Notes under the pieces: model-generated
The model's database searches: none
Seen by the model: only the letters and a program-made list of their open reading frames with translations
What the model was told of the DNA's origin: nothing
Shown: piece by piece, positions 1 to 64,000 of the stretch
Layout of the letters: each line of letters opens with the position of its first letter
Numbering within the stretch: the stretch's first letter is position 1
DNA from: Agrobacterium cavarae
GTDB lineage: Bacteria > Pseudomonadota > Alphaproteobacteria > Rhizobiales > Rhizobiaceae
Assembly (NCBI RefSeq): GCF_004310285.1
Contig: NZ_SISF01000022.1
Span: forward strand, 62,001-126,000
Reading direction: 5' to 3'
DNA: 64,000 nt
Program-made: the position numbers and the translations under genes

Positions 1-30
1 GGTAAGAACACAGCCACCACGAACGACTAA
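1..30 (+). CDS. 3' end of an upstream gene, possibly cpaD (partial)
   Basis: Frame 1 is open from the window edge to a TAA at 28-30, giving only nine residues (ending ATTND), 34 nt before cpaE. In Tad clusters the gene before cpaE is usually cpaD, so this may be its tail. Nine residues cannot prove coding. Confidence 0.3.
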   Translation, partial: GKNTATTND

Positions 31-64
31 GACGCGCCTCCCAGCTTGAGCGACAGGATCTGAT

Positions 65-1354
65 ATGAACCCGGTGAACTACGATATTCGGCACAACAAC
101 GCAGATGTGCCAGTCGCCGAAGACACGCTCCGCCCAGGCGAGTTGGAGAGCGTTCGCCCTTTGCCACGCATCTCGATCCACGCCTTCTGTGAAAGCGAGG
201 CTATGCAGCGGACGATGGAGCGGCTGGCAGCCGACCGACGGATGAACAAGGTCAGCATGCGGGTGACCAATGGCGAGATCGAAGCGGCTGCGAGAACGTT
301 TTCATCCACGGCTACGCCTAATCTCGTCATTCTCGAAACCCATCGCGATCCATCGACGCTACTGAGCGATCTCGCACCTCTGGCAGAGGTGTGCGATCCA
401 TCGACGCGCGTCATCATCATCGGGCGTCACAACGATATCGCGCTCTACCGCGACCTGATGCGCAATGGTATTTCCGAGTATCTCGTTTCACCGATCAAAG
501 CGTCGGACCTTATGGCGTCGATCTCTGCAATCTTCGTCGATCCGGAGGCTGAGCCGCTTGGGCGGAGCATCGCCTTCATCGGCGCCAAGGGCGGTGTCGG
601 TTCTTCCACCATCGCGCATAATTGTGCCTTCGGAATATCGAGCCTGTTTTCCACCGAGACCATTCTTGCCGACCTGGATCTGCCCTTCGGGACGGTCAAT
701 ATCGACTTCGATCAGGACCCCGCACAGGGAATTGCCGAGGCAGTCTTCGCGCCGGATCGGCTCGACGAGGTTTTTCTCGATCGCCTGCTGACCAAATGTT
801 CTGAAAACCTGTCCATTCTGGCCGCGCCATCGCTTCTCGACCGTGCGTATGATTTCGATAGAGCGGCCTTCCAGCCACTTTTGGAGCTCCTGCAACGCAG
901 CGCGCCGGTTGCGGTGCTGGACGTTCCACATGTCTGGTCGGACTGGACGCAGGCCGTTCTGGCAGAGGTCGATGAGGTGGTCATCACGGCCGTTCCGGAC
1001 CTGGCAAATCTAAGAAACACCAAGAACCTTCTCGATGCATTGAAGAAGCTGCGACCGAACGACAAGGCGCCGCATCTGGTTCTGAACCAGGTGGGGATGG
1101 CGAAGCGTCCTGAGATCGATCCCACCGACTTCTTTGAGCCGCTGGAAATAGAGCCGCTTGCCATCATCCCCTTCGATGTTCAACTCTTCGGTGCTGCCTC
1201 TAACAGCGGGCGAATGATCAGTGAGATCGACGCCAAATCGCCGGTTGCGGAAACCTTCTCCCAGCTTTCGCACGTGCTCACGGGCCGATCGTCGGCCCGC
1301 AAAGCGAAACGACCGGGGCTCGGCAAGTTCATGGAAATCCTGAAACGCAAGTAA
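65..1354 (+). CDS. cpaE: Flp/Tad pilus assembly protein CpaE (MinD/ParA-like ATPase)
   Basis: A 429-aa cytoplasmic protein, called CtpF in Agrobacterium, thought to position or assist the Tad pilus machine. Residues about 35-155 resemble a degenerate receiver domain. A MinD/ParA-type NTPase follows, with the deviant Walker A KGGVGSS at about 175-181 and a switch-like ADLDLPFG further on. It has no membrane segment. cpaF follows at once (stop at 1354, cpaF ATG at 1397), so the genes are co-transcribed. The length is usual for the family and assignment is firm from motif and context. Confidence 0.93.
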   Translation: MNPVNYDIRHNNADVPVAEDTLRPGELESVRPLPRISIHAFCESEAMQRTMERLAADRRMNKVSMRVTNGEIEAAARTFSSTATPNLVILETHRDPSTLLSDLAPLAEVCDPSTRVIIIGRHNDIALYRDLMRNGISEYLVSPIKASDLMASISAIFVDPEAEPLGRSIAFIGAKGGVGSSTIAHNCAFGISSLFSTETILADLDLPFGTVNIDFDQDPAQGIAEAVFAPDRLDEVFLDRLLTKCSENLSILAAPSLLDRAYDFDRAAFQPLLELLQRSAPVAVLDVPHVWSDWTQAVLAEVDEVVITAVPDLANLRNTKNLLDALKKLRPNDKAPHLVLNQVGMAKRPEIDPTDFFEPLEIEPLAIIPFDVQLFGAASNSGRMISEIDAKSPVAETFSQLSHVLTGRSSARKAKRPGLGKFMEILKRK

Positions 1355-1396
1355 AACGTGGATTGGTCCACGAGACGACAGACCGGAAGACAAGAG

Positions 1397-2887
1397 ATGT
1401 TTGGAAAACGTGGCGGCGAAGGCTTCGGGCGAAGCGCAAACAGTGGACGGCCTGCTTTGCCGGCTGCCCATCCGGCTGTCATGACTGCGCCGCCCGTGAT
1501 GGACGAACCCCGCCCGTCCCAATCTATCGTGATGCAGCCACCTGCACCTAAACCCTCTGCGGTTCAAAAGGACACAGGCAGCCAGGCCCGCAAGCGTGCG
1601 CGCACCGAGGACTATTATCAGACGAAGGCTCAGGTCTTCTCCGCCTTGATCGACACCATTGATCTGTCACAGCTTTCAAAGCTTGACGGGGAGAGCGCGC
1701 GCGAAGAAATCCGCGATATCGTCAACGATATTATTACGATCAAAAACTTCGCGATGTCGATCTCCGAGCAGGAAGAACTGCTGGAAGATATCTGCAACGA
1801 TGTTCTGGGTTACGGTCCGCTGGAGCCGCTTCTGGCGCGTGACGACATCGCAGATATCATGGTCAATGGTGCCGGGCAGACCTTCATCGAAGTCAACGGC
1901 AAGACGATCGAATCCGATATCCGCTTCCGCGACAATGCCCAGCTGCTTTCGATCTGCCAACGCATCGTCAGTCAGGTTGGCCGCCGCGTCGATGAATCAA
2001 GCCCAATATGCGATGCGCGCCTCCCGGATGGCTCGCGCGTCAACGTGATCGCGCCGCCACTCTCTATCGATGGGCCGGCGCTGACGATCCGTAAGTTCAA
2101 GAAGGACAAGCTGACGCTTGACCAGTTGGTGCGCTTCGGCGCGATCACGCCGGAGGGCGCTGTCCTTCTGCAGATCATCGGTCGCGTCCGCTGCAATGTC
2201 GTCATCTCCGGCGGCACAGGCTCAGGTAAGACGACCCTTCTCAACTGCCTGACGAGCTACATCGACCGCGATGAACGCGTGATCACCTGCGAGGACACCG
2301 CCGAGCTTCAGCTTCAGCAGCCGCACGTCGTGCGCCTTGAAACCCGCCCGCCGAATATCGAAGGCGAAGGCGAGATCACCATGCGTGACCTGATCAAGAA
2401 CTGCCTGCGTATGCGGCCTGAACGTATCATCGTCGGCGAAGTCCGTGGACCGGAGGTCTTCGACCTTCTGCAGGCCATGAATACCGGTCACGACGGCTCG
2501 ATGGGTACCATCCATGCCAATACGCCCCGCGAGTGCCTGAGCCGTATGGAATCGATGATTGCCATGGGCGGCTATACGCTACCGGCAAAAACCGTTCGTG
2601 AAATCATCGCTTCTTCCGTTGATGTCATCATCCAGGCCGCGCGTCTTCGCGACGGCTCCAGACGCATTACCCAAGTGACGGAAGTCGTCGGCATGGAAGG
2701 TGATGTGATCATCACCCAGGACCTCTTCAAATATGAGATCGAGGGGGAGGACTCCAACGGACGCTTGATCGGACGGCATGTTTCCAGCGGAATCACCAAG
2801 CCGCACTTCCACGATCGGGTTCGCTATTTCAACGAGGAACAGCGTCTTGCTGCTGCCTTGGAGGCGATGGAGCGCAATAGCCAATGA
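1397..2887 (+). CDS. cpaF: Tad pilus secretion ATPase CpaF/TadA
   Basis: Hexameric type II/IV secretion ATPase that powers Flp pilus extension and retraction. Walker [10 protein letters not shown] lies at about residues 272-280, followed by the CEDTAELQL Asp-box region, [14 protein letters not shown] (Walker B region) and the [11 protein letters not shown] His-box. The first 80 residues are a Pro/Ala-rich linker. An in-frame GTG at 1358 would add 13 residues, but the ATG at 1397 follows a purine-rich GGAAGACAAGAG and starts with MFGKRG, so it is preferred. The end overlaps the tadB start by 4 bases (ATGA), showing translational coupling. Confidence 0.95.
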
Positions 2888-3888
2888 CCATGACAATGCT
2901 GCTTCTCATCGTTCTCGTCGCCATTTCTGCTGGCTCGCTCGCCTATGTTTTCCTTTTTCCGCAGATCGAGACGGAGAAAAAAACTGCGACCCGCGTCAAC
3001 CGCGTGAAGGCGGCCGAAACAGACCGCATCAACATGAAAGCCGCGCGCGATCGCCTTCAGGAAACCACCAAGCGTCGCAAGTCGACGCAGGACATGCTGA
3101 AGGAGCTGGAAAAAAAACAGAGCGAGAAGGCCAAAAAACGCAACACTGCAAGCGTGAAGAGCCTCATTCTCCAGGCCAATCTGTCGATCTCGCCCTCCAG
3201 ACTCTATCTCATCAGCGCCGGTCTTTCTGTTTTCGCCGCACTGGTTGCTCTTCTTTACGACATGCCGCTTCTCGTGGCGCTCGGCATCGGCTTTATTGGC
3301 ATCCTCGGTGCCCCGCGTTGGGTTTTACGATTTCTTGTGAAACGTCGTCAGACCAAGTTTCTCGAGGAGTTTCCGAATGCCCTCGACGTGATGTGCCGCT
3401 CGATCCGATCCGGCCTTCCACTCAACGAAGCGGTACGGCTCATCGCCTCCGACGGTCAGGAGCCAGTGAAGACGGAGTTCAGACGCGTCGTCGATTCCCA
3501 GCAGGTCGGCATGTCGCTACCCGAAGCCATCGAGCGCATGACGCTGACAATGCCTCTGCCTGAGGTGAGTTTCTTCGGAATCGTCATTGCAATGCAGGCA
3601 CAGGCCGGCGGCAATCTGTCCGAAACGCTCGGCAACCTTTCAAAGGTGCTGCGCGATCGGCGCAAGATGAAAGCCAAGGTCAGCGCGTTGTCGATGGAGG
3701 CGAAGGCCTCCGCCGTGATCATCGGAGCCCTGCCCTTCATCGTAGCGTTCCTGGTCTATCTTACCTCCCCAGACTATCTGATGGTGCTGTTTACCGACCA
3801 GCGAGGGCACCTCATTCTTGGCTGCTCTGCGGTGTGGATGTCGATCGGCATCATCATCATGCGCAACATGATCAACTTCGAGATTTGA
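2884..3888 (+). CDS. tadB: Tad pilus inner-membrane platform protein TadB
   Basis: A 334-aa type II secretion F-domain protein forming, with TadC, the inner-membrane platform for CpaF. It has an N-terminal membrane helix (about 5-22), a basic coiled linker (30-95), two helices at about 105-155, the cytoplasmic T2SSF domain (about 165-290, with EEFPNALDVMCRSIRSGLPL) and two C-terminal helices. The start ATG overlaps the cpaF stop. A second in-frame ATG two codons on is equally possible. Confidence 0.93.
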   Translation: MTMTMLLLIVLVAISAGSLAYVFLFPQIETEKKTATRVNRVKAAETDRINMKAARDRLQETTKRRKSTQDMLKELEKKQSEKAKKRNTASVKSLILQANLSISPSRLYLISAGLSVFAALVALLYDMPLLVALGIGFIGILGAPRWVLRFLVKRRQTKFLEEFPNALDVMCRSIRSGLPLNEAVRLIASDGQEPVKTEFRRVVDSQQVGMSLPEAIERMTLTMPLPEVSFFGIVIAMQAQAGGNLSETLGNLSKVLRDRRKMKAKVSALSMEAKASAVIIGALPFIVAFLVYLTSPDYLMVLFTDQRGHLILGCSAVWMSIGIIIMRNMINFEI

Positions 3889-3897
3889 GGCCGTTCC

Positions 3898-4884
3898 ATG
3901 TTTGATCATATCATGTCCAGCCTTCTCAACCTGCACTTGATCATCGGTGCTCTTGTTGCCTTTGCAGCTTTCTCCACCGTCTATACATTGGCTATGCCCT
4001 ATCTGAACCGCGCGGACCTCAACCGACGGACGAAAGCGGTATCGACGGAACGCGAGCGCATTCGCGTGCGCGAACGTGAGCGGACGGATGGTGGGAACAA
4101 GGCCGGCAAAGCAAGCCTCCGAGCCACGCAGAGTAAATCCGCCACGAAGATCGTGGAGCGCTTCAACCTGCGTGAGGCGCTGGTGGATGCCAATACGATG
4201 AACAAGCTGAAGGCGGCAGGTTTTCGCTCTCAGAACGCGCTGAATACGTTTCTGGCGGCACGCTTCATTCTGCCCTTCATCTTTCTGACCCTCGCAGCGT
4301 TCTGGGTCTACGGCCTGAACAACCTTGCCAGTTACAGCTTTTTTGTCCGTCTCATGGCTGTCCTGTTGTTCGGCTATCTCGGATTTTACGCGCCGAATAT
4401 CTATATCTCGAACCGCATCACCAAGCGCCAGAAATCCATCAAGCGGAGCTGGCCGGATGCGCTGGACCTGATGCTCATCTGCGTCGAATCCGGAACCACC
4501 ATGGAAATTGCCATGCGCCGAGTGGCAGATGAAATGACGGAGCAGTCTCCAGAGCTTGCGGAAGAAATGGTGCTGACCGTGGCAGAGTTGTCCTTTCTAC
4601 AGGATCGCCGTGTCGCGCTGGAGAATCTTGGATTGCGCACCCAGTTGGACGGCGTGAAGAACGTCGTTCAGGCGCTCATCCAGGCGGAACGCTACGGTAC
4701 GCCGCTCTCCCAGGCTTTGCGTGTTCTGGCGCAGGAGGGTCGTGACGAGCGCATGAACGAGGCCGAGAAGAAGGCAGCCGCCTTGCCGCCCAAGCTCACC
4801 GTGCCGATGATCCTGTTTTTCCTGCCTGTGCTGGTTGCGGTGATTCTCGGCCCCGCCGGTATCCGCGTTGCCGACTCGTTCTGA
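3898..4884 (+). CDS. tadC: Tad pilus inner-membrane platform protein TadC
   Basis: A 328-aa paralogue of TadB with the same architecture: N-terminal helix, basic region (about 40-75), two membrane helices (about 110-165), T2SSF domain (about 185-300, with SWPDALDLMLICVESG) and a C-terminal helix ending PAGIRVADSF. It starts nine bases after the tadB stop and ends the rightward Tad run. The next Tad gene, tadD, is convergent. Confidence 0.93.
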   Translation: MFDHIMSSLLNLHLIIGALVAFAAFSTVYTLAMPYLNRADLNRRTKAVSTERERIRVRERERTDGGNKAGKASLRATQSKSATKIVERFNLREALVDANTMNKLKAAGFRSQNALNTFLAARFILPFIFLTLAAFWVYGLNNLASYSFFVRLMAVLLFGYLGFYAPNIYISNRITKRQKSIKRSWPDALDLMLICVESGTTMEIAMRRVADEMTEQSPELAEEMVLTVAELSFLQDRRVALENLGLRTQLDGVKNVVQALIQAERYGTPLSQALRVLAQEGRDERMNEAEKKAAALPPKLTVPMILFFLPVLVAVILGPAGIRVADSF

Positions 4885-4992
4885 TGACGTTGCCGACAGC
4901 GCCAGCCGTGCCGTTCCAGACCGATGATGATGGGTCGCAATGCTGCGGCACACGGCTCCGCCGTCGCTGAGGGGATCTACAAGAAGAAGTGC

Positions 4993-5820
4993 TTAACGGA
5001 CGTCCGTCTTCTTGTTCTTGTCGGAAAGCTGCGACCACGCATTTTGCTGAGACAGCATGCCGCGCAGATAGGTAAGGTTGGCCTGCGCCTGCTGAGGAGA
5101 GAGCTCCTGCGTGGCGATCTTCTGCGCTTCCTCAAAACGTCCCTGAAGGCCTACGACCAGCGCCAGATTCTGGCGAATACGGCTATCGGCACCGGGCTGC
5201 CCGGCGGCACTGCGCAGATAGGTCTCTGCGGTGCGCGGATCGTTTTGCAGAACGTAGGACATTCCAAGATTTGAGAGGATGCTCGGATCGTTGGGTTTCA
5301 GGTCAAGCGCCTGACGATACTTCGTCCGGGCTTCGTTCGAACGGCCCAACTGATCGAGAACCGCACCTTCCGCGGAATAGAGGCGCCAATCCGGTCTATC
5401 GGGGGTTTGCGCGCGCTGGATGGTGTTGAGCGCCTGTTCCAGCTGGCCAGCGGCAGCCTGGGACTTGCCGTAGGCCGCCAGAACCTCACGGTCTGCTGGA
5501 TACGCGATCGCCACTTGCTGCATGACGGCAAGCGCCTGTGCGTTCTTACCCGTCATCATCAAGATGTTGGCGTAGTTGAGCCCGGTGTTGCGATCCTTGG
5601 GATTGCGGGCATAGGATGCGCCAACCGAGGCTTCCGCCTGGCGCAATTGATCCATGTTCATCTGATCATAGGAATGCGAGACGGCAGGAGAAATCGATCC
5701 CGTCGACATGCGGTCCGGACGGTTCGTGGAGCAGGCCGCAAGGCTAAGCGCCAGAACAGCGGCACAGGCACCCCGAAGGAGGATGCGCTTGTTGGCATGA
5801 TGTGAGGAAATCGCAATCAT
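4993..5820 (-). CDS. tadD: TPR lipoprotein TadD of the Tad pilus cluster
   Basis: A 275-aa protein with a lipoprotein signal: basic N-terminus, hydrophobic stretch and a lipobox (LSLAAC) near residues 26-31. Most of the rest is tetratricopeptide repeats (ALAVMQQVAIAYPADREVLAAYGKSQAAAG and similar units up to about residue 245). In Tad systems TadD is an outer-membrane pilotin-like assembly factor. It faces tadC tail to tail across 108 bp, so it has its own promoter in the 132-bp gap before the aminopeptidase gene. Confidence 0.85.
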   Translation of the reverse strand: MIAISSHHANKRILLRGACAAVLALSLAACSTNRPDRMSTGSISPAVSHSYDQMNMDQLRQAEASVGASYARNPKDRNTGLNYANILMMTGKNAQALAVMQQVAIAYPADREVLAAYGKSQAAAGQLEQALNTIQRAQTPDRPDWRLYSAEGAVLDQLGRSNEARTKYRQALDLKPNDPSILSNLGMSYVLQNDPRTAETYLRSAAGQPGADSRIRQNLALVVGLQGRFEEAQKIATQELSPQQAQANLTYLRGMLSQQNAWSQLSDKNKKTDVR

Positions 5821-5895
5821 GATATCGCCCCGGCCCTGTGATCGGATATTTCATCGAAGCAGCGTGCACCACGCAACTTTCGCTCCAGCAATAAT

Positions 5896-5911
5896 CTGTT
5901 AACCCTAACAG
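5896..5911. promoter_or_regulatory. Palindrome between tadD and the aminopeptidase gene
   Basis: CTGTTA-accc-TAACAG is a perfect 6-bp inverted repeat in the divergent gap 5821-5952 where both promoters must lie. No regulator can be assigned; it does not fit the spacing of a CtrA box. Confidence 0.25.
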
Positions 5912-5952
5912 AGTGTTAATTTGCTCGCCTCAGCCGTTTACGAAAGCAGACA

Positions 5953-7350
5953 ATGGTCCCTTATCAATTCATCGAGCGCGCCACTCCCTTCAGTTCGAAA
6001 CCTGGGGAAACACTTCCCGTTTTTGCGGTTACGCCCGCCCATATCGATCAAGGTGCCATTGATCCCATCGCTCTCGACTGGGCGAAGAAGGCAGGCTTTA
6101 AAGCAGAAGCGGGTGCCATCCTGTTGATTCCTTCTGCGGAAGGCGCTCTGGGCGGCGCGTTGCTTGGGCTCGGGACCAACCCTTCGGAGCTTCCTTTCAT
6201 CGCCGGAAAACTGGCGCGCGAGCTTCCCGAAGGCGACTGGCATATCGAGACGGCACCGCTCACCGTCAATCGACTGGCGCTCGGCTTTGGTCTCGGCGCC
6301 TATCGCTTCGATAAGTATCGCGCCGCCAAAAGCATAGGCCCGAAACTTCTCATTCCCCGCGATGCCGAAGATGCGGAGATCAAGCGCGTGCTGGCCGGTG
6401 TCTTCCTGGCGCGCGATCTGATCAACGTTCCTACCAATGACATGGGGCCGGACGAACTCGAGATCGCTTTTCGCAGTCTGGCCGCCCACTACAAGGCGCA
6501 GGTTTCCGTCATCACCGGCGACGATCTCTTGAAGGAGAACTTTCCTCTTGTGCATGCGGTTGGCCGCGCCAGTGCCAGCGCGCCGCGCCTGCTGGAAATG
6601 TCATGGGGCAAGAAAGGTCATCCGCGCCTGACGCTCGTCGGCAAGGGTGTTTGCTTCGACACAGGCGGGCTCGATATCAAACCCTCCTCCTCCATGGCCC
6701 TGATGAAGAAGGATATGGGCGGTGCGGCTAACGTGCTTGGTCTCGCGCTGATGATCATGGATGCACGCCTGCCCATCGATCTTCGCGTCCTCGTTCCGGC
6801 GGTTGAAAACTCCATCTCCGCCAATGCCTTCCGCCCTGGCGACATTTACAAGAGCCGCAAGGGTCTGACCGTCCAGATCGACAATACCGATGCCGAGGGT
6901 CGACTGATTCTCGCCGATGCGCTGGCCTATGCCGACGAGGACGCGCCCGACCTGATGATCGACATGGCGACACTGACGGGGGCTGCGCGCGTCGCCCTCG
7001 GACCTGACGTCCCGCCCTTCTACACGGATGATGAAGACCTTGCGCACAGCATCGCAGAGGCCAGCATGGATACTGACGATCCGCTGTGGCGGCTACCGCT
7101 TCATATGGGTTACGATAAGGACATTCGCTCCCGCGCCGCCGACCTTACAAATGCGCCGTCCGGCGGCATGGCCGGATCGATCACCGCGGCACTCTTCCTC
7201 AAGCGCTTCGTCACTTCCACGAAGAAATGGGTGCATTTCGACATTTACGGATGGTCGCTCAGCGAGCGTCCGCACACTTCGGTGGGTGGCGAAGCACAAG
7301 CGATCCGCGCTCTGTTCCACTACATCTCCCGCAGCTTTGCGAAGAAATAA
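5953..7350 (+). CDS. M17 leucyl aminopeptidase family protein
   Basis: A 465-aa cytosolic metallopeptidase that removes N-terminal residues from peptides. The C-terminal catalytic domain (about 150-460) carries the family signature NTDAEGRLILADAL and the metal ligands in GKGVCFDTGGLDIK and KKDMGG. The N-terminal domain is the more divergent regulatory part typical of alphaproteobacterial PepA/B-like enzymes. It is transcribed divergently from tadD and seems monocistronic, since the next gene is convergent. Confidence 0.9.
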   Translation: MVPYQFIERATPFSSKPGETLPVFAVTPAHIDQGAIDPIALDWAKKAGFKAEAGAILLIPSAEGALGGALLGLGTNPSELPFIAGKLARELPEGDWHIETAPLTVNRLALGFGLGAYRFDKYRAAKSIGPKLLIPRDAEDAEIKRVLAGVFLARDLINVPTNDMGPDELEIAFRSLAAHYKAQVSVITGDDLLKENFPLVHAVGRASASAPRLLEMSWGKKGHPRLTLVGKGVCFDTGGLDIKPSSSMALMKKDMGGAANVLGLALMIMDARLPIDLRVLVPAVENSISANAFRPGDIYKSRKGLTVQIDNTDAEGRLILADALAYADEDAPDLMIDMATLTGAARVALGPDVPPFYTDDEDLAHSIAEASMDTDDPLWRLPLHMGYDKDIRSRAADLTNAPSGGMAGSITAALFLKRFVTSTKKWVHFDIYGWSLSERPHTSVGGEAQAIRALFHYISRSFAKK

Positions 7351-7362
7351 GCGGACGCATTT

Positions 7363-7390
7363 TCATCCTCGCCGCTCAAGGCGAGGATGA
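7363..7390. terminator. Hairpin between the aminopeptidase gene and pncB
   Basis: TCATCCTCGCC and GGCGAGGATGA form an 11-bp perfect stem around a 6-nt loop between two convergent stop codons. There is no long T tract, so it may be an mRNA-end stabiliser or a bidirectional barrier rather than a classic intrinsic terminator. A related TCATCCTCG arm occurs near 20755. Confidence 0.45.
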
Positions 7391-7425
7391 CCGGGCCCGT
7401 GTGAGATTGCGGTTCTTGAAGACGC

Positions 7426-8730
7426 TTACACCAGGACCTTCTGGTCCTTACGGTCTTCCTGGCCGAAGAACTTCAGATAACGTTGCACCTCGTCTGCCTC
7501 GCCGGTCGCCTTTTGCGGATTGTCGGAAAGCTTGACCGCGGGGCGGCCATTGGCATCGCTCACCTTGCAGACGACCGAGATCGGCTTCAGGCCTTCGATG
7601 GTTTTCGGCGCACAACCGGCAAAATCATTGGTGAGGTTGGTGCCCCAGCCGAAGCTCATGCGCGCACGGCCTTCGAAATGCTTGTAGGTGTCGATAATAG
7701 CATCGACATCCAGTCCATCGGAGAAGATGAGAAGCTTCTTCTTCGGGTCGCGACCCATCTTCTTCCACCACTCGATGATTTTTTCACCGCCTTCGATCGG
7801 CGGCGCGCTATCCGGTCTGAAACCTGTCCAATCGGCCACCCATTCCGGCGCATTGCGCAGGAAGGCCGCCGTGCCGAAGGCATCCGGCAGGACGATCAAA
7901 AGATTGCCGCCATAGAGCCGATTCCAATCCTTCATCACCTGATAGGGTGCTGCGGCCAAGTCCTCGTCGTTCTGTGCCAGAGCGGCCACGACCATCGGCA
8001 GTTCATGCGCATTGGTGCCGACGGCTTCGAGATCGGAATCCATCGCCAGCAATACATTGCTCGTTCCGGTAAAGGCCGGGCCGATGCCTTCCTTCAGCGC
8101 TTCGACGCACCAGCGCTGCCACAGGAAGCTGTGGCGGCGGCGCGTGCCGAAATCGGAGATGCGCAGGCCAGGAAGTTCGCGCAACCGCTCCACCTTTGCC
8201 CACATCTTGGCCTTCGCACGGGCATAGAGCACGTCTAGGGTGAAATAGCCGAGCGAACGCATCGCGCTTCTCGAACGCAACTCATTGACGATGGCGAGCG
8301 CCGGTATTTCCCATAGCGTGGTATCCATCCAGCGGCCATGGAAATTCAGCTCGTACTGGCCGTCGCGCTTGAAGAGCTCATATTCGGGCAATTGATAGCT
8401 GGAGAGCCAGGAAAGAAACTCCGGCTCGAAAATCTGCGAGCGTCCGTAGAAGGTGTTACCGGCAAGCCAGATGCTTTCCTTCTTCGTCAGTCGAAGACTG
8501 CGCGCATGGTCGAGCTGCTCGCGCAGTTCGACCTCGTCGATTTCCTCTGCGAGCCGAACAGTCTTGGTCCGGTTGATCAGAGAGAAAGTCGCATTGACGT
8601 CCGGATAGAGCTTCCAGATCATCTGCAACATCAACAGCTTGTAGAAATCCGTGTCGATCAGGCTGCGGATAATGGGATCAAGCTTCCAGGTGTGGTTGTG
8701 AACACGGGTCGCTATGTCTGTCTTCGTCAT
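7426..8730 (-). CDS. pncB: Nicotinate phosphoribosyltransferase
   Basis: Converts nicotinate and PRPP, with ATP, to nicotinate mononucleotide in NAD salvage. The 434-aa form starting MTKTDIATR fits the family length; a longer in-frame start at 8796 would add 22 unrelated residues. Recognisable segments are [13 protein letters not shown] near the N-terminus, [18 protein letters not shown] and [10 protein letters not shown]. It ends facing the aminopeptidase gene. Confidence 0.94.
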
Positions 8731-8893
8731 TGCTGCTGCTATCCCCCGCGCCAGACCCTCGCATGAGGCAGGTCCGGCATCGCCGCGCATTTTCAAAGGT
8801 CATGAACCTTGTGGGTCAAAGACTTATCTGAAAAGCGCATGGCAAGTCCAGACCGGTTGACGCAGGTATGGTACGCGCGAAAGCCGAAGCAAC

Positions 8894-9274
8894 TTAGAAG
8901 TCGGTGGCGGGCGGGTTGATGCCGGGATACCAGTCCTTCGATGTCGGCACTCGGGTGCCGAAGAAAGACGTGCCTGAGGAGCCGGAGCAACGATAGCCTT
9001 GAACAGGCAGGCCATCGCTGCCGAAGAGATCGCGATAAGGGCCGTTCGGGTTGCTGGATTCAACCACAGTCGAATGGCAGCGATAGCGTTCCTGCGGCTG
9101 CAGCGTCTTCGGGTCCTTCACGCCAGGCAGATTGGCATAGGCGTCGGGGGCAGGGAGATAACCGTCCTTGTAGACGATCTGGGCCATGCCAGCCTGAGGC
9201 AGTGCCCAGGCGACAAGGCACAACGTCAGACCGGCAAGAGCACGTCTCAGGCTTCTCATCATGTCGCACCCCAA
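8894..9274 (-). CDS. Small secreted protein of unknown function
   Basis: A 126-aa protein with a clear Sec signal peptide (MRSLRRALAGLTLCLVAWALPQAGMA). The mature part of about 95 residues is rich in Gly, Pro, Tyr and Ser and has two cysteines that could pair (RYRCHSTV and GYRCSGSS). No known domain is recognised. An internal start at 9262 (MRSLRR) is also possible. It stands alone between pncB and the NlpC/P60 gene, both also leftward. Confidence 0.7.
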   Translation of the reverse strand: MGCDMMRSLRRALAGLTLCLVAWALPQAGMAQIVYKDGYLPAPDAYANLPGVKDPKTLQPQERYRCHSTVVESSNPNGPYRDLFGSDGLPVQGYRCSGSSGTSFFGTRVPTSKDWYPGINPPATDF

Positions 9275-9346
9275 TGCAAGATGACGTTTATATAAGCAGA
9301 GCCTGCGTGATCCGCAGGATGCCTTTCAAAACGTTTTCGTGAGCAA

Positions 9347-10204
9347 TCACGGACGGCGATAGGCTGTCGGCCTATCATAGAGCCAGCCAATCCGCTCAAT
9401 GGCCTCGTCCAGATTTTCGCGTGCGACATTCATCGTATGGCCGTTGGCGTGCAGCAGCGTTTTCTCGTCCTCCATGATGCCCACATGGCCTTTCCAGAAG
9501 ACAAGGTCGCCGCGGCGCAAGGCGTCGCGCTCGATTTCGGTTCCGAGAGACTTCACCTGCATATCCGTATCGCGCAGCGCAAATTTGCCGGTCATGGCCA
9601 TCGACAACTGAACGAGGCCGGAGCAATCGATGCCGAAGCCGGAGCGGCCGCCCCAGAGATAGGGTGTTTCCAGAAAGCGCAGCGCGACCGCGACGTAGTC
9701 GCTCGAAATCTGCTGGTCGACGGGCAGACAATGGGAGGCAATCACCCCCTCGCCTTTTGCCGTCATCAGGTATCGCGTTCCGCGCGTCTCCTCCTCGCCG
9801 ACGAATGTCAGGCGGCTGCCCATGGAAAGGGCTGCAACCGGTGGCTTTCTAAGTTCAGCAGCAGGATAGAGAAAGGTGCGGGGAGCGATGACGATATGGG
9901 TTGTCGCCTCCACAGCGCCCACCGCAGCATCTGGAACGTAACCGACATAACCATCAACCTCAGCCTGCACAAAGGCCCAACCGTCGGCACTATCGAAGAC
10001 GCGGATCGGCTCGCCGAGCAGCAGTTCGGTATCGATGCCAGAGGCAATGTCCGGCTTCGGGCGAAGTCCGATAACGGGAAGGGCGACCTGGGCGGGTTCG
10101 CCAGTGATGAAACGCTGTGCCTCGACCCTGCCTTTAAGTTTCGCATCTGCGATATCGGCGCGGAAGACGTTCAGTCGGCGGTCAAGCGCTTCGGCAGATG
10201 TCAT
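9347..10204 (-). CDS. NlpC/P60 family peptidoglycan hydrolase with SH3-like domain
   Basis: A 285-aa predicted gamma-D-Glu-diaminopimelate endopeptidase. A bacterial SH3-like region (about 60-125, SADGWAFVQAEVDGYVGYV) precedes the C-terminal NlpC/P60 domain. The nucleophile Cys is in GIDCSGLVQLSM and the partner His in FWKGHVGIM. No signal peptide is evident, as in dipeptidyl-peptidase VI-like enzymes that recycle murein peptides in the cytoplasm; the site of action is uncertain. Confidence 0.85.
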   Translation of the reverse strand: MTSAEALDRRLNVFRADIADAKLKGRVEAQRFITGEPAQVALPVIGLRPKPDIASGIDTELLLGEPIRVFDSADGWAFVQAEVDGYVGYVPDAAVGAVEATTHIVIAPRTFLYPAAELRKPPVAALSMGSRLTFVGEEETRGTRYLMTAKGEGVIASHCLPVDQQISSDYVAVALRFLETPYLWGGRSGFGIDCSGLVQLSMAMTGKFALRDTDMQVKSLGTEIERDALRRGDLVFWKGHVGIMEDEKTLLHANGHTMNVARENLDEAIERIGWLYDRPTAYRRP

Positions 10205-10275
10205 GGTCGTTCGGTCCTGGTTTTCGAAAGGTTTATCTGACGTTCATCGAACGGCAATGCGGCAACTTTCGAGCA

Positions 10276-10659
10276 TTAAGCTTTTCGTGCTCCATCAATA
10301 ATCAGATCGCCGAATTTTTCCAGATAAAGCGCGCCGGCGACCGTGCGTTTGATCACCACATTGCGGCGGTCCTTCGCATCGCGCTCACGATCGACAAGAC
10401 CCATCGCGCCCATGCTGTCGAGTGCCCGCGTGATCACAGGCTTGGTGACGCCAAGTATACTCGCCAAGCCGCGCACGGTGTGCGGCGGTGGCACCAGATA
10501 GATCTGGAGAAGAATCGCCGTCTGTCTCAGTGTCAGATCAGGCGCATTGTCTTCCACCTGCGCCAACGCAACGCGGTGCCACAAGCCGAGCGCCTGGCTT
10601 GGCGACAATTCCACTGGCACGTTCGATCTCTCCGTCCTTTGAACAATCGCGCACATCAT
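10276..10659 (-). CDS. MarR-family transcriptional regulator
   Basis: A 127-aa winged-helix protein. The helix-turn-helix covers LTLRQTAILLQIYLVPPPHTVRGLASILGVTKPVITRALD (about 40-80) and the wing VDRERDAKDRRNVVIKRT follows, as in MarR proteins. The ligand and targets are unknown. It lies 71 bp upstream of the NlpC/P60 gene on the same strand. Confidence 0.82.
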   Translation of the reverse strand: MMCAIVQRTERSNVPVELSPSQALGLWHRVALAQVEDNAPDLTLRQTAILLQIYLVPPPHTVRGLASILGVTKPVITRALDSMGAMGLVDRERDAKDRRNVVIKRTVAGALYLEKFGDLIIDGARKA

Positions 10660-10686
10660 CGCGCCAAGCGGTGAATAAAAACAAAA

Positions 10687-10724
10687 CCGCCGCCATCGAA
10701 GTTTTCTCTTCGAAATGGCGGCGG
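10687..10724 (-). terminator. Intrinsic terminator downstream of the DUF475 gene
   Basis: CCGCCGCCATCGAAG pairs with CTTCGAAATGGCGGCGG around a short TTTTCT loop, and on the minus strand the stem runs into a T-rich tail (TTTTGTTTTT). It lies between the DUF475 gene (stop at 10935) and the MarR gene and terminates leftward transcription. Confidence 0.75.
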
Positions 10725-10897
10725 TCTGTCTCTGCTCTTTTTGAGCTTCCGTGTCCCCTCTGGACTTGGGAACTTAAGATGCAGGAAGCGTGCCAACCTG
10801 CCATTTCGACAGTTTGGCTTCTCCGCACCCTCGATTCGCATCGATTGCGAGGGGTCACGGGCGATTTTTTAAGCGCCGCGCAAAATTAAGGTGCAGC

Positions 10898-10925
10898 GAC
10901 CCTCTGCCCTTGGAGTCAGAGGGTC
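10898..10925. repeat. Perfect hairpin just after the DUF475 stop codon
   Basis: GACCCTCTG and CAGAGGGTC form a 9-bp stem with a 10-nt loop, 10 bp past the DUF475 stop. It has no T tract and probably protects the mRNA 3' end ahead of the stronger terminator at 10687. Confidence 0.4.
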
Positions 10926-10934
10926 TTGCGCTCG

Positions 10935-12044
10935 TCAGACTTTGGCACCATGCGCGGCACCAGCTTCGCGGGCTTTTTCCTGCCTGTTGTAGCGGATCGA
11001 AGACCAGAGCGCGATGCCGATGAGGGTCGCGCCGCCAAGACCGGTGATGACTTCCGGAATGTGGACGAGGCTCTGAGTGTACATGATCACCGAGAGGATC
11101 AGGATCGCGTAGAACGCGCCGTGCTCAAGGTAGCGATATTCCGCGAGCGTTCCCTTTTCCACCAGCATGATGGTCATGGAGCGCACATACATGGCGCCGA
11201 TGCCGAGGCCGATGGCGATGATGAAAAGGTTCGACGTCAAAGCGAAAGCGCCGATGACACCATCGAAAGAGAAGCTGGCATCCAGAACTTCGAGGTACAG
11301 GAATGCGCCGAAGCCACCCTTCGCCGCGCCTTCCAGCATCTGCTGGCTGCGATCGAGGATGCCGCCAAGCACTTCCACCAGAAGGAAGGTCAAGAGGCCC
11401 CAGATCGCGGAGGTGAAGAAGACGTTGGCTGCCTCCGGTCCGAGATCAGGGTTGGTGCTGTTGCTGATGATGCGCGTGAAGATCAGCATGATGATCAGGA
11501 CGAAGGCGATCTCGATGCCCTTGATCGAGGAATAGGTCGCGATCTTTTCCTCGAACCAGCGAACCCAGTGAACGTCCTTCTCATGGTCGAAGAAGAAGCT
11601 GAGGCCCACCATCATCAGGAAGGTGCCGCCAAAAGCCGCAATCGGCAGATGCGCGTCATGCATGATCTGGGCGTAACGATCCGGCTCGGTCGCGGCCATC
11701 ACCATGGCCGTCCAGGGGCCGACATTGGCGGCGATGACGACGATCAGAAGCGGGAAGACGATACGCATGCCGAAGACGGCGATCAGAATGCCCCAGGTGA
11801 GGAAGCGATGCTGCCATTCCGGCGTCATGTCCTTCAGCTTGTTGGCATTGACGATGGCGTTGTCGAAGGAGAGCGAGATTTCCAGCACGGCCAGCACCGC
11901 GCAGATGAAGAAGATCGTGGCAGTGCCACTCACAGTGCCGGTCATTTCCCAGCCGAGATAGCCGCCGAGAAGCAGGCCGACGACCGTGACGATAAAGGCC
12001 CATTTGAAATAGGAGAGCGTGGATTGCGTGGTGGGGGTCATCAC
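10935..12044 (-). CDS. DUF475 / TerC-like integral membrane protein
   Basis: A 369-aa protein with about nine membrane helices. The TerC-type motif SFDNAIVNANKL lies near residues 60-75, and a second SFSFDGVIGAFALTSN motif with matching acidic residues lies near 255-270. TerC/YkoY relatives are linked to metal (Mn) export or tellurium resistance, and their acidic membrane motifs probably bind cations. The substrate here is not known. MMTPTTQ or the next Met is the start. A structured 5' leader may precede it (see 12060-12300). Confidence 0.8.
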   Translation of the reverse strand: MMTPTTQSTLSYFKWAFIVTVVGLLLGGYLGWEMTGTVSGTATIFFICAVLAVLEISLSFDNAIVNANKLKDMTPEWQHRFLTWGILIAVFGMRIVFPLLIVVIAANVGPWTAMVMAATEPDRYAQIMHDAHLPIAAFGGTFLMMVGLSFFFDHEKDVHWVRWFEEKIATYSSIKGIEIAFVLIIMLIFTRIISNSTNPDLGPEAANVFFTSAIWGLLTFLLVEVLGGILDRSQQMLEGAAKGGFGAFLYLEVLDASFSFDGVIGAFALTSNLFIIAIGLGIGAMYVRSMTIMLVEKGTLAEYRYLEHGAFYAILILSVIMYTQSLVHIPEVITGLGGATLIGIALWSSIRYNRQEKAREAGAAHGAKV

Positions 12045-12387
12045 AAAGCCCCCGCAACATTAGAGCAGGAGATGTGCGTGACGTCGCGCGCCAGCACCGA
12101 ATGCATGGTTGAGTTGTTCATGGGTGTTCATCCGCCGGCGTCATAAGCAGGCGGTACCGACATCGCGAGAGCGCCGTAAAACTCTCGCCAGAGGGGCCCG
12201 GCACCAAGGTTTCATCCTGCCCGATGTCAGGGGCAGCATGTCACTCTAGTCTCTCAACTTCGTGATTTCGTCAAGGTCAAAGTTGTTTTTTGGCTGGTCG
12301 TCGGCCTCTCCGAGGCCCGATGACTCCTGATTTACATCTTTCAGGTTGTATCCGGGCACCAGGCCATCGTTACGGTGCGATTAAGGA
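12045..12387. other. 343-bp intergenic region, probable structured leader of the DUF475 gene
   Basis: No convincing gene. Read on the minus strand it holds two hairpins: CTGCCC-CTGACAT-CGGGCAG near 12213-12234 and GCGAGAG-TTTTACGGCG-CTCTCGC near 12162-12190. The segment AAACCTTGGTGCC lies between them. TerC/YkoY genes are often under Mn riboswitches, but I could not fit the conserved yybP-ykoY loops. A 24-codon ORF (MKPWCRAPLA...) overlaps the second hairpin with no spaced ribosome-binding site. Confidence 0.3.
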
Positions 12388-13317
12388 TCAGACCAGATCT
12401 TCGATGGGCTGAACTGCCGTCTTAGCCTGTTTGCGCTTCACGGCATTCTCGCGGAAGAAGATGTAGAGTCCCGAGAGAACGATCAACCCCGCGCCAATGA
12501 CGATGCTGAGCTGCGGCACATCGCCGAAGATCAGCCAGCCGAAGATGACGGCCCACAACAGCAACGTATATTGCAAAGGTGCGACTGTCGCCGCGTCGGC
12601 AAGTTTGAGAGCGCGGTTGACCAGCACATGTGCGGTCATCGCGACGATGCCGAGAAGGGCAAGCAGCGACAGATCGAAGCCCGATTGTATTGGAATCCAG
12701 CCGGACGGCGTGACGAGAATGGCAACAACACCCGCAAGCCCTGCCCCGATGATCTGCCAGAAGGCCAGTACCGTGTCCGGCGTATTGCGCAGCTGTCGGC
12801 CGGACAGCATCATAAAGGCGAAGGCGGCACTGCCGAGGATGGAAAAGAAGGCGGCGCTGGTCAAAGAGGCCGAACTCGGCTTCAACGCGATCAGCACACC
12901 AACGAACCCGATGCCGATCGCCGTCCACCGTCTCCAGCCGACTTTCTCACCCAGAAGGAAGGGTGACAATGCGGCCACATAGATAGGTGCAGCCAGCCAA
13001 TAGGTCATGACGTCAGCCAACGGAAGTGCTGCGACGGCGAAATAGAAACAGAAGAGTTCGGCCGTTGAGAAGAACACACGTGCTGCCTGCAGACCGGGGC
13101 GCTCTACATTCACCAGCTTCGGCAGTCCTGCCTTCCAGACGATCGGCAACAGGATGATGACGGCCGCGATGCTACGCACGGCGATGACCTGACCGAGGCT
13201 GTAGGTGGAGACGAGGAACTTGCCCATCGCATCGTTGAGCGCGAAGAGCAGCATGCCGAAAAGCATGACCGCGACGCCGAGACCCGTCGGCGAAAGCTGG
13301 CGAAGAAAATGTGGCAT
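12388..13317 (-). CDS. DMT-superfamily (EamA) transporter
   Basis: A 309-aa protein with ten predicted membrane helices in two EamA repeats (about 15-145 and 160-295), the classic drug/metabolite transporter fold. The substrate cannot be told. The C-terminus is a short basic/polar tail. It lies alone between the DUF475 gene and hutF on the same strand. Confidence 0.87.
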   Translation of the reverse strand: MPHFLRQLSPTGLGVAVMLFGMLLFALNDAMGKFLVSTYSLGQVIAVRSIAAVIILLPIVWKAGLPKLVNVERPGLQAARVFFSTAELFCFYFAVAALPLADVMTYWLAAPIYVAALSPFLLGEKVGWRRWTAIGIGFVGVLIALKPSSASLTSAAFFSILGSAAFAFMMLSGRQLRNTPDTVLAFWQIIGAGLAGVVAILVTPSGWIPIQSGFDLSLLALLGIVAMTAHVLVNRALKLADAATVAPLQYTLLLWAVIFGWLIFGDVPQLSIVIGAGLIVLSGLYIFFRENAVKRKQAKTAVQPIEDLV

Positions 13318-13406
13318 GTGTCTGAACTCCCTGACCGCAATGACTCGGCGAGCTTGTTCTCCGAGTCAAGGTCGTCCGGCGCCTATGTTAGCTTCATCTA
13401 TTCGCG

Positions 13407-14750
13407 TCAGACGGACAAAAGCTGCCGCATCGTATGCTGGAAGCGACCTGCAATTTCATCACGGCGGATATGTGCGCCGTCGCGCACCACAGGCTTGCCG
13501 CTGATCCACACGTCATGCGGCTTGACGAGATTGCCGAAAATCCAGCCATCGAGAATATCGTCGCCTTGCAGATAGGGAGCGGCCTCCACATTCAAGGATG
13601 AGAAATCCGCGGCATTGCCTGCGGCGATCCCGGCCTTGACACCCAAAGCCTTCGCGCCGCCCGTCAAAGCGCCATCGAACAGGGTGCGGCCCGTCGAGCC
13701 ATTGGCCGGAGCAATGACGTTGCGCGCGCGGTGCGAAAGGCGTTGAGAATATTCGAGTTGACGCAGCTCTTCACCGACACCGATCAGCACATTGCTGTCC
13801 GAGCCGATGCCGAAGGTGCCGCCATGTTTGAGGAATTCAACGGCGGAAAAGGTGCCATCCCCGAGATTGGCTTCCGTGATCGGGCAGAGACCAGCAATCG
13901 CACCCTTTCTGGCCACGCCTTGCGTTTCGGCTTCGGTCATATGCGTTGCGTGGATGAGGCACCAGCGATCCGTGACCTCCGCATTCTCGAGCAGCCATTC
14001 CACCGGACGCCTGCCCGACCACGCGCTACAGTCTTCGACCTCTTTCACCTGCTCGGCAATGTGAATGTGAAGCGGCGCATCGGGCGCCAATTGCGCGGCA
14101 AAGCTCAGCTCTTCCGGCGTTACAGCGCGCAGGCTATGGGGAGCAACGCCGACGACGCTTGCGGGCAAAGCCGAGACAGCTCTGCGGCACCCCTCTAGCA
14201 GACGGGCAAAACTGTCAATCGAGTTGATGAAGCGGCGCTGGCCCTCCACAGGAGGCTCGCCGCCGAAACCGGAATGGGCGTAGAGCACCGGCAGCAATGT
14301 CAGAGAAATGCCGGTTTGTGATGCGGCGGCGGCGATCCGTTCGGCCAGCTCCGCAATGTTGGCATAATGAGCGCCATCCTTGTCGTGATGGAGATAATGA
14401 AACTCACCCACACGACCAAAACCGGCCTCCAGCATTTCCATGTAAAGCTGGGCTGCCACCGCCTCCACCTGCTCCGGCGTCATCGACAGCGCGAAGCGGT
14501 ACATCAGCGTGCGCCAGCTCCAGAAACTGTCTTCAGTCGTACCGCGCCGTTCCACCATGCCGGCCATGGCGCGTTGAAAGGCGTGGCTGTGAAGGTTCGG
14601 CATGGCAGGCACGAGCACCGCGTGACGCTCTTCACCGGCGACGGCTTCCACGCCCTGCGTGACCGACAAGATCTTACCATCTGCGATCTCGAGGCGAACA
14701 TTGGTCGCCCAACCTGTCGGCAACAAAGCGGTTTCAGCATGGATGAACAT
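13407..14750 (-). CDS. hutF: Formimidoylglutamate deiminase
   Basis: A 447-aa amidohydrolase that deaminates N-formimino-L-glutamate to N-formyl-L-glutamate and ammonia. The zinc-binding HxH is in MPNLHSHAFQRAM (about residues 50-62); further ligands are likely in PLHIHIAEQ, CLIHATHMT and GIGSDSNV. With HutG it forms the two-step route to glutamate used instead of a one-step formiminoglutamase. It is divergent from hutI across 85 bp that hold a HutC-like operator. Confidence 0.93.
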   Translation of the reverse strand: MFIHAETALLPTGWATNVRLEIADGKILSVTQGVEAVAGEERHAVLVPAMPNLHSHAFQRAMAGMVERRGTTEDSFWSWRTLMYRFALSMTPEQVEAVAAQLYMEMLEAGFGRVGEFHYLHHDKDGAHYANIAELAERIAAAASQTGISLTLLPVLYAHSGFGGEPPVEGQRRFINSIDSFARLLEGCRRAVSALPASVVGVAPHSLRAVTPEELSFAAQLAPDAPLHIHIAEQVKEVEDCSAWSGRRPVEWLLENAEVTDRWCLIHATHMTEAETQGVARKGAIAGLCPITEANLGDGTFSAVEFLKHGGTFGIGSDSNVLIGVGEELRQLEYSQRLSHRARNVIAPANGSTGRTLFDGALTGGAKALGVKAGIAAGNAADFSSLNVEAAPYLQGDDILDGWIFGNLVKPHDVWISGKPVVRDGAHIRRDEIAGRFQHTMRQLLSV

Positions 14751-14796
14751 GTCGGCTCCTCAATTTCCTCGAACAGGCTCTTGCCTCTACCTCTAT

Positions 14797-14810
14797 TATG
14801 TATATACATA
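14797..14810. promoter_or_regulatory. Candidate HutC operator in the hutF-hutI gap
   Basis: TATGTATATACATA is a perfect 14-bp palindrome centred between hutF and hutI. Its core GTATATAC fits the GT-N-TA-N-AC pattern bound by HutC-subfamily GntR regulators. The hutC gene itself is about 25 kb away (39730-40464). Repression of both divergent units from this one site is inferred. Confidence 0.7.
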
Positions 14811-14835
14811 TTGATCAGAAGGGAAGGAAAAACTG

Positions 14836-16080
14836 ATGACAAACCGGAATTCCACCTCGGCCGACAACGGCATTTCGCTCTGGCGAAACGCCCGCCTTGC
14901 GACGCTTGATCCTTCCCGTAACGGCCTTGGCATTATCGAAAGCGGCGCGATTGCCGTCAAAGACGGGCGGATCGTGTTTGTCGGCTCAGAGTCCGAGCTC
15001 CCTTCAAACCTGATCGCTGAGGCAGAGGCGATCGATTGCGAAGGCCGCTGGATCACGCCCGGATTGATCGATGGCCACACGCATCTGGTCTTTGGCGGCA
15101 ACCGCGCCATGGAATTCGAGATGCGTCTGAATGGCGCAAGCTATGAAGAGATCGCCAAGGCTGGCGGTGGTATCGTCTCTTCCGTGCGTGATACCCGCAC
15201 GAAGAGCGAAGACGAACTGGTCGCGGAAGCCCTTCCCCGCCTCGACACGCTGCTTGCCGAAGGTGTTTCCACCATTGAGATCAAATCCGGCTATGGGCTC
15301 AATATCGACACCGAACTGAAGATGCTGCGCGTCGCGCGCAGGCTCGAAACTTTGCGTCCGGTTCGTGTTCTGACCAGCTATCTCGCCGCCCATGCGACGC
15401 CCGCCGAATACAAAGGGCGGAATGCGGATTACATAGCTGACGTTGTATTGCCTGGTATGGAACGTGCGCATCACGAAAAGCTGGTTGATGCCGTGGACGG
15501 CTTTTGCGAAGGCATCGCTTTTTCCGTCGAGGAGATGCGCGTCGTCTTCGACAAGGCTAAAGCGCTCGGCCTGCCGATCAAGCTTCACGCAGAACAGCTA
15601 TCCAATCTTCACGGCGCAGAACTGGCTGCCTCCTATGGCGCACTTTCCGCCGACCATCTGGAATATCTGGATGAGGCTGGTGCGAAGGCGCTCGCCACAT
15701 CCGGCACTGTTGCCGTTCTTCTGCCCGGCGCTTTCTATGCGCTGCGCGAAACAAAGCTTCCGCCGATGCAGGCTCTGCGCGATACGGGCGCGGACATCGC
15801 GCTTGCGACAGATTGCAATCCCGGCACCTCGCCGCTGACATCTCTGTTGCTGACCATGAATATGGGAGCGACACTCTTTCGCATGACGGTGGATGAGTGC
15901 CTCACTGCCACGACCCGCAACGCCGCCAAGGCTCTTGGTATTCTCGCCGAGACCGGCACGCTGGAAGTTGGCAAAGCTGCCGATCTCGCCATCTGGAACA
16001 TCGAGCGTCCGGCGGAGCTCGTTTATCGCATCGGCTTCAATCCGCTTCACGCACGCATCTTCAAGGGACGGACGATCTGA
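14836..16080 (+). CDS. hutI: Imidazolonepropionase
   Basis: A 414-aa amidohydrolase that hydrolyses 4-imidazolone-5-propanoate to N-formimino-L-glutamate, the third step of histidine degradation. The metal-binding motif [12 protein letters not shown] lies near residues 78-89, with further ligands in KLHAEQLSN and the Asp in [11 protein letters not shown]. It is the first gene of the rightward hut operon; hutH starts 3 bases after its stop. Confidence 0.95.
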
Positions 16081-16083
16081 ACC

Positions 16084-17619
16084 ATGACCATCACTCTTCA
16101 TCCGGGCGCAGTGCCACTTGCCGATCTCGCGGCAATCTATTGGGAGAATGGTGCCGCCAAGCTCCATCCCTCCTTCGATACCGGTATCGAGAAGGCGGCG
16201 AAGCGCATCGCTGATATCGCCGCCGGCAACGCGCCGGTCTATGGCATCAATACTGGCTTCGGCAAACTGGCCTCGATCAAGATCGATGCCGCGGATGTCG
16301 CGACCCTTCAGCGCAATCTGATCCTTTCCCATTGCTGCGGCGTTGGCGCGCCCCTGCCGGAAAATGTCGTGCGGCTGATCATGGCGCTGAAGCTGATTTC
16401 GCTTGGGCGCGGTGCGTCCGGCGTGCGGCTGGAGCTGGTGCGGCTGATCGAAGCCATGCTCGAAAAGGGCGTCATCCCGCTGATCCCGGAGAAGGGCTCG
16501 GTCGGCGCTTCGGGCGATCTCGCGCCGCTTGCGCATATGGCCGCAGTGATGATGGGCGAAGGTGAAGCCTTCTTTGGCGGTGAGCAGATGGCTGCCCGCG
16601 ACGCGCTGGCAAAGGCCGGGCTGACGCCTGTAGTTCTAGCGGCCAAGGAAGGTCTGGCGCTGATCAACGGCACGCAGACATCGACCGCTCTGGCCCTTGC
16701 TGGTCTTTTCCGCGCCCATCGCGCGGCACAGGCAGCCCTCATCACCGGCGCGCTTTCCACCGATGCGGCGATGGGATCTTCGGCACCCTTCCATCCGGAT
16801 ATCCATACGCTGCGCGGTCACAAGGGCCAGATCGACGCCGGTGCGGCCCTTCGGCAGCTGCTGGAAGGATCGGAAATCCGCGTCAGCCATATTGAAGGCG
16901 ACGAGCGGGTTCAGGACCCATATTGCATCCGCTGCCAGCCGCAGGTGGATGGCGCATGCCTCGATCTTCTGCGACAGGTCGCTAAGACGCTGGAAATCGA
17001 AGCCAATGCGGTGACGGACAATCCGCTGGTTCTTTCCGATAACTCGGTCGTCTCCGGTGGCAATTTCCATGCTGAGCCCGTGGCCTTTGCCGCGGATCAG
17101 ACCGCCCTTGCGATCTGCGAAATTGGGGCGATTGCCCAGCGTCGTATCGCGCTTCTGGTCGATCCGGCCCTCTCCTACGGCTTGCCGGCCTTTCTTTCGA
17201 AGAAGCCCGGCCTGAACTCCGGGCTGATGATCGCCGAAGTAACGTCGGCTGCGCTGATGAGCGAAAACAAGCAGATGTCGCACCCGGCATCCGTCGATTC
17301 CACGCCGACTTCCGCCAACCAGGAAGACCATGTGTCCATGGCCTGCCACGGCGCGCGCCGCCTGCTGCCCATGACGGACAATCTTTTCGCCATCCTCGGC
17401 ATCGAGGCGCTGTCTGCCGTGCAGGGCGTTGAACTGCGCGGTCCCTTGAAGACGAGCCCTGAGTTGCAGAAGGCCATGTCTGTTCTGCGCGCAGAAATTC
17501 CCTCGCTTGAGGAAGACCGCTACATGGCGCCCGATCTCAAGGCTGCATCCGACCTGATTGCAACAGGCGCCTTGGTCGATGCAATTTCGGGTGGCATTCT
17601 GCCGAAGCTGGAGGCCTAA
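16084..17619 (+). CDS. hutH: Histidine ammonia-lyase
   Basis: A 511-aa homotetrameric enzyme that converts L-histidine to trans-urocanate and ammonia, the first step of the pathway. The autocatalytic MIO cofactor forms from Ala142-Ser143-Gly144 within [14 protein letters not shown]. The active-site segment [10 protein letters not shown] lies at about 53-62. It starts 3 bases after hutI and stops one base before hutG, so translation is tightly coupled. Confidence 0.97.
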
Positions 17620-17620
17620 G

Positions 17621-18421
17621 ATGTCAGTCGTTGATATCCACCGCGGTCGGTCGCCCATCATTCTCGGCCTGCCGCACACTGGCACAGACGTTCCACCAGA
17701 CATCTGGGAGCGGCTGAACGACAATGGCCAGCTGCTGGCAGACACCGACTGGCACATTCACGAGCTTTATGCCGGTCTGCTCTCCGACGCGACGACGGTG
17801 CGCGCCACCTTCCATCGCTACGTGATCGACGCCAATCGCGATCCTTCCGGCACCAGCCTTTATCCAGGCCAGAACACGACCGGCCTCGTGCCCGAAACGG
17901 ATTTCGATGGCGAGGCGATCTGGAAAGAGGGTGAGGCGCCGACGGAAGAGGATATCGCTTACCGGCTGCAGCATTTCCATGCGCCTTATCATGCAGCGCT
18001 TGCAGCCGAGATCGACCGTGTGAAGGCGATCCATGGCGTGGCGATCCTCTATGATTGCCATTCCATCCGCTCGCATATTCCTTTCCTCTTCGAAGGAAAG
18101 CTGCCGGATTTCAACATCGGCACGGATATGGGCAAGACCTGCGACCCGGCGGCGGAGGCCATTGCCGTCGATGTGACCTCTGCGGCTGAAGGCTATACGT
18201 CCATTCTCAACGGCCGCTTCAAGGGCGGCTGGACGACGCGCCACTACGGCCAGCCGGATAAGGGCATGCACGCGATCCAGATGGAGCTTGCGCAATGCAC
18301 GCATCTCGAAACCGAGAGGCCGCCCTTTGCCTATGATGGCGACAAGGCCGCGAAGCTTCGCACCCATCTCAAAACCATTCTGACGCGCATGGAAGATTTT
18401 GCGCTCGCTCTCAGACCATAA
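17621..18421 (+). CDS. hutG: N-formylglutamate deformylase
   Basis: A 266-aa enzyme (N-formylglutamate amidohydrolase family) that releases formate and glutamate, the last step after HutF. Family segments are LGLPHTGTDVP, DANRDPSGTSLYPGQNTTGL and ILYDCHSIRSHIPFLFEG. A longer in-frame ORF begins at 17558 inside hutH, but the ATG at 17621 beginning MSVVDIHRG is the natural start one base past the hutH stop. Confidence 0.94.
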   Translation: MSVVDIHRGRSPIILGLPHTGTDVPPDIWERLNDNGQLLADTDWHIHELYAGLLSDATTVRATFHRYVIDANRDPSGTSLYPGQNTTGLVPETDFDGEAIWKEGEAPTEEDIAYRLQHFHAPYHAALAAEIDRVKAIHGVAILYDCHSIRSHIPFLFEGKLPDFNIGTDMGKTCDPAAEAIAVDVTSAAEGYTSILNGRFKGGWTTRHYGQPDKGMHAIQMELAQCTHLETERPPFAYDGDKAAKLRTHLKTILTRMEDFALALRP

Positions 18422-18433
18422 AGGGGAAAGATC

Positions 18434-20119
18434 ATGACAAACCCGCGTCATAACGAACGAGAAGTCCGCGCACCGCAGGGTCCGGAACTCAACGCCAAGA
18501 GCTGGATGACCGAAGCGCCGTTGCGCATGCTGATGAACAACCTGGACCCGGATGTCGCGGAGCGCCCGCATGAACTGGTGGTCTATGGCGGCATCGGCCG
18601 CGCCGCGCGCACCTGGGAGGATTTCGACCGGATCGTCGCCACGCTGAAGGACCTCAACGAAGACGAGACGCTGCTGGTGCAATCCGGCAAGCCCGTCGGC
18701 GTGTTTCGCACCCACAAGGACGCGCCGCGCGTTCTGATCGCCAACTCCAACCTCGTTCCGCATTGGGCGACGTGGGAGCATTTCAACGAACTGGACCGCA
18801 AGGGCCTTGCCATGTACGGCCAAATGACGGCCGGGTCGTGGATCTATATCGGCACGCAGGGCATCGTTCAGGGCACCTATGAAACCTTCGTGGAAGCGGG
18901 GCGCCAGCATTTCGGCGGCAATCTCACGGGCAAGTGGATCCTGACCGGTGGCCTTGGTGGCATGGGTGGCGCACAGCCGCTCGCAGCCGTGATGGCAGGC
19001 GCCTGCTGCCTGGCTGTCGAATGCGACGAGACCCGCGTCGATTTCCGCCTGCGCACCCGCTACCTCGATGCCAAGGCGCATACGCTGGATGAGGCGCTAG
19101 CGCTGATCGACCAGTGGACCAAGGCGGGCGAAGCGAAATCCGTCGGCCTCATCGGCAACGCCGCCGATATCTTCCCGGAACTCGTCAAGCGGATGAAGGC
19201 GGGTGGTGCACGCCCAGATATCGTCACCGACCAGACGTCCGCGCATGACCCGATCCATGGCTATCTGCCTTCCGGCTGGAGCGTCGCCGAATGGCGCGCC
19301 AAGCAGGAGAGCGATCCGAAGGCGGTGGAGGCTGCTGCCCGCGCTTCGATGAAGACGCAGGTTCAGGCCATGGTGGATTTCTGGAACGCCGGTGTTCCGA
19401 CGCTCGACTACGGCAACAATATCCGCCAGGTCGCCAAGGAAGAAGGTTTCGAAAACGCCTTCGCCTTCCCCGGCTTCGTGCCTGCCTATATCCGCCCGCT
19501 CTTTTGCCGCGGCATCGGGCCATTCCGTTGGGCAGCCCTTTCGGGTGATCCGGAAGACATCTACAAGACCGACGCCAAGGTGAAGGAACTGCTGCCGGAC
19601 AACAAGCATCTGCACAACTGGCTAGATATGGCGCGTGAGCGCATCGCCTTCCAGGGTCTGCCGGCGCGTATCTGCTGGGTTGGCCTCGGCGATCGTCATC
19701 GCTTGGCGCTTGCCTTCAACGACATGGTCAAAAGCGGCGAGCTGAAGGCCCCGGTCGTGATCGGCCGCGATCACCTCGATTCCGGCTCGGTCGCCTCACC
19801 CAACCGCGAGACCGAAGCGATGAAGGACGGCTCGGACGCCGTTTCCGACTGGCCGCTGCTGAACGCGCTGCTCAACACCGCATCGGGCGCCACCTGGGTG
19901 TCGCTGCACCATGGCGGCGGCGTCGGCATGGGCTTCTCGCAGCATTCGGGTGTCGTCATCTGCGCCGACGGCACGGATGATGCCGCGCGCCGTCTGGAGC
20001 GCGTGCTGTGGAACGACCCGGCGACGGGCGTGATGCGCCACGCGGATGCCGGTTACGACATCGCGCTCGATTGCGCCAAGGAGAAGGGCCTTCGCCTGCC
20101 CGGCATTCTGGGTAACTGA
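18434..20119 (+). CDS. hutU: Urocanate hydratase
   Basis: A 561-aa NAD-dependent enzyme that hydrates urocanate to imidazolonepropionate, the second step of the pathway. The NAD-binding segment [21 protein letters not shown] lies near 173-193. Full family length, with conserved [15 protein letters not shown] and [15 protein letters not shown]. It begins 12 bases after hutG and is followed 3 bases after its stop by hutD. Confidence 0.97.
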
Positions 20120-20122
20120 GCG

Positions 20123-20689
20123 ATGAGACGGCTTCGCGCGTCTGAGTACAAGCGTATGCCGTGGAAGAACGGCAAGGGAGAGACGGTGGAAATCGCCGTC
20201 TTTCCGCCTGGCGCGTCCATGGACGCGTTCGAGTGGCGGATCAGCATGGCAAGCGTCGCCAATGACGGCGCCTTTTCTCTGTTTCCGGAGATTGATCGAA
20301 CGCTATCCATTCTGTCTGGGCACGGCATGTCGCTCACAATCGACGGTGCGGCACCGGTTCTTTTGACGATGGAAAGCGATCCGCTTCGTTTTGCCGCCGA
20401 TGTTCCTGTCGACGCAACGCTTGTGGATGGCGCCATCACCGATCTCAACGTCATGACGCGTCGTGGGCGGTTCGCGCATAGCGTCGAGCGAAAGACTGGC
20501 CCGTTCTCGATCAGTGGCTGCTACAGCGGAGAGACCGTTTATCTTCTGGCGACGGGTCTGGTTACGGTGACCAGTGCAGGCGAGACGGTGGAACTTGAGG
20601 CGTTGGATTGCGTGCTCGTTGGAGAGGATGCCAGCGTTACGGCTGAGAATATCGTCTGCTATGAAATACGACTTCAAGGGGCTGCTTAG
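20123..20689 (+). CDS. hutD: HutD family cupin-like protein
   Basis: A 188-aa bicupin-type protein with the HutD hallmarks YKRMPWKNGKGETVEIA at the N-terminus and FEWRISMASVANDGAFSLFPEIDR. It is not a pathway enzyme. Work in Pseudomonas suggests HutD limits excessive hut expression, perhaps by sensing urocanate or formylglutamate. It is the last gene of the operon. Confidence 0.88.
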   Translation: MRRLRASEYKRMPWKNGKGETVEIAVFPPGASMDAFEWRISMASVANDGAFSLFPEIDRTLSILSGHGMSLTIDGAAPVLLTMESDPLRFAADVPVDATLVDGAITDLNVMTRRGRFAHSVERKTGPFSISGCYSGETVYLLATGLVTVTSAGETVELEALDCVLVGEDASVTAENIVCYEIRLQGAA

Positions 20690-20730
20690 CGCTGGACTAA
20701 GAGACGGGCTCAAGCGATGCTCTGCTTGAA

Positions 20731-20762
20731 GATGACGGCCAACTTCGCTCTTAGCCGTCATC
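20731..20762. terminator. Hairpin after hutD
   Basis: GATGACGGC and GCCGTCATC form a 9-bp stem with a 14-nt loop, 41 bp past the hutD stop. It lacks a strong T run. Outside it a second, weaker pairing (CTGCTTGAAG with CTTGAGCAG) is possible. Confidence 0.4.
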
Positions 20763-20804
20763 CTCGGCCTTGAGCAGAGGGAGAGTTTGGGCCACCAAAA
20801 GAAA

Positions 20805-20824
20805 GGCCCCGCGCAAACGGGGCC
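20805..20824 (-). terminator. Intrinsic terminator of mmsA
   Basis: GGCCCCG and CGGGGCC form a short GC-rich stem, and on the minus strand it is followed by TTTCTTTTGG. It lies 26 bp downstream of the mmsA stop and may also stop rightward hut transcription. Confidence 0.7.
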
Positions 20825-20849
20825 TCCATCCTTCAAACTTCAATCCGCA

Positions 20850-22346
20850 TCACTTCATCGTCGGCATGACGAATTCAGCACCCGACTTGATGCCGGATGG
20901 CCAGCGGGCGGTGATCGTCTTGGTCTTGGTCCAGAACTTGATCGAATCCGTGCCGTGCTGGTTGAGGTCGCCGAAGCTCGAGGCCTTCCAGCCGCCGAAG
21001 GAGTGATAGGCGAGCGGAACCGGGATCGGAACGTTGACGCCGATCATGCCGATATTGATGCGGGAAGCAAAGTCACGGGCAGCATCGCCGTCGCGGGTAA
21101 AGATGGCGACGCCATTGCCATATTCATGCTTCATCGGCAGGTCGAGCGCTTCTTCGTAGTTCTGGGCGCGGACGACGGAGAGAACCGGTCCGAAGATTTC
21201 CTGCTTGTAGATATCCATGTCAGGCGTGACGTGGTCGAACAGGCAGCCGCCGACGAAGTAACCGTCCTCATAGCCCTGCAGCTTGAAATCGCGACCATCG
21301 ACCAGAAGCTTGGCGCCCTGCTCGACACCGCTGTCGATCAGACCCTTGACGCGCGCCTGAGCTTCCTTGGTGATGAGCGGACCCATGTCGGCCTTGTCGT
21401 CGGTGTAAGGACCGATCTTCAGAGCTTCAATTTGCGGGATGAGTTTTTCGACGAGACGGTTGGCAGTCTCTTCGCCCACAGGCACGGCCACTGAGACGGC
21501 CATGCAGCGTTCGCCAGCCGAACCGTAACCGGCACCCATCAGCGCGTTGACGGCCTGATCGAGATCGGCATCCGGCATGATGATCATGTGGTTCTTCGCG
21601 CCGCCGAAGCACTGGGCGCGCTTGCCGTTCATGGCAGCGGTTCCATAGACGTAACGGGCAATCGGCGTGGAGCCGACGAAGGAGACAGCGCCGACATCCG
21701 GGTTGGTCAAAAGACCATCAACCGCGCTCTTATCACCATTGATGACGTTGAGAATGCCGGCGGGCAGACCTGCTTCGATCATCAATTCTGCGAGACGGAT
21801 CGGCAAGGAGGGATCACGCTCGGATGGCTTGAGGATGAAGGCGTTGCCGCAGGCGATTGCGGGGGCGAACATCCACATGGGGATCATGGCTGGGAAGTTG
21901 AACGGCGTGATGCCAGCACCGATGCCGACAGGCTGGCGGATGGAATACATGTCGATCGCCGGGCCTGCACCTTCGGTGAACTCGCCCTTGGCGAGATGCG
22001 GAATGCCGCAGACGAACTCGCAGACTTCCAGGCCGCGAATGATATCGCCCTTGGAATCTTCGACCGTCTTGCCGTGCTCGCTGGAGAGAAGCACCGCCAG
22101 CTCATCCATGTGCTTGTTGAGGAGTTCGACGAACTTGAAGAAGACGCGGGCGCGACGCTGCGGGTTGGTCGCTGCCCATTTCGGCTGCGCGGTCTTGGCG
22201 CTCTGCACCGCGGCGAGGATTTCCGCATCGCTTGCCAGCGCCACGGTTGCCTGCACTTCGCCGGTTGCCGGGTTGAAGACATTCGACGTGCGGCCGCTCG
22301 TGCCTGCCACGCGCTTGCCGTTAATGAAATGGCCGATCTCGTTCAT
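20850..22346 (-). CDS. mmsA: CoA-acylating methylmalonate-semialdehyde dehydrogenase
   Basis: A 498-aa NAD-dependent aldehyde dehydrogenase that converts methylmalonate or malonate semialdehyde to propionyl- or acetyl-CoA in valine, inositol and beta-alanine breakdown. The start MNEIGHFING is preceded by a good GGAGGACACC; an upstream in-frame start at 22376 is not needed. The nucleophile Cys is in YGSAGERCMAVSVAVPVG (about 270-287). The divergent LysR gene downstream of a small monooxygenase is a candidate regulator. Confidence 0.93.
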   Translation of the reverse strand: MNEIGHFINGKRVAGTSGRTSNVFNPATGEVQATVALASDAEILAAVQSAKTAQPKWAATNPQRRARVFFKFVELLNKHMDELAVLLSSEHGKTVEDSKGDIIRGLEVCEFVCGIPHLAKGEFTEGAGPAIDMYSIRQPVGIGAGITPFNFPAMIPMWMFAPAIACGNAFILKPSERDPSLPIRLAELMIEAGLPAGILNVINGDKSAVDGLLTNPDVGAVSFVGSTPIARYVYGTAAMNGKRAQCFGGAKNHMIIMPDADLDQAVNALMGAGYGSAGERCMAVSVAVPVGEETANRLVEKLIPQIEALKIGPYTDDKADMGPLITKEAQARVKGLIDSGVEQGAKLLVDGRDFKLQGYEDGYFVGGCLFDHVTPDMDIYKQEIFGPVLSVVRAQNYEEALDLPMKHEYGNGVAIFTRDGDAARDFASRINIGMIGVNVPIPVPLAYHSFGGWKASSFGDLNQHGTDSIKFWTKTKTITARWPSGIKSGAEFVMPTMK

Positions 22347-22500
22347 GGTGTCCTCCTTAGATTTTCGTTGCCGCACCTTCGCGCTTTAATTTGCACAAAT
22401 CAATGACCGGGAGTAATCATCCGTTGTGCGTAAATTAAAGTCCTACGCCATGCTAGGCGATCGATGTTTAAGGTTTTTTGCAAAACGGAGGCAAAGTGCG

Positions 22501-22812
22501 ATGGATCACAAGCGCATTGTGAGGATGGCGGAACTCGAAATCGATCCTGTCCATCTTGATGATTACCGCCGTCTCCTGATTGAGGAGATCGAGGCTTCGG
22601 TGCGACTTGAAGAGGGCGTCCTCGCTCTCAACGCCGTCGCCTTGAAGGATGCCCCGGATACAATCCGCATTCTTGAAGTCTACCGCGACGTCCAGGCTTA
22701 TGAGGCGCACCTACAGACGCCGCATTTTCTCAAATACAAGCGCGAAACCCAGATGATGGTCCGGTCGCTGAGCCTTATCGATGTCGAGCCTGTAGCAATG
22801 GTGAGCAAATGA
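22501..22812 (+). CDS. Putative antibiotic biosynthesis monooxygenase (ABM) family protein
   Basis: A 103-aa alpha/beta-barrel protein of the ABM/quinol monooxygenase type: MAELEIDPVHLDDYRRLLIEEIEASVRLEEGVLALNAVA then LEVYRDVQAYEAHLQTPHFLKYKRET. The ORF is open from 22426, but the ATG at 22501 follows AACGGAGGCAAAG and is preferred. It overlaps the LysR start by 4 bases (ATGA), so the two are coupled. The substrate is unknown. Confidence 0.82.
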   Translation: MDHKRIVRMAELEIDPVHLDDYRRLLIEEIEASVRLEEGVLALNAVALKDAPDTIRILEVYRDVQAYEAHLQTPHFLKYKRETQMMVRSLSLIDVEPVAMVSK

Positions 22813-23690
22813 ACTGGGATGATGTGCGCCTGTTTCTTGCGGTCGCCCGGACAGGCCAGATTCTTGCCGCCTCACGACGGCTTGGTCTCAATCACGCAAC
22901 CTTGTCGAGGCGCCTGACCTTGCTGGAAACCGCCCTGGAGACGAGGCTCTTTGTCCGCCGCACCAATGGCTGCGAATTGACGGAAGAAGGGGCACGGTTT
23001 CTCATCTCCGCAGAGCGCATGGAAGCTGAAATGCTTTCCGCTCAGGCTGTTCTGGGCCAAGGCCTCTCAGCGATCAGCGGTACGGTCAGGATCGGAGCTC
23101 CGGATGGCTTTGGCGTCTCATTTCTCGCGCCGCGTCTCGGTGCATTGACGGCGGCGCATCCGGAATTACGGATCGAGTTGGTGCCTGTGCCGCGGTCTTT
23201 TTCGCTTTCCCACCGCGAGGCCGACATTGCCATTACAATCGAGCGGCCCGAGCAAGGGCGGCTGGTCTTTTCAAAGCTGACCGATTACTCACTCGGCCTC
23301 TACGCGTCGAAAACCTATCTCGAACAAAATCCGGCACCTCAATCTGTCGAGGATTTGAGACAGCATCGGCGGATTGGATATGTCGAAGATCTGATCTTTT
23401 CGCCATCGCTCAATTTTACCGCAGAAATCATGCGCGACTGGGACGCGACATTTGCGGTTTCCAGCGCGATCGGTCAAACCGAGGCGGTGCGTTCCGGCGC
23501 AGGGATTTGCATCCTGCATGACTACATTGCCCGTAACGATCCAAGCCTTGTGCGGTTGCTTCCCGAGATTTCCATCCGGCGATCCTACTGGACGGCCTAT
23601 CACGAGAATGCCCGGCAACTTGCCCGCGTGAGGACGGTCGTGCAGTTTTTGCAGGATATCGTTGCAAAAGAACGTCGCAGCTTCCTGTAA
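22809..23690 (+). CDS. LysR-family transcriptional regulator
   Basis: A 293-aa regulator with an N-terminal winged helix (MNWDDVRLFLAVARTGQILAASRRLGLNHATLSRRL, about 1-60) and a substrate-binding domain from about 90 to 290 starting GTVRIGAPDGFGVSFLAPRLGAL. It is translationally coupled to the ABM gene. Likely targets are this small operon and possibly divergent mmsA, but no operator was identified. Confidence 0.9.
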   Translation: MNWDDVRLFLAVARTGQILAASRRLGLNHATLSRRLTLLETALETRLFVRRTNGCELTEEGARFLISAERMEAEMLSAQAVLGQGLSAISGTVRIGAPDGFGVSFLAPRLGALTAAHPELRIELVPVPRSFSLSHREADIAITIERPEQGRLVFSKLTDYSLGLYASKTYLEQNPAPQSVEDLRQHRRIGYVEDLIFSPSLNFTAEIMRDWDATFAVSSAIGQTEAVRSGAGICILHDYIARNDPSLVRLLPEISIRRSYWTAYHENARQLARVRTVVQFLQDIVAKERRSFL

Positions 23691-23699
23691 GCGAACCGG

Positions 23700-24299
23700 C
23701 TAGCGAGCCGACAGACAATCCTGAAGCAGAGCCAGCAAGGCCGATCCGGCTTCTTCAATCTCGCCACTATTGTCGATGGTCGTCACATCGAAACTATCGC
23801 AGATGGCATCGACCTTACGATCGAGCCTGCCCATAATCTCGGCCATGCTTTCACGTCCGCGATTTGCCAGCCTCTCCGACAGAATTTCCGGCCGGGCCGT
23901 AACCACGACCACCTTCAATGACGGGAAAGCACTTCTGAAATGCGGCAGCGCCGAGCGCGAGCCGTTGGCCACCGCCACACCACCCGTCTTCAGATGCTCT
24001 TTCACCGATGCGGGAATGCCGTAATGCAGGCCATGGGCGCTCCATGACACGCAAAATTCGCCGGCTACCTTTTTCCGCTGAAACGCTTCTTCGGTGCAGC
24101 CCTGGTGGTTCTCACCACCCGCATCGCTGTCTCTCGTGATGACACGACGGACGAAATGCACATCGGGATTATCCCGCAGGTGGTCTGCGGCATAATCAAT
24201 GAGCGTATCCTTGCCGGCGCCACTCGGGCCGACGACGACGATCATCGTTCCGAGCAGGTTGAGGCCTGGTGACAGTGAGTCAGACGATGCGAGGCTCAT
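23700..24299 (-). CDS. phnN: Ribose 1,5-bisphosphate phosphokinase
   Basis: A 199-aa kinase that phosphorylates ribose 1,5-bisphosphate to PRPP, the last step of the C-P lyase route. Walker A is VGPSGAGKDTLID (about 22-34), and guanylate-kinase-like segments RVITRDSD and SWSAHGLHYGIP follow. It overlaps the phnM stop by 4 bases. Confidence 0.92.
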   Translation of the reverse strand: MSLASSDSLSPGLNLLGTMIVVVGPSGAGKDTLIDYAADHLRDNPDVHFVRRVITRDSDAGGENHQGCTEEAFQRKKVAGEFCVSWSAHGLHYGIPASVKEHLKTGGVAVANGSRSALPHFRSAFPSLKVVVVTARPEILSERLANRGRESMAEIMGRLDRKVDAICDSFDVTTIDNSGEIEEAGSALLALLQDCLSAR

Positions 24300-25432
24300 G
24301 CGACACGTTTTCCCTGTCGCCAGACGCTCCGCACCACCGGCACGCCGCTTTCGCGGCGAACGCGCACGAGGTCTGCACGCAGTCCTTCGGCAATGGAGCC
24401 GCGATCCGTCAGGCCAACCGTCTTTGCCGGCGTTGCCGTCACCATCGCAAGCGCCTTGGGAAGGGTGATGCCTTCCACCTGATCGGCCAGCAGGAAGGGT
24501 GCGTAAAGCAGACTGAAAGGCACGTAATCCGACGACAGCACGTCGAGAACGCCGAGTTCGGCAAGATCGCGGGCAGCAATATTGCCGGAATGGGATTTGC
24601 CGCGAACGATGTTCGGGGCGCCCATCAGCACACTCATGCCAGCGGTGTGCGAGGCTTGGGCAGCCTCGACACTCGTTGGAAATTCGGCAAGCCGCACACC
24701 GTGGCCAATGGCTTCCTCGACATGCGCTTCCGTCGCATCGTCGTGGCTTGCCACTGTGATGCCGCGCTCGGCGCAGCGGGCCGACAGATAGTCGCGGTGC
24801 TTGCCAGAGAATTTTTCCGAGGCAGAGACGCGTCGATCGACAAAAGCCTTGAAGGCTTCGTCACTCAAGCCGCGCTTCTTCTGGTAGAACATGACGTACT
24901 GATCCATCGTCTGGAACTGACGCTGGCCTGGGGAATGGTCCATCAGCGAGATCAGCCGCACATGCGGATCGTTTTCGAAGTCTTCGAAATGCTCCAGCAC
25001 GTCGGCGGAGGCGACTTCGCAGCGTAGATGCAGCAGGTGGTCGGAGCGAAGGCGATCTTCACCCTTCGCCTTTTCGATGGCGTCGGCCATGTCGCGCATT
25101 TCGCCGCGCGCAAAGCCGCCATCCTCATCCGAGCCAAGACGCAGGCAATCGAAGACGGTGGTGATGCCGGAGGATGCGACCTGCGCATCATGCGCCTGAA
25201 TGGCGGCGATCTTGTCCCAGGTTACACCCGGGCGGGGCGAATAATGCTGCTCCAGGTGGTCGGTGTGCAATTCGACGAGGCCGGGGATCAAATAGTCGCC
25301 TTCGAAATCGTCGCCGGTTCTTGATGAACCCTCACTGATATCGGCAATCACGCCATCGCGGATCAGGACGGAGCCTTGGACGACATCGTCGGACAGCACG
25401 ATGCGCGCATTGGATAGGACATGTTCAGCCAT
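24296..25432 (-). CDS. phnM: Alpha-D-ribose 1-methylphosphonate 5-triphosphate diphosphatase
   Basis: A 378-aa amidohydrolase that removes pyrophosphate from ribose 1-methylphosphonate 5-triphosphate before C-P cleavage. The metal-binding motif is IPGLVELHTDHLEQH (about 50-64), and later ligands are in SHDDAT and LSSDYVP. The ORF is open from 25522. Starts at 25441 (MSEMAEHV) and 25432 (MAEHV) both overlap the end of the upstream DUF1045 gene by a few bases; the shorter is used here, but the choice is uncertain. Confidence 0.92.
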   Translation of the reverse strand: MAEHVLSNARIVLSDDVVQGSVLIRDGVIADISEGSSRTGDDFEGDYLIPGLVELHTDHLEQHYSPRPGVTWDKIAAIQAHDAQVASSGITTVFDCLRLGSDEDGGFARGEMRDMADAIEKAKGEDRLRSDHLLHLRCEVASADVLEHFEDFENDPHVRLISLMDHSPGQRQFQTMDQYVMFYQKKRGLSDEAFKAFVDRRVSASEKFSGKHRDYLSARCAERGITVASHDDATEAHVEEAIGHGVRLAEFPTSVEAAQASHTAGMSVLMGAPNIVRGKSHSGNIAARDLAELGVLDVLSSDYVPFSLLYAPFLLADQVEGITLPKALAMVTATPAKTVGLTDRGSIAEGLRADLVRVRRESGVPVVRSVWRQGKRVA

Positions 25433-26117
25433 TTCGGACATCTTTCGTATTGGGAGCAGCCAGTGGCTGCCAGCTATGAACGGTAAAGGCTTCGCCCCGC
25501 TCCTTTTCGACGAAAAGGCCAAGGCCAGAGATCGTCAGCGGGCGATGGATGAAGCCGGCAAATGTCTTGGTGAGGATATCCGCCATCTCGTCGCTGCGTC
25601 CGTCACTCACCGGCCCGGTCAGGGTCATGTGGAAGCGGAAATCGTCCATGACATAGGGATAGCCGAAGCGATGCAGGTTGGCGCGCTGGCTTTCGCTCAG
25701 CGTCTCGGGTTTCCGACGAGCAATGTCGCGCTCGGAGAGGGGCGCGCGGAAGGGCTCGAAATGCTGGACCACATCGGCAGCAAAATCCTGGAGCGGCTGG
25801 TGGAGTGCCGCAGGCACCAGAGCGAAGAAGGGTCCGAGCGATCCGACAACGACGTCCGGAATATCGAAGGCGGTGCGTGAGGATGCAAAGGCCGAAAATG
25901 CCTCGACCAGTTGCTCTTCGCTTTTGTCGGCGGCGAGCTCGAACGGTGCTTTCAGCGTGGCGTGGAAGCCGTAGCGTCTCGGATCTTCCGTCACATCGGC
26001 GAAGCTCACGTAATCGTCAAACACCTCTTCGGAAAAGGCGTGGCGCCCCAGCCACCGCGACGCTGTCTCAGTCAGCGGATCAGTGGCGGAAGGCGAAAAA
26101 TAGAGAGCGTAGCGCAC
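25425..26117 (-). CDS. DUF1045 phosphonate-operon protein, 2H phosphoesterase-like
   Basis: A 230-aa protein of a family found in phosphonate operons. It carries two H-x-T motifs, GFHATLKAPF (about 51-60) and RFHMTLTGPV (about 156-165), the hallmark of 2H phosphoesterases that act on cyclic phosphates and RNA ends. No phnP (cyclic phosphodiesterase) is present in the window, so this protein is a candidate for opening 5-phosphoribosyl 1,2-cyclic phosphate; that is inference. It overlaps phnM and starts 150 bp after phnE2. Confidence 0.85.
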   Translation of the reverse strand: MRYALYFSPSATDPLTETASRWLGRHAFSEEVFDDYVSFADVTEDPRRYGFHATLKAPFELAADKSEEQLVEAFSAFASSRTAFDIPDVVVGSLGPFFALVPAALHQPLQDFAADVVQHFEPFRAPLSERDIARRKPETLSESQRANLHRFGYPYVMDDFRFHMTLTGPVSDGRSDEMADILTKTFAGFIHRPLTISGLGLFVEKERGEAFTVHSWQPLAAPNTKDVRNG

Positions 26118-26267
26118 GATGTCGCACTTTCAAACGTCATGAAAACAGCGGAAGCGTCATTTGAGACGACTCGTCTCTACCCCGCAAGGTCAGAAGTGCG
26201 AGGTAGACCTTTTCCATGACAGAATGATGATATCGCCAGACAAATTTGCCGGATATGGACGTCGAGT

Positions 26268-27617
26268 TTAGTGATGCGGTTTCCCGATCAGGCGGGAGCG
26301 AATCGCGTTCGACATATTGTCAAAAAGGAAGACAACGATGAGGATCAACAGCACCATATAGGCGACCTTGTCCCAATCTTGATTGGTGCGCATGGCTTCC
26401 AGAAGCTTGAGGCCGATACCGCCGGCCCCGACCGCGCCGATAATGGTGGCGGAGCGGGTGTTGCTTTCCCAGAAATAGAGCGACTGCGAGATGAAAACCG
26501 GAAGCACTTGCGGAATGACGCCATAGCGATTGACGATCATGGGCGACGCACCGACAGACTTCACGCCCTCGCGCTGCTTGTCATCGACATTTTCCAGCGC
26601 CTCGGCATAGACCTTTCCAAGCGCGCCGGTATCGGTGAAGAAGATCGCGGCGATGCCGGGGATCGGTCCGGGGCCGAAGCTGCGGGTAAAGAACAGCGCC
26701 CAGATCAGCATATCGATGGAGCGCAGGAAATCGAACACGCGCTTCATGCCCCAGTTTGCCGCCCTGTTGGCGGTGATGTTGCGCGCGGCGATGAAGGCGA
26801 GCGGGAACGCAACGAGCGTGCCGAGCAGCGTGCCGAGAAACGCCATGACGAGCGTCTGCAGCAGTTTGGACAAGATATCCTCATGCTGCCAGACGTCGTT
26901 CCCCAGAAAGTCATCGACCATTTTCGAAATGTTGGACTGCGCTTGATCGATGCGGTGCTGCCAAAGGGCGAGCGACGCGAGCTCCCCCCAGCTTTTGCCC
27001 CAGAACTGCGAACGTGTGTCGAAGAAGAAATTGGCCCAACCGAGGAAACGGCGCTGGACGTAAAGTTGCGAGGTGCGGATTTCCGCCTGTCCGGCAAAAC
27101 CATATTCGACGACGACCTTGTTCTCATCCTGGCGAATCTGAGGCGGCGCGCCGGCGGGCGCCGTAACGCGGTCTGCGCCGATCGTCACCGGATAGAGCTT
27201 GCCGTCGATATAGACGTTCGCCTGCGTCGGCGTGACATCGATACGGTTCTGCCCACCGCCATAGATCACGCTATAGCCGCCATCCGGCAGCGGCTGCAGC
27301 CAGCTGATATGGGCATTGGCCGGATATTGACCACGGCTCGTCCACTGCGGAACCACCTTGCCATCTTCAAAGCGAAGTCGCGGCTGAGCGCGCCAGGAAT
27401 ACCAGTCCTGAATATAGCTCGACGCGCGCTCCCAACGGCCATTCATCAAGGCCGGACCGACATTGAAGGCGAAGAAGCAGATGACGAGATAGGCGAAAAC
27501 CGCGACGAGGCCGAGGAACAAGCCGTACCGGCGCAGGAAGCTCTGCTGGAAGACCTGCGGATATTGCGAAAGAAGGCGTTCGCGATCCGCGCCGTTGATG
27601 ACAAAGCTCGTGGACAT
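26268..27617 (-). CDS. phnE: Phosphonate ABC transporter permease PhnE2 with large periplasmic insert
   Basis: A 449-aa permease. After the first membrane helix (about 30-52) comes a region of about 150 residues (65-215), rich in beta-type sequence and without membrane helices. The normal permease domain follows (about 240-440, with SATIIGAVGAGGIGLKLLEAM as the EAA-type loop). Standard PhnE proteins are near 280 aa. The insert presumably faces the periplasm. Its stop codon is followed by a 150-bp gap. The start overlaps the PhnE1 stop by one base. Confidence 0.9.
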   Translation of the reverse strand: MSTSFVINGADRERLLSQYPQVFQQSFLRRYGLFLGLVAVFAYLVICFFAFNVGPALMNGRWERASSYIQDWYSWRAQPRLRFEDGKVVPQWTSRGQYPANAHISWLQPLPDGGYSVIYGGGQNRIDVTPTQANVYIDGKLYPVTIGADRVTAPAGAPPQIRQDENKVVVEYGFAGQAEIRTSQLYVQRRFLGWANFFFDTRSQFWGKSWGELASLALWQHRIDQAQSNISKMVDDFLGNDVWQHEDILSKLLQTLVMAFLGTLLGTLVAFPLAFIAARNITANRAANWGMKRVFDFLRSIDMLIWALFFTRSFGPGPIPGIAAIFFTDTGALGKVYAEALENVDDKQREGVKSVGASPMIVNRYGVIPQVLPVFISQSLYFWESNTRSATIIGAVGAGGIGLKLLEAMRTNQDWDKVAYMVLLILIVVFLFDNMSNAIRSRLIGKPHH

Positions 27618-28591
27618 CAGGCCGCTCCCCGTCCGAATTCAAAGGATTGATGGCCGATCAGCCTGCGGCGCAGCCAGCCGGAAAACTGGTCGACAGCGAT
27701 GATGGTGACCAGCAGCATGATGATGATGGCATAGGTCTTGGCGGCGTGATCATTGCCGATCGCCAGGCGGAAGACCTCGCCGATACCGCCGCCGCCGACA
27801 GCACCGATGATGGTGGAGGCGCGCACATTGATTTCAGCGCGCAGCAGCGCATAGGAGACGAAATTCGGCAATACCTGCGGCACGATGGCAAAGCGTACCC
27901 GCTCCAGCCAGTTGGCACCCGATGCCCGCAAGCCCTCATCCGGCTTCATGTCGGCGTTTTCCACGACTTCGAAGAAGAGTTTTCCGAGCGCGCCGACGGT
28001 ATGAATAGTGATGGCGACGATGGCGGCAATGGGCCCGAGCGAAAGGATGGCAGTCAGCAGTCCGGCGATGACGATTTCCGGAAAGGCCCGCATCACTTCC
28101 AGCATGCGTCTGACGGCGAAACGCACGGCACCGGCGCCGACGAGATTGGTGGAGGCAAAGAAGCACAGCGCGAAAGCGAAGGCCGTGCCGATCAGTGTCG
28201 AAACCAGCGCGATATTCAGCGTGATGATCAGCTGATAGAAGAAATGCGGAATATAAAAGCCGTCGCCGATATAGACCCGCTCCGAGACATAGTCGTATTT
28301 CAGCGAGCCATCGGCATAGGGTGACGGCAGATCGAACATGGCGCGAACGACTTCCATCGGGCTGTTCGGCAGGAAGGTCTTCATAAAATCGAAGAAATAG
28401 GGCAGCCGCTCGAAGAACTTGCCGGAATTCGCGCTATTGGCGAAATCGAGCGAGGCAAAAAGCAGCGCAAGAAAGACGACGATGGCGATTCCGGTGTAGA
28501 TACGTCGCGTGACCAGCTGTTGCTGGTAGTGCTGCATGACCTTCTTCGAGGTCTCGCCCAACGTATCTGGGGTGATTGGCGTGCTGGCCAT
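27617..28591 (-). CDS. phnE: Phosphonate ABC transporter permease PhnE1
   Basis: A 324-aa permease with an N-terminal helix (about 32-50) and a five-helix permease domain (about 110-310). The EAA-type loop is SGANWLERVRFAIVPQVLPNF and the conserved ASTIIGAVGGGGIGE follows. It likely forms a heterodimer with PhnE2. It is separated from phnD by 166 bp that hold a strong hairpin. Confidence 0.92.
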   Translation of the reverse strand: MASTPITPDTLGETSKKVMQHYQQQLVTRRIYTGIAIVVFLALLFASLDFANSANSGKFFERLPYFFDFMKTFLPNSPMEVVRAMFDLPSPYADGSLKYDYVSERVYIGDGFYIPHFFYQLIITLNIALVSTLIGTAFAFALCFFASTNLVGAGAVRFAVRRMLEVMRAFPEIVIAGLLTAILSLGPIAAIVAITIHTVGALGKLFFEVVENADMKPDEGLRASGANWLERVRFAIVPQVLPNFVSYALLRAEINVRASTIIGAVGGGGIGEVFRLAIGNDHAAKTYAIIIMLLVTIIAVDQFSGWLRRRLIGHQSFEFGRGAA

Positions 28592-28711
28592 ATCTTTTGC
28601 GTCCTTACCGGAGCCATGCGGGTGACGATGGATTCACCGATGCTCTCACTCACCGTTTCAGCGGCATCCCTCAGGAAGCGTGACGGCTTTCCCGGGTTGC
28701 GCTTTAAAAAA

Positions 28712-28738
28712 ACGGCGGCGTCTTTCTGACGCCGCCGT
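28712..28738 (-). terminator. Strong hairpin with T tract between phnD and phnE1
   Basis: ACGGCGGCGTC and GACGCCGCCGT form an 11-bp stem with a 5-nt loop, followed on the minus strand by seven to nine T. It sits 20 bp past the phnD stop, inside the phnCDE unit. It probably attenuates read-through so that the binding protein is made in excess over the permeases. Confidence 0.8.
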
Positions 28739-28757
28739 CTCATACAAATGCTGGCAA

Positions 28758-29663
28758 TCAGCCGCCGATCACGGCCTTACGCGCGTCGACGATCGTCTGG
28801 TAGAAGGACGAATCGACCTTGATGTATTCCTTGTTCTTGCCCTGGGTGAAGCCCTGGAAGCAGGCCAGATCCTTCTTCGGCAGTTCAAGGAAGAAGTTCT
28901 CGATCTTCTGCTTCATCGGTTCGCCAACCTTGTTGGCAACCATCAGCGGACCGTTCGGGATCAGTGGCGACTTCCAGACTTCAACCAGATCGTCCATGTC
29001 GAGGTTGCCCTTGGCGACCATCTGGTGAAGGTTGCCGGACGTATAGCCTTCTTCCCACTTGCCAACGCCGGAGCCGAAGGTGGTGCCGACATCGAACTTC
29101 TTGTCGAGAACGGCGAGAACGAGGTTCTCATGGCCGCCGCCAAAGCCGGTTTCAGAGAAGTATTCCTTGACCGGCTTGCCGGTTTCCTTCGGCAGAGCGA
29201 CGTTCGGGATGAGATAGCCAGAGGTGGAGTCCGGATCGGCAAAGCCGAGCTTCTTGCCCTTGGCGTCTGCCAGCGTCTTGATGCCGGAGTCCTTGCGGGC
29301 AACCATGATGGTGTAATAGCCGCTGGAGCCGTCAGCGCCGGTGTATGTCAGGATCGGATCGACAGCCTTCGGGTCCTGAATAGCGATCTTGGCGTAGGAG
29401 GACGCGCCCATGGAAGCAATGTCGATGGTGCCGCCCAGCAGACCCTGGATAACGCCGTTATAGTCCGGCGACGGGAAGAGCTGAACCTGCTCAACACCGG
29501 TGGCAGCCTTCAGGCCATCGGCAATGCACTGCGCGTTGCGCAGCTGGTCGTTGGAGTTTTCGCCGCCATCGAGGCCGATGCGCAGAACCTTGACGTCCTG
29601 AGCGAGCGCCGAACCGGCCAGAAGGCCAAGTGCAACCGCCGAAAGAAGAGCTTTCTTCAACAT
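28758..29663 (-). CDS. phnD: Phosphonate ABC transporter substrate-binding protein
   Basis: A 301-aa periplasmic protein. The ORF is open to 29849, but the ATG at 29663 begins a proper signal peptide (MLKKALLSAVALGLLAGSALAQ). The mature part has the PhnD-type segments RIGLDGGENSND and MGASSYAKIA and the C-terminal QTIVDARKAV. It is preceded by phnC across 94 bp. Confidence 0.93.
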   Translation of the reverse strand: MLKKALLSAVALGLLAGSALAQDVKVLRIGLDGGENSNDQLRNAQCIADGLKAATGVEQVQLFPSPDYNGVIQGLLGGTIDIASMGASSYAKIAIQDPKAVDPILTYTGADGSSGYYTIMVARKDSGIKTLADAKGKKLGFADPDSTSGYLIPNVALPKETGKPVKEYFSETGFGGGHENLVLAVLDKKFDVGTTFGSGVGKWEEGYTSGNLHQMVAKGNLDMDDLVEVWKSPLIPNGPLMVANKVGEPMKQKIENFFLELPKKDLACFQGFTQGKNKEYIKVDSSFYQTIVDARKAVIGG

Positions 29664-29757
29664 GGATTTATCTCCGTTTTTCCGGCGAGCCGGAGTTTGA
29701 CACGATATGGAATGTGATATTGGCCCCTGACGCGGGCGGATCGATGCTGTGCAGTCC

Positions 29758-30633
29758 TTACAGTCCAGCCATGGAAAGCGGCTTGGGAGCAGAAGCTTCA
29801 GGACCGGCAGATGGGTGTTGGGCGCGCGCGGCAAGCTCCGCACCTTCAATGGTGATGCTGGTCGACGTCATGGTTTCGTCGATGCCGGCACCATGAGAAT
29901 CAGTACCGTAGATTTCCTTGACCGCGCGGGCATCGAGTTCGGCGGGCGTGCCGTCGAAGACGACGCGACCGGCCGCCATGCCGATGATGCGCTCACAATA
30001 ATTGCGGGCCGTATCCAGCGTGTGCAGGTTGGTGATGACGGTGATGCCTTCGCGCTCATTGATGTCGCGCAGCGCATCCATGACGATTTTTGCGTTGAGC
30101 GGGTCAAGCGAGGCAATGGGCTCATCGGCAAGCAGCATGCGCGGTGACTGCATCAATGCACGTGCGATCGCCACACGCTGCTGCTGGCCGCCCGACAGCG
30201 TGCCGGCAGGCTGCATGGCCACATGTTCGATCCCCAGGCGCTCCAGTGCTGAAATCGCCATCAGACGCTCTTCGGTGGTGAAGATGCTGAGCAGGCTCAA
30301 GACCGTGGAGCGGTGATCGAGGCGACCGAGCATGACGTTGGTCAGAACGTCGAGACGCGGCACGAGATTGAATTGCTGGAAGATCATGGCGCAATCGCGC
30401 TGCCAGTGGCGAAGCGCGGCGCCGCGGAGCGAGGAGACCTCGAGATCACCAAAATGAATGGAGCCGGATGTGGGATCGACCAGGCGGTTGATCATGCGCA
30501 GCAGGGTGGATTTGCCTGCACCCGAACGTCCGATGACGCCGACCATCTGGCCCTGGGGGATGTCGAGCGTCACGCTGTCGACGGCGGTCGATTTGCCGAA
30601 GCGGCGCGTTACCTGCTTGAGGTGAAAAGTCAT
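29758..30633 (-). CDS. phnC: Phosphonate ABC transporter ATP-binding protein
   Basis: A 291-aa ABC ATPase. Walker A is [13 protein letters not shown] (about 35-47), the signature [15 protein letters not shown] (about 144-158) and Walker [14 protein letters not shown]; the H-loop is in ITNLHTLD. The last 35 residues ([14 protein letters not shown]...) are an unusual tail. It is the first gene of the transporter unit; a weak Pho-box-like site lies upstream at 30692-30709. Confidence 0.94.
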
Positions 30634-30691
30634 AGGCCAAATCCAGTCTCGTTATTTCGGATTCGGCCTATCAGGGGTGCGTGAAGCGCGA

Positions 30692-30709
30692 ATGTCAGTT
30701 TGATGAAGA
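30692..30709 (-). promoter_or_regulatory. Weak Pho-box-like site upstream of phnC
   Basis: On the minus strand TCTTCAT-CAAA-CTGACAT matches about 10 of the 14 defined positions of the Pho box CTGTCAT-N4-CTGTCAT, about 60 bp before the phnC start. PhoB control of phosphonate uptake is well known, but the match is weak. Confidence 0.3.
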
Positions 30710-30748
30710 AATTGTTACAAGGCTGACGTTACGGGAGATGGTGTTCGT

Positions 30749-31366
30749 CTACCCATCATACTTGGCAAGAAAGGCTTCCGCTTCGAGCGAACGGAAATCA
30801 TCGAGGGCAGCGCGAAGCCTCGCGTGATCCCAATCCCACCAGGCCAGTCGGTCCATGCGCTCGCCGATCTCTTCTGGAAAACGGCGCCGGATGAGTTTGG
30901 CCGGGACACCGCCGACGATGGTGTAGGGTGCAACATCTTTCGAGACCACGGCACCGGCACCGACCACGGCGCCATTGCCGATGGTGACGCCGGGCAGGAT
31001 GGTCGCGCCGTGTCCGATCCAGACATCATGGCCGATGACGACGCGTCTGGCGCGTCTTGCGGCGAAGAACTCCGTCTCGTCCTCCGCATCATCCCAATAA
31101 TTATGGGCGCGGTAGGTGAAGTGGTGCAGCGTCGCGCGCGACATGGGATGGTTGGTTGCGTTGATGCGCACCGAGGCGGCGATATTGACGAACTTGCCAA
31201 TCGTCGCGCACCAGACGGCACCGTCCTGCATGATGTAGGAGTAGTCGTCCATCTCCACTTCTTCGATGCGGCAGCGCTCCGAGACCTCGATGTAACGGCC
31301 GAGCTTGGAATTGACGACGCGGGCGCTTTCGTGAATGGCCGGTTCCAGGCCAACTTTGACACTCAT
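30749..31366 (-). CDS. Hexapeptide-repeat acetyltransferase of the phn operon
   Basis: A 205-aa left-handed beta-helix acyltransferase of the xenobiotic/chloramphenicol acetyltransferase type. Hexapeptide repeats ([36 protein letters not shown]) cover about 110-150, with the catalytic His likely in [12 protein letters not shown]. Such proteins occur in rhizobial phn operons where the GNAT PhnO is missing; acetylation of aminophosphonates is a plausible but unproven role. It overlaps phnL by 4 bases. Confidence 0.87.
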
Positions 31367-32070
31367 GCTGCAATCTTTCTGGGTGAGAACTGCGAGACAT
31401 CGAGGATGCGATCGGCCACGGCTTCACGCACTTCCTCATCGTGAAAAATGCCAAGAAGGGCCGTTCCTTCGGCCTTCTTTTGCCGGATCATCTCCACCAC
31501 CACCTTGCGGTTGGCCGCGTCGAGCGACGCCGTCGGTTCGTCCAAAAGCAGGATGGCGTGGTCGGTGATGAAGCCGCGGGCAATGTTGACGCGCTGCTGT
31601 TCGCCGCCGGAGAAGGTGGCGGGTGGCAGGGACCACAATTCCCGTGGCAAGTTGAGCTTCGACAGCAACTCCCCTGCCCGCTCGCGTGCCTCTTCGACCG
31701 GAACTTTTCGAGCAAGCAGCGGCTCCGCCACCACATCGACGGCGGCGACGCGCGGGACGGTGCGCAGGAACTGGCTGACATAACCAAGGCTGCGGTGACG
31801 GACTTCGAGCACTGTGCGGGGTGCGGCACTGCCGATATCGACCATCTGTCCCTCATGCTTGATGAGGATCTGGCCGCTATCGATAGCGTAGTTGCCGTAT
31901 AGCATCTTGAGGATGGAGCTTTTGCCGATCCCCGAAGGCCCGCCAAGCACGACGCATTCGCCTGCCTGGACGGAGAAGTTCACATTGCGCACAACGGGCA
32001 GTTCGATCCCGTCACGCAGATGCATGGTGAAGCTTTTGAAGACTTCCGAAACAATGAGGGGGGTCGGCAT
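31363..32070 (-). CDS. phnL: C-P lyase ABC-type protein PhnL
   Basis: A 235-aa ABC ATPase-like subunit required for phosphonate activation. Walker A is [17 protein letters not shown] (about 38-54), the signature [15 protein letters not shown] (about 157-171) and Walker [13 protein letters not shown]. Despite the fold it works with the C-P lyase complex, not in transport. It is separated from phnK by one base. Confidence 0.93.
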
Positions 32071-32071
32071 G

Positions 32072-32848
32072 TCACACCTGCAGGATCGAGGAAACGAGAA
32101 GCTGGGTATAGGGCTCGCGCGGATCGTCCAGCACGCGGTCGGTCAAGCCATGCTCGATGACGTTGCCACCCTTCATCACCATCATGCGGTGCGACAGGAG
32201 GCGCGCAACCGCAAGGTCATGGGTGACGACAATGACGGACAGGCCAAGATCGTTGACGAGACCGCGAACGAGATCGAGAAGCCTTGCCTGGACCGAGACA
32301 TCCAGACCGCCGGTCGGCTCGTCCATGAAGACAAGGCGCGGCGAGGTGACGAGGTTGCGGGCGATCTGCAGGCGCTGGCGCATGCCGCCGGAAAAGGCAC
32401 GCGGCTGATCATCGATGCGATCGGTGCCGATCTCCACCCGCTCCAGCCATTCGCTGGCGGTGTTGCGGATATTGCCATAATGCCGGTTGCCGACCGCCAT
32501 CAGCCGTTCGCCGACATTAGCGCCGGCAGATACCGTCATGCGCAGACCGTCAGCCGGATTCTGGTGAACGAAGCCCCAATCGGTACGCATGAGGAAACGG
32601 CGTTCCGCCTCGCCCATATGGTAGAGATCGCGCAGAGACCCGTCGCGCATGCGATATTCGACGCTGCCGGTGGTCGGCATCAGCCGGGTGGAAATGCAGT
32701 TCAGCAGCGTGGTCTTGCCGGAACCGGATTCGCCGACGATCGCCAGGACTTCGCCCGGCCAAAGATCGAAGGAGACGTTGCGGCAACCCGCGCGGTCGCC
32801 GTAATATTTGGATACGTCGCGGACTTTCAAAAGCGGCTGGTCGCTCAT
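32072..32848 (-). CDS. phnK: C-P lyase ABC-type subunit PhnK
   Basis: A 258-aa ABC protein that docks onto the PhnGHIJ core. Walker A is [12 protein letters not shown] (about 38-49), the signature FSGGMRQRLQIARNL and Walker B LVFMDEPTGGLD. The ORF is open upstream to 32914 within phnJ, but the ATG at 32848 (MSDQPLLKVRDV) is the natural start and overlaps the phnJ stop by 4 bases. Confidence 0.94.
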   Translation of the reverse strand: MSDQPLLKVRDVSKYYGDRAGCRNVSFDLWPGEVLAIVGESGSGKTTLLNCISTRLMPTTGSVEYRMRDGSLRDLYHMGEAERRFLMRTDWGFVHQNPADGLRMTVSAGANVGERLMAVGNRHYGNIRNTASEWLERVEIGTDRIDDQPRAFSGGMRQRLQIARNLVTSPRLVFMDEPTGGLDVSVQARLLDLVRGLVNDLGLSVIVVTHDLAVARLLSHRMMVMKGGNVIEHGLTDRVLDDPREPYTQLLVSSILQV

Positions 32849-33762
32849 TCTGCGGCCTCCTTCACATCGGCCAGCAGATGGCCGCGATGGCCATGTTCGC
32901 GCCGATCTTCGCAATGGTCGGTATCGGAGCAGACGAACATGCGCCCGCCCCGATCATCCAGGATGACTTCATCGAGATAGACATGGTCCGCACCACACAG
33001 CGCACAGGGCTTGTCGAAGGTCTGAATCTCGAAGGGATGGTCGTCGAAATCGAGGCTGACGACTTCGGTGTAAGGCGGCACGGCATAGATACGTTTTTCA
33101 CGCCCGGCACCGAAGAGCTGCAAGGCTTCCGACATGTGCATTTTCGGATTGTCGAATTTCGGCGTCGGCGACGGGTCCATGACGTATCGTCCTGCGACCT
33201 TCACCGGATAGGCGTAGGTTTTGGAAATGCGACCATTATGGGCAATGTCCTCATAGAGACGCACATGCATCAGGCCATATTCTTCCAGCGCGTGCATGAC
33301 GCGGGTCTCGGTCTCGCGTGGCTCGAGGAAGCGCAAAGGCTCAGGGATCGGCACCTGGTAGACCAGCACCTGACCTTCCGTCAGCGTTTCTTCCGGAACG
33401 CGGTGACGGGTCTGGATGACGGTGGCTTCCTTGGTATGCGTGGTGACGGCGACATTGGCAACCTTCTGGAAGAAGGCACGGATGGAGACGGCATTGGTCG
33501 TATCATCCGCCCCCTGGTCGATGACCTTCAGCACATCCTGCGGCCCGAGGATCGAGGCTGTCACCTGCACGCCGCCCGTTCCCCAGCCGTAGGGCATGGG
33601 CATCTCACGCGAGGCAAACGGCACCTGGTAGCCGGGTATGGCGATGGCCTTCAGAATAGCGCGGCGGATCATCCGCTTGGTCTGTTCGTCCAGATAGGCG
33701 AAATTGTACGTAGCGAGACCTTCATCGGTGAAGGTCTCTTCAAATGAAACTTCTTCAAGCAT
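32845..33762 (-). CDS. phnJ: Alpha-D-ribose 1-methylphosphonate 5-phosphate C-P lyase
   Basis: A 305-aa radical-SAM-type enzyme that cleaves the carbon-phosphorus bond to give methane and ribose 1,2-cyclic phosphate 5-phosphate. The C-terminal cysteines have the exact PhnJ spacing C-x2-C-x21-C-x5-C (PCALCGAD ... FVCSDTDHC, about residues 245-280), binding the Fe-S cluster and the thiyl-radical site. It starts 149 bp after phnI, an unusually wide gap for this operon. Confidence 0.96.
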   Translation of the reverse strand: MLEEVSFEETFTDEGLATYNFAYLDEQTKRMIRRAILKAIAIPGYQVPFASREMPMPYGWGTGGVQVTASILGPQDVLKVIDQGADDTTNAVSIRAFFQKVANVAVTTHTKEATVIQTRHRVPEETLTEGQVLVYQVPIPEPLRFLEPRETETRVMHALEEYGLMHVRLYEDIAHNGRISKTYAYPVKVAGRYVMDPSPTPKFDNPKMHMSEALQLFGAGREKRIYAVPPYTEVVSLDFDDHPFEIQTFDKPCALCGADHVYLDEVILDDRGGRMFVCSDTDHCEDRREHGHRGHLLADVKEAAE

Positions 33763-33811
33763 CGTGCGTTGTCCTTCCGTAAGTCACAACGGATGTCAGG
33801 AGTAAATGATC

Positions 33812-33901
33812 ATGGAGATCGGAATTCTCATTGCGCTGTTCTTCACTGTATTTGCAGCATCCAGCGTATTTTGCGCATACTGGTTCAACGAGCAGCGCTG
33901 A
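33812..33901 (+). CDS. Possible 29-aa single-span membrane protein, antisense within the phn operon
   Basis: In the phnI-phnJ gap, on the opposite strand, an AGGAG at 33798-33802 stands nine bases before an ATG at 33812. This opens a 29-codon frame ending in TGA at 33899-33901. The product MEIGILIALFFTVFAASSV continues to FCAYWFNEQR, a single hydrophobic helix with a short polar tail. An in-frame ATG at 33806 is too close to the Shine-Dalgarno. It is too short for routine gene calling, and coding is inferred from the site and hydrophobicity only. Confidence 0.5.
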   Translation: MEIGILIALFFTVFAASSVFCAYWFNEQR

Positions 33902-33911
33902 GACCAAGTCT

Positions 33912-35021
33912 TTATTCGGCAGCATCGTTCAACCAACTTTCATCTGATCTTTGCGCAGCCTCGAAATCGGCGCGCATCTTTCTGACGAGACCAAGTTCAG
34001 CCTGGAAATCGACATAGTGCGGGAGTTTCAGATGCTCCACGAAACCTGTCGACTGAACATTGTCCGCATGCGAAATCACAAATTCTTCGTCCTGAGCCGG
34101 TGCGGTTCTGTCCTCACCGAATTCGTCTGCGCGTAACGCCCGGTCCACCAGCGACATTGCCATGGCTTTGCGTTCGCTTTGCCCGAAGACTAGGCCGTAG
34201 CCGCGAGTGAATTGCGGCGGCGCCTTGGCCGAACCCTTGAACTGGTTCACCATCTGGCACTCTGTCACCTGAATATCGCCGATGGAGACGGCAAAGCCGA
34301 GTTCGGGGATATCCAGCTCGACCTCCACCTCGCCAATTCTGACTTCACCAACGAAGGGATGGTTGCGGCCGTAGCCGCGCTGGGTTGAATAGGCCAATGC
34401 GAGGAGGAAACCTTCATCGCCGCGGGCAAGCGACTGCAGCCGCAAATCACGTGCCATGGGAAATTCCATCGGTTCACGCGTCAGATCGCCGGGAATATGA
34501 TCTTCCGGCATATCACCATCACTTTCGATCAGGCCTTCTTCCGCCAGAATTTCCGAGACGCGCATGATGTGTTCGGCTTCTGAATCGCGCAGGACAGGCT
34601 CCTCCACCTCTCCATCTTCGAGAAGCGACGGATCGAGCAGGCGGTGGGTGTAGTCGAAGGTCGGGCCCAGCAACTGTCCGCCGGGCAGATCCTTGTAGGT
34701 CGCCGACACGCGGCGCTCGACCAGCATCTCGCCTGTTTCCACCGGGTTGGAATAACCGAAACGTGGCAGTGTCGTGCGATAGGCGCGCAGCAGAAAGATC
34801 GCCTCGATCATGTCCCCACGCGATTGCTTGACGGCAAGAGCTGCGAGCGAGCGATCATGAAGTGAGGCTTCGGCCATCACCCGGTCGACGGCCAGGCCAA
34901 GCTGTTCGACGATCTGGCCAATCGTCATGGCCGGCAGGTTGCGGTCTCCACGACGGCGATCGGCCAGCAGGCGGTGTGCATTGGCAATGGCGGTTTCTCC
35001 GCCCTTTACGGCAACATACAT
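33912..35021 (-). CDS. phnI: C-P lyase core subunit PhnI
   Basis: A 369-aa subunit of the PhnGHIJ complex; PhnI with PhnG and PhnH moves the phosphonate onto ATP, displacing adenine, to form ribose 1-methylphosphonate 5-triphosphate. The N-terminus MYVAVKGGETAIANAHRLLADRRRGD and the segments RGYGRNHPFVGEVRIGEVEVEL and LPHYVDFQAELGLVRKMRADF are typical. Its start lies three bases after the phnH stop. Confidence 0.95.
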   Translation of the reverse strand: MYVAVKGGETAIANAHRLLADRRRGDRNLPAMTIGQIVEQLGLAVDRVMAEASLHDRSLAALAVKQSRGDMIEAIFLLRAYRTTLPRFGYSNPVETGEMLVERRVSATYKDLPGGQLLGPTFDYTHRLLDPSLLEDGEVEEPVLRDSEAEHIMRVSEILAEEGLIESDGDMPEDHIPGDLTREPMEFPMARDLRLQSLARGDEGFLLALAYSTQRGYGRNHPFVGEVRIGEVEVELDIPELGFAVSIGDIQVTECQMVNQFKGSAKAPPQFTRGYGLVFGQSERKAMAMSLVDRALRADEFGEDRTAPAQDEEFVISHADNVQSTGFVEHLKLPHYVDFQAELGLVRKMRADFEAAQRSDESWLNDAAE

Positions 35022-35024
35022 GGC

Positions 35025-35630
35025 TCAGGCCTCCGTCTTTATACGGGTGGAGCGCGGCAGGCAGATGAAGTGGCTGCCGCAGGTGAGGATAACATCGACG
35101 CCGCGGGGGAAGACCGCGCGGTTCTCGCTCCAAAGCCGCACGAAGATGTCGGGCAAGCCTGAAGGGCGGATGATCTCGCTCTCGCGAATGCCTGGGCCGG
35201 AAAGGCGCAAGGCCGGGCCGCCGGTCAGATCCGGTACTTCGATGATCACGGTTGCGGAGCGGTCGGGATATTCTTGGCTACCCTGAGCGAAGAGATCGAA
35301 GGAGGACAGCGTGCTTCCGGCATCCAGAACCGCGAAACGGGCTTCAGCCTTGGTGGGCGCCATCTGCGCTCCGGTGTGGAAGCTCAGCCAGCTTGGAACG
35401 ACGGATTTCGAAAAGGCACCGTTCATCCACACGGGCGTTTCGTAATCGCAAAGGGTGAGAAGAATGCCGCCTGCGGCCTTGCCGAGAGGGCTTGGCGGCT
35501 GGATCGGCAGATCGAACGACTGCAGCTTTCCCGGCCGCGCCATGCCGTCCATGGCAGCCTTGAAGATGTGCTGGGAATCGAAGACCGGATCGGAAAAGCC
35601 GCCGGTTACGATGTTTGCTTTGGCGGACAT
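35025..35630 (-). CDS. phnH: C-P lyase core subunit PhnH
   Basis: A 201-aa subunit, homodimeric in isolation, that joins PhnG2I2J2 to form the C-P lyase core. Typical segments are GGFSDPVFDSQHIFKAAMDGMARPGKL at the N-terminus, LLTLCDYETPVWM and RGVDVILTCGSHFICLPRSTRI at the C-terminus. The stop of phnG and start of phnH share a base. Confidence 0.94.
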   Translation of the reverse strand: MSAKANIVTGGFSDPVFDSQHIFKAAMDGMARPGKLQSFDLPIQPPSPLGKAAGGILLTLCDYETPVWMNGAFSKSVVPSWLSFHTGAQMAPTKAEARFAVLDAGSTLSSFDLFAQGSQEYPDRSATVIIEVPDLTGGPALRLSGPGIRESEIIRPSGLPDIFVRLWSENRAVFPRGVDVILTCGSHFICLPRSTRIKTEA

Positions 35631-36088
35631 TAGTCGTCTCCCCGTACCATGGTGAAGAAATCGACGCGGGTTGCGGCGGTTTGCTGGATGGCGTCGGTCT
35701 TGCGCTTTTCAAGCCGAGACGCGACCACCGAGAGGACCTCACGCTCAACGAGAGGACGGGTCGTCTCTTCTTGCCAAAGCGCATCGGCGATCGCTGCGTA
35801 CCAAGCCTGCTTGCGGCTGGTGCCGAGCGCATGGGCATGGCCGATCGTGCCGGAGGCAAGCTTGACGGTGGCGCGCGTCACGGTCGCTTCTCCGAGATTG
35901 AAGGGCGAACCGCCGCCGCCGATCTTTCCGCGCACCATAACGAGCCCGGTTTCCGGTCCACGCACCTTTTCGACTTGCGGCTTGGTATCCAGAGCGCTCC
36001 AGCAATTGAGAAGCTCTTCAACCGTCGCACGGGCCAGCAGCCCTGCGGCCCGCTTTCTCGCCTCTTGAATTTCGGTCGGTTCGTTCAT
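35630..36088 (-). CDS. phnG: C-P lyase core subunit PhnG
   Basis: A 152-aa subunit and first gene of the C-P lyase operon. It carries typical segments LARATVEELLNCW, GLVMVRGKIGGGGSPFNLGEATVTRATV and GHAHALGTSRKQA. A PhnF-type operator and a Pho box lie in the 80-bp gap to phnF upstream. Confidence 0.94.
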   Translation of the reverse strand: MNEPTEIQEARKRAAGLLARATVEELLNCWSALDTKPQVEKVRGPETGLVMVRGKIGGGGSPFNLGEATVTRATVKLASGTIGHAHALGTSRKQAWYAAIADALWQEETTRPLVEREVLSVVASRLEKRKTDAIQQTAATRVDFFTMVRGDD

Positions 36089-36101
36089 TTTATCCTCAAA
36101 C

Positions 36102-36117
36102 GTCTATTGATATAGAC
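36102..36117. promoter_or_regulatory. Candidate PhnF operator
   Basis: GTCTAT-tgat-ATAGAC is a perfect 6-bp inverted repeat 14 bp before the phnG start. GntR/HutC-subfamily regulators such as PhnF bind GT-TA/TA-AC type palindromes, and the site is beside the phnF gene. Binding there would block phnG transcription. Confidence 0.65.
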
Positions 36118-36152
36118 AACCATACAAGATAGCTTAGATGTAAGCCTCCAGC

Positions 36153-36170
36153 ATGACAAGCGTGTGACAT
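36153..36170 (-). promoter_or_regulatory. Candidate Pho box of the C-P lyase operon
   Basis: On the minus strand ATGTCAC-ACGC-TTGTCAT matches 11 of 14 positions of the Pho box (two 7-mers 11 bases apart). It lies about 65 bp upstream of phnG and overlaps the phnF start codon. PhoB activation of phn operons under phosphate starvation is established in rhizobia and enterics. Confidence 0.55.
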
Positions 36171-36906
36171 GACCCTGACGAACAATATGCGAAAGAAGAA
36201 TGGCGTGGCGCTTTGGCGCCAGATTGCCGACAGGATCAGAACGGCGATTGCTGCGGGCGAATATGACGGCACCGGCATGTTACCGTCTGAAATGGTGCTG
36301 GCGGAGCGCTTCGGCGTCAATCGCCATACCGTCAGAGGCGCCATTGCAGCGCTTGCGGATGAAGGCATCGTTCAGGCGCTGCAAGGCCGCGGTACACTCA
36401 TCACCCGAAAAGATCGCCTGAATTTCCCGATCTCGAAGCGAACGCGTTTTACCACTGGTCTTGGCGATCAGGCACGGGAAATGGAAGGGCTGCTCTTGGC
36501 GCATTCCCTCGAGGGAGCGACGACAGCTCTTGCCGATAAGCTGAATGTTGCGCCGGGTACGCCACTGATCCGGCTGGAGTTGCTGCGAAAGGTCGATCAG
36601 AAGCCAGTGTCTCGCTCGACATCCTGGTTTCCCGCTGAGCGCTTCGGCGGCATCGCCACTGACTATGAAGACACGGGCTCAATTACAGAGGCGCTGAAGC
36701 GATCGGGCGTGGAAGACTATGTCCGGGCATCAACCATCGTGTCTGCCCGGCATGCGGAGGCCGACGATCTGGCGGATCTCGAATTGTCCCCAGGGGCCAT
36801 TCTCCTCGTCTCCGATTCCTTGAATGTCGACATGGACGGCCAGCCGATCCAGTTCGGCACCAGCCGCTTTCCGGCGGATGTGGTGCAATTCACCGTGGAG
36901 AATTGA
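36169..36906 (+). CDS. phnF: GntR/HutC-subfamily phosphonate regulator PhnF
   Basis: A 245-aa repressor with an N-terminal GntR winged helix (about 10-80, with GMLPSEMVLAERFGVNRHTVRGAIAALADEG) and a UTRA ligand domain (about 95-240). It is divergent from phnG across 80 bp containing a matching palindrome. A second ATG (MRKKNGVALWR, 36187) is also possible as start. Confidence 0.9.
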   Translation: MTLTNNMRKKNGVALWRQIADRIRTAIAAGEYDGTGMLPSEMVLAERFGVNRHTVRGAIAALADEGIVQALQGRGTLITRKDRLNFPISKRTRFTTGLGDQAREMEGLLLAHSLEGATTALADKLNVAPGTPLIRLELLRKVDQKPVSRSTSWFPAERFGGIATDYEDTGSITEALKRSGVEDYVRASTIVSARHAEADDLADLELSPGAILLVSDSLNVDMDGQPIQFGTSRFPADVVQFTVEN

Positions 36907-36941
36907 CGCCAGATACAAGACGGTCGCCTTGCAGGCGACCG

Positions 36942-37877
36942 CTATCTGATCTGGACGGGAACGACGAAGGACGTCTGCGCACCCGGCGGCGGGGTCGAGA
37001 CCGAGGCTCTGCCAATCGACGATTTGATTTTGGCATCGACGGCTTCATCGCCTGTGGATTTTACCACGCTGAGCCTGCCAATCGACCCGTCGTTTTGCAC
37101 GACGAAGGACACTGTCACCGTCATTCCTGAACGTCCTGCACCGCGAACGATACGTCGGGCAACAGCGCTTTGAACTTTCGACGCCCAGTCTGCCGGAGAG
37201 ATTGAAGACGATGCAGAGCCAGCGCTGTTGCGAGACGCCGCCGTTTTGTCCGACTGCGTCGCCTCAGCCTTGGCGATATCGCGGCGCTGAGATTGCTGGG
37301 GCGCCGGCGTCGGCTTTTGCACTCGCTTCTTTTCCGGCTCTTTTTCCTTCTCCACCTTCTTTTGTACCGGTGGCGGAGGTGGACGAAGCACAGGAAGCGG
37401 AACCTCGACATTTTCGAGTTCCGCCACCTGCTGCTGCTCGATGGGATCGACTTCCTGCACCGGTTCTGGCGGCGCGGGCTCCTCCACAGGCTGCTGCACC
37501 ACCTCTGGTGGCACTTCGGGGGTAGGCTCGGGCTCCACTGGCGGCTCTTCAACGACAGGCTCTGGAACCGGCTCCGGCGGAGGTTCTACGGGCGGCGGTT
37601 CTTCGACAGGCTGGGTGACGTTGCTTTTGACCTCTTCCGTCTCGACCTCGTCATTGGCTTCGACCGTTTCTTCGGTATTGACGGCCTCCGGCAGGGCCGC
37701 AAGCTCAATCATGATCGCCGCCTGAGGCGCGTTATCGCCCTGCTCTTCGGGCTTTTCCTGCATCAGATAATAGGCGCCTGCGGCATGCACTGAGATCATC
37801 ACCAGTGCCGCGACGGACCAGAGTGCGATCTCTCCCAGGCGGGATTGTCTGGAGCGAGGGTAGACGGGGTCCGTCAC
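36942..37877 (-). CDS. tonB: TonB energy-transducing protein
   Basis: A 311-aa TonB-family protein that carries proton-motive energy to outer-membrane receptors. It has an N-terminal membrane helix (about 14-36), a long Pro/Glu-rich periplasm-spanning region (about 70-190: PPPVEPPPEPVPEP and similar) and a TonB C-terminal domain (about 225-311, ending TSFVVPVQIR). It is the last gene of exbB-exbD-tonB, overlapping exbD by 4 bases. Confidence 0.9.
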   Translation of the reverse strand: MTDPVYPRSRQSRLGEIALWSVAALVMISVHAAGAYYLMQEKPEEQGDNAPQAAIMIELAALPEAVNTEETVEANDEVETEEVKSNVTQPVEEPPPVEPPPEPVPEPVVEEPPVEPEPTPEVPPEVVQQPVEEPAPPEPVQEVDPIEQQQVAELENVEVPLPVLRPPPPPVQKKVEKEKEPEKKRVQKPTPAPQQSQRRDIAKAEATQSDKTAASRNSAGSASSSISPADWASKVQSAVARRIVRGAGRSGMTVTVSFVVQNDGSIGRLSVVKSTGDEAVDAKIKSSIGRASVSTPPPGAQTSFVVPVQIR

Positions 37878-38377
37878 TGCGTCCCTCCATTTGGGGCAAG
37901 TGAAGGCTGGCTGGACTGGCCGGAGTTGGAAACCGGTGCGCCTGCTGGCGCAGAACCTGCAGTGCCCTCCAACCCGACAAGCGCGATCTTAAGATAGCCG
38001 CTATCACGCAGGAGGTTCATGATTTCCATGAAATGGCCGTAGTCGACGGCCTTGTCGGCACGCAGGAAGATGCGCGTATCCTTCTTGCCGCCTGTCTTGG
38101 CATCCAGGCTGGAAGCAAGGGCTTCACGCGCCACCGCATCATTGCCGATATTGAGCGAGAGGTCGTCCTTCACCGTCAGATAAAGAGGCTCATCGGGGCG
38201 CTCGGCCGGTTTTGCTGTCGAAGCCGGAAGGTCGACATTGACATCCACGGTCGCAAGCGGTGCTGCCACCATGAAGATGATGAGCAGCACCAGCATCACG
38301 TCGATGAACGGCGTGACGTTGATTTCGTGGTTTTCGGGAAGGTCGTCCCCGTGGCTTTCTCGAATACCGCCTGCCAT
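37874..38377 (-). CDS. exbD: TonB-system biopolymer transport protein ExbD
   Basis: A 167-aa protein with a short cytoplasmic N-terminus, one membrane helix (about 22-43, VTPFIDVMLVLLIIFMVAAPLA with the functional Asp) and a periplasmic domain. A low-complexity tail (APAGAPVSNSGQSSQPSLAPNGGTQ) extends the usual length by about 25 residues. It starts four bases after the exbB stop. Confidence 0.92.
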   Translation of the reverse strand: MAGGIRESHGDDLPENHEINVTPFIDVMLVLLIIFMVAAPLATVDVNVDLPASTAKPAERPDEPLYLTVKDDLSLNIGNDAVAREALASSLDAKTGGKKDTRIFLRADKAVDYGHFMEIMNLLRDSGYLKIALVGLEGTAGSAPAGAPVSNSGQSSQPSLAPNGGTQ

Positions 38378-38381
38378 GATC

Positions 38382-39518
38382 TTATCGTCCTACCAGGGAA
38401 ACCTGGGGCTTGCTGGCGCTGCCCGGTGGGATGCGGCGGAAATCGAGGTCACGGCTGACCAGACGTTCGACGCCAGCGGCGACATCGGCCAGCAGATGAC
38501 GATAGCCGGTAATGGAACGGGCAAAGACGTTGTAGATCACCACGGCAGGAATGGCGGCCACAAGACCGATTGCCGTTGCCAGCAAGGCTTCGGCAATGCC
38601 GGGCGCCACGATCGCAAGGTTCGTCGTCTGCGATTCGGAAATGCCGATAAAGGCGTTCATGATGCCCCAGACCGTGCCGAAGAGACCAACGAAAGGTGAT
38701 ACCGAGCCGATCGAGGCCAGCACACCTGTGCCGCGCGACATGCGGCGTCCCGCATGGGTTTCGATACGCGACAGGATGGAGGAGATGCGTTCCTTGATGC
38801 CTCCGCCATCGGTATGAGCCACAACCGCGTCGGAGAGCTGCATCTCATATGAGGCCATGCGCAACATCAAGGCCGCGGGACCGCCCTTGCTCTCTACCGC
38901 CTCTGTGGCTTCCGCCAGCGTTTTCGCCTTGTGAACGATTTTCAGCGTCGAGCCCGCCCGCACGCGCGCGGCGCCAAGCTCGATCGATTTCGCCAGCCAG
39001 ACCGTCCAGGTGATGAGCGAGGCGAGAGCAAGGCCGATCATGACGCTTTTGACGACCCAATCGGCCGCCATGAACATGCCCCAGGGAGAGAGGTTGTGCG
39101 GAATATCGGACCGTTCATCGGCACTGACCTCCACCGCAGAAAGAGCCTCGCCGGATGGCGCTGGCTGTGCTGCCGGCGGCTCTGCTGATGCAGGTGCCTG
39201 TGCGTCCAACGGCTGAGCCGGAGCTTCCGTGGCCGGAGCAGCCGCTGCAGGCGCCTGCTGATTCTGTGGTGCGGCTTGCTGCGCCTGTGGCGTCTGCGAG
39301 GGCTGAGTGGGGGCGGATGGGGCGGAATTCGTAGCCGGCGAAGGAACCTGCTCCGTCTGAGTGGTCGCAGGCATGTTCTCTGAGGGTGCCGCCGTCTGGG
39401 CAACCGCCTGCACGGAGGAGGCGCAGATCAAGACAGTCACCGCCAGCGCCATGGGTCGGCAGCGAGTCCAGGATGCCATGACAGGATTGGACGAAGAAAT
39501 CGAGAGTATGGAGGTCAT
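38382..39518 (-). CDS. exbB: TonB-system proton channel protein ExbB
   Basis: A 378-aa protein. A signal-peptide-like N-terminus and a Pro/Ala/Gln-rich periplasmic region (about 45-140) precede the three-helix MotA/TolQ/ExbB domain (about 155-350, with GLFGTVWGIMNAFIGI and AIAEALLATAIGLVAAIPAV-like helices). This long N-terminal extension is typical of alphaproteobacterial ExbB. The start at 39479 (MASWTRC) is an alternative. It is the first gene of the TonB unit and probably iron-regulated. Confidence 0.9.
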   Translation of the reverse strand: MTSILSISSSNPVMASWTRCRPMALAVTVLICASSVQAVAQTAAPSENMPATTQTEQVPSPATNSAPSAPTQPSQTPQAQQAAPQNQQAPAAAAPATEAPAQPLDAQAPASAEPPAAQPAPSGEALSAVEVSADERSDIPHNLSPWGMFMAADWVVKSVMIGLALASLITWTVWLAKSIELGAARVRAGSTLKIVHKAKTLAEATEAVESKGGPAALMLRMASYEMQLSDAVVAHTDGGGIKERISSILSRIETHAGRRMSRGTGVLASIGSVSPFVGLFGTVWGIMNAFIGISESQTTNLAIVAPGIAEALLATAIGLVAAIPAVVIYNVFARSITGYRHLLADVAAGVERLVSRDLDFRRIPPGSASKPQVSLVGR

Positions 39519-39619
39519 CAGATGGTCCCGGGTTTTCTGTACTGCACGACGACCAGACGCATCGGCATAGAGCCCTCACCCGCACCAAGGTAGCGGACAT
39601 GCAAGCCCGCTCCGCTATA

Positions 39620-39681
39620 AGTGGAGTAAGATTAGCCACTAATACATTGCGGAAACCGGAGCTGTAAACTCATCTTTTACA
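39620..39681. promoter_or_regulatory. Two palindromes upstream of exbB
   Basis: AGTGG-N11-CCACT (39620-39640) and TGTAAA-N7-TTTACA (39663-39681) lie about 100-160 bp before exbB, in the 211-bp gap to hutC. Iron regulators (RirA, Irr) control exbB in rhizobia, but neither palindrome fits the published IRO or ICE consensus well. Assignment is open. Confidence 0.3.
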
Positions 39682-39729
39682 AAAACATGCGTGATGAAGC
39701 GATGTTTCTGCGCCTCCGCTCGTGCACCA

Positions 39730-40464
39730 TCACTGCTGTTGCATTGGCAGGAATTGCGCCACGAGTTCATGACGCTCGCCGGGATAGGTCACCGTGACAT
39801 GGGTGACATAGACTTGACCATGCCAAGTCCGTCTCTCAACGACGAGGCAAGCGGTACCGACAGGAATGGCCAGCGCATCGGCGATCCGACGATCGGCGGA
39901 GATGGCGCGGATGCGGTGCTCGGCAGCACTCCAGGGGACCATCTGCAAAAGCCATGACCCCGGACCCACCGAGGAGAAATCCGCATCCTTTGCCTCGGGC
40001 ACGGCGGACACGTTGACGATGCGATCCTCAAGACAAAACGGTATGTCGCCGGTGAAGTGCCGGCAGGTCAGCGAGAGAATGCTGGCCCCCGCCTTTACCT
40101 CCAGGGCGGCGCGATCCTGCGCTGTGGCCTTGCGCAACTCGCGATGATCCAGATGATAACCGTAGGTCAGGCCCATCTGCTGAACTTCGCGCTGGATATC
40201 GTGGATTTCCAGAACGGCGGATTGGGCGTGCGGCCGTGTGACGAAGCTGCCGGAGCGACGGCGGCGCTCGATCAGGCCCTTTTTGACCAATTCGGTCAGC
40301 GCCTTGTTCACCGTCATGCGGGAACAGTCATATTCCTTCGTCAGCTCGTGCTCGAAGGGAATACGATAGCCGGGGGGCCATTCGCCCGACAGAATCCGGC
40401 CTTCCACGTCGCTCATGATGCGTTCGTGTAAGGACCTTTCCTGCGGTGCCGCCGCTTCAGCCAT
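39730..40464 (-). CDS. hutC: Histidine utilization repressor
   Basis: A 244-aa GntR-family regulator: winged helix at about 15-80 (GYRIPFEHELTKEYDCSRMTVNKAL) and UTRA domain to the end. Segments LEIHDIQREV, PFCLEDRIVN and VVERRTWHGQVYVTHV match HutC, which is released from DNA by urocanate. The ORF runs open upstream to 40566 only because it crosses an intergenic repeat; MAEAAAPQERSLHERI is the real start. It lies downstream of a NitT/TauT-type transporter, not in the hut operon. Confidence 0.88.
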   Translation of the reverse strand: MAEAAAPQERSLHERIMSDVEGRILSGEWPPGYRIPFEHELTKEYDCSRMTVNKALTELVKKGLIERRRRSGSFVTRPHAQSAVLEIHDIQREVQQMGLTYGYHLDHRELRKATAQDRAALEVKAGASILSLTCRHFTGDIPFCLEDRIVNVSAVPEAKDADFSSVGPGSWLLQMVPWSAAEHRIRAISADRRIADALAIPVGTACLVVERRTWHGQVYVTHVTVTYPGERHELVAQFLPMQQQ

Positions 40465-40483
40465 GGTTTTCGTTCCGTTTACG

Positions 40484-40577
40484 GCATCGGCTCGAAAATC
40501 GGCATCGATTTTCGGAAAAGCACGATGCGTATATTCAAAAAGATAAAGCGTCTTTTGTGCGTCCAATACGACGCACA
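40484..40577. repeat. Dispersed intergenic palindromic element, copy A
   Basis: About 94 bp with two palindromes: CGAAAATCGG-CATCGATTTTCG near 40493-40515 and GTGCGTC-caata-CGACGCAC at 40558-40577. The same element, in the same order and orientation, recurs at 49064-49158. It resembles the intergenic mosaic elements known from rhizobia (RIME-type). It produces a false N-terminal extension of hutC in frame. Confidence 0.75.
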
Positions 40578-40615
40578 GGCTTTAATAGCCCGTCTGCTAC
40601 CACCGTCGCCAAGGC

Positions 40616-41401
40616 TTAGCCATGGGTGGCTGCCACAATAGCCTCACCGCGGATTTCCTCTGTCAGCCGCGCACGCAGCTCCGAGAATTCAGGGCTTGCC
40701 TTGACGGTGTAATGACGCGGATGCGGAAGATCGACCGGGGTGATCGACTTGATGCGACCGGGACGCGCCGACATCGTGACCACACGGTTGGCCATGAAGA
40801 CCGCTTCCTCGATATCATGCGTCACGAAGATCACCGTCTTCTGCTCCCGCTCCCAGATGCCCAGCAGCAGTTCCTGCATGAGGCCTCGCGTCTGGTTGTC
40901 CAGCGCGCCGAAGGGTTCATCGAGCAGCAGAATGCGCGGACCGTTGGCCAGCGCTCTGGCAATTGCCGTTCTCTGCTGCATGCCGCCGGACAGTTGTTTC
41001 GGCCAGTGGTTCTCGAAGCCTCTCAAGCCCACCTTGTCGATGTAGCTATCGACGATCTCCCACTTCTCCTTCTCCGCTACCCCGCGCTCGCGCAGGCCAA
41101 AGGCCACGTTTTCGCGGATAGTGAGCCAGGGAAACAGCGTGTAGGACTGGAAAACCATGCCGCGATCGGCGCCCGGTCCCTTCACCTCCTGGCCAGCCAG
41201 CAGAACCTTGCCGGTTGTCGGGCGATCGAGGCCGGCGATGATACGAAGCAGCGTCGACTTTCCGCAGCCGGATGGCCCGAGAATGGTGACGAAGTCGTTC
41301 CTGGGAATTTCGAGATCCGTCGGCTGCAGGGCAAGTGTCGGCGTGCCGCCACGCACGCCCGGAAAGGTGCGGCTCACGCCCTGGATGACGAGTTCATTCA
41401 T
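40616..41401 (-). CDS. NitT/TauT-type ABC transporter ATP-binding protein
   Basis: A 261-aa ATPase with Walker A GPSGCGKSTLLRII (about 43-56), signature LSGGMQQRTAIARAL, Walker B LLLDEPFGALD and H-loop VTHDIEEA. It resembles SsuB/TauB. Its start touches the permease stop by one base. The substrate is not known; co-localisation with hutC suggests a histidine-pathway compound. Confidence 0.9.
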   Translation of the reverse strand: MNELVIQGVSRTFPGVRGGTPTLALQPTDLEIPRNDFVTILGPSGCGKSTLLRIIAGLDRPTTGKVLLAGQEVKGPGADRGMVFQSYTLFPWLTIRENVAFGLRERGVAEKEKWEIVDSYIDKVGLRGFENHWPKQLSGGMQQRTAIARALANGPRILLLDEPFGALDNQTRGLMQELLLGIWEREQKTVIFVTHDIEEAVFMANRVVTMSARPGRIKSITPVDLPHPRHYTVKASPEFSELRARLTEEIRGEAIVAATHG

Positions 41402-42192
41402 CAGGCAAGCCTCCAGGCGAACAGTTTGCGATTGAGAGACTTGAAGGCAAAGTCCGAGATAAGTCCGATGACACCGATGACGATGATGCCGAAAATGATC
41501 TGGCCGGTCGCCATCAGCGCCTGGCTGTTGATGATCATATAGCCAATGCCGGACGACGCGCCGATCAATTCCGCAACGATGACATAGGTCCAGGCCCAGC
41601 CGAGAACGAGCCGTAGAATCTCGGCAATATCCGGTGCATTGGCGGGAATGAGAACCCGGCGCACAACGCCGCGATCCTTGGCACCGAGCGTATAGGCAGC
41701 CTCGACGAGATCACGCCTCGTTGCGGCAACGGCAACGGCCACCATGAGGATGATCTGAAACACTGCGCCGATGAAAATCACCAGCAGCTTCTGCATTTCC
41801 CCGATGCCGGCCCACAGGATTAGCAGCGGTACGAAAGCTGAAGCGGGAAGATAACGGGCAAAGGAGACGAAAGGTTCGAGCAACGCTTCGATCGGTTTGT
41901 AAGCACCCATGGCGATGCCCAGCGGTACGGCGATGATCGAAGCCAGGACGAAGCCGCCCACCACGCGCCAGATGGTCATGCCGATATCATAGGAGAAGCC
42001 TTGCGCGGTGATCAGATAGATCCCGTCATTCAGCATGGTGATGGGGTCTGCGAGGAAGGTCGGCGAAACGAACCCACCCAATGTCGCGATACCCCAGGCG
42101 AGGAAGAACAGCACGAAGAACAGGATGCCGAGCGCAATCCGCGTGCTGTGTCTGATAGGCTGTAGTGGCTGCATGTCGATCCCGGCAGTCAT
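41401..42192 (-). CDS. NitT/TauT-type ABC transporter permease
   Basis: A 263-aa protein with six membrane helices and the SsuC/TauC-type permease domain (about 75-250). The coupling loop is VEAAYTLGAKDRGVVRRVLIPANAPDI. It starts 51 bp after the binding-protein gene and is coupled to the ATPase gene. Confidence 0.9.
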   Translation of the reverse strand: MTAGIDMQPLQPIRHSTRIALGILFFVLFFLAWGIATLGGFVSPTFLADPITMLNDGIYLITAQGFSYDIGMTIWRVVGGFVLASIIAVPLGIAMGAYKPIEALLEPFVSFARYLPASAFVPLLILWAGIGEMQKLLVIFIGAVFQIILMVAVAVAATRRDLVEAAYTLGAKDRGVVRRVLIPANAPDIAEILRLVLGWAWTYVIVAELIGASSGIGYMIINSQALMATGQIIFGIIVIGVIGLISDFAFKSLNRKLFAWRLA

Positions 42193-42243
42193 GAGGCGGT
42201 GCGCGGCGGCAAGCCGCGCCCGATGTGATTACGTGATGGCCGA

Positions 42244-43185
42244 TTACTTGATGAAGGAGGTATCGGCGAGCGTCGAAAGATCAGGCTTCGACTTGATGAC
42301 GCCGATTTCAAGAAGCAGATCGGCAGCCTTCTCCGAGAAGGTCTTAAACTCGCCTTCGAAGAACGTCTGGTTGGCTGCCTTGTCCTGCCATTCGAGGAAC
42401 TTGGCGGAGTTGCCGAAGGCCTCGCCCGACTGCTTCACATCCGCGCCCATCGTGGCGTAAGCCTTTTCAGGATCGGCCTTGATGGCCTCGAGCGCTTCGA
42501 AATAGCTTGTCGCCAATGCCTTTGCCGCTTCCGGATGGGCTTTCAGGAATTCCGGCGTGCAGCCGAAGGTGTCCATGACGGCTGGATAATCCAGCGTGGT
42601 GGCGATGATCTTGCCCTTGTCAGGTGCGGCACGAACCGTCGACAGATAGGGCTCATAGGTCATGGCGGCATCGTTCTGGCCGGCGACGAAGGCTTGCGCT
42701 GCCGGGCCGGGCTCAAGGTTTACCACCTTGACGTCCTTGAGCGTCAGGCCGTTCTCCTTGAGGATCCAGGCGAGGAAGAAGTATGGCGAGGTACCAGGGG
42801 CCGATGCGGCGATGGTTTTGCCCTTCAGGTCGGAAATCTTGGCAATGTCATTGCGAACCGCCATGCCATCCGCACCATGCGACTTGTCCATCTGGAAGAT
42901 CTGCGTGGATTTCACGCCATTGGCGTTCCATGCCACCCAGGTTTCGACGGTGGTTGCCGCGCATTGGATGTCACCAGACGCCAGCGCCAGATGGCGGCTT
43001 GCCTGCGGGATTTTCTTGATATCGACCTTGAGGCCGTTCTTTTCAAAAATACCCGTTTCCTTGGCGAGTGTCAGCGGCGCAAAGCCGGTCCAGCCGGACA
43101 TGCCGATGGTGACGGACGTTTCAGCATGGGCCGCAGTGGCAAAAAGTGCGGCGGCGAAAAGGGTAGAACCCAGTGTCTTTCTCAT
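42244..43185 (-). CDS. NitT/TauT-type ABC transporter substrate-binding protein
   Basis: A 313-aa periplasmic protein with a Sec signal (MRKTLGSTLFAAALFATAAHA) and an SsuA/TauA-like fold (TIGMSGWTGFAPLTLAKETGIFEKNGLKV). The ligand is not predictable from sequence. It heads a unit of binding protein, permease, ATPase and probably hutC, with a HutC-type palindrome 80 bp upstream. Confidence 0.88.
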   Translation of the reverse strand: MRKTLGSTLFAAALFATAAHAETSVTIGMSGWTGFAPLTLAKETGIFEKNGLKVDIKKIPQASRHLALASGDIQCAATTVETWVAWNANGVKSTQIFQMDKSHGADGMAVRNDIAKISDLKGKTIAASAPGTSPYFFLAWILKENGLTLKDVKVVNLEPGPAAQAFVAGQNDAAMTYEPYLSTVRAAPDKGKIIATTLDYPAVMDTFGCTPEFLKAHPEAAKALATSYFEALEAIKADPEKAYATMGADVKQSGEAFGNSAKFLEWQDKAANQTFFEGEFKTFSEKAADLLLEIGVIKSKPDLSTLADTSFIK

Positions 43186-43264
43186 GATCGATCCCCTGTT
43201 GCTTTATTTTTGAGCGGCGATTTTCTCCGCTTCTTTAGGGGGCATTAATTCATAAGGGAAATAA

Positions 43265-43278
43265 TTTGTCTAGACAAA
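43265..43278. promoter_or_regulatory. Candidate HutC operator upstream of the NitT/TauT-type transporter
   Basis: TTTGTCTAGACAAA is a perfect 14-bp palindrome whose core GTCTAGAC fits the HutC-subfamily pattern GT-N-TA-N-AC. It lies 80 bp upstream of the binding-protein gene and just past the end of yehW. The most likely binder is HutC, encoded at the end of the same unit. Confidence 0.6.
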
Positions 43279-43283
43279 ATGCG

Positions 43284-44039
43284 TTACCGACCGGCACGAT
43301 GTGCGGCCTTGGCTTCCAGCGTCGAAAACACACTGTGGATCAAAACGGCAAGTGCCGCCACGATCAAACCGCCCTGCAGGATGAAGGCAAGATTGTTGGA
43401 TTGCAGACCGGCAATGATGACCTCGCCCAGCGTGCGCGCTGCCACGGTCGAGCCGATCGTCGCGGTTGAGAGGCTGATGACGGCGGAAAGGCGAATGCCG
43501 GCGAGGATCGCAGGCATTGCAAGCGGGATATCGATCTTCCACAGCCTTTGCCACCCGGTCATGCCCGCACCGCGGGCTGCTTCAGTGATTGATGCCGGAA
43601 CTGTGGTCAGGCCCGTAAGGGTGTTTTCGAAGACGGGAAGTAGGGCATAGAGAAACAGCGCCACCAGTGTTGGCTTCTGCCCAAATCCCATGATCGGCAC
43701 CGCAAGTGCAAGCACGGCAACCGGCGGAAACGTCTGGCCGATATTGACGATGCTGCGCGACAACGGCAGGAATTCTCGACCAAACGGCCGGCTGACCAGA
43801 ATGGCGAGTGTCGCGGCCACCAGTGTGGCAGCCGCCGTCGCCACCCCGACAATTGCAAGATGGGATAGCGTGAGGGACAGAAGATTGGCCTGCTGGTAGA
43901 TAGCGGGTGCGTTGGTCTGGACAAGCGGTGAGAAGATCGGCGCGAAAGTGCCTGGTGTCGCCAAAAAGACGACGAGCAGCAGCGCCAGCCCCAACAGGAG
44001 CGGAGGTCCGAGCAGCGCTTTTGGGTGCGCGCGCGTCAT
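43284..44039 (-). CDS. yehW: Osmoprotectant-type ABC transporter permease YehW
   Basis: A 251-aa permease of the quaternary-amine uptake family with five or six helices and the coupling loop EAARGAGMTGWQRLWKIDIPLAMPAI. The gene order osmF-yehY-yehX-yehW is the same as in E. coli, where the system transports compatible solutes weakly. It overlaps yehX by 4 bases and is the last gene. Confidence 0.85.
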   Translation of the reverse strand: MTRAHPKALLGPPLLLGLALLLVVFLATPGTFAPIFSPLVQTNAPAIYQQANLLSLTLSHLAIVGVATAAATLVAATLAILVSRPFGREFLPLSRSIVNIGQTFPPVAVLALAVPIMGFGQKPTLVALFLYALLPVFENTLTGLTTVPASITEAARGAGMTGWQRLWKIDIPLAMPAILAGIRLSAVISLSTATIGSTVAARTLGEVIIAGLQSNNLAFILQGGLIVAALAVLIHSVFSTLEAKAAHRAGR

Positions 44040-44974
44040 GAACGGCCCGCAGCTTGCTGCAGCAGAGTTTCGCGCCGGATGCGGCCGATCTTCTGCCCGT
44101 CGGTGCCGACAACCGGGAGACTGTCTCTTCCCGCCCAGAGCATGGCGGACAGTGCATCGCGTTGGCTAAGGCTGCCGGTGAGCGGTTCGCCTTCCGCCTC
44201 TCCGGGTTCGACGATCTCGGAGACGGTTGCTACGGAAAGAAGCCGTAAAGGCCTTTCCCGCTCGCCGATCAGCGTTCTGACGAATGGCGTTGCCGGGTTG
44301 AGGACGAGCTCCGCCGGTGGTCCATATTGCACGACCTTTCCCTTATCCATGACGGCAATCCGATCCGCCAGGAAGAAGGCCTCATCCATATCGTGGGTGA
44401 CGAGCACGATGGTGACACCGAGTTTCTTCTGAATTGCCAGGAGATCTTCCTGCGCCTTGGCGCGGATGATCGGGTCGAGCGCACCGAAGGGTTCGTCCAT
44501 CAAAAGAATGTTCGGCTCGGCTGCCAGCGCTCGCGCCACGCCGACGCGCTGCTGCTGACCTCCCGAGAGTTCGCTTGGGAAGCGGTCGGCATAAAGCTTT
44601 GGGTCAAGTTGAAAAAGGGTAAGCAGTTCCTGGACTTTCGCCGAGACCCGCTGCCGATCCCAGCCAAGCAGTTCCGGCACGGCCGCAATGTTCTGCCCCA
44701 CTGTCCGATGCGGAAAAAGCCCATGCCCCTGAATGGCATAACCGATGCTGCGACGAAGCTCGAAGCCTGGCAGATCCAGAACATTGCGCCCATCAATACG
44801 AATAAGGCCCGAGGTCGGCTCGACGAGACGATTGATCATGCGCAGAAGCGTCGTCTTGCCCGAGCCGGATGTGCCGACGATGACGGTAACGCTTTGGGGT
44901 TGGACAGCGAGGCTCACTTTATCGACGACCGTCGCTTCGCCATATCTTTTGGTGAGGCCTTCGATTTCGATCAT
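44036..44974 (-). CDS. yehX: Osmoprotectant-type ABC transporter ATP-binding protein YehX
   Basis: A 312-aa ATPase with Walker [15 protein letters not shown] (about 34-47), signature [15 protein letters not shown], Walker B ILLMDEPFGALDP and H-loop VTHDMDEAFFL. The C-terminal 70 residues (RPLRLLSVATVSEIV ... DSLPVVGTDGQKIGRI) form a CBS-like region, as in ionic-strength-sensing OpuA-type ATPases. Confidence 0.88.
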   Translation of the reverse strand: MIEIEGLTKRYGEATVVDKVSLAVQPQSVTVIVGTSGSGKTTLLRMINRLVEPTSGLIRIDGRNVLDLPGFELRRSIGYAIQGHGLFPHRTVGQNIAAVPELLGWDRQRVSAKVQELLTLFQLDPKLYADRFPSELSGGQQQRVGVARALAAEPNILLMDEPFGALDPIIRAKAQEDLLAIQKKLGVTIVLVTHDMDEAFFLADRIAVMDKGKVVQYGPPAELVLNPATPFVRTLIGERERPLRLLSVATVSEIVEPGEAEGEPLTGSLSQRDALSAMLWAGRDSLPVVGTDGQKIGRIRRETLLQQAAGRS

Positions 44975-46173
44975 GTGGCTTTTCCTCGTGACAGGAGCTT
45001 GCTGTCGATCAGGGCATCCAGCAGAATTGCCGCGGCAAATCCCAGGATGACGGTCGGGATGGTTCCGAGAAGAACGAGGTCCATGGCCGTTTGGCCAATC
45101 CCTTGGAAGACGAAGACGCCGAAGCCCCCGCCGCCGATGAGCGCCGCAATCGTCGCAAGCCCGATGTTCTGCACCATCACGATGCGGATGCCGGTCAAGA
45201 TAATGGGAAGCGCCAGCGGAAACTCCACCTTGAACAGGCTTTGCCGGCCCGTCATGCCAATACCGCGCGCCGCATCACGCACGGCGGGTGAAACGCCTGT
45301 GAGCCCGACGACCGTATTGGAAACGATCGGGAGCAGGGAATAAAGAAACAGCGCAACGAAGGCCGGAGCGGCGCCGATACCGCGGATACCGATCTGCGAG
45401 GCGCCCGGGACATGGGTGCCGATCCAGCCCAGCGGCGCAATCAGGAGGCCGAAGAGCGCGATGGATGGGATCGTCTGGATGATGTTGAGACTGTTCAGCA
45501 TGGCGGCGCGGATGCGCTCCACCTTGAAACAGAGCACTCCCAGAGGAATGCCGGCCAGCATGGCGGCGAAGACGGAGCCCAAGGCCAGTTGAAGGTGGCG
45601 CTGCGCTTCCGTCCAGAAGATATCGGAGCGGCTCTGATACTCCTTCATGATCGAGAGATCCTTCCACAGGCCAGAGAGCAGGAAGGCGCTGAGAAGAAGC
45701 AATGACAAAGCCAGAAGGATGAGACGTGTCAGAGGCTTTGGATCAAGCCTCGCGATCGCATCCGTCGCCAGAACCACCAGCCCGGCGAGCAAAAGCCAAG
45801 AACCACTGGCCGCCGACACGCGGGCATAGGTGTTTTCAGGCGGAATGAGAGACGACGCCGAAAGGCCGACCGCAACGGCCAGCGCGACCAGTGCCGCAAA
45901 GGCCGTCGCCAAACGGACCTTTGTGTTGGCGACGAACAGCGCCACCGCCGCGGCCAAAATGATGATGCCGATCAGGCCGTAACCGACAGGGGGCGGCATG
46001 CTGTCCAGCAGAAAGCGCCCTTCCCCCTGCACGATACGGTTTGCGCGGAAGCTGACGAAGGGCGGAACGAGTGCAGCATAGAGGAGCAGGCCGCAGATCA
46101 GCACGCCGACCTTGTCGACATGTCGTGTGACATTCTGCGGCTTTGAAATGGCGCTCTCGCTCTGCAACGACAC
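44971..46173 (-). CDS. yehY: Osmoprotectant-type ABC transporter permease YehY
   Basis: A 400-aa permease. About 190 N-terminal residues hold extra membrane helices (near 25, 65, 85, 130 and 155) ahead of the standard permease domain (about 200-390), as in YehY. The coupling loop is DAARGIGMTGRQSLFKVEFPLALPII. It starts four bases after the osmF stop and overlaps yehX. Confidence 0.87.
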   Translation of the reverse strand: MSLQSESAISKPQNVTRHVDKVGVLICGLLLYAALVPPFVSFRANRIVQGEGRFLLDSMPPPVGYGLIGIIILAAAVALFVANTKVRLATAFAALVALAVAVGLSASSLIPPENTYARVSAASGSWLLLAGLVVLATDAIARLDPKPLTRLILLALSLLLLSAFLLSGLWKDLSIMKEYQSRSDIFWTEAQRHLQLALGSVFAAMLAGIPLGVLCFKVERIRAAMLNSLNIIQTIPSIALFGLLIAPLGWIGTHVPGASQIGIRGIGAAPAFVALFLYSLLPIVSNTVVGLTGVSPAVRDAARGIGMTGRQSLFKVEFPLALPIILTGIRIVMVQNIGLATIAALIGGGGFGVFVFQGIGQTAMDLVLLGTIPTVILGFAAAILLDALIDSKLLSRGKAT

Positions 46174-46176
46174 CTC

Positions 46177-47088
46177 TTACTTCACGAAGCCGTTCTTGGT
46201 GAGAAAATCGAGCGCAACAGCCTTGGCCTGCTCCCCGCCCACCTGCACACGGCCATTCAGCTCCTGCAGTGTCGTAAGATCGAGCTTTTCGAAGACCGGC
46301 TTCAGGACCTTCTCGATGTCAGGATGCTTCTTCAGCACCTCTTCGCGGATGATGGGTGCAGGCTGATAGACCGGCTGCACATTCTTGTCATCCGTGAGGA
46401 CGACGAGGCCGGACGGCGCAATGCCGCCATCGGTGCCATAGACCATGGCAGCGTTGGCATTGTTGGTCTGGTTGGCGGCCGCGGCAATCGTCGCTGCCGT
46501 ATCGCCGCCCGAAAGCGTGATCAACTGCTCCGGCTTCAGCGTGAAGCCATAGGTCTTCTGGAAGGCGGGCAGAGCTGCCGCCGAGTTGACGAATTCAGAA
46601 GATGCAGCAAGGACGATCTGGCCGCCGCCGGCAACATATTTGCCGAGATCGCTCAGTGTCTTGAGATTGTTCTTCTCCGCCACATCCTTGCGAACCGCGA
46701 TACCCCAGGTGTTGTTGGCCGAAGAAGGCGACAACCAGACGATCTTGTTGGCGTCGTAGTCCAGCGTCTTGGCTTCTTCATAGGCCTTGGCGGCATCCTT
46801 CCAAAGAGGATCGTCTGCCTTTTCGAAGAAGAAGGCGGCGTTGCCGGTATATTCCGGATAGATATCGATTTCGCCTGCGATAATCGCCTTGCGCACGACG
46901 GGCGTCGCGCCCAGCTGGATGCGGTCGGTGGTGGCGATATTGTTGACGTTCAAAACCGACTGGATGATGTTGCCGAGAACGCTGCCTTCGGTGTCGATCT
47001 TGGATGAGACGACGACCTGCGCTTGGGCAATGGAGGCATAAAGAGCAAGCGCAAATCCAGCGCCGGCCAGCTTCATCAGACGGTTCAT
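46177..47088 (-). CDS. osmF: Osmoprotectant-type ABC transporter substrate-binding protein OsmF
   Basis: A 303-aa periplasmic protein with a signal peptide (MNRLMKLAGAGFALALYASIAQA) and the OpuAC-type domain (VVVSSKIDTEGSVLGNIIQ, DIYPEYTGNAAFFF). The ORF is open to 47178, but the ATG at 47088 begins the signal peptide. It is the first gene of the unit. Confidence 0.87.
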   Translation of the reverse strand: MNRLMKLAGAGFALALYASIAQAQVVVSSKIDTEGSVLGNIIQSVLNVNNIATTDRIQLGATPVVRKAIIAGEIDIYPEYTGNAAFFFEKADDPLWKDAAKAYEEAKTLDYDANKIVWLSPSSANNTWGIAVRKDVAEKNNLKTLSDLGKYVAGGGQIVLAASSEFVNSAAALPAFQKTYGFTLKPEQLITLSGGDTAATIAAAANQTNNANAAMVYGTDGGIAPSGLVVLTDDKNVQPVYQPAPIIREEVLKKHPDIEKVLKPVFEKLDLTTLQELNGRVQVGGEQAKAVALDFLTKNGFVK

Positions 47089-47256
47089 GGGCAATCTCCA
47101 CTCGGAACGGTTACGCGGGCAGGACAATGCCTCGTCTTTCTGACCAATACGAATGAGCGACTGTCCCCGGTTCAGCACGAAGTAACGAGGCAGGCGGCAA
47201 AAAAGTTGCAGCGAAAACTACGGACAGAGGAAAATCCGCAGTTTCGTGTCAGACGA

Positions 47257-48291
47257 TCAACGCCCGCGCGCCTGTTTACCGATCACGAAAGGCATAAGCA
47301 CCGAGAGAAACAACAGGCGCAGCACGTGATGTGAGCCGACATAGGCCGTATCCGCATGCATCATCACCGCCATGGCTGCCATCGTCTCGAGCCCACCGGG
47401 CGCAAATGCAATCATCACGGCGTTGAGCGGAACACCCGTCAGACTGGAAACGAGCACGGCAATCGAGCAGGCAAGGACGACGACCGCGACTGTGACAACG
47501 GCACCCGCCAAAAACGCTTTCCTCATATCCTTCAACGAGGAGCGCGAGAAGCGCGTGCCGATCAGGCTTCCAAGGACGATATAGGTAGGGATGGCAAGCC
47601 AATCCGGTACGCCGCCGCTGGAGAAGCCCGTGACGTGTGAGCTGATGGAAACGGCAACACCACCGAGAAGGAGTGCCGCCGGAAAGCGCCAGCGCATGAA
47701 GACAAGACCGACCGCCAGCGAGGCAAGCAGGGTCAATCCGAGTTCCAGCGCGGGCATGGGCGGCGGCAGGATGGAGGGTTCGACACTGACGAGATCGAGA
47801 TATTTCACGATCAGCGGTACGGTGAGCGTCAGTGCCAGAACGCGCACACTCTGGATGACGCTGACGGTTGCAAGATCGCTCTTGGTCTCTGCCGTCAGGC
47901 TGATGATGTAGCTGAGGTGGCCGGGAGACGCACCGAGCATTGCCGTCGTGTGGTCGTAACGGAAGATGAAGCGCAGGATCCAATAGGCTGCATAAAGAAG
48001 CACCACCACCGTCAACAGCACAGCAACAAAGCTCAAGGGCCAAGTTTTGGCCGCTTCGAAGACGTTCGGGGTGATGTTGGTTCCCATCGATACGCCGACG
48101 ATGACGAAAGTGGCGCTGCGAAGATTCTTTGGCACCGAAAGCGTCAGGCCGAGAAGGCTTGCGCCGGTGACGGCGAGTGCCGGGCCGCAGAGAAAGGGTG
48201 CCGGAAGGCCCACCAACACGCCGAACAGCGCGCCAAGACTGCCGATGAAGACGGTCAAGGCAAGGCGAGAAAGCTCGGATATGGAGATCAT
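47257..48291 (-). CDS. AbrB-family membrane protein
   Basis: A 344-aa protein with about ten membrane helices in two repeats, of the AbrB/ammonia monooxygenase-like transporter family of unknown substrate. Typical segments are LPAPFLCGPALAVTGASL, TAMLGASPGHLSYI and MIAFAPGGLETMAAMAV. The ATG at 48291 is used; one at 48309 adds six residues. It lies after the rirA terminator, so it has its own promoter. Confidence 0.82.
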   Translation of the reverse strand: MISISELSRLALTVFIGSLGALFGVLVGLPAPFLCGPALAVTGASLLGLTLSVPKNLRSATFVIVGVSMGTNITPNVFEAAKTWPLSFVAVLLTVVVLLYAAYWILRFIFRYDHTTAMLGASPGHLSYIISLTAETKSDLATVSVIQSVRVLALTLTVPLIVKYLDLVSVEPSILPPPMPALELGLTLLASLAVGLVFMRWRFPAALLLGGVAVSISSHVTGFSSGGVPDWLAIPTYIVLGSLIGTRFSRSSLKDMRKAFLAGAVVTVAVVVLACSIAVLVSSLTGVPLNAVMIAFAPGGLETMAAMAVMMHADTAYVGSHHVLRLLFLSVLMPFVIGKQARGR

Positions 48292-48371
48292 GGCACCAGT
48301 GAGAATCAAAACGCAAACAGGAGACGCCCACTTGCGCCGTCATCGTCGCCGAAATCAAGCTCTTCCAAAAG

Positions 48372-48405
48372 AAAAGCCCGCCGGCAATCTTGCGGGCGGG
48401 CTTTT
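48372..48405 (-). terminator. Intrinsic terminator of rirA
   Basis: AAAAGCCCGCC and GGCGGGCTTTT form an 11-bp stem with a 12-nt loop, 22 bp past the rirA stop. The T-run arms make it able to work in both directions. It separates rirA from the AbrB gene. Confidence 0.85.
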
Positions 48406-48426
48406 GAAAAAGTCTCGATGTGATGA

Positions 48427-48903
48427 TCAGGCCGCTGCGACCGGCGTCGGATGCACGCGAGGCGCCAGCTGATCGAGACCGAGAAGAAAGTTGATCTGCG
48501 GGCGGGCCTTGACGAGATCGTCGATCGAATATTCGGTCAGAACGTCGAAGAATGCGTTCAGCGCCTTGCGAAGTGCGGAGTTAAGACCGCAGCTATCGAC
48601 AAGCGGACATTCGACGGCGCCGTCCTCGAAACATTCCGCCATGGCAAAGCTGTCTTCGGTGACTTTGACCACGTCGAACAGGCTGATCTTGTCGGCTGGT
48701 TTGCCGAGCTTGACGCCGCCATTGCGGCCGCGAACAGTTTCAACGAGGCCGGCCTTGGTGAGCGGCTGAAGAATCTTGAAGAGGAAAAGCTCCGACACGC
48801 CGTAAGCCTTGGCGATTTCAGGGATGCGGCTCAGATTGCCATCATTGGCGGCGCAATACATCAACATGCGGACTGCATAGTTGGTCTGTTTGGTCAAACG
48901 CAT
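48427..48903 (-). CDS. rirA: Rrf2-family iron-responsive regulator RirA
   Basis: A 158-aa Fe-S repressor of iron-uptake genes in Rhizobiaceae. The winged helix is at about 1-75 (MRLTKQTNYAVRMLMYCAAND). Three cysteines at 91, 99 and 105 (AECFEDGAVECPLVDSC) match the cluster ligands of RirA. A further Cys lies at 17. It is divergent from an iron-binding protein gene, and an Irr-like box lies 48 bp upstream. Confidence 0.95.
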   Translation of the reverse strand: MRLTKQTNYAVRMLMYCAANDGNLSRIPEIAKAYGVSELFLFKILQPLTKAGLVETVRGRNGGVKLGKPADKISLFDVVKVTEDSFAMAECFEDGAVECPLVDSCGLNSALRKALNAFFDVLTEYSIDDLVKARPQINFLLGLDQLAPRVHPTPVAAA

Positions 48904-48950
48904 GCTGATCTCCTGATCGGTAATGTGGAGTTATATAGTTTGTTTTTCAG

Positions 48951-48967
48951 TTTAGAACAATTCCAGA
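48951..48967. promoter_or_regulatory. Candidate Irr (ICE) box in the rirA - iron-binding-protein gap
   Basis: TTTAGAACAATTCCAGA matches 12 of the 14 defined positions of the Irr-binding ICE motif TTTAGAA-N3-TTCTAAA. It is 48 bp before rirA and about 217 bp before the divergent ferric-binding gene. Irr control of rirA is known in rhizobia; binding here is inferred. Confidence 0.6.
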
Positions 48968-49063
48968 CATGAAAAAAACTTCCTTACCCGCTCGATCTCC
49001 GGTGGTTGACCGTTGACCGGCCCGCCGATTCATGAACAAAGAACTCCACTATTCAATCCTACT

Positions 49064-49158
49064 GCATCGGCCCGAAAATCGGAACCGATTTTCGAAAAAG
49101 CATGATGCGTAGATTCAACGGGAATCGCGCGTCCTCTGTGCATCCAAGAATGGACGCA
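49064..49158. repeat. Dispersed intergenic palindromic element, copy B
   Basis: About 95 bp matching the element at 40484-40577 through most of its length. Its palindromes are CCGAAAATCGG-AA-CCGATTTTCG near 49072-49094 and GTGCATCCA-agaa-TGGACGCAC at 49138-49159. It lies in the leader of the ferric-binding protein gene, ending about 25 bp before its start. Confidence 0.75.
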
Positions 49159-49183
49159 CGGCGCGCTAAGGGAGACCTGTGGC

Positions 49184-50233
49184 ATGGCAAGATTGAAAAC
49201 CAGCTTTTCGACGCTCGGTGCGGTGTTATCTGTCGCCTGTGGCAGCACATCATCGGCCTTTGCCGGCGGTGAGGTTAATGTCTACTCTTACCGCCAGCCT
49301 GAATTGATCCAGCCGCTACTCGACGCCTTCACCAAGGAAACTGGGATCGAGACAAATGTTCTCTTCCTGGACAAGGGACTGGTCGAACGCATTCAGGCCG
49401 AGGGCGTCAATTCTCCCGCCGATATTCTGCTGACTGTCGATATCGCCCGGCTGGTCGAGGCCAAGGAGGGTGGTGTCACGCAGCCGGTGCTCAACGACCC
49501 GATCATCGAAAAGGATATTCCGGCCAATCTTCGCGACCCGGAAGGCGAGTGGTTTGGACTGACAACCCGTGGACGCGTCGTGTACGCCTCAAAGGAGCGC
49601 GTGCCTCAGCAGTCGATCACCTATGAGGAACTTGCCGATCCGAAGTGGAAGGGCAAGATCTGCATTCGCGACGGGCAGCATTCCTACAATATCGCCCTCT
49701 TTGCCTCGATGATTGCTCATCACGGCCTGGACTATACGCGCACCTGGCTCACGGGCCTCAAAAACAATCTGGCGCGCAAGCCGGACGGCACGGATCGTAG
49801 CCAGGCGAAGTCCATCTATTCCGGCGAATGCGATATTGCGCTGGGCAACACCTATTATGTCGGCTTGATGCTGACCAATGTGCAGGAACCGGAAGAAAAG
49901 GTCTGGGCCAACAGCGTCAAGGTCATTTTCCCCAATGCCGAAGATCGCGGCACCCACGTCAACATCTCCGGCGTTGCCATGACGAAGTATGCGCCGAACA
50001 AGGAAAACGCCCTGAAGCTGATGGAATTCCTGGCGTCAGGAGAAGCGCAGGAAATCTACGCCAAGCAGGTGTTCGAGTATCCGGTGCTGCCCGGTGCCCA
50101 GCCCTCTGATGTGGTCAAGGGCTTTGGGCCGATCAAGCCCGATACATTGTCGTTGACCGAGATCGCTTCGCACCGGAAAGAGGCTTCCGAACTGGTCGAC
50201 GAAGTCGGCTTCAATGACGGGCCGTCGCAGTAA
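49184..50233 (+). CDS. Ferric-iron ABC transporter substrate-binding protein (FutA/IdiA-like)
   Basis: A 349-aa periplasmic protein with an N-terminal signal (about 1-27) and the family start GGEVNVYSYRQPELIQPLLDAFTKETGI. Tyrosines of the iron site are likely in SGECDIALGNTYYVGLM. No permease or ATPase gene adjoins it; it stands alone, divergent from rirA, which is the expected repressor. A GGGAGACC Shine-Dalgarno precedes the ATG. Confidence 0.88.
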   Translation: MARLKTSFSTLGAVLSVACGSTSSAFAGGEVNVYSYRQPELIQPLLDAFTKETGIETNVLFLDKGLVERIQAEGVNSPADILLTVDIARLVEAKEGGVTQPVLNDPIIEKDIPANLRDPEGEWFGLTTRGRVVYASKERVPQQSITYEELADPKWKGKICIRDGQHSYNIALFASMIAHHGLDYTRTWLTGLKNNLARKPDGTDRSQAKSIYSGECDIALGNTYYVGLMLTNVQEPEEKVWANSVKVIFPNAEDRGTHVNISGVAMTKYAPNKENALKLMEFLASGEAQEIYAKQVFEYPVLPGAQPSDVVKGFGPIKPDTLSLTEIASHRKEASELVDEVGFNDGPSQ

Positions 50234-50270
50234 AAGCAGGCCTATACAACTTCCTGATGACATAAAAAAG

Positions 50271-50293
50271 CGCCCGCGACGACATCGCGGGCG
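50271..50293. terminator. Bidirectional terminator between the ferric-binding gene and fdhA
   Basis: CGCCCGCGA and TCGCGGGCG form a 9-bp stem with a 5-nt loop, flanked by an A run on the left and a T run on the right. It lies between two convergent stops and can serve both. Confidence 0.85.
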
Positions 50294-50323
50294 TTTCTTT
50301 GTGGTGTCGTGGCACTGAAACTA

Positions 50324-51514
50324 TTACGCCGCCTTGATCAGATCGCCATGCGGATCGAGAACGAACTTGGTCGCAGCACCCTGATCGAAGCTTTCATAGC
50401 CTTGCACCGCGTCATCCAGCGCAATGATCTTGGCATTGACGATATCGGCGATCGGCAGGCGGTCATGCAGGATGGCCTGCATGAGTTGGCGGTTATATTT
50501 GAGAACCGGCGTCTGGCCTGTGTGGAAGGATTGCGCCTTCGCCCAACCAAGACCGAAGCGCAGCGACAGGCTGCCTTGCTTGGCCGCCTCGTCCACTGCA
50601 CCCGGATCTTCCGTCACATAGAGACCCGGAATACCGATGTTACCGGCCGCACGGGTGATCTCCATCATCTGGTTGAGAACGATAGCAGGCTGTTCACCGC
50701 CGGCATGTCCGCGCGCCTCGAAGCCAACGGCGTCGATCGCGCTATCGACTTCATTGGTGCCGACAATCTCGGCAATCATGTCGCCTAAGCGATCGCCTTT
50801 GGACAGATCAACAGGCTCGAAGCCGACCTTGGCGGCATGCGCCAGACGATCCTTGTTGAAGTCGCCGATCATCACGACGGCTGCACCGAGAATACGGGCA
50901 GAGGCTGCAGCAGCAAGACCGACGGGACCCGCACCCGCCACATAGACGGTCGAGCCGACGCCGACGCCAGCTTTCACCGCACCGTGAAAACCGGTGGGCA
51001 GGATATCGGACAGCATGGTCAGGTCACGGATCTTCGACATCGCCCTGTCGCGGTCGGGGAATTTCAGAAGGTTGAAGTCGGCATAGGGGATGGTGACGTA
51101 TTTCGCCTGGCCGCCGATCCAGCCGCCCATATCGACATATCCGTAGGCGCCGCCGGCGCGGGACGGATTGACGGTGAGGCAGACGCCTGTGTCCTGCGAC
51201 TTGCAGCAACGGCAACGACCGCAGGCAACGTTGAACGGTACAGAGACGATATCGCCGACCTCGAGCATCTCGACGTCGATGCCCTTTTCGATGACTTCGC
51301 CGGTGATCTCGTGACCGAGGACAAGACCCGGCATGGCGGTCGTGCGACCCCGCACCATGTGTTGGTCCGATCCACAAATATTGGTCGAGATCACCTTCAG
51401 GATCACGCCATGCTCGATCCTGCGTCCATCCGGGGCTTCCAGCCTCGGATCGTCAATATCACGAACCTCCACCTGACCCGGCCGTAAATAGACAACGCCT
51501 CGGTTCCTGCTCAT
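50324..51514 (-). CDS. fdhA: Glutathione-independent formaldehyde dehydrogenase
   Basis: A 396-398-aa zinc-dependent medium-chain dehydrogenase that oxidises formaldehyde with tightly held NAD. The catalytic zinc Cys is in NICGSDQHM, the structural zinc cysteines in CGRCRCCKSQDTGVC, with GHEITGEVIEKG and the Rossmann motif VYVAGAGPVGLAAAASA. The start MSRNRGVVYLRPG at 51514 follows GGAGGAG at good spacing; ATGs at 51520 and 51529 lie within or before that ribosome-binding site. Confidence 0.92.
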   Translation of the reverse strand: MSRNRGVVYLRPGQVEVRDIDDPRLEAPDGRRIEHGVILKVISTNICGSDQHMVRGRTTAMPGLVLGHEITGEVIEKGIDVEMLEVGDIVSVPFNVACGRCRCCKSQDTGVCLTVNPSRAGGAYGYVDMGGWIGGQAKYVTIPYADFNLLKFPDRDRAMSKIRDLTMLSDILPTGFHGAVKAGVGVGSTVYVAGAGPVGLAAAASARILGAAVVMIGDFNKDRLAHAAKVGFEPVDLSKGDRLGDMIAEIVGTNEVDSAIDAVGFEARGHAGGEQPAIVLNQMMEITRAAGNIGIPGLYVTEDPGAVDEAAKQGSLSLRFGLGWAKAQSFHTGQTPVLKYNRQLMQAILHDRLPIADIVNAKIIALDDAVQGYESFDQGAATKFVLDPHGDLIKAA

Positions 51515-52156
51515 ATCCATCTCCTCCATGGTTTGAACATCAATGCCGAAGCCGTCAGGGCTGCGACATTCTCCACTGTCGGACGATCAATAGGCGATCC
51601 GGCAAAGACTGGGGCGTCCAGTTCCTAACCGACGGATCCTCCGGAGTGATCCTCCTCCTGGCCGGTTGAGCCCGGCCATCGACACAAATGACGCTACCTC
51701 CTCAAGTGGCGTTTCAATGCTGACAGCAGACCACGTGAGGCTGAGGTAAACGTTCTGGATTACGACACGCCTTGTGTGTTCAACGACACTGAGGTCCAGC
51801 GTCTAACCGAGAGATGGCGCGTTCCAGGCGTCAGTTTCCGACGGATTTAACGGGATCGGGGTTTGATATTGGATGTCGGGCAGGCGCGCGCTCACTGTGT
51901 GGCTGGAAGTGAAGCCGGCGAGATCTAGAGCTATTGGATTGGATTTCGCAATTGTCTCAGGGGCTTACTGCTGTACGAAAGAGTCATCGGATTGTTGACA
52001 AATGACTTTCGTCAGGGTCAGGCTCTCACTGAGCCCCGCTGAAAGAGGGCTGCCGTTTTCATTCCGTTCGAGTGGGATCGCATTGTGGAGCGACTAAGGG
52101 CTTCTTCCGCCGCCGCGCACTCTGGGAGGCAAGCATTTCTGCTCCAGAAACGACAG

Positions 52157-52183
52157 AACCCCGCGGCTTTGAGCCGCGGGGTT
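52157..52183. terminator. Strong terminator next to the tRNA fragment
   Basis: AACCCCGCGGCT and AGCCGCGGGGTT form a 12-bp perfect stem with a 3-nt loop. On the plus strand it ends in TTTTG. On the minus strand it lies 20 bp beyond the end of the tRNA 3' fragment, where the native terminator of a leftward tRNA gene would stand. Confidence 0.8.
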
Positions 52184-52202
52184 TTGATGATCGTCGTATA
52201 TT

Positions 52203-52216
52203 TGGTTGCGGGGGCA
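52203..52216 (-). other. Probable attachment site: 3' end of an initiator tRNA gene
   Basis: On the minus strand TGCCCCCGCAACCA reproduces the last 14 bases of bacterial tRNA-fMet including CCA, but the preceding bases do not form the T arm. A terminator follows. This is the displaced 3' end left when an element integrates into a tRNA gene. By this model the intact tRNA would lie to the right, beyond 64000. Confidence 0.65.
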
Positions 52217-52401
52217 CGCAGCTACCGAAACCGACATTCGCTTCAAGTCTCAGTTTGAAGTGAAGGCTTGTATAAGACGACAGCACATGCGCTGTAGTAC
52301 ATAACTGTGCAAACTGTTGCGGCTCAATCAGCCGGATCTACTCAGCAATTGCAAGATGGCCGCCACTCCCGGGAACAGGCCCTTGTCTTTCGAGGGCGAC
52401 C

Positions 52402-53616
52402 TCAGTCACAGAGATTGAAATGGGCGGGTTCGCCGTTCCAAGCACTGAACAAGTTGCGCCCGTCCCAGTAACTCACCTGACCGTGGTTGACCGACCTCTT
52501 CGCGCGAAACACATGATCCGCTGTAAGGCGCTCGAGGCATTTCAAACCAATGTCAGGCACTTCGAAGCCCACCTGCCCATATCCGTCATGGGAGATATTT
52601 CGCGCAGGAATGGCCATTAGCAATGCTGCGTGCTTCGTTTCCTTCAGTACGACCGCGAATTGGTTCATGATAACTGAATAGCCAGTATGGGCATGAACTA
52701 TACGGGGGTCTTTCGACGAAAGAGTCTGAAGCAAATTGGACACCGCTGAGGGAGCGACGAGCTTTGATTTATCACGAATGATCCCGTCGCTTGCATTCTG
52801 ACACCAATCCCGCACATCGTTTGACGTGGCAAGGGTCATCGGAATACGCGTTCGGCCCGCGAATTTGTGTGCTGAGGGAAGGTAGTTAGATGTTGTCACG
52901 AAAATACTCTTTTGAGCATTCTCGACATCTGCCACACCATGGAGTGCCGCCACAGCAGACATATCTATTTTGTTTTTCGGGGAGTATTTTTTCGCCTGAA
53001 CAAGCGTCAGTATGTCTCCGAGAGGATCGCGTTGAAGTACGCGAACGTCAATGCCCCCATCATTTGAGCCGGGGCCGAGCTCACACGTAAATCCTTGGCT
53101 TTGAAAGATTCTGAATAATAAAATTTCGAACTCGCGCCATGTGAGCCGATGCAAATCGTCTGGGCGCTTGGCGAAGTGCGAATACAGTTCCTCATGAACA
53201 TCAGCTATGTCCTGCTGCACGAGCCCGCACACCCATTGCCAGTTGGCATAGTCGAGAAGCGGTTGGAACAGTGGGCTCTCGTCCTGAGGATAAATATGAG
53301 CACTTGCCCCGTCGTTCCGCTCGTACCAGAAGCCGTGCTGCTCGAGTAGCTCGACGAACTCGATATCGAGACCGGCGAAATCACCATCGAGTGCGCGACC
53401 CAGGTCGCCATCGAAATACAGGATAGTTGCAACAGGGGTTGTCCCCGGTTCTCCATCAATTCGTTTGGCATAGGACTGAAAACCGCAATCGAACCACAGC
53501 TCGTGTCTCGTCGCCCATTCTCGAATGGAATTTTGCAGTGACGTGACTACTGCTTCCAGTTCAGCATCGGAAGTCCTGGCTTTCACCGTATCTGCCAATT
53601 CGTGGTCAGGCTTCAT
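52402..53616 (-). CDS. Mrr-type restriction endonuclease domain protein
   Basis: A 404-aa protein. Residues about 158-285 form an Mrr_cat-like PD-(D/E)XK nuclease: TWREFEILLFRIFQSQGF with Glu164, then SNDGGID with Asp190 and LVQAKK (207-210), the D-x(n)-QxK core. The first 150 residues (LWFDCGFQSYAKRIDG ...) and the last 115 are not recognised. It lies 53 bp below the FRG gene on the same strand and is probably the last gene of the defence operon. Whether it acts on foreign or modified DNA is unknown. Confidence 0.82.
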   Translation of the reverse strand: MKPDHELADTVKARTSDAELEAVVTSLQNSIREWATRHELWFDCGFQSYAKRIDGEPGTTPVATILYFDGDLGRALDGDFAGLDIEFVELLEQHGFWYERNDGASAHIYPQDESPLFQPLLDYANWQWVCGLVQQDIADVHEELYSHFAKRPDDLHRLTWREFEILLFRIFQSQGFTCELGPGSNDGGIDVRVLQRDPLGDILTLVQAKKYSPKNKIDMSAVAALHGVADVENAQKSIFVTTSNYLPSAHKFAGRTRIPMTLATSNDVRDWCQNASDGIIRDKSKLVAPSAVSNLLQTLSSKDPRIVHAHTGYSVIMNQFAVVLKETKHAALLMAIPARNISHDGYGQVGFEVPDIGLKCLERLTADHVFRAKRSVNHGQVSYWDGRNLFSAWNGEPAHFNLCD

Positions 53617-53669
53617 CGTTCACCTTCACAGAACAAAAAGGACGGCGCATGTAGTCGACTAAGTCAGCG

Positions 53670-54957
53670 CTACATAGTGCCACGGGGAAGCTCATAACCA
53701 TCTCGGAGATGAACGGTGGTCTGATCGATGCTTGGGTAAACCGTCGTCGCATTTATGTTAATGCTGTCGAGTTGGGCAAGAATGTTGGGCTTATTTGTTA
53801 TCGCAATTCTCGCAATCTCGATGCCGTCGTTTCCCGTTTCCGGTAGAACGGCTTCGTGACCGAACAGAAGAAAGGCGCCCGATTGGGACTTAATTCTACT
53901 GTTGGTTCTTTTCGCCTTCACGCAAAGGATCGAGCCGAGATCGTCAGGAGCAATGTTTCCCTCAAAATAGCTTTTCTCGGCCTTAATATGATGAAGAAGC
54001 TTCTTGGCAACTTCCTGCTCGTTGAATTCCGTCCGATCAAGACTGAGGTTGATCTCACTTTTTTGAGCATGCGTAAGATTGGAGAGGTTCGCGAGGCAAC
54101 TCACCGTGTCCGAGTCGTAGTATTTGATTTTATCGGCCTTGATCCTGAATATGATAACTTCTCCGCTCGTCGCCATCATCTCTTCGCTACCGTAGCAGGC
54201 AAAGAAAAGGGCAACGAGCGGATTTCCGGAAATATCAAGCAGGCGCGTCGGTAGGCCATAATGCTGCATCCGAACCAGTCTATCGAAGCAATACTGGTCA
54301 CGTTGAAATTCATCGTAGTGCGCGATCAGCAGTTCTTTGCACAGACGATCTTCATTGGGCATGAACTTCCATGCACCTTCCGGCCACTTTCTGAGGAGTG
54401 AGGGCGTGAGTTCAAAGGCCGCATTCTCGTGCCCACGGTAGAAAATTTCAGCGTCGTGCTTGTCGAACCGGCCAAACAGGAAACCGAGATAACTTTCGAC
54501 GCTGTTCGCTTCGCCGATGATGTTTTTCTCCCGCGCTGGCGGCTCCATGGCGCCATCGCCGGCTTGAGCAGGCATGTGAGCGCCAATAACGTCCTTGAAC
54601 TGAGGAAATAGTTCTGCCAGCCTTTCAAGTACGGTATGCGCGTCCCCGGCCCTCACGGCCCAATGTGTACGATGCAGCTCGAACTGATCCGCACCAAATA
54701 CGTCTCGAGCCGAGTCAAGTTCCTTGAAGTCCAGTTCGCCAAAATCGATCAGGGCGTCGAAACGAAACCGGACCTCCTTTTTGTCAACGGTGATTTGCTC
54801 GACGTTTCCAAATTTGACGATCATCGAAGCATGACCATTTGACCTGGAAATTTCAGTGCATAAAAACGATGGCAGCTGCTGTAGGAATTCGACAGCAGTT
54901 GAACCAATCCCTTCGAGTCGTTTCTCGATGTCGACAGGCGTATATTCGAACATACGG
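53670..54957 (-). pseudogene. FRG-domain gene, 3' part (cut off by IS21-family element)
   Basis: 427 codons remain, starting at an ATG (54953) that lies inside the target duplication, so MFEYTPVDIEKRLEG is not the original N-terminus. The FRG domain covers about 165-290: FYRGHENAAFELTPSLLRKW, then RMQHYGLPTRLLDISGNPLV (about 228-247) and LFFACYG. FRG proteins of unknown activity recur in phage-defence loci. With the 30 codons at 57457-57546 the intact protein was 457 aa. The fragment has lost its ribosome-binding site; some expression from a start inside the element cannot be excluded. Confidence 0.85.
54951..54957. repeat. Left target-site duplication of the IS21-family element
   Basis: CATACGG directly before the left end, repeated at 57454-57460 directly after the right end. 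A 7-bp duplication is within the range known for IS21 elements. Confidence 0.92.
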
Positions 54958-55012
54958 TGTTGATTTGCACTGAGAGCTGACCCGGGATTTGCGCCGAGAA
55001 TTGACCCGCCCT

Positions 55013-55825
55013 TTAGATATCTGTCGGGTGGGGTGTGGTGGTCAATGCCTTGTTTTTCTCCTTCCTGGTTTTGGGTTCGTGGGCCGAGCTGTTCTTGAAG
55101 CGGAAGCTGTCGTTTCCGGTTTCGAGAATGTGACAATGGTGGGTCAGGCGGTCCAAGAGCGCCGTCGTCATCTTGGCGTCGCCGAAGACGCTGGCCCATT
55201 CACTGAAGCTCAGATTGGTGGTGATGATCACGCTGGTCCGCTCATAAAGCTTGCTGAGCAGATGGAAGAGCAGCGCGCCGCCTGATGCGCTGAATGGCAG
55301 GTAGCCGAGCTCGTCGAGAATGACGAGATCGGAATGTAAAAGCCGATTGGCGATCTGGCCGGCGCGGTTTTGCGCCTTCTCCTGCTCGAGCGCATTGACC
55401 AGTTCGACAGTGGAGAAGAAGCGAACACGCTTGTGATGGTGCTCGATGGCCTGCACGCCGATCGCGGTGGCGATGTGGGTTTTGCCCGTGCCGGGACCGC
55501 CGATGAGGACGATGTTGTTGGCGTCTTCGAGAAAGTCGCAGCGATGGAGCTGCCGCACCAACGCCTCATTGACCTCGCTGCTTGTGAAGTCGAAGCCACT
55601 GAGATCGCGATAGGCGGGAAAGCGCGCGGTCTTGAGTTGGTAGGCGGTCGATCTGACTTCGCGCTCTGCGGTCTCGGCCTTGAGGAGCTGCGACAGGATC
55701 GGAAGGGCCGCCTCGAAGGCAGGCGATCCCTGTTCGGTCAATTCGCCGACCGCCTGGGCCATGCCATGCATCTTCAACTGCCTGAGCATGATGACGATCG
55801 CGCCGCTTGCCGGGTTATGACGCAT
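55013..55825 (-). CDS. istB: IS21-family helper ATPase IstB
   Basis: A 270-aa AAA+ ATPase that helps IstA choose and bend target DNA. Walker A is GGPGTGKTH (about 109-117), Walker [13 protein letters not shown] (about 167-178) and a sensor segment [10 protein letters not shown] follows. It overlaps the end of istA by 11 bases. The C-terminal tail lies within 60 bp of the left end. Confidence 0.95.
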
Positions 55826-57350
55826 GGCGCACCTCCGACTTTCTCAAGGCGTCGTAGCGTTCAACATTGGCCTTGGGCTCATTGGTGAGCGTCAGCGCCT
55901 GCGGCGCGCTAATCGTCGGCGGCGTAAACGATTTGCCGTCAACGAGACGATGGAGAAGATTGAGGATATGGGTCTTGGTTGGCGCGCCGGACTTCAGCGC
56001 CATGTCGACCGCCGACAGCACAGCCTGTTCGTCATGTTGCAGAACAAGCGCCAGGATGTCGACCATCTCGCGGTCGCCGCCCGGTTTCTTGATCAGATGC
56101 TGCTGGAGCGTTCGGAAAGCCTCCGGCAATTCGGCGAAGGGAGCTCCGTTGCGCAGCGCGCCCGGTTTGCGCTGGACGACCGCAAGATAGTGCCGCCAGT
56201 CATAGACTGTCTGACCGGGGCGGTCGTGGGAGCGGTCGATGATCCGCCGATGTTCGCAGACGACCTGACCCTCCGCGGCGACAACGACGCGATCCGGATA
56301 GACACGCAGGCTCACCGGCCTGTTGGCGAAGGAAGCGGGGACGCTGTAGCGATTGCGTTCGAGATGCACGAGGCAGGTCGGCGAGACGCGCTTGGTATAT
56401 TCGACAAAGCCGTCGAAGGATCGGGAAACCGGCATCAAGGCGCGGGCTTCCTCGGCCAAGATATCGGCGATCGAACCGTGCATCTTTCCATGCGGCGTCT
56501 CCGCCCAGAAAGCCCTGCAACGCATCTCCAGCCATTCATTCAGAGCCTCCACGGATGGAAAGCGCGGCGTCGGCTGGAAGAAGCGATGACGGGCGTCCTG
56601 GACGTTCTTCTCAACCTGTCCCTTCTCCCAGCCTGACGCTGGATTGCAGAACTCGGGCTCGAAGAGATAGTGGCTCGCCATGGCCTGGAAGCGCATGTTG
56701 ACGTCGCGCTCTTTGCCTCGACCGATCTTGTCGATGGCCGTGCGCATGTTGTCGTAGATGCCGCGGCGAGGAACACCGCCGAATACGCGGAAGGCATGAT
56801 TGTGGGCGTCGAACAGCATCTCATGGGTTTGCAGGAGATACGCCCGGACAATGAATGCCCTGGAGTAGCTCAGCTTGGTGTGCGCCACCTGCAGCTTTGT
56901 TCGCTCATTGCCGATGATCGCCCAGTCCTCCGACCAGTCGAACTGGAAAACTTCACCGGGCTCGAACGCCAGGGGTACGAATGTTCCGCGCCCCGTCGTC
57001 TGGCGCTCTCTTTGCCAATCCGCTCTCCACTCCCGCGCAAAGGCCGCAACCCGGCAATAGGAGCCCTTATAGCCGAGGCTCATCAGATCAGCATGAAGCT
57101 GCTTCAGTGTCCGCTTCTGTTTGCGCGGCTTATGGGCTTCGGATTTGAGCCAGGCCGACAGCCGATCTGCAAACGGGTCGAGCTTACTCGGTCGGTCCGG
57201 AACCTTGAACTTGGGCACAACGCCGTCAGACCGAAGATACTTGCGGATCGTGTTCCGGGAGAGGCCAGTGCGGCGCGATATGTCCCGGATCGAGAACTTG
57301 TCGCGGAAATGCCAGCGTCGAATAACGCTCAATAACTCCATGTCGATCAC
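55815..57350 (-). CDS. istA: IS21-family transposase IstA
   Basis: A 511-aa DDE transposase. An N-terminal helix-turn-helix ([21 protein letters not shown], about 19-39) binds the ends. The catalytic triad is read as Asp138 (FQFDWSED), Asp200 (GIYDNMRTA) and Glu247 (GQVEKNV). A second Met at residue 4 is an alternative start. The gene is intact. Confidence 0.95.
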
Positions 57351-57453
57351 TCCAGAGCCCTCGCTTCCATGACGCGAGGGTCGGTTTAAACATGGGTCAA
57401 TTCTCAGTGATAATATCCCGCGATCCCGGGTCAGCTCTCAGTGCAAATCAACA

Positions 57454-57546
57454 CATACGGCCTCGGCTCATCGAGAATTCCGTGCTGCCGTCTTCTTCCA
57501 AAAGCTCCCAATTGCCATAGGAAATATAGTTGAAGTTTTCAGGCAC
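57454..57546 (-). pseudogene. FRG-domain gene, 5' fragment upstream of the IS
   Basis: On the minus strand an AGGAG (57555-57559) stands 8 bases before a GTG at 57546. That frame, MPENFNYISYGNWELL then EEDGSTEFSMSRGR, runs 30 codons to the IS junction and joins in frame, through the duplicated CATACGG, with the FRG fragment on the far side. The GTG is 24 nt after the stop of the ABC ATPase gene. This shows that the element interrupted a coding frame and not just a promoter. Confidence 0.85.
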
Positions 57547-57570
57547 GGGGGATTCTCCTGATTTACCTGC

Positions 57571-59505
57571 TCAACGAAGCCACGATATGGGTACAAGCTT
57601 TATGCCATCGCGCCAACGTTCAACGGTAGCATCCCGGAACCAGTCTAGTAGTAGATCGACGTGGTCAGTCACGATAACTTGCATTTGGGACGACTGCCCA
57701 AGACAGTAATCAGACAGGAGACGATAGAGCCTTGCGACCGCGGCTTGGTCTTCATCCTCTCCTCCACTGATCTCGCCGACATCTCTATCCGGCGGGTAGT
57801 GAGCCTGAGAGGGCTGATCTAGCATCAAGAATGCCGGCACCGGACGGCGGCGAGCACGGAAGAGCTTGTGAAGAGCGAGGTGCGCCGCGACATGATAGCC
57901 GACCCAATTCTCTCCGCTTCCGATTTGTGGCAAGGACAGCGGTCCATCAACCGTATCTGCCACAACAGTCAGGTTTTTCCGATCCAGCCGCAGGCTATTC
58001 TCACCATGCTCGAGCTGCAGTTTCCCCGCGTACTCCGTGAGATCGCGGCCCACGAGGCTCAAGGCTGTTGTGAGCCTCTCCTCCATAGCTTCTTGATCAA
58101 GCGCACGCTCCAATTCGGTGACCTCAGCACGCACGCGCGCGATCTGGAGACGCAACCCATCGTCACTGGATAATGCTCTTGCGTTTTCGAGATAATATCC
58201 AATCCGCCCCGCCACGCGTGCCTGCTCTGTAAATTGATCCTGCTCAACACGAAGCCGCTCGTTGTCAGCAATTCGCGTCGTGATATCTCGCTGAACTGCC
58301 GCCAAATCTGCCTCAAGAGTAGTACGTTTCGTCTCAAGTTCTGCAATTTGCCCTTGCAGCCGGGGATTGTCGCGACGGACGGCATTTAGTTGTCGATCTA
58401 ACCCCGCCAGAGATTTCCGAATTTCATTCACTGACGGGACTGGAATCGACAAGTGACTGTCGCACAAAGGACAAACCTCGTGCCCGCCATCACCTACATC
58501 GACCAGTCCTATCGAAGCCAATCTAGCCTGCTGTTCACGAGCTTCGGATTCGAAATCAGTGGCTTCTCGTGTTAGTCGCTGAAGGTCCTTGATTTCGTCT
58601 CGAAGTTCTTGAAGTTCTGTCCTTAGTCGTCGACGGCGCTCTTCAAGATCAGTCAAATCCGCCGCTGGATCGTCGTTTTGAGCGTAGGTAAGCGTGCGCG
58701 GAGCCGCAGCTTGGGTCAGTAGCTTCCTTACATCGTCGACCGTGTCTGCGGTAGCATCAAGCGTTAACAAGCCGACGCGTTTAGCCTCCTGCAATAGGCT
58801 GCGTGCCATTCCAGAGGCCTCGTCCGCCAATGCTTTTGCGTCCGTAAACTCGCGCTCCAAACTTCTTAGCCGCCGACGGGCATCCTCGTAACGCTTCTGC
58901 TTGAGGTAGTGATCCTCGCCCATGGCGCCAACGAAGTATGGAAGAGTGTCCTTGATCGCTTGAGGAATCCGTTCCTCACCTTGCCGATGAAATAGCAATC
59001 TTCGGTTGGCAATCTCGTCCTGTCCCTGGAAGCTGAAGAAGATCGCTTGACTGGCGGAAGCTTCTAACGGTCGCCGGGTCGCTCCTGGCTCTGGGACATA
59101 TAGGTTTTCAGCTACACCCAAAATTGCCGAGAATCGCGATCTTAGGCCGTCAGCCGTTGAATTCTTAATAAATGCGCCCGGATTGTCCGGGAAATCATCA
59201 ACGTTCCGCTGGAAGTAGATTTCATCGCTTGTTTTAACAGCGGGACCTGGATTTTTCCTCGCAACAAGTATGCCCTCACCGCTATTATCGAACAAAACAG
59301 CGAACCACGACACACCGCGCCGAATCTCTCCTTCGGCAACGGTGCATTCCGTTCGCCCCCAGCAGTAGTCAACTATGTCTAGTAGCGCCGACTTCCCAGT
59401 TTTCGACGCTCCTGTAACAACATTTAAAACACCGAGATTAAAGCGAATATCCCTGCGTTCACCATCTTTCGAATAGATCGCGATGGCTCGGATTTGTAGA
59501 CTCAT
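57571..59505 (-). CDS. ABC-3C system ATPase (DUF3732-like, SMC/Rad50-type)
   Basis: A 644-aa protein starting MSLQIRAIAIYSKDG. Walker A is GASKTGKS (about 32-39) in a DUF3732-type N-terminus (LNVVTGASKTGKSALLDIVDYCWG). Two coiled-coil arms (about 200-330 and 360-480) flank a CPLC motif at 345-348, like a Rad50 zinc hook. The C-terminal half-domain has a signature-like IGSGENW (528-534), Walker B FLMLDQPSQ (559-567) and H-loop TDH (613-615). The ORF is open to 59583, but this ATG overlaps the middle-component stop by 4 bases. It is the sensor/motor candidate of the system. Confidence 0.9.
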   Translation of the reverse strand: MSLQIRAIAIYSKDGERRDIRFNLGVLNVVTGASKTGKSALLDIVDYCWGRTECTVAEGEIRRGVSWFAVLFDNSGEGILVARKNPGPAVKTSDEIYFQRNVDDFPDNPGAFIKNSTADGLRSRFSAILGVAENLYVPEPGATRRPLEASASQAIFFSFQGQDEIANRRLLFHRQGEERIPQAIKDTLPYFVGAMGEDHYLKQKRYEDARRRLRSLEREFTDAKALADEASGMARSLLQEAKRVGLLTLDATADTVDDVRKLLTQAAAPRTLTYAQNDDPAADLTDLEERRRRLRTELQELRDEIKDLQRLTREATDFESEAREQQARLASIGLVDVGDGGHEVCPLCDSHLSIPVPSVNEIRKSLAGLDRQLNAVRRDNPRLQGQIAELETKRTTLEADLAAVQRDITTRIADNERLRVEQDQFTEQARVAGRIGYYLENARALSSDDGLRLQIARVRAEVTELERALDQEAMEERLTTALSLVGRDLTEYAGKLQLEHGENSLRLDRKNLTVVADTVDGPLSLPQIGSGENWVGYHVAAHLALHKLFRARRRPVPAFLMLDQPSQAHYPPDRDVGEISGGEDEDQAAVARLYRLLSDYCLGQSSQMQVIVTDHVDLLLDWFRDATVERWRDGIKLVPISWLR

Positions 59506-60038
59506 ACCCTTATTCCCATCGTCTGCAGGACCACGCCTGTCGTCTGTAGAACCGCGCCTGACTGTGATTGATGCGCAAACCAACGACCAAGGAGGCCGGC
59601 GGTACGGCGAATTTCGTCTACTTCGTCAGTGCTAACAGCGGGCTTCGCCGTAAGACTTAGTGGTTTTTCGCCAAGGCTGACGCCATCACTATCCACTCTA
59701 ATGGCACCGAGTTGAGACAAAAAAAGCAGCGCTTCGCGACTAACTGGTCGCAAATGGAGCACGCGATCGGGTACCGTACTGAGAACATCTGCGTTCTCCC
59801 CTGCCCACGATGCAAAGGCTGTATTGGCCTTTCGAGGCAGCGCTCGTCGGGTTCCAGGGTGAAGAGCAAGCGGCAGTATAAGGAAGGTCAAAGCGAATGG
59901 CAGTGACGTGCGACTTTGCTTGCAATAGCCGTTCAATGTTCGAGCAATCAACTCGCCGCAAAACGCCGGATTGAAATGGGCAGCCTCCTCCAGAGGACGC
60001 TCACGCCAGGGTCGCGTGAAATGCCGGTGTTCAGCCAT
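59502..60038 (-). CDS. ABC-3C system middle component
   Basis: A 178-aa protein, MAEHRHFTRPWRERPLEEAAHFNPAFCGELI, with a winged-helix-like body and no catalytic motif. Small proteins with the pattern N-P-A-F between effector and ATPase genes are the middle component of three-component ABC systems. It starts after GGAGGAAAG, overlapping the effector stop by 8 bases, and ends overlapping the ATPase start by 4. The C-terminus carries an internal near-repeat (AVLQTTG VVLQTMG). Confidence 0.82.
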   Translation of the reverse strand: MAEHRHFTRPWRERPLEEAAHFNPAFCGELIARTLNGYCKQSRTSLPFALTFLILPLALHPGTRRALPRKANTAFASWAGENADVLSTVPDRVLHLRPVSREALLFLSQLGAIRVDSDGVSLGEKPLSLTAKPAVSTDEVDEIRRTAGLLGRWFAHQSQSGAVLQTTGVVLQTMGIRV

Positions 60039-61260
60039 CCGAGCTTTCCTCCCGGCACAGGCTCAAAAAATCCCTATGCCATCCGATACGAAGATCATTC
60101 GCGAGGATGTGGTACGATCCAACGTTCAAAAATTTCGCAGTTATAGACCGAAATGGCAGCCTGGCTTCAGTTTCAACCCAGTAATAGATTTCTTGTGCGT
60201 CTTGTTTGAGCTTCGAGTCGTTGCTTTCACTCCCAGGATGAGAATCACACATGGCGACGAAGCGCGGCTCCCATTCTTCCACAAGCCGTTGCTCAAACTT
60301 TTCTAGTTCTTCATCAAGAACCACATGTTCTCTGGTCCACTTTGATCGCTGAACGAAGGCACGATAGTAGTCACGTTTCGCAAAGCGCAACCGATTTCCG
60401 CCCAATCCGATGACATGAAGCTGTTTGACAAAGCGAAAGCCATCATATTCGGCGATTTCGGTATCGCTGGGTTCAGCATGCTCAAAATCGGCGACAAGTG
60501 CATCGCGCTTGAGAAGCTCCCTTATGTCATCAAGCTTCGCTTCGAGCGCGCCCACCGGAATTGTATCCGACGGGTTCGCCATGAGCACTTCACATATGCG
60601 CGGCCACCACCAACCCTCAAGCATTTCGCGGGCAAGCGCAACTTTCCCCGCAGGAGCAACAAGACGAAGGGCATGTTCAAGTTCTACGCCGAGATCTGTC
60701 AAGAGAGGTTGCCGGTCAACTACTTCGACGGCACTCAAAAGCGAAGATCGCATAGCATCCGATAGCGCCAGAAAGGCGGTGAATGCTGATCTCAAAGATT
60801 TGTTTTCAGAGGTCTCCGCAACGGCAGTCAGTATTTCTTTCGCCAATTTCGGATTACGCTTCGTCCCGGCCTCATAGGCTTGCCGTGGACGAAGAAGCGC
60901 GGCCGCGGAGCCCAGAGGCGCCTCCCCGGTCGTCACAAGGACAAGCTTTGCCCTAGACGGCAGCGAAGGATCGTCCGCCGATGCCTCGGCCCATACTCGA
61001 AGGGTCTTCCAGATATCAGGGCTGGCGTCTGATAGGCTTGCCACACGATCAATGTGATGCTTCGTCTGCAGGAGCTCAAAAGGAGATCCGTCCTTCTCAA
61101 AAGACACATCATCCAATCGCTCAACGGAAACCTCGACCTCGACCCCACTGTTCACGTGAGGAATGCATAAGAACAAGGCTAAACGGGCCTGATAAAGGTA
61201 CCCAGCCGCCGAGGGAGCTGCACCAAACCGATTTTCTTCCCTGCCCAATCCCCCTCCCAT
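60031..61260 (-). CDS. ABC-3C system effector with N-terminal PD-(D/E)XK-type nuclease domain
   Basis: A 409-aa protein. Residues about 10-140 resemble the DUF4297/Cap4-type nuclease: AAGYLYQARLALFLCIP, VEVSVERLDDVSFEKDG (Asp50/51), FELLQTKHH with QxK at 65-67, then DIWKTLRVW. The rest (about 200-409) is helical, with EWEPRFVAMCDSHPG and EIYYWVETEARLPF near the end, probably the C-terminal module that couples to the ATPase. The ORF is open to 61455 and starts at 61308 or 61455 exist, but homology-like sequence begins just after 61260. The weak Shine-Dalgarno makes the start uncertain. Confidence 0.82.
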   Translation of the reverse strand: MGGGLGREENRFGAAPSAAGYLYQARLALFLCIPHVNSGVEVEVSVERLDDVSFEKDGSPFELLQTKHHIDRVASLSDASPDIWKTLRVWAEASADDPSLPSRAKLVLVTTGEAPLGSAAALLRPRQAYEAGTKRNPKLAKEILTAVAETSENKSLRSAFTAFLALSDAMRSSLLSAVEVVDRQPLLTDLGVELEHALRLVAPAGKVALAREMLEGWWWPRICEVLMANPSDTIPVGALEAKLDDIRELLKRDALVADFEHAEPSDTEIAEYDGFRFVKQLHVIGLGGNRLRFAKRDYYRAFVQRSKWTREHVVLDEELEKFEQRLVEEWEPRFVAMCDSHPGSESNDSKLKQDAQEIYYWVETEARLPFRSITAKFLNVGSYHILANDLRIGWHRDFLSLCREESSDG

Positions 61261-61686
61261 TTTTCTTTTTGAAGCCAGTCTCCGATTCGGAATCGAGCCT
61301 ACTATCATCAACGTGTGGAGCAGATTCTCATCGATCCGCGTTGATATCGCTACGACCTCCCTATGGTTTATCAAGGGCATGGCAAAGTCAACGTAAGATG
61401 GCAGTAAACTAAGGCAATTCACAACCAGCAAGAGGCATTTAGGATCCAAGACCATCTATAGTGAAATGCCATGAAAACCGTACTCTCAAGAGGTGAGGAT
61501 AATAGGTCATCCGCCGACAGAGATCGCGACACATCGAAGAATTGCTGGGGCGCAGTGCATCTGTGGGAAGTCGGTCGACATGAAGGCAAATACTCGAATT
61601 CCGCCCAGGCGAAGCGTAGTCGGAGTACCCCCTCATGATCGGCCCCAGAGGGGCATGTCTGACGACGAGATCGCCCGATTTTATTT
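61261..61686. other. 426-bp gap between the helicase and the ABC-3C genes
   Basis: No gene can be supported. Several short overlapping frames exist: an N-terminal extension of the effector to 61455, a 65-codon plus-strand frame at 61493-61690 ending MSDDEIARFYF, and a 65-codon minus-strand frame at 61439-61636. None has a good Shine-Dalgarno or a recognisable domain. The promoter of the ABC-3C operon should lie here. Confidence 0.4.
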
Positions 61687-64000
61687 TTAAGCGTCGGCGC
61701 GTGGCCAGCGCATTTTTCCGCCGCCGACACGCTTGGCTTTAACAAGCGTTGTTCCACCGGCCAGCCGTCCCGAAAAAAGGCTAGGCTTCGAGACAACCGG
61801 CTCCTTTTTGAACGGTGCCACGGGCTGATAATCTGGTGTCGTCAGCCAGGTTCGGCCGCCAGCCCCATCGATGTCGACACGGTAGAGGCCAGCGGGTGGC
61901 GCTTCTTCGCGCGGCACATCAAGCAGGCGCTCATAGTTGGAGACAGACCATTTCTGAGCACCGCCGCTTAGTGCTTCGGTGCGGAAGCGCGCCCACAGTG
62001 CTGCCGTCTCGGGCGTAGGCCAGTTACCCGCATCGGTAAGAGCCGTGATCTCGTTGGATTCCAGCCACTCGCGCATTTCAGCTGGCGTAAGGAAGGACGG
62101 GGCGGTGCTCCCGACTACGGCCATCGCAGCACGGCGTGACGGTAAGCCAGCACGGATCAAGAGTGACATCATGAACTGCGGCACGCCTGTCTCGAGTGCC
62201 GCTGCAGCGCCTCCCGCGACTGTTTCTGGCGACCAGCCGAGTGTCACGCGACGGGTACGGATTGCTTCGAGTGCCCAAACAAGGCGGTATATGAAAGCGT
62301 CCTCAATCGCTCGCATATTGTTGGGGCCGATGACTGTAATTTCGATCCCAGAGACCCACTGCTTGAGGATGGCCTTCCAATTGCCCGGCAGCGGCTTGTC
62401 CGGAACGAAGGGGCGAATGGCGAAAAGCCGTTCACCAAGTACAGCAAGTGCGTCGGCGAGTTTATCCGTATCGCCTGAAATTGCCGCCGCGTCTGCGCGG
62501 TCCACCTCTTTGGCAAGTTCGTCAGCCATTGCATCGACTGACAGACCGGCTTCAAGACCGACGCCCATGGCGAAATGACCGATGCGGGCCTTAGGCGTCG
62601 TGACTGACCAGATCAAATTAGCTCGTGCCTTGAAGACTTTGCGATGCTCAGCCTCAATCTCCTTCTCCTCGCGGTCGATCTGCCGTGCCCACAGCGATCC
62701 CTTGAGAGCCTCGTCGATCAGCCGAGGTAGGTCGGCGCGATCGGCGTCGAGCGCTTCGATAAGGCCGAAGACCGTTGCGTCGAGACGCTCGACAAGTTCG
62801 GATAGTGGTTCTTCCTCGATATCCTCTTCCTCGTCGTCAGCACTCTCGGCTTCATCATCGTCCTCGTCTAAGTCTTCACCCTCTTCCGACGCTTCTGCAA
62901 GCTTGGCCGCAAGTGCGGCCTCCTCGGCGGGAGATTTCCAAGCCTCTCGAGCATTGGCGAGATATTCCCAAGCGTCGTCGCGGTCGAGTACCCCCTCCCT
63001 CGCTAAACGCTTAAGAATTTCCGCAACGATCTGGATTAGTCCGCTCTTGAGGGTTCGAGCTTTCGAATCGCTGACGAGGCCCCGCCAATCTCGATTGCGC
63101 CAATCGAGACTGTCAAACATGACATGAATAATTAGCCCCTCAACATCGACGAAAGCACGACCAGCGCGACCGGCGACGTTGGCGAATTCCTCGCCGCTGA
63201 TCCGCTTACCAGACCGATATAATGCGGGCACAAGGAGGATGGCGGCGTTAAGGTTGAGTCCTTGAGAGAGCGTCGGCGAAGCGACGATCACCTTGAGCAC
63301 ACCCTCAGATAACAGGATCTCCAACTCTCGCAGGAAAGGACTAGGCAGACGACCGTGATGAATAGCAACTCCAGCTTTCAGGCTAGCGACCGCCGGATGA
63401 TCTGCGCCCAGCCATTCCTTGCCAACCTCTAGGGCGCGCGCGACCGAGATTTCGTCCTCAAGAAGGGAACCAAGGTAGCCACGCTTGACAAGATTGACGA
63501 CCTGCTTGCCGTAACTTTCGACCCAGTTTGCCTGCGTCGAAAAGATCAAGGTGCGCTTGCCCTGGGCCGCGAACTCCCACGCGGCGAACAACGTTAGCTG
63601 CGAGTTCTTACGAGGATAAGGGAGTTTTTCTCGACCACGCGCCGGAGTTTCGACAACGAAATTGTCTACGAAGGGGATATTGCGGGTGCGGTCAAGAGTA
63701 AGCCGGGCAGCGGGCTCATCCCATTCTAGCTTACCATAGCGCTGACGCGTCGGGCGCCAGTTGGACCGGACAGGCTCGCCTGGTTCATCGGAACGAATCC
63801 AGGCAGTCAAATCGTCTAGTTCGTCGCCGCTCGGAAGAATCGCCGAGAGGCAGACGATCCGCCGTGTGGCTGCATCGGCCCGGCGCAGTAGGCGTTGGAC
63901 GAGTGTTTCGTATCGGATTTCGCGTTCGCTCGGCCCGATCATGTGGCCTTCGTCGAGAACTATCAGGCCAACGTTGTCAATCAAGCTCGGGTCGCTGCGC
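61687..64000 (-). CDS. Large DExH-box (Ski2-like) helicase, N-terminus beyond window
   Basis: At least 770 codons, open through the right edge (the frame continues upstream as RSDPSLIDNVG), so motif I lies outside. Visible are motif II LDEGH, motif III LSAIL, and a RecA2 domain with TLIFSTQANW, a motif-V-like ASPTLSQGLNLNAA and a motif VI EFANVAGRAGRAF. An acidic linker (EDLDEDDDEAESADDEEEDIEEEP) follows, then about 350 residues of unknown function. It may belong to the same island system or to another defence system such as a Hachiman-type pair; its upstream partner is not visible. Confidence 0.85.
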   Translation of the reverse strand, partial: RSDPSLIDNVGLIVLDEGHMIGPSEREIRYETLVQRLLRRADAATRRIVCLSAILPSGDELDDLTAWIRSDEPGEPVRSNWRPTRQRYGKLEWDEPAARLTLDRTRNIPFVDNFVVETPARGREKLPYPRKNSQLTLFAAWEFAAQGKRTLIFSTQANWVESYGKQVVNLVKRGYLGSLLEDEISVARALEVGKEWLGADHPAVASLKAGVAIHHGRLPSPFLRELEILLSEGVLKVIVASPTLSQGLNLNAAILLVPALYRSGKRISGEEFANVAGRAGRAFVDVEGLIIHVMFDSLDWRNRDWRGLVSDSKARTLKSGLIQIVAEILKRLAREGVLDRDDAWEYLANAREAWKSPAEEAALAAKLAEASEEGEDLDEDDDEAESADDEEEDIEEEPLSELVERLDATVFGLIEALDADRADLPRLIDEALKGSLWARQIDREEKEIEAEHRKVFKARANLIWSVTTPKARIGHFAMGVGLEAGLSVDAMADELAKEVDRADAAAISGDTDKLADALAVLGERLFAIRPFVPDKPLPGNWKAILKQWVSGIEITVIGPNNMRAIEDAFIYRLVWALEAIRTRRVTLGWSPETVAGGAAAALETGVPQFMMSLLIRAGLPSRRAAMAVVGSTAPSFLTPAEMREWLESNEITALTDAGNWPTPETAALWARFRTEALSGGAQKWSVSNYERLLDVPREEAPPAGLYRVDIDGAGGRTWLTTPDYQPVAPFKKEPVVSKPSLFSGRLAGGTTLVKAKRVGGGKMRWPRADA

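Follow-up and report, generated by a model that had tools for sequence, protein, structure and literature searches.

The window examined here is a stretch of 64,000 nucleotides from Agrobacterium cavarae (contig NZ_SISF01000022.1), in which a gene encoding an FRG-domain protein is interrupted by an insertion sequence (IS). The locus is a defence island. Upstream of FRG and on the same strand are genes for HamA (300 aa) and a HamB-type helicase (1170 aa), followed by the ABC-three-component (ABC-3C) genes LmuA-like (CTD7), MC3, and LmuB-like (DUF3732). The stop codon of the LmuB-like gene is separated from the FRG start by 24 nt, and the FRG stop codon is followed after 53 nt by a gene for an Mrr-type restriction endonuclease, all on one strand. 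The features are as follows:

52402 to 53616, minus strand: Mrr-type restriction endonuclease, 404 aa (Pfam Mrr_cat, 2.1e-27)
53670 to 54953, minus strand: 3' piece of the FRG gene, counted from the surviving ATG (Pfam FRG PF08867, 5e-18; PADLOC PDC-S15, 3.8e-100)
53670 to 55199, minus strand: mechanical open reading frame (ORF) of 509 aa, composed of 80 IS codons, the junction, and the FRG piece
54951 to 54957, no strand: left copy of the target-site duplication CATACGG, containing the surviving ATG (54953-54951, minus strand)
54958 to 57453, minus strand: complete IS21-family element of 2496 bp with 31-bp perfect inverted ends
55013 to 55825, minus strand: istB helper ATPase, 270 aa, intact (Pfam IstB_IS21, 2.3e-79)
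55815 to 57350, minus strand: istA transposase, 511 aa, intact (Pfam rve and Mu-transpos_C_2)
57454 to 57460, no strand: right copy of the target-site duplication CATACGG, checked against homologues
57461 to 57546, minus strand: 5' piece of the FRG gene, from the start codon GTG at 57546 through codon 28 and the first two bases of codon 29

Members of the IS21 family have inverted ends of the form TGT...ACA, carry more end repeats inside, and generate target-site duplications of 4-8 bp. The element in the FRG gene had TGT...ACA ends as well as an inner pair of 21-nt repeats (81% complementary), and its 7-bp duplication was within the expectation for the family. The terminal repeats at 54957-54988 and 57423-57454 were 100% complementary over 32 nt, of which 31 nt belonged to the element and 1 nt to the duplications. 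Both of its genes exceeded the NCBIfam cut-offs, with 331.9 bits for istA (transpos_IS21, cut-off 160) and 285.9 bits for istB (IS21_help_AAA, cut-off 200). A single full copy was found in the A. cavarae assembly (5.02 Mb, 34 contigs), where two of the three matches were the element's own ends. The nearest full-length relatives, found in a search of 201 related genomes (in members of the genus and family) and also on rhizobial plasmids, were 82-83% identical, and some match to the element occurred in 70 of the 201 genomes, the own genome counted. The sole plasmid match of at least 99% identity was a 40-base end.

Removal of the element together with one CATACGG copy restored a stop-free, minus-strand gene of 457 codons that starts at the GTG at 57546, and the 428 codons downstream of the junction contained neither a stop nor a frameshift. 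As they stand, the frame of the 5' piece crosses the right duplication and meets a stop just within the IS, and the frame 5' of the surviving ATG runs on into the IS for 80 codons before it closes, which gives the mechanical ORF its 509 aa. In the 3' piece the FRG domain is complete and an N-terminal module is largely preserved; the R29 codon, just before the surviving ATG, was kept in the left duplication but lies upstream of that ATG. An intact homologue from the same family (L030, 67% identical) matched both pieces when used as a query against the A. cavarae genome: its residues 21-454 matched contig C5 at 115679-116980, and its residues 1-33 matched C5 at 119445-119546 with 61% identity. 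Both matches extended a few bases into the IS, and the match of residues 1-33 included one stop. A chance origin of the joined frame is excluded by this homology. The join with one CATACGG aligned without a DNA gap at the junction against all six homologues compared, each of which had one 3-nt gap further upstream, whereas the join with two copies left extra bases at the junction in every case, either as a clean 7-nt block (four homologues) or fused with the adjacent 3-nt gap (two homologues; 10 nt and 9+1). An additional 1-nt gap was seen about 110 bases from the junction in the L030 comparison. The first-pass annotation of this DNA, which had described 31-bp perfect ends with a CATACGG duplication, an IS21 element splitting the FRG gene after about 30 codons, a recoverable start at 57546 giving a 457-aa protein, and a fragment ATG within the duplicated bases, was borne out on these points by the element boundaries (54958-57453), the joined frame, and the homologues. 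Its expectation that automatic annotation would call a shorter gene from the residues MFEYTP at this ATG was not supported, given that the mechanical ORF begins inside the IS; such a split remnant may pass for an intact gene or for an IS-FRG chimera.

The lost N-terminal stretch was compared across 81 homologous loci, in which the N-terminal module was recognised by R-x-[FL]-E, a motif located where the gene is split. The motif was present in 45 loci, and in every one of these the frame stayed open for 24 codons or more, with a start codon 23-34 codons upstream; none began at the split, that is, at the MFEYTP position. Among the 36 loci that lacked the motif, 31 had frames of 233-340 aa and five had frames of 436-570 aa with a different N-terminal part. 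The 45 loci include near-identical copies, and 39 were distinct in the module; among these 39, N6 was conserved in 34, W13 in 28, and R29 in all. Profiles of nine close and 30 distant modules aligned with one another over 144 columns (hhalign probability 99.7). The stretch lost through the insertion is conserved in relatives, as these comparisons show. Homologues that start at MFEYTP and lack the N-terminal 30 residues, which had been named beforehand as counter-evidence, were not found in the 81 loci.

The FRG domain scored 66.2 bits against the PF08867 model (Pfam curated cut-off 25) and was matched in all 39 rows of the homologue alignment A4 (Pfam scan, E up to 10). The PADLOC PDC-S15 match covered residues 223-503 of the 509-aa frame, and the best stretches of the PDC-S15 models started at residue 221 or later of that frame. 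An AlphaFold2 model of the intact homologue L022, built from a 39-row alignment, reached a mean pLDDT of 85.3; a 7-row model (43.5) was set aside. When residues 194-423 of the model were compared with 998 chains by VIA-align, TreTu (Z 5.9), TreX (Z 5.8), and EcPltA (Z 5.1) were matched, all under the caution value of 8, below which Z may mirror a merely common arrangement. We take TreTu, TreX, and PltA to be ADP-ribosyltransferase (ART) toxins. Foldseek searches of the L022 model against PDB and BFVD gave no match at E <= 0.001, and a PDB sequence search with the 7-row profile gave no match up to E 1. In the predicted structure, the FRG part may resemble ADP-ribosyltransferases. In the available text of one source, FRG is assigned to the ART superfamily as a possible NADase (PMC9503650), and PDC-type PADLOC candidates are described as still uncharacterized in the portion available of another (PMC12482510). 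Proteins of the long class, which carry the N-terminal module, were encoded by phages and viral contigs as well as by plasmids and chromosomes; intact examples are those of the P2-like phage P2_2H1 and of the R. beringeri plasmid. The best relative in the 201 related genomes was 67% identical, and 16 of these genomes had a match, the own genome included; the nearest relative was 62.9% identical among plasmids and 64% identical in genome_contigs. More distant relatives were found in P2-like and other coliphages, some beside phage genes, and 43 distinct viral-contig loci encoded a relative.

In VIA-align of the N-terminal module against the same 998 chains, model residues 1-150 matched YTH domains best (Mmi1, Z 7.7 over 118 residues at 3.3 A), followed by PH1033 (Z 6.8), VcaM4I (Z 6.1), MJECL36 (Z 6.0), and also DrmAB (Z 5.5), values to which the same caution applies. 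Rows 1-36 of the best 50 listed were YTH chains, PH1033, MJECL36, or VcaM4I, many of them repeats of a few YTH proteins. PH1033 and MJECL36 are presumably of EVE type. The predicted strands at residues 4-10 and 22-26 fall inside the lost stretch. The Pfam scan of the 39 rows contained no EVE, YTH, or ASCH family, and hhalign of the 39 modules against 29 EVE sequences from one bacterial order gave a probability of 0.2, compared with 0.4 for reversed modules, under settings where the positive controls reached 100 (EVE halves) and 99.7 (close vs. distant modules). These values are evidence against a close EVE relationship at the sequence level. The best 50 BFVD Foldseek matches listed also contained two weak rows named activating signal cointegrator and ASCH domain-containing protein. 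Foldseek, Pfam, and hhalign gave no support, and a PUA-like reader is therefore held as suggestive from the structural model alone. If this reading is right, both lost strands (residues 4-10 and 22-26) would belong to the reader.

The reading that the insertion broke a single gene was weighed against others. It is scarcely tenable that the gene naturally starts at MFEYTP, with the 30 codons upstream forming a small frame of no relation to it. Close homologues retain a methionine there, and its ATG has a moderate Shine-Dalgarno energy in some of them (-5.3 kcal/mol in L022 and -5.0 in L111), so that an internal start may exist in relatives; however, the upstream piece is 61% identical to the intact homologue, all 45 loci with the module reach further upstream, and N6, W13, and R29 lie within that stretch. 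It is also highly improbable that the IS silenced a costly unit of FRG, Mrr, and ABC-3C and was selected for switching it off. The single strand and the gaps of 24 and 53 nt would agree with such a unit, but the relatives do not. The ABC-3C genes of Shinella zoogloeoides Teo12 matched the window at 78% of bases (LmuB 93% identical), and this match stopped at base 57571, the LmuB stop, which in Teo12 is followed by a different gene, one with a putAbiC domain. FRG was sought by tblastn in the loci L107, L109, and L110 and was found in none. A plasmid of Sphingomonas morindae encoded an 80%-identical Mrr, and FRG was absent from the 9.3 kb inspected; FRG was matched in 16 genomes, to which genome G041, whose Mrr is 52% identical, does not belong. 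Close FRG relatives adjoined Drt2 in Rhizobium beringeri and AAA and S8-protease genes in a Pleomorphomonas metagenome-assembled genome (MAG), and others adjoined phage genes. FRG, Mrr, and ABC-3C in this order were seen together in none of the loci inspected elsewhere, and the three as one operon were rejected on the basis of Teo12 and the Mrr relatives without FRG. FRG is a module separate from ABC-3C and Mrr in the relatives inspected; the insertion therefore strikes a candidate that consists of one gene, and its reach into Mrr would be limited to a polar effect.

Rewiring is unlikely, although several observations agree with it. In this reading, transcripts of istAB would extend into the FRG piece and into Mrr, and the cell would make a sensor-damaged effector, either as a fusion of IS and FRG sequence or from the surviving ATG onwards. 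The istA and istB genes are co-directional with FRG and Mrr. A scan of 53400-57800 gave no terminator match on the minus strand, the stretch between istB and the fragment included, so that transcripts may run through into the fragment; read-through into the FRG fragment and Mrr is possible. The 80 open codons into the IS would permit a fusion, and FRG frames without the module exist. In the available text of the VcaM4I study, the nuclease of this EVE-HNH enzyme becomes toxic when sensor and linker are removed, and not when the sensor alone is removed (PMC7897488). The expression signals argue against rewiring. The original GTG at 57546 had a Shine-Dalgarno energy of -7.4 kcal/mol, compared with a 5% point of -6.3 and a median of -1.8 for random positions, whereas the surviving ATG scored +0.7, which is no match, and the start candidates of the IS frame at 55199 and 55136 scored -1.9 and -3.0. 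Weak values were also obtained for neighbours that are taken as working genes (Mrr -3.9; LmuB-like ATG -4.2). An outward IS promoter was sought in 53400-57800 with the sigma-70 consensus alone, a weak negative, and gave no match on the minus strand and two on the plus strand, with 1.7 expected for both strands. Among 13 related elements, the corresponding IS frame closed after 17-27 codons in 10 and stayed open for 80, 94, and 294 codons in the other three (a fourteenth element, L072, was excluded because its match was incomplete at one end), and a functional IS-encoded N-terminal extension was rejected as a conserved feature. Moreover, a deregulated effector acting on NAD+ would be expected to hurt the cell.

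The single-gene candidate anti-phage FRG effector (PDC-S15) was most likely inactivated, and recently so, by the insertion of a complete IS21-family element. The perfect ends and duplication, the intact istA and istB, and the undamaged 428 codons indicate that the insertion is probably recent; an IS-free site was searched for in the same species or a near-identical genome, and none was found. The first-pass annotation had proposed that the insertion inactivated or rewired the system recently. Recency agreed with the perfect ends and duplication and with the intact frames, but rewiring lost ground in view of the promoter scan and of the surviving ATG with no Shine-Dalgarno match, and "the system" did not stand, FRG being unlinked to Mrr or the ABC-3C genes in the relatives inspected. 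In mechanistic terms, the insertion would cut the remainder of the gene off from its start codon, from the ribosome-binding site in front of it, and from the segment for the two leading predicted strands of the N-terminal module. The surviving ATG, which has no ribosome-binding site, would yield little or no protein, and any product would miss part of the first domain. The FRG domain is whole and 31 of the 36 module-less loci encode only 233-340 aa, so that the fragment could be active if made. With less certainty, the intact protein may have combined an N-terminal sensor with an effector of ADP-ribosyltransferase-like type whose substrate upon infection would be NAD+ or a nucleotide, and the loss of this protein may have left the cell with one defence layer fewer and rid of a potentially self-harming enzyme.

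A further proposal, which we put forward tentatively and with more doubt than belief, is that long-class FRG proteins are infection sensors in which an N-terminal PUA-superfamily (EVE/YTH-like) modified-base reader triggers an ART-like, NAD+-acting FRG effector, forming a modification-dependent abortive system of which the IS21 insertion would be a natural sensor-damage allele with the effector left whole. In the largely open-access literature searched, no report of an FRG protein with an EVE-, YTH-, or PUA-type sensor was found. The insertion itself is ordinary gene breakage and adds one more IS-disrupted candidate defence gene, and it is the two-part architecture that has the wider value. 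If the N-terminal module reads modified bases, PDC-S15 gains a testable trigger and a testable output, the former being phages whose bases are modified and the latter a loss of NAD+.

Compared with known systems, the element is alike to the IS21 family in its two intact overlapping genes, TGT...ACA ends, inner end repeats, and 7-bp duplication, and it shows no notable difference. The FRG protein has strong matches to the FRG-domain and PDC-S15 models, and its homologues lie on plasmids, viral contigs, and phages, with one beside Drt2; the present copy differs in being split by an IS and is one of the long-class proteins, whose additional N-terminal module spans about 165 residues. Lamassu or ABC-3C genes (DUF3732, MC3, and CTD7) adjoin FRG immediately upstream, but FRG is not a conserved member of that operon in the relatives inspected. 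The EVE-HNH and YTH-McrB restriction enzymes, of which VcaM4I is described in the available text of PMC7897488, would share with the modelled FRG protein a possible N-terminal sensor of the PUA superfamily joined to an effector. The effector is FRG (ART-like) in the present protein and a nuclease in theirs, and the N-terminal module here has no EVE profile match; the proposed reader-effector system of FRG would be parallel to that of the EVE-HNH restriction enzymes.

HamA/HamB (Hachiman-type) and Lamassu-like ABC-three-component (ABC-3C) genes form a defence island upstream of the split FRG gene, with the following extent:

57571-64000 of the window, continuing on the window's own contig to 128089: defence island upstream of the split FRG gene

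A relative of the window's IS21 element, 82.1% identical, was found on the Shinella zoogloeoides ATCC 19623 plasmid NZ_CP086612.1 (5706-8496), where its start falls within the end of a 105-aa annotation, "three component ABC system middle component". Therefore, an ABC-3C gene in another genome may have been broken by an IS21 element of the window's kind. The flanks of 14 related IS21 elements from loci L056-L073 were compared, and duplications were judged by eye. A clear flanking duplication, GTACAGAAG, was observed at the L059 element, and no duplication was visible by eye in the remaining elements of this set, which suggests that those without one are rearranged or old copies.

FRG genes were also carried as cargo by viral contigs (L111-L153) and temperate phages, including the P2-like phage P2_2H1; the N-terminal module was present in 34 of the 43 viral-contig FRG loci. 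In the records of both coliphages PhiR11_1 and PhiR11_1_star, an IS2 transposase gene lies upstream of a long-class FRG gene, with 40 bases between the end of the transposase gene and the FRG start. The presence of insertion sequences beside or within FRG genes may be recurrent.
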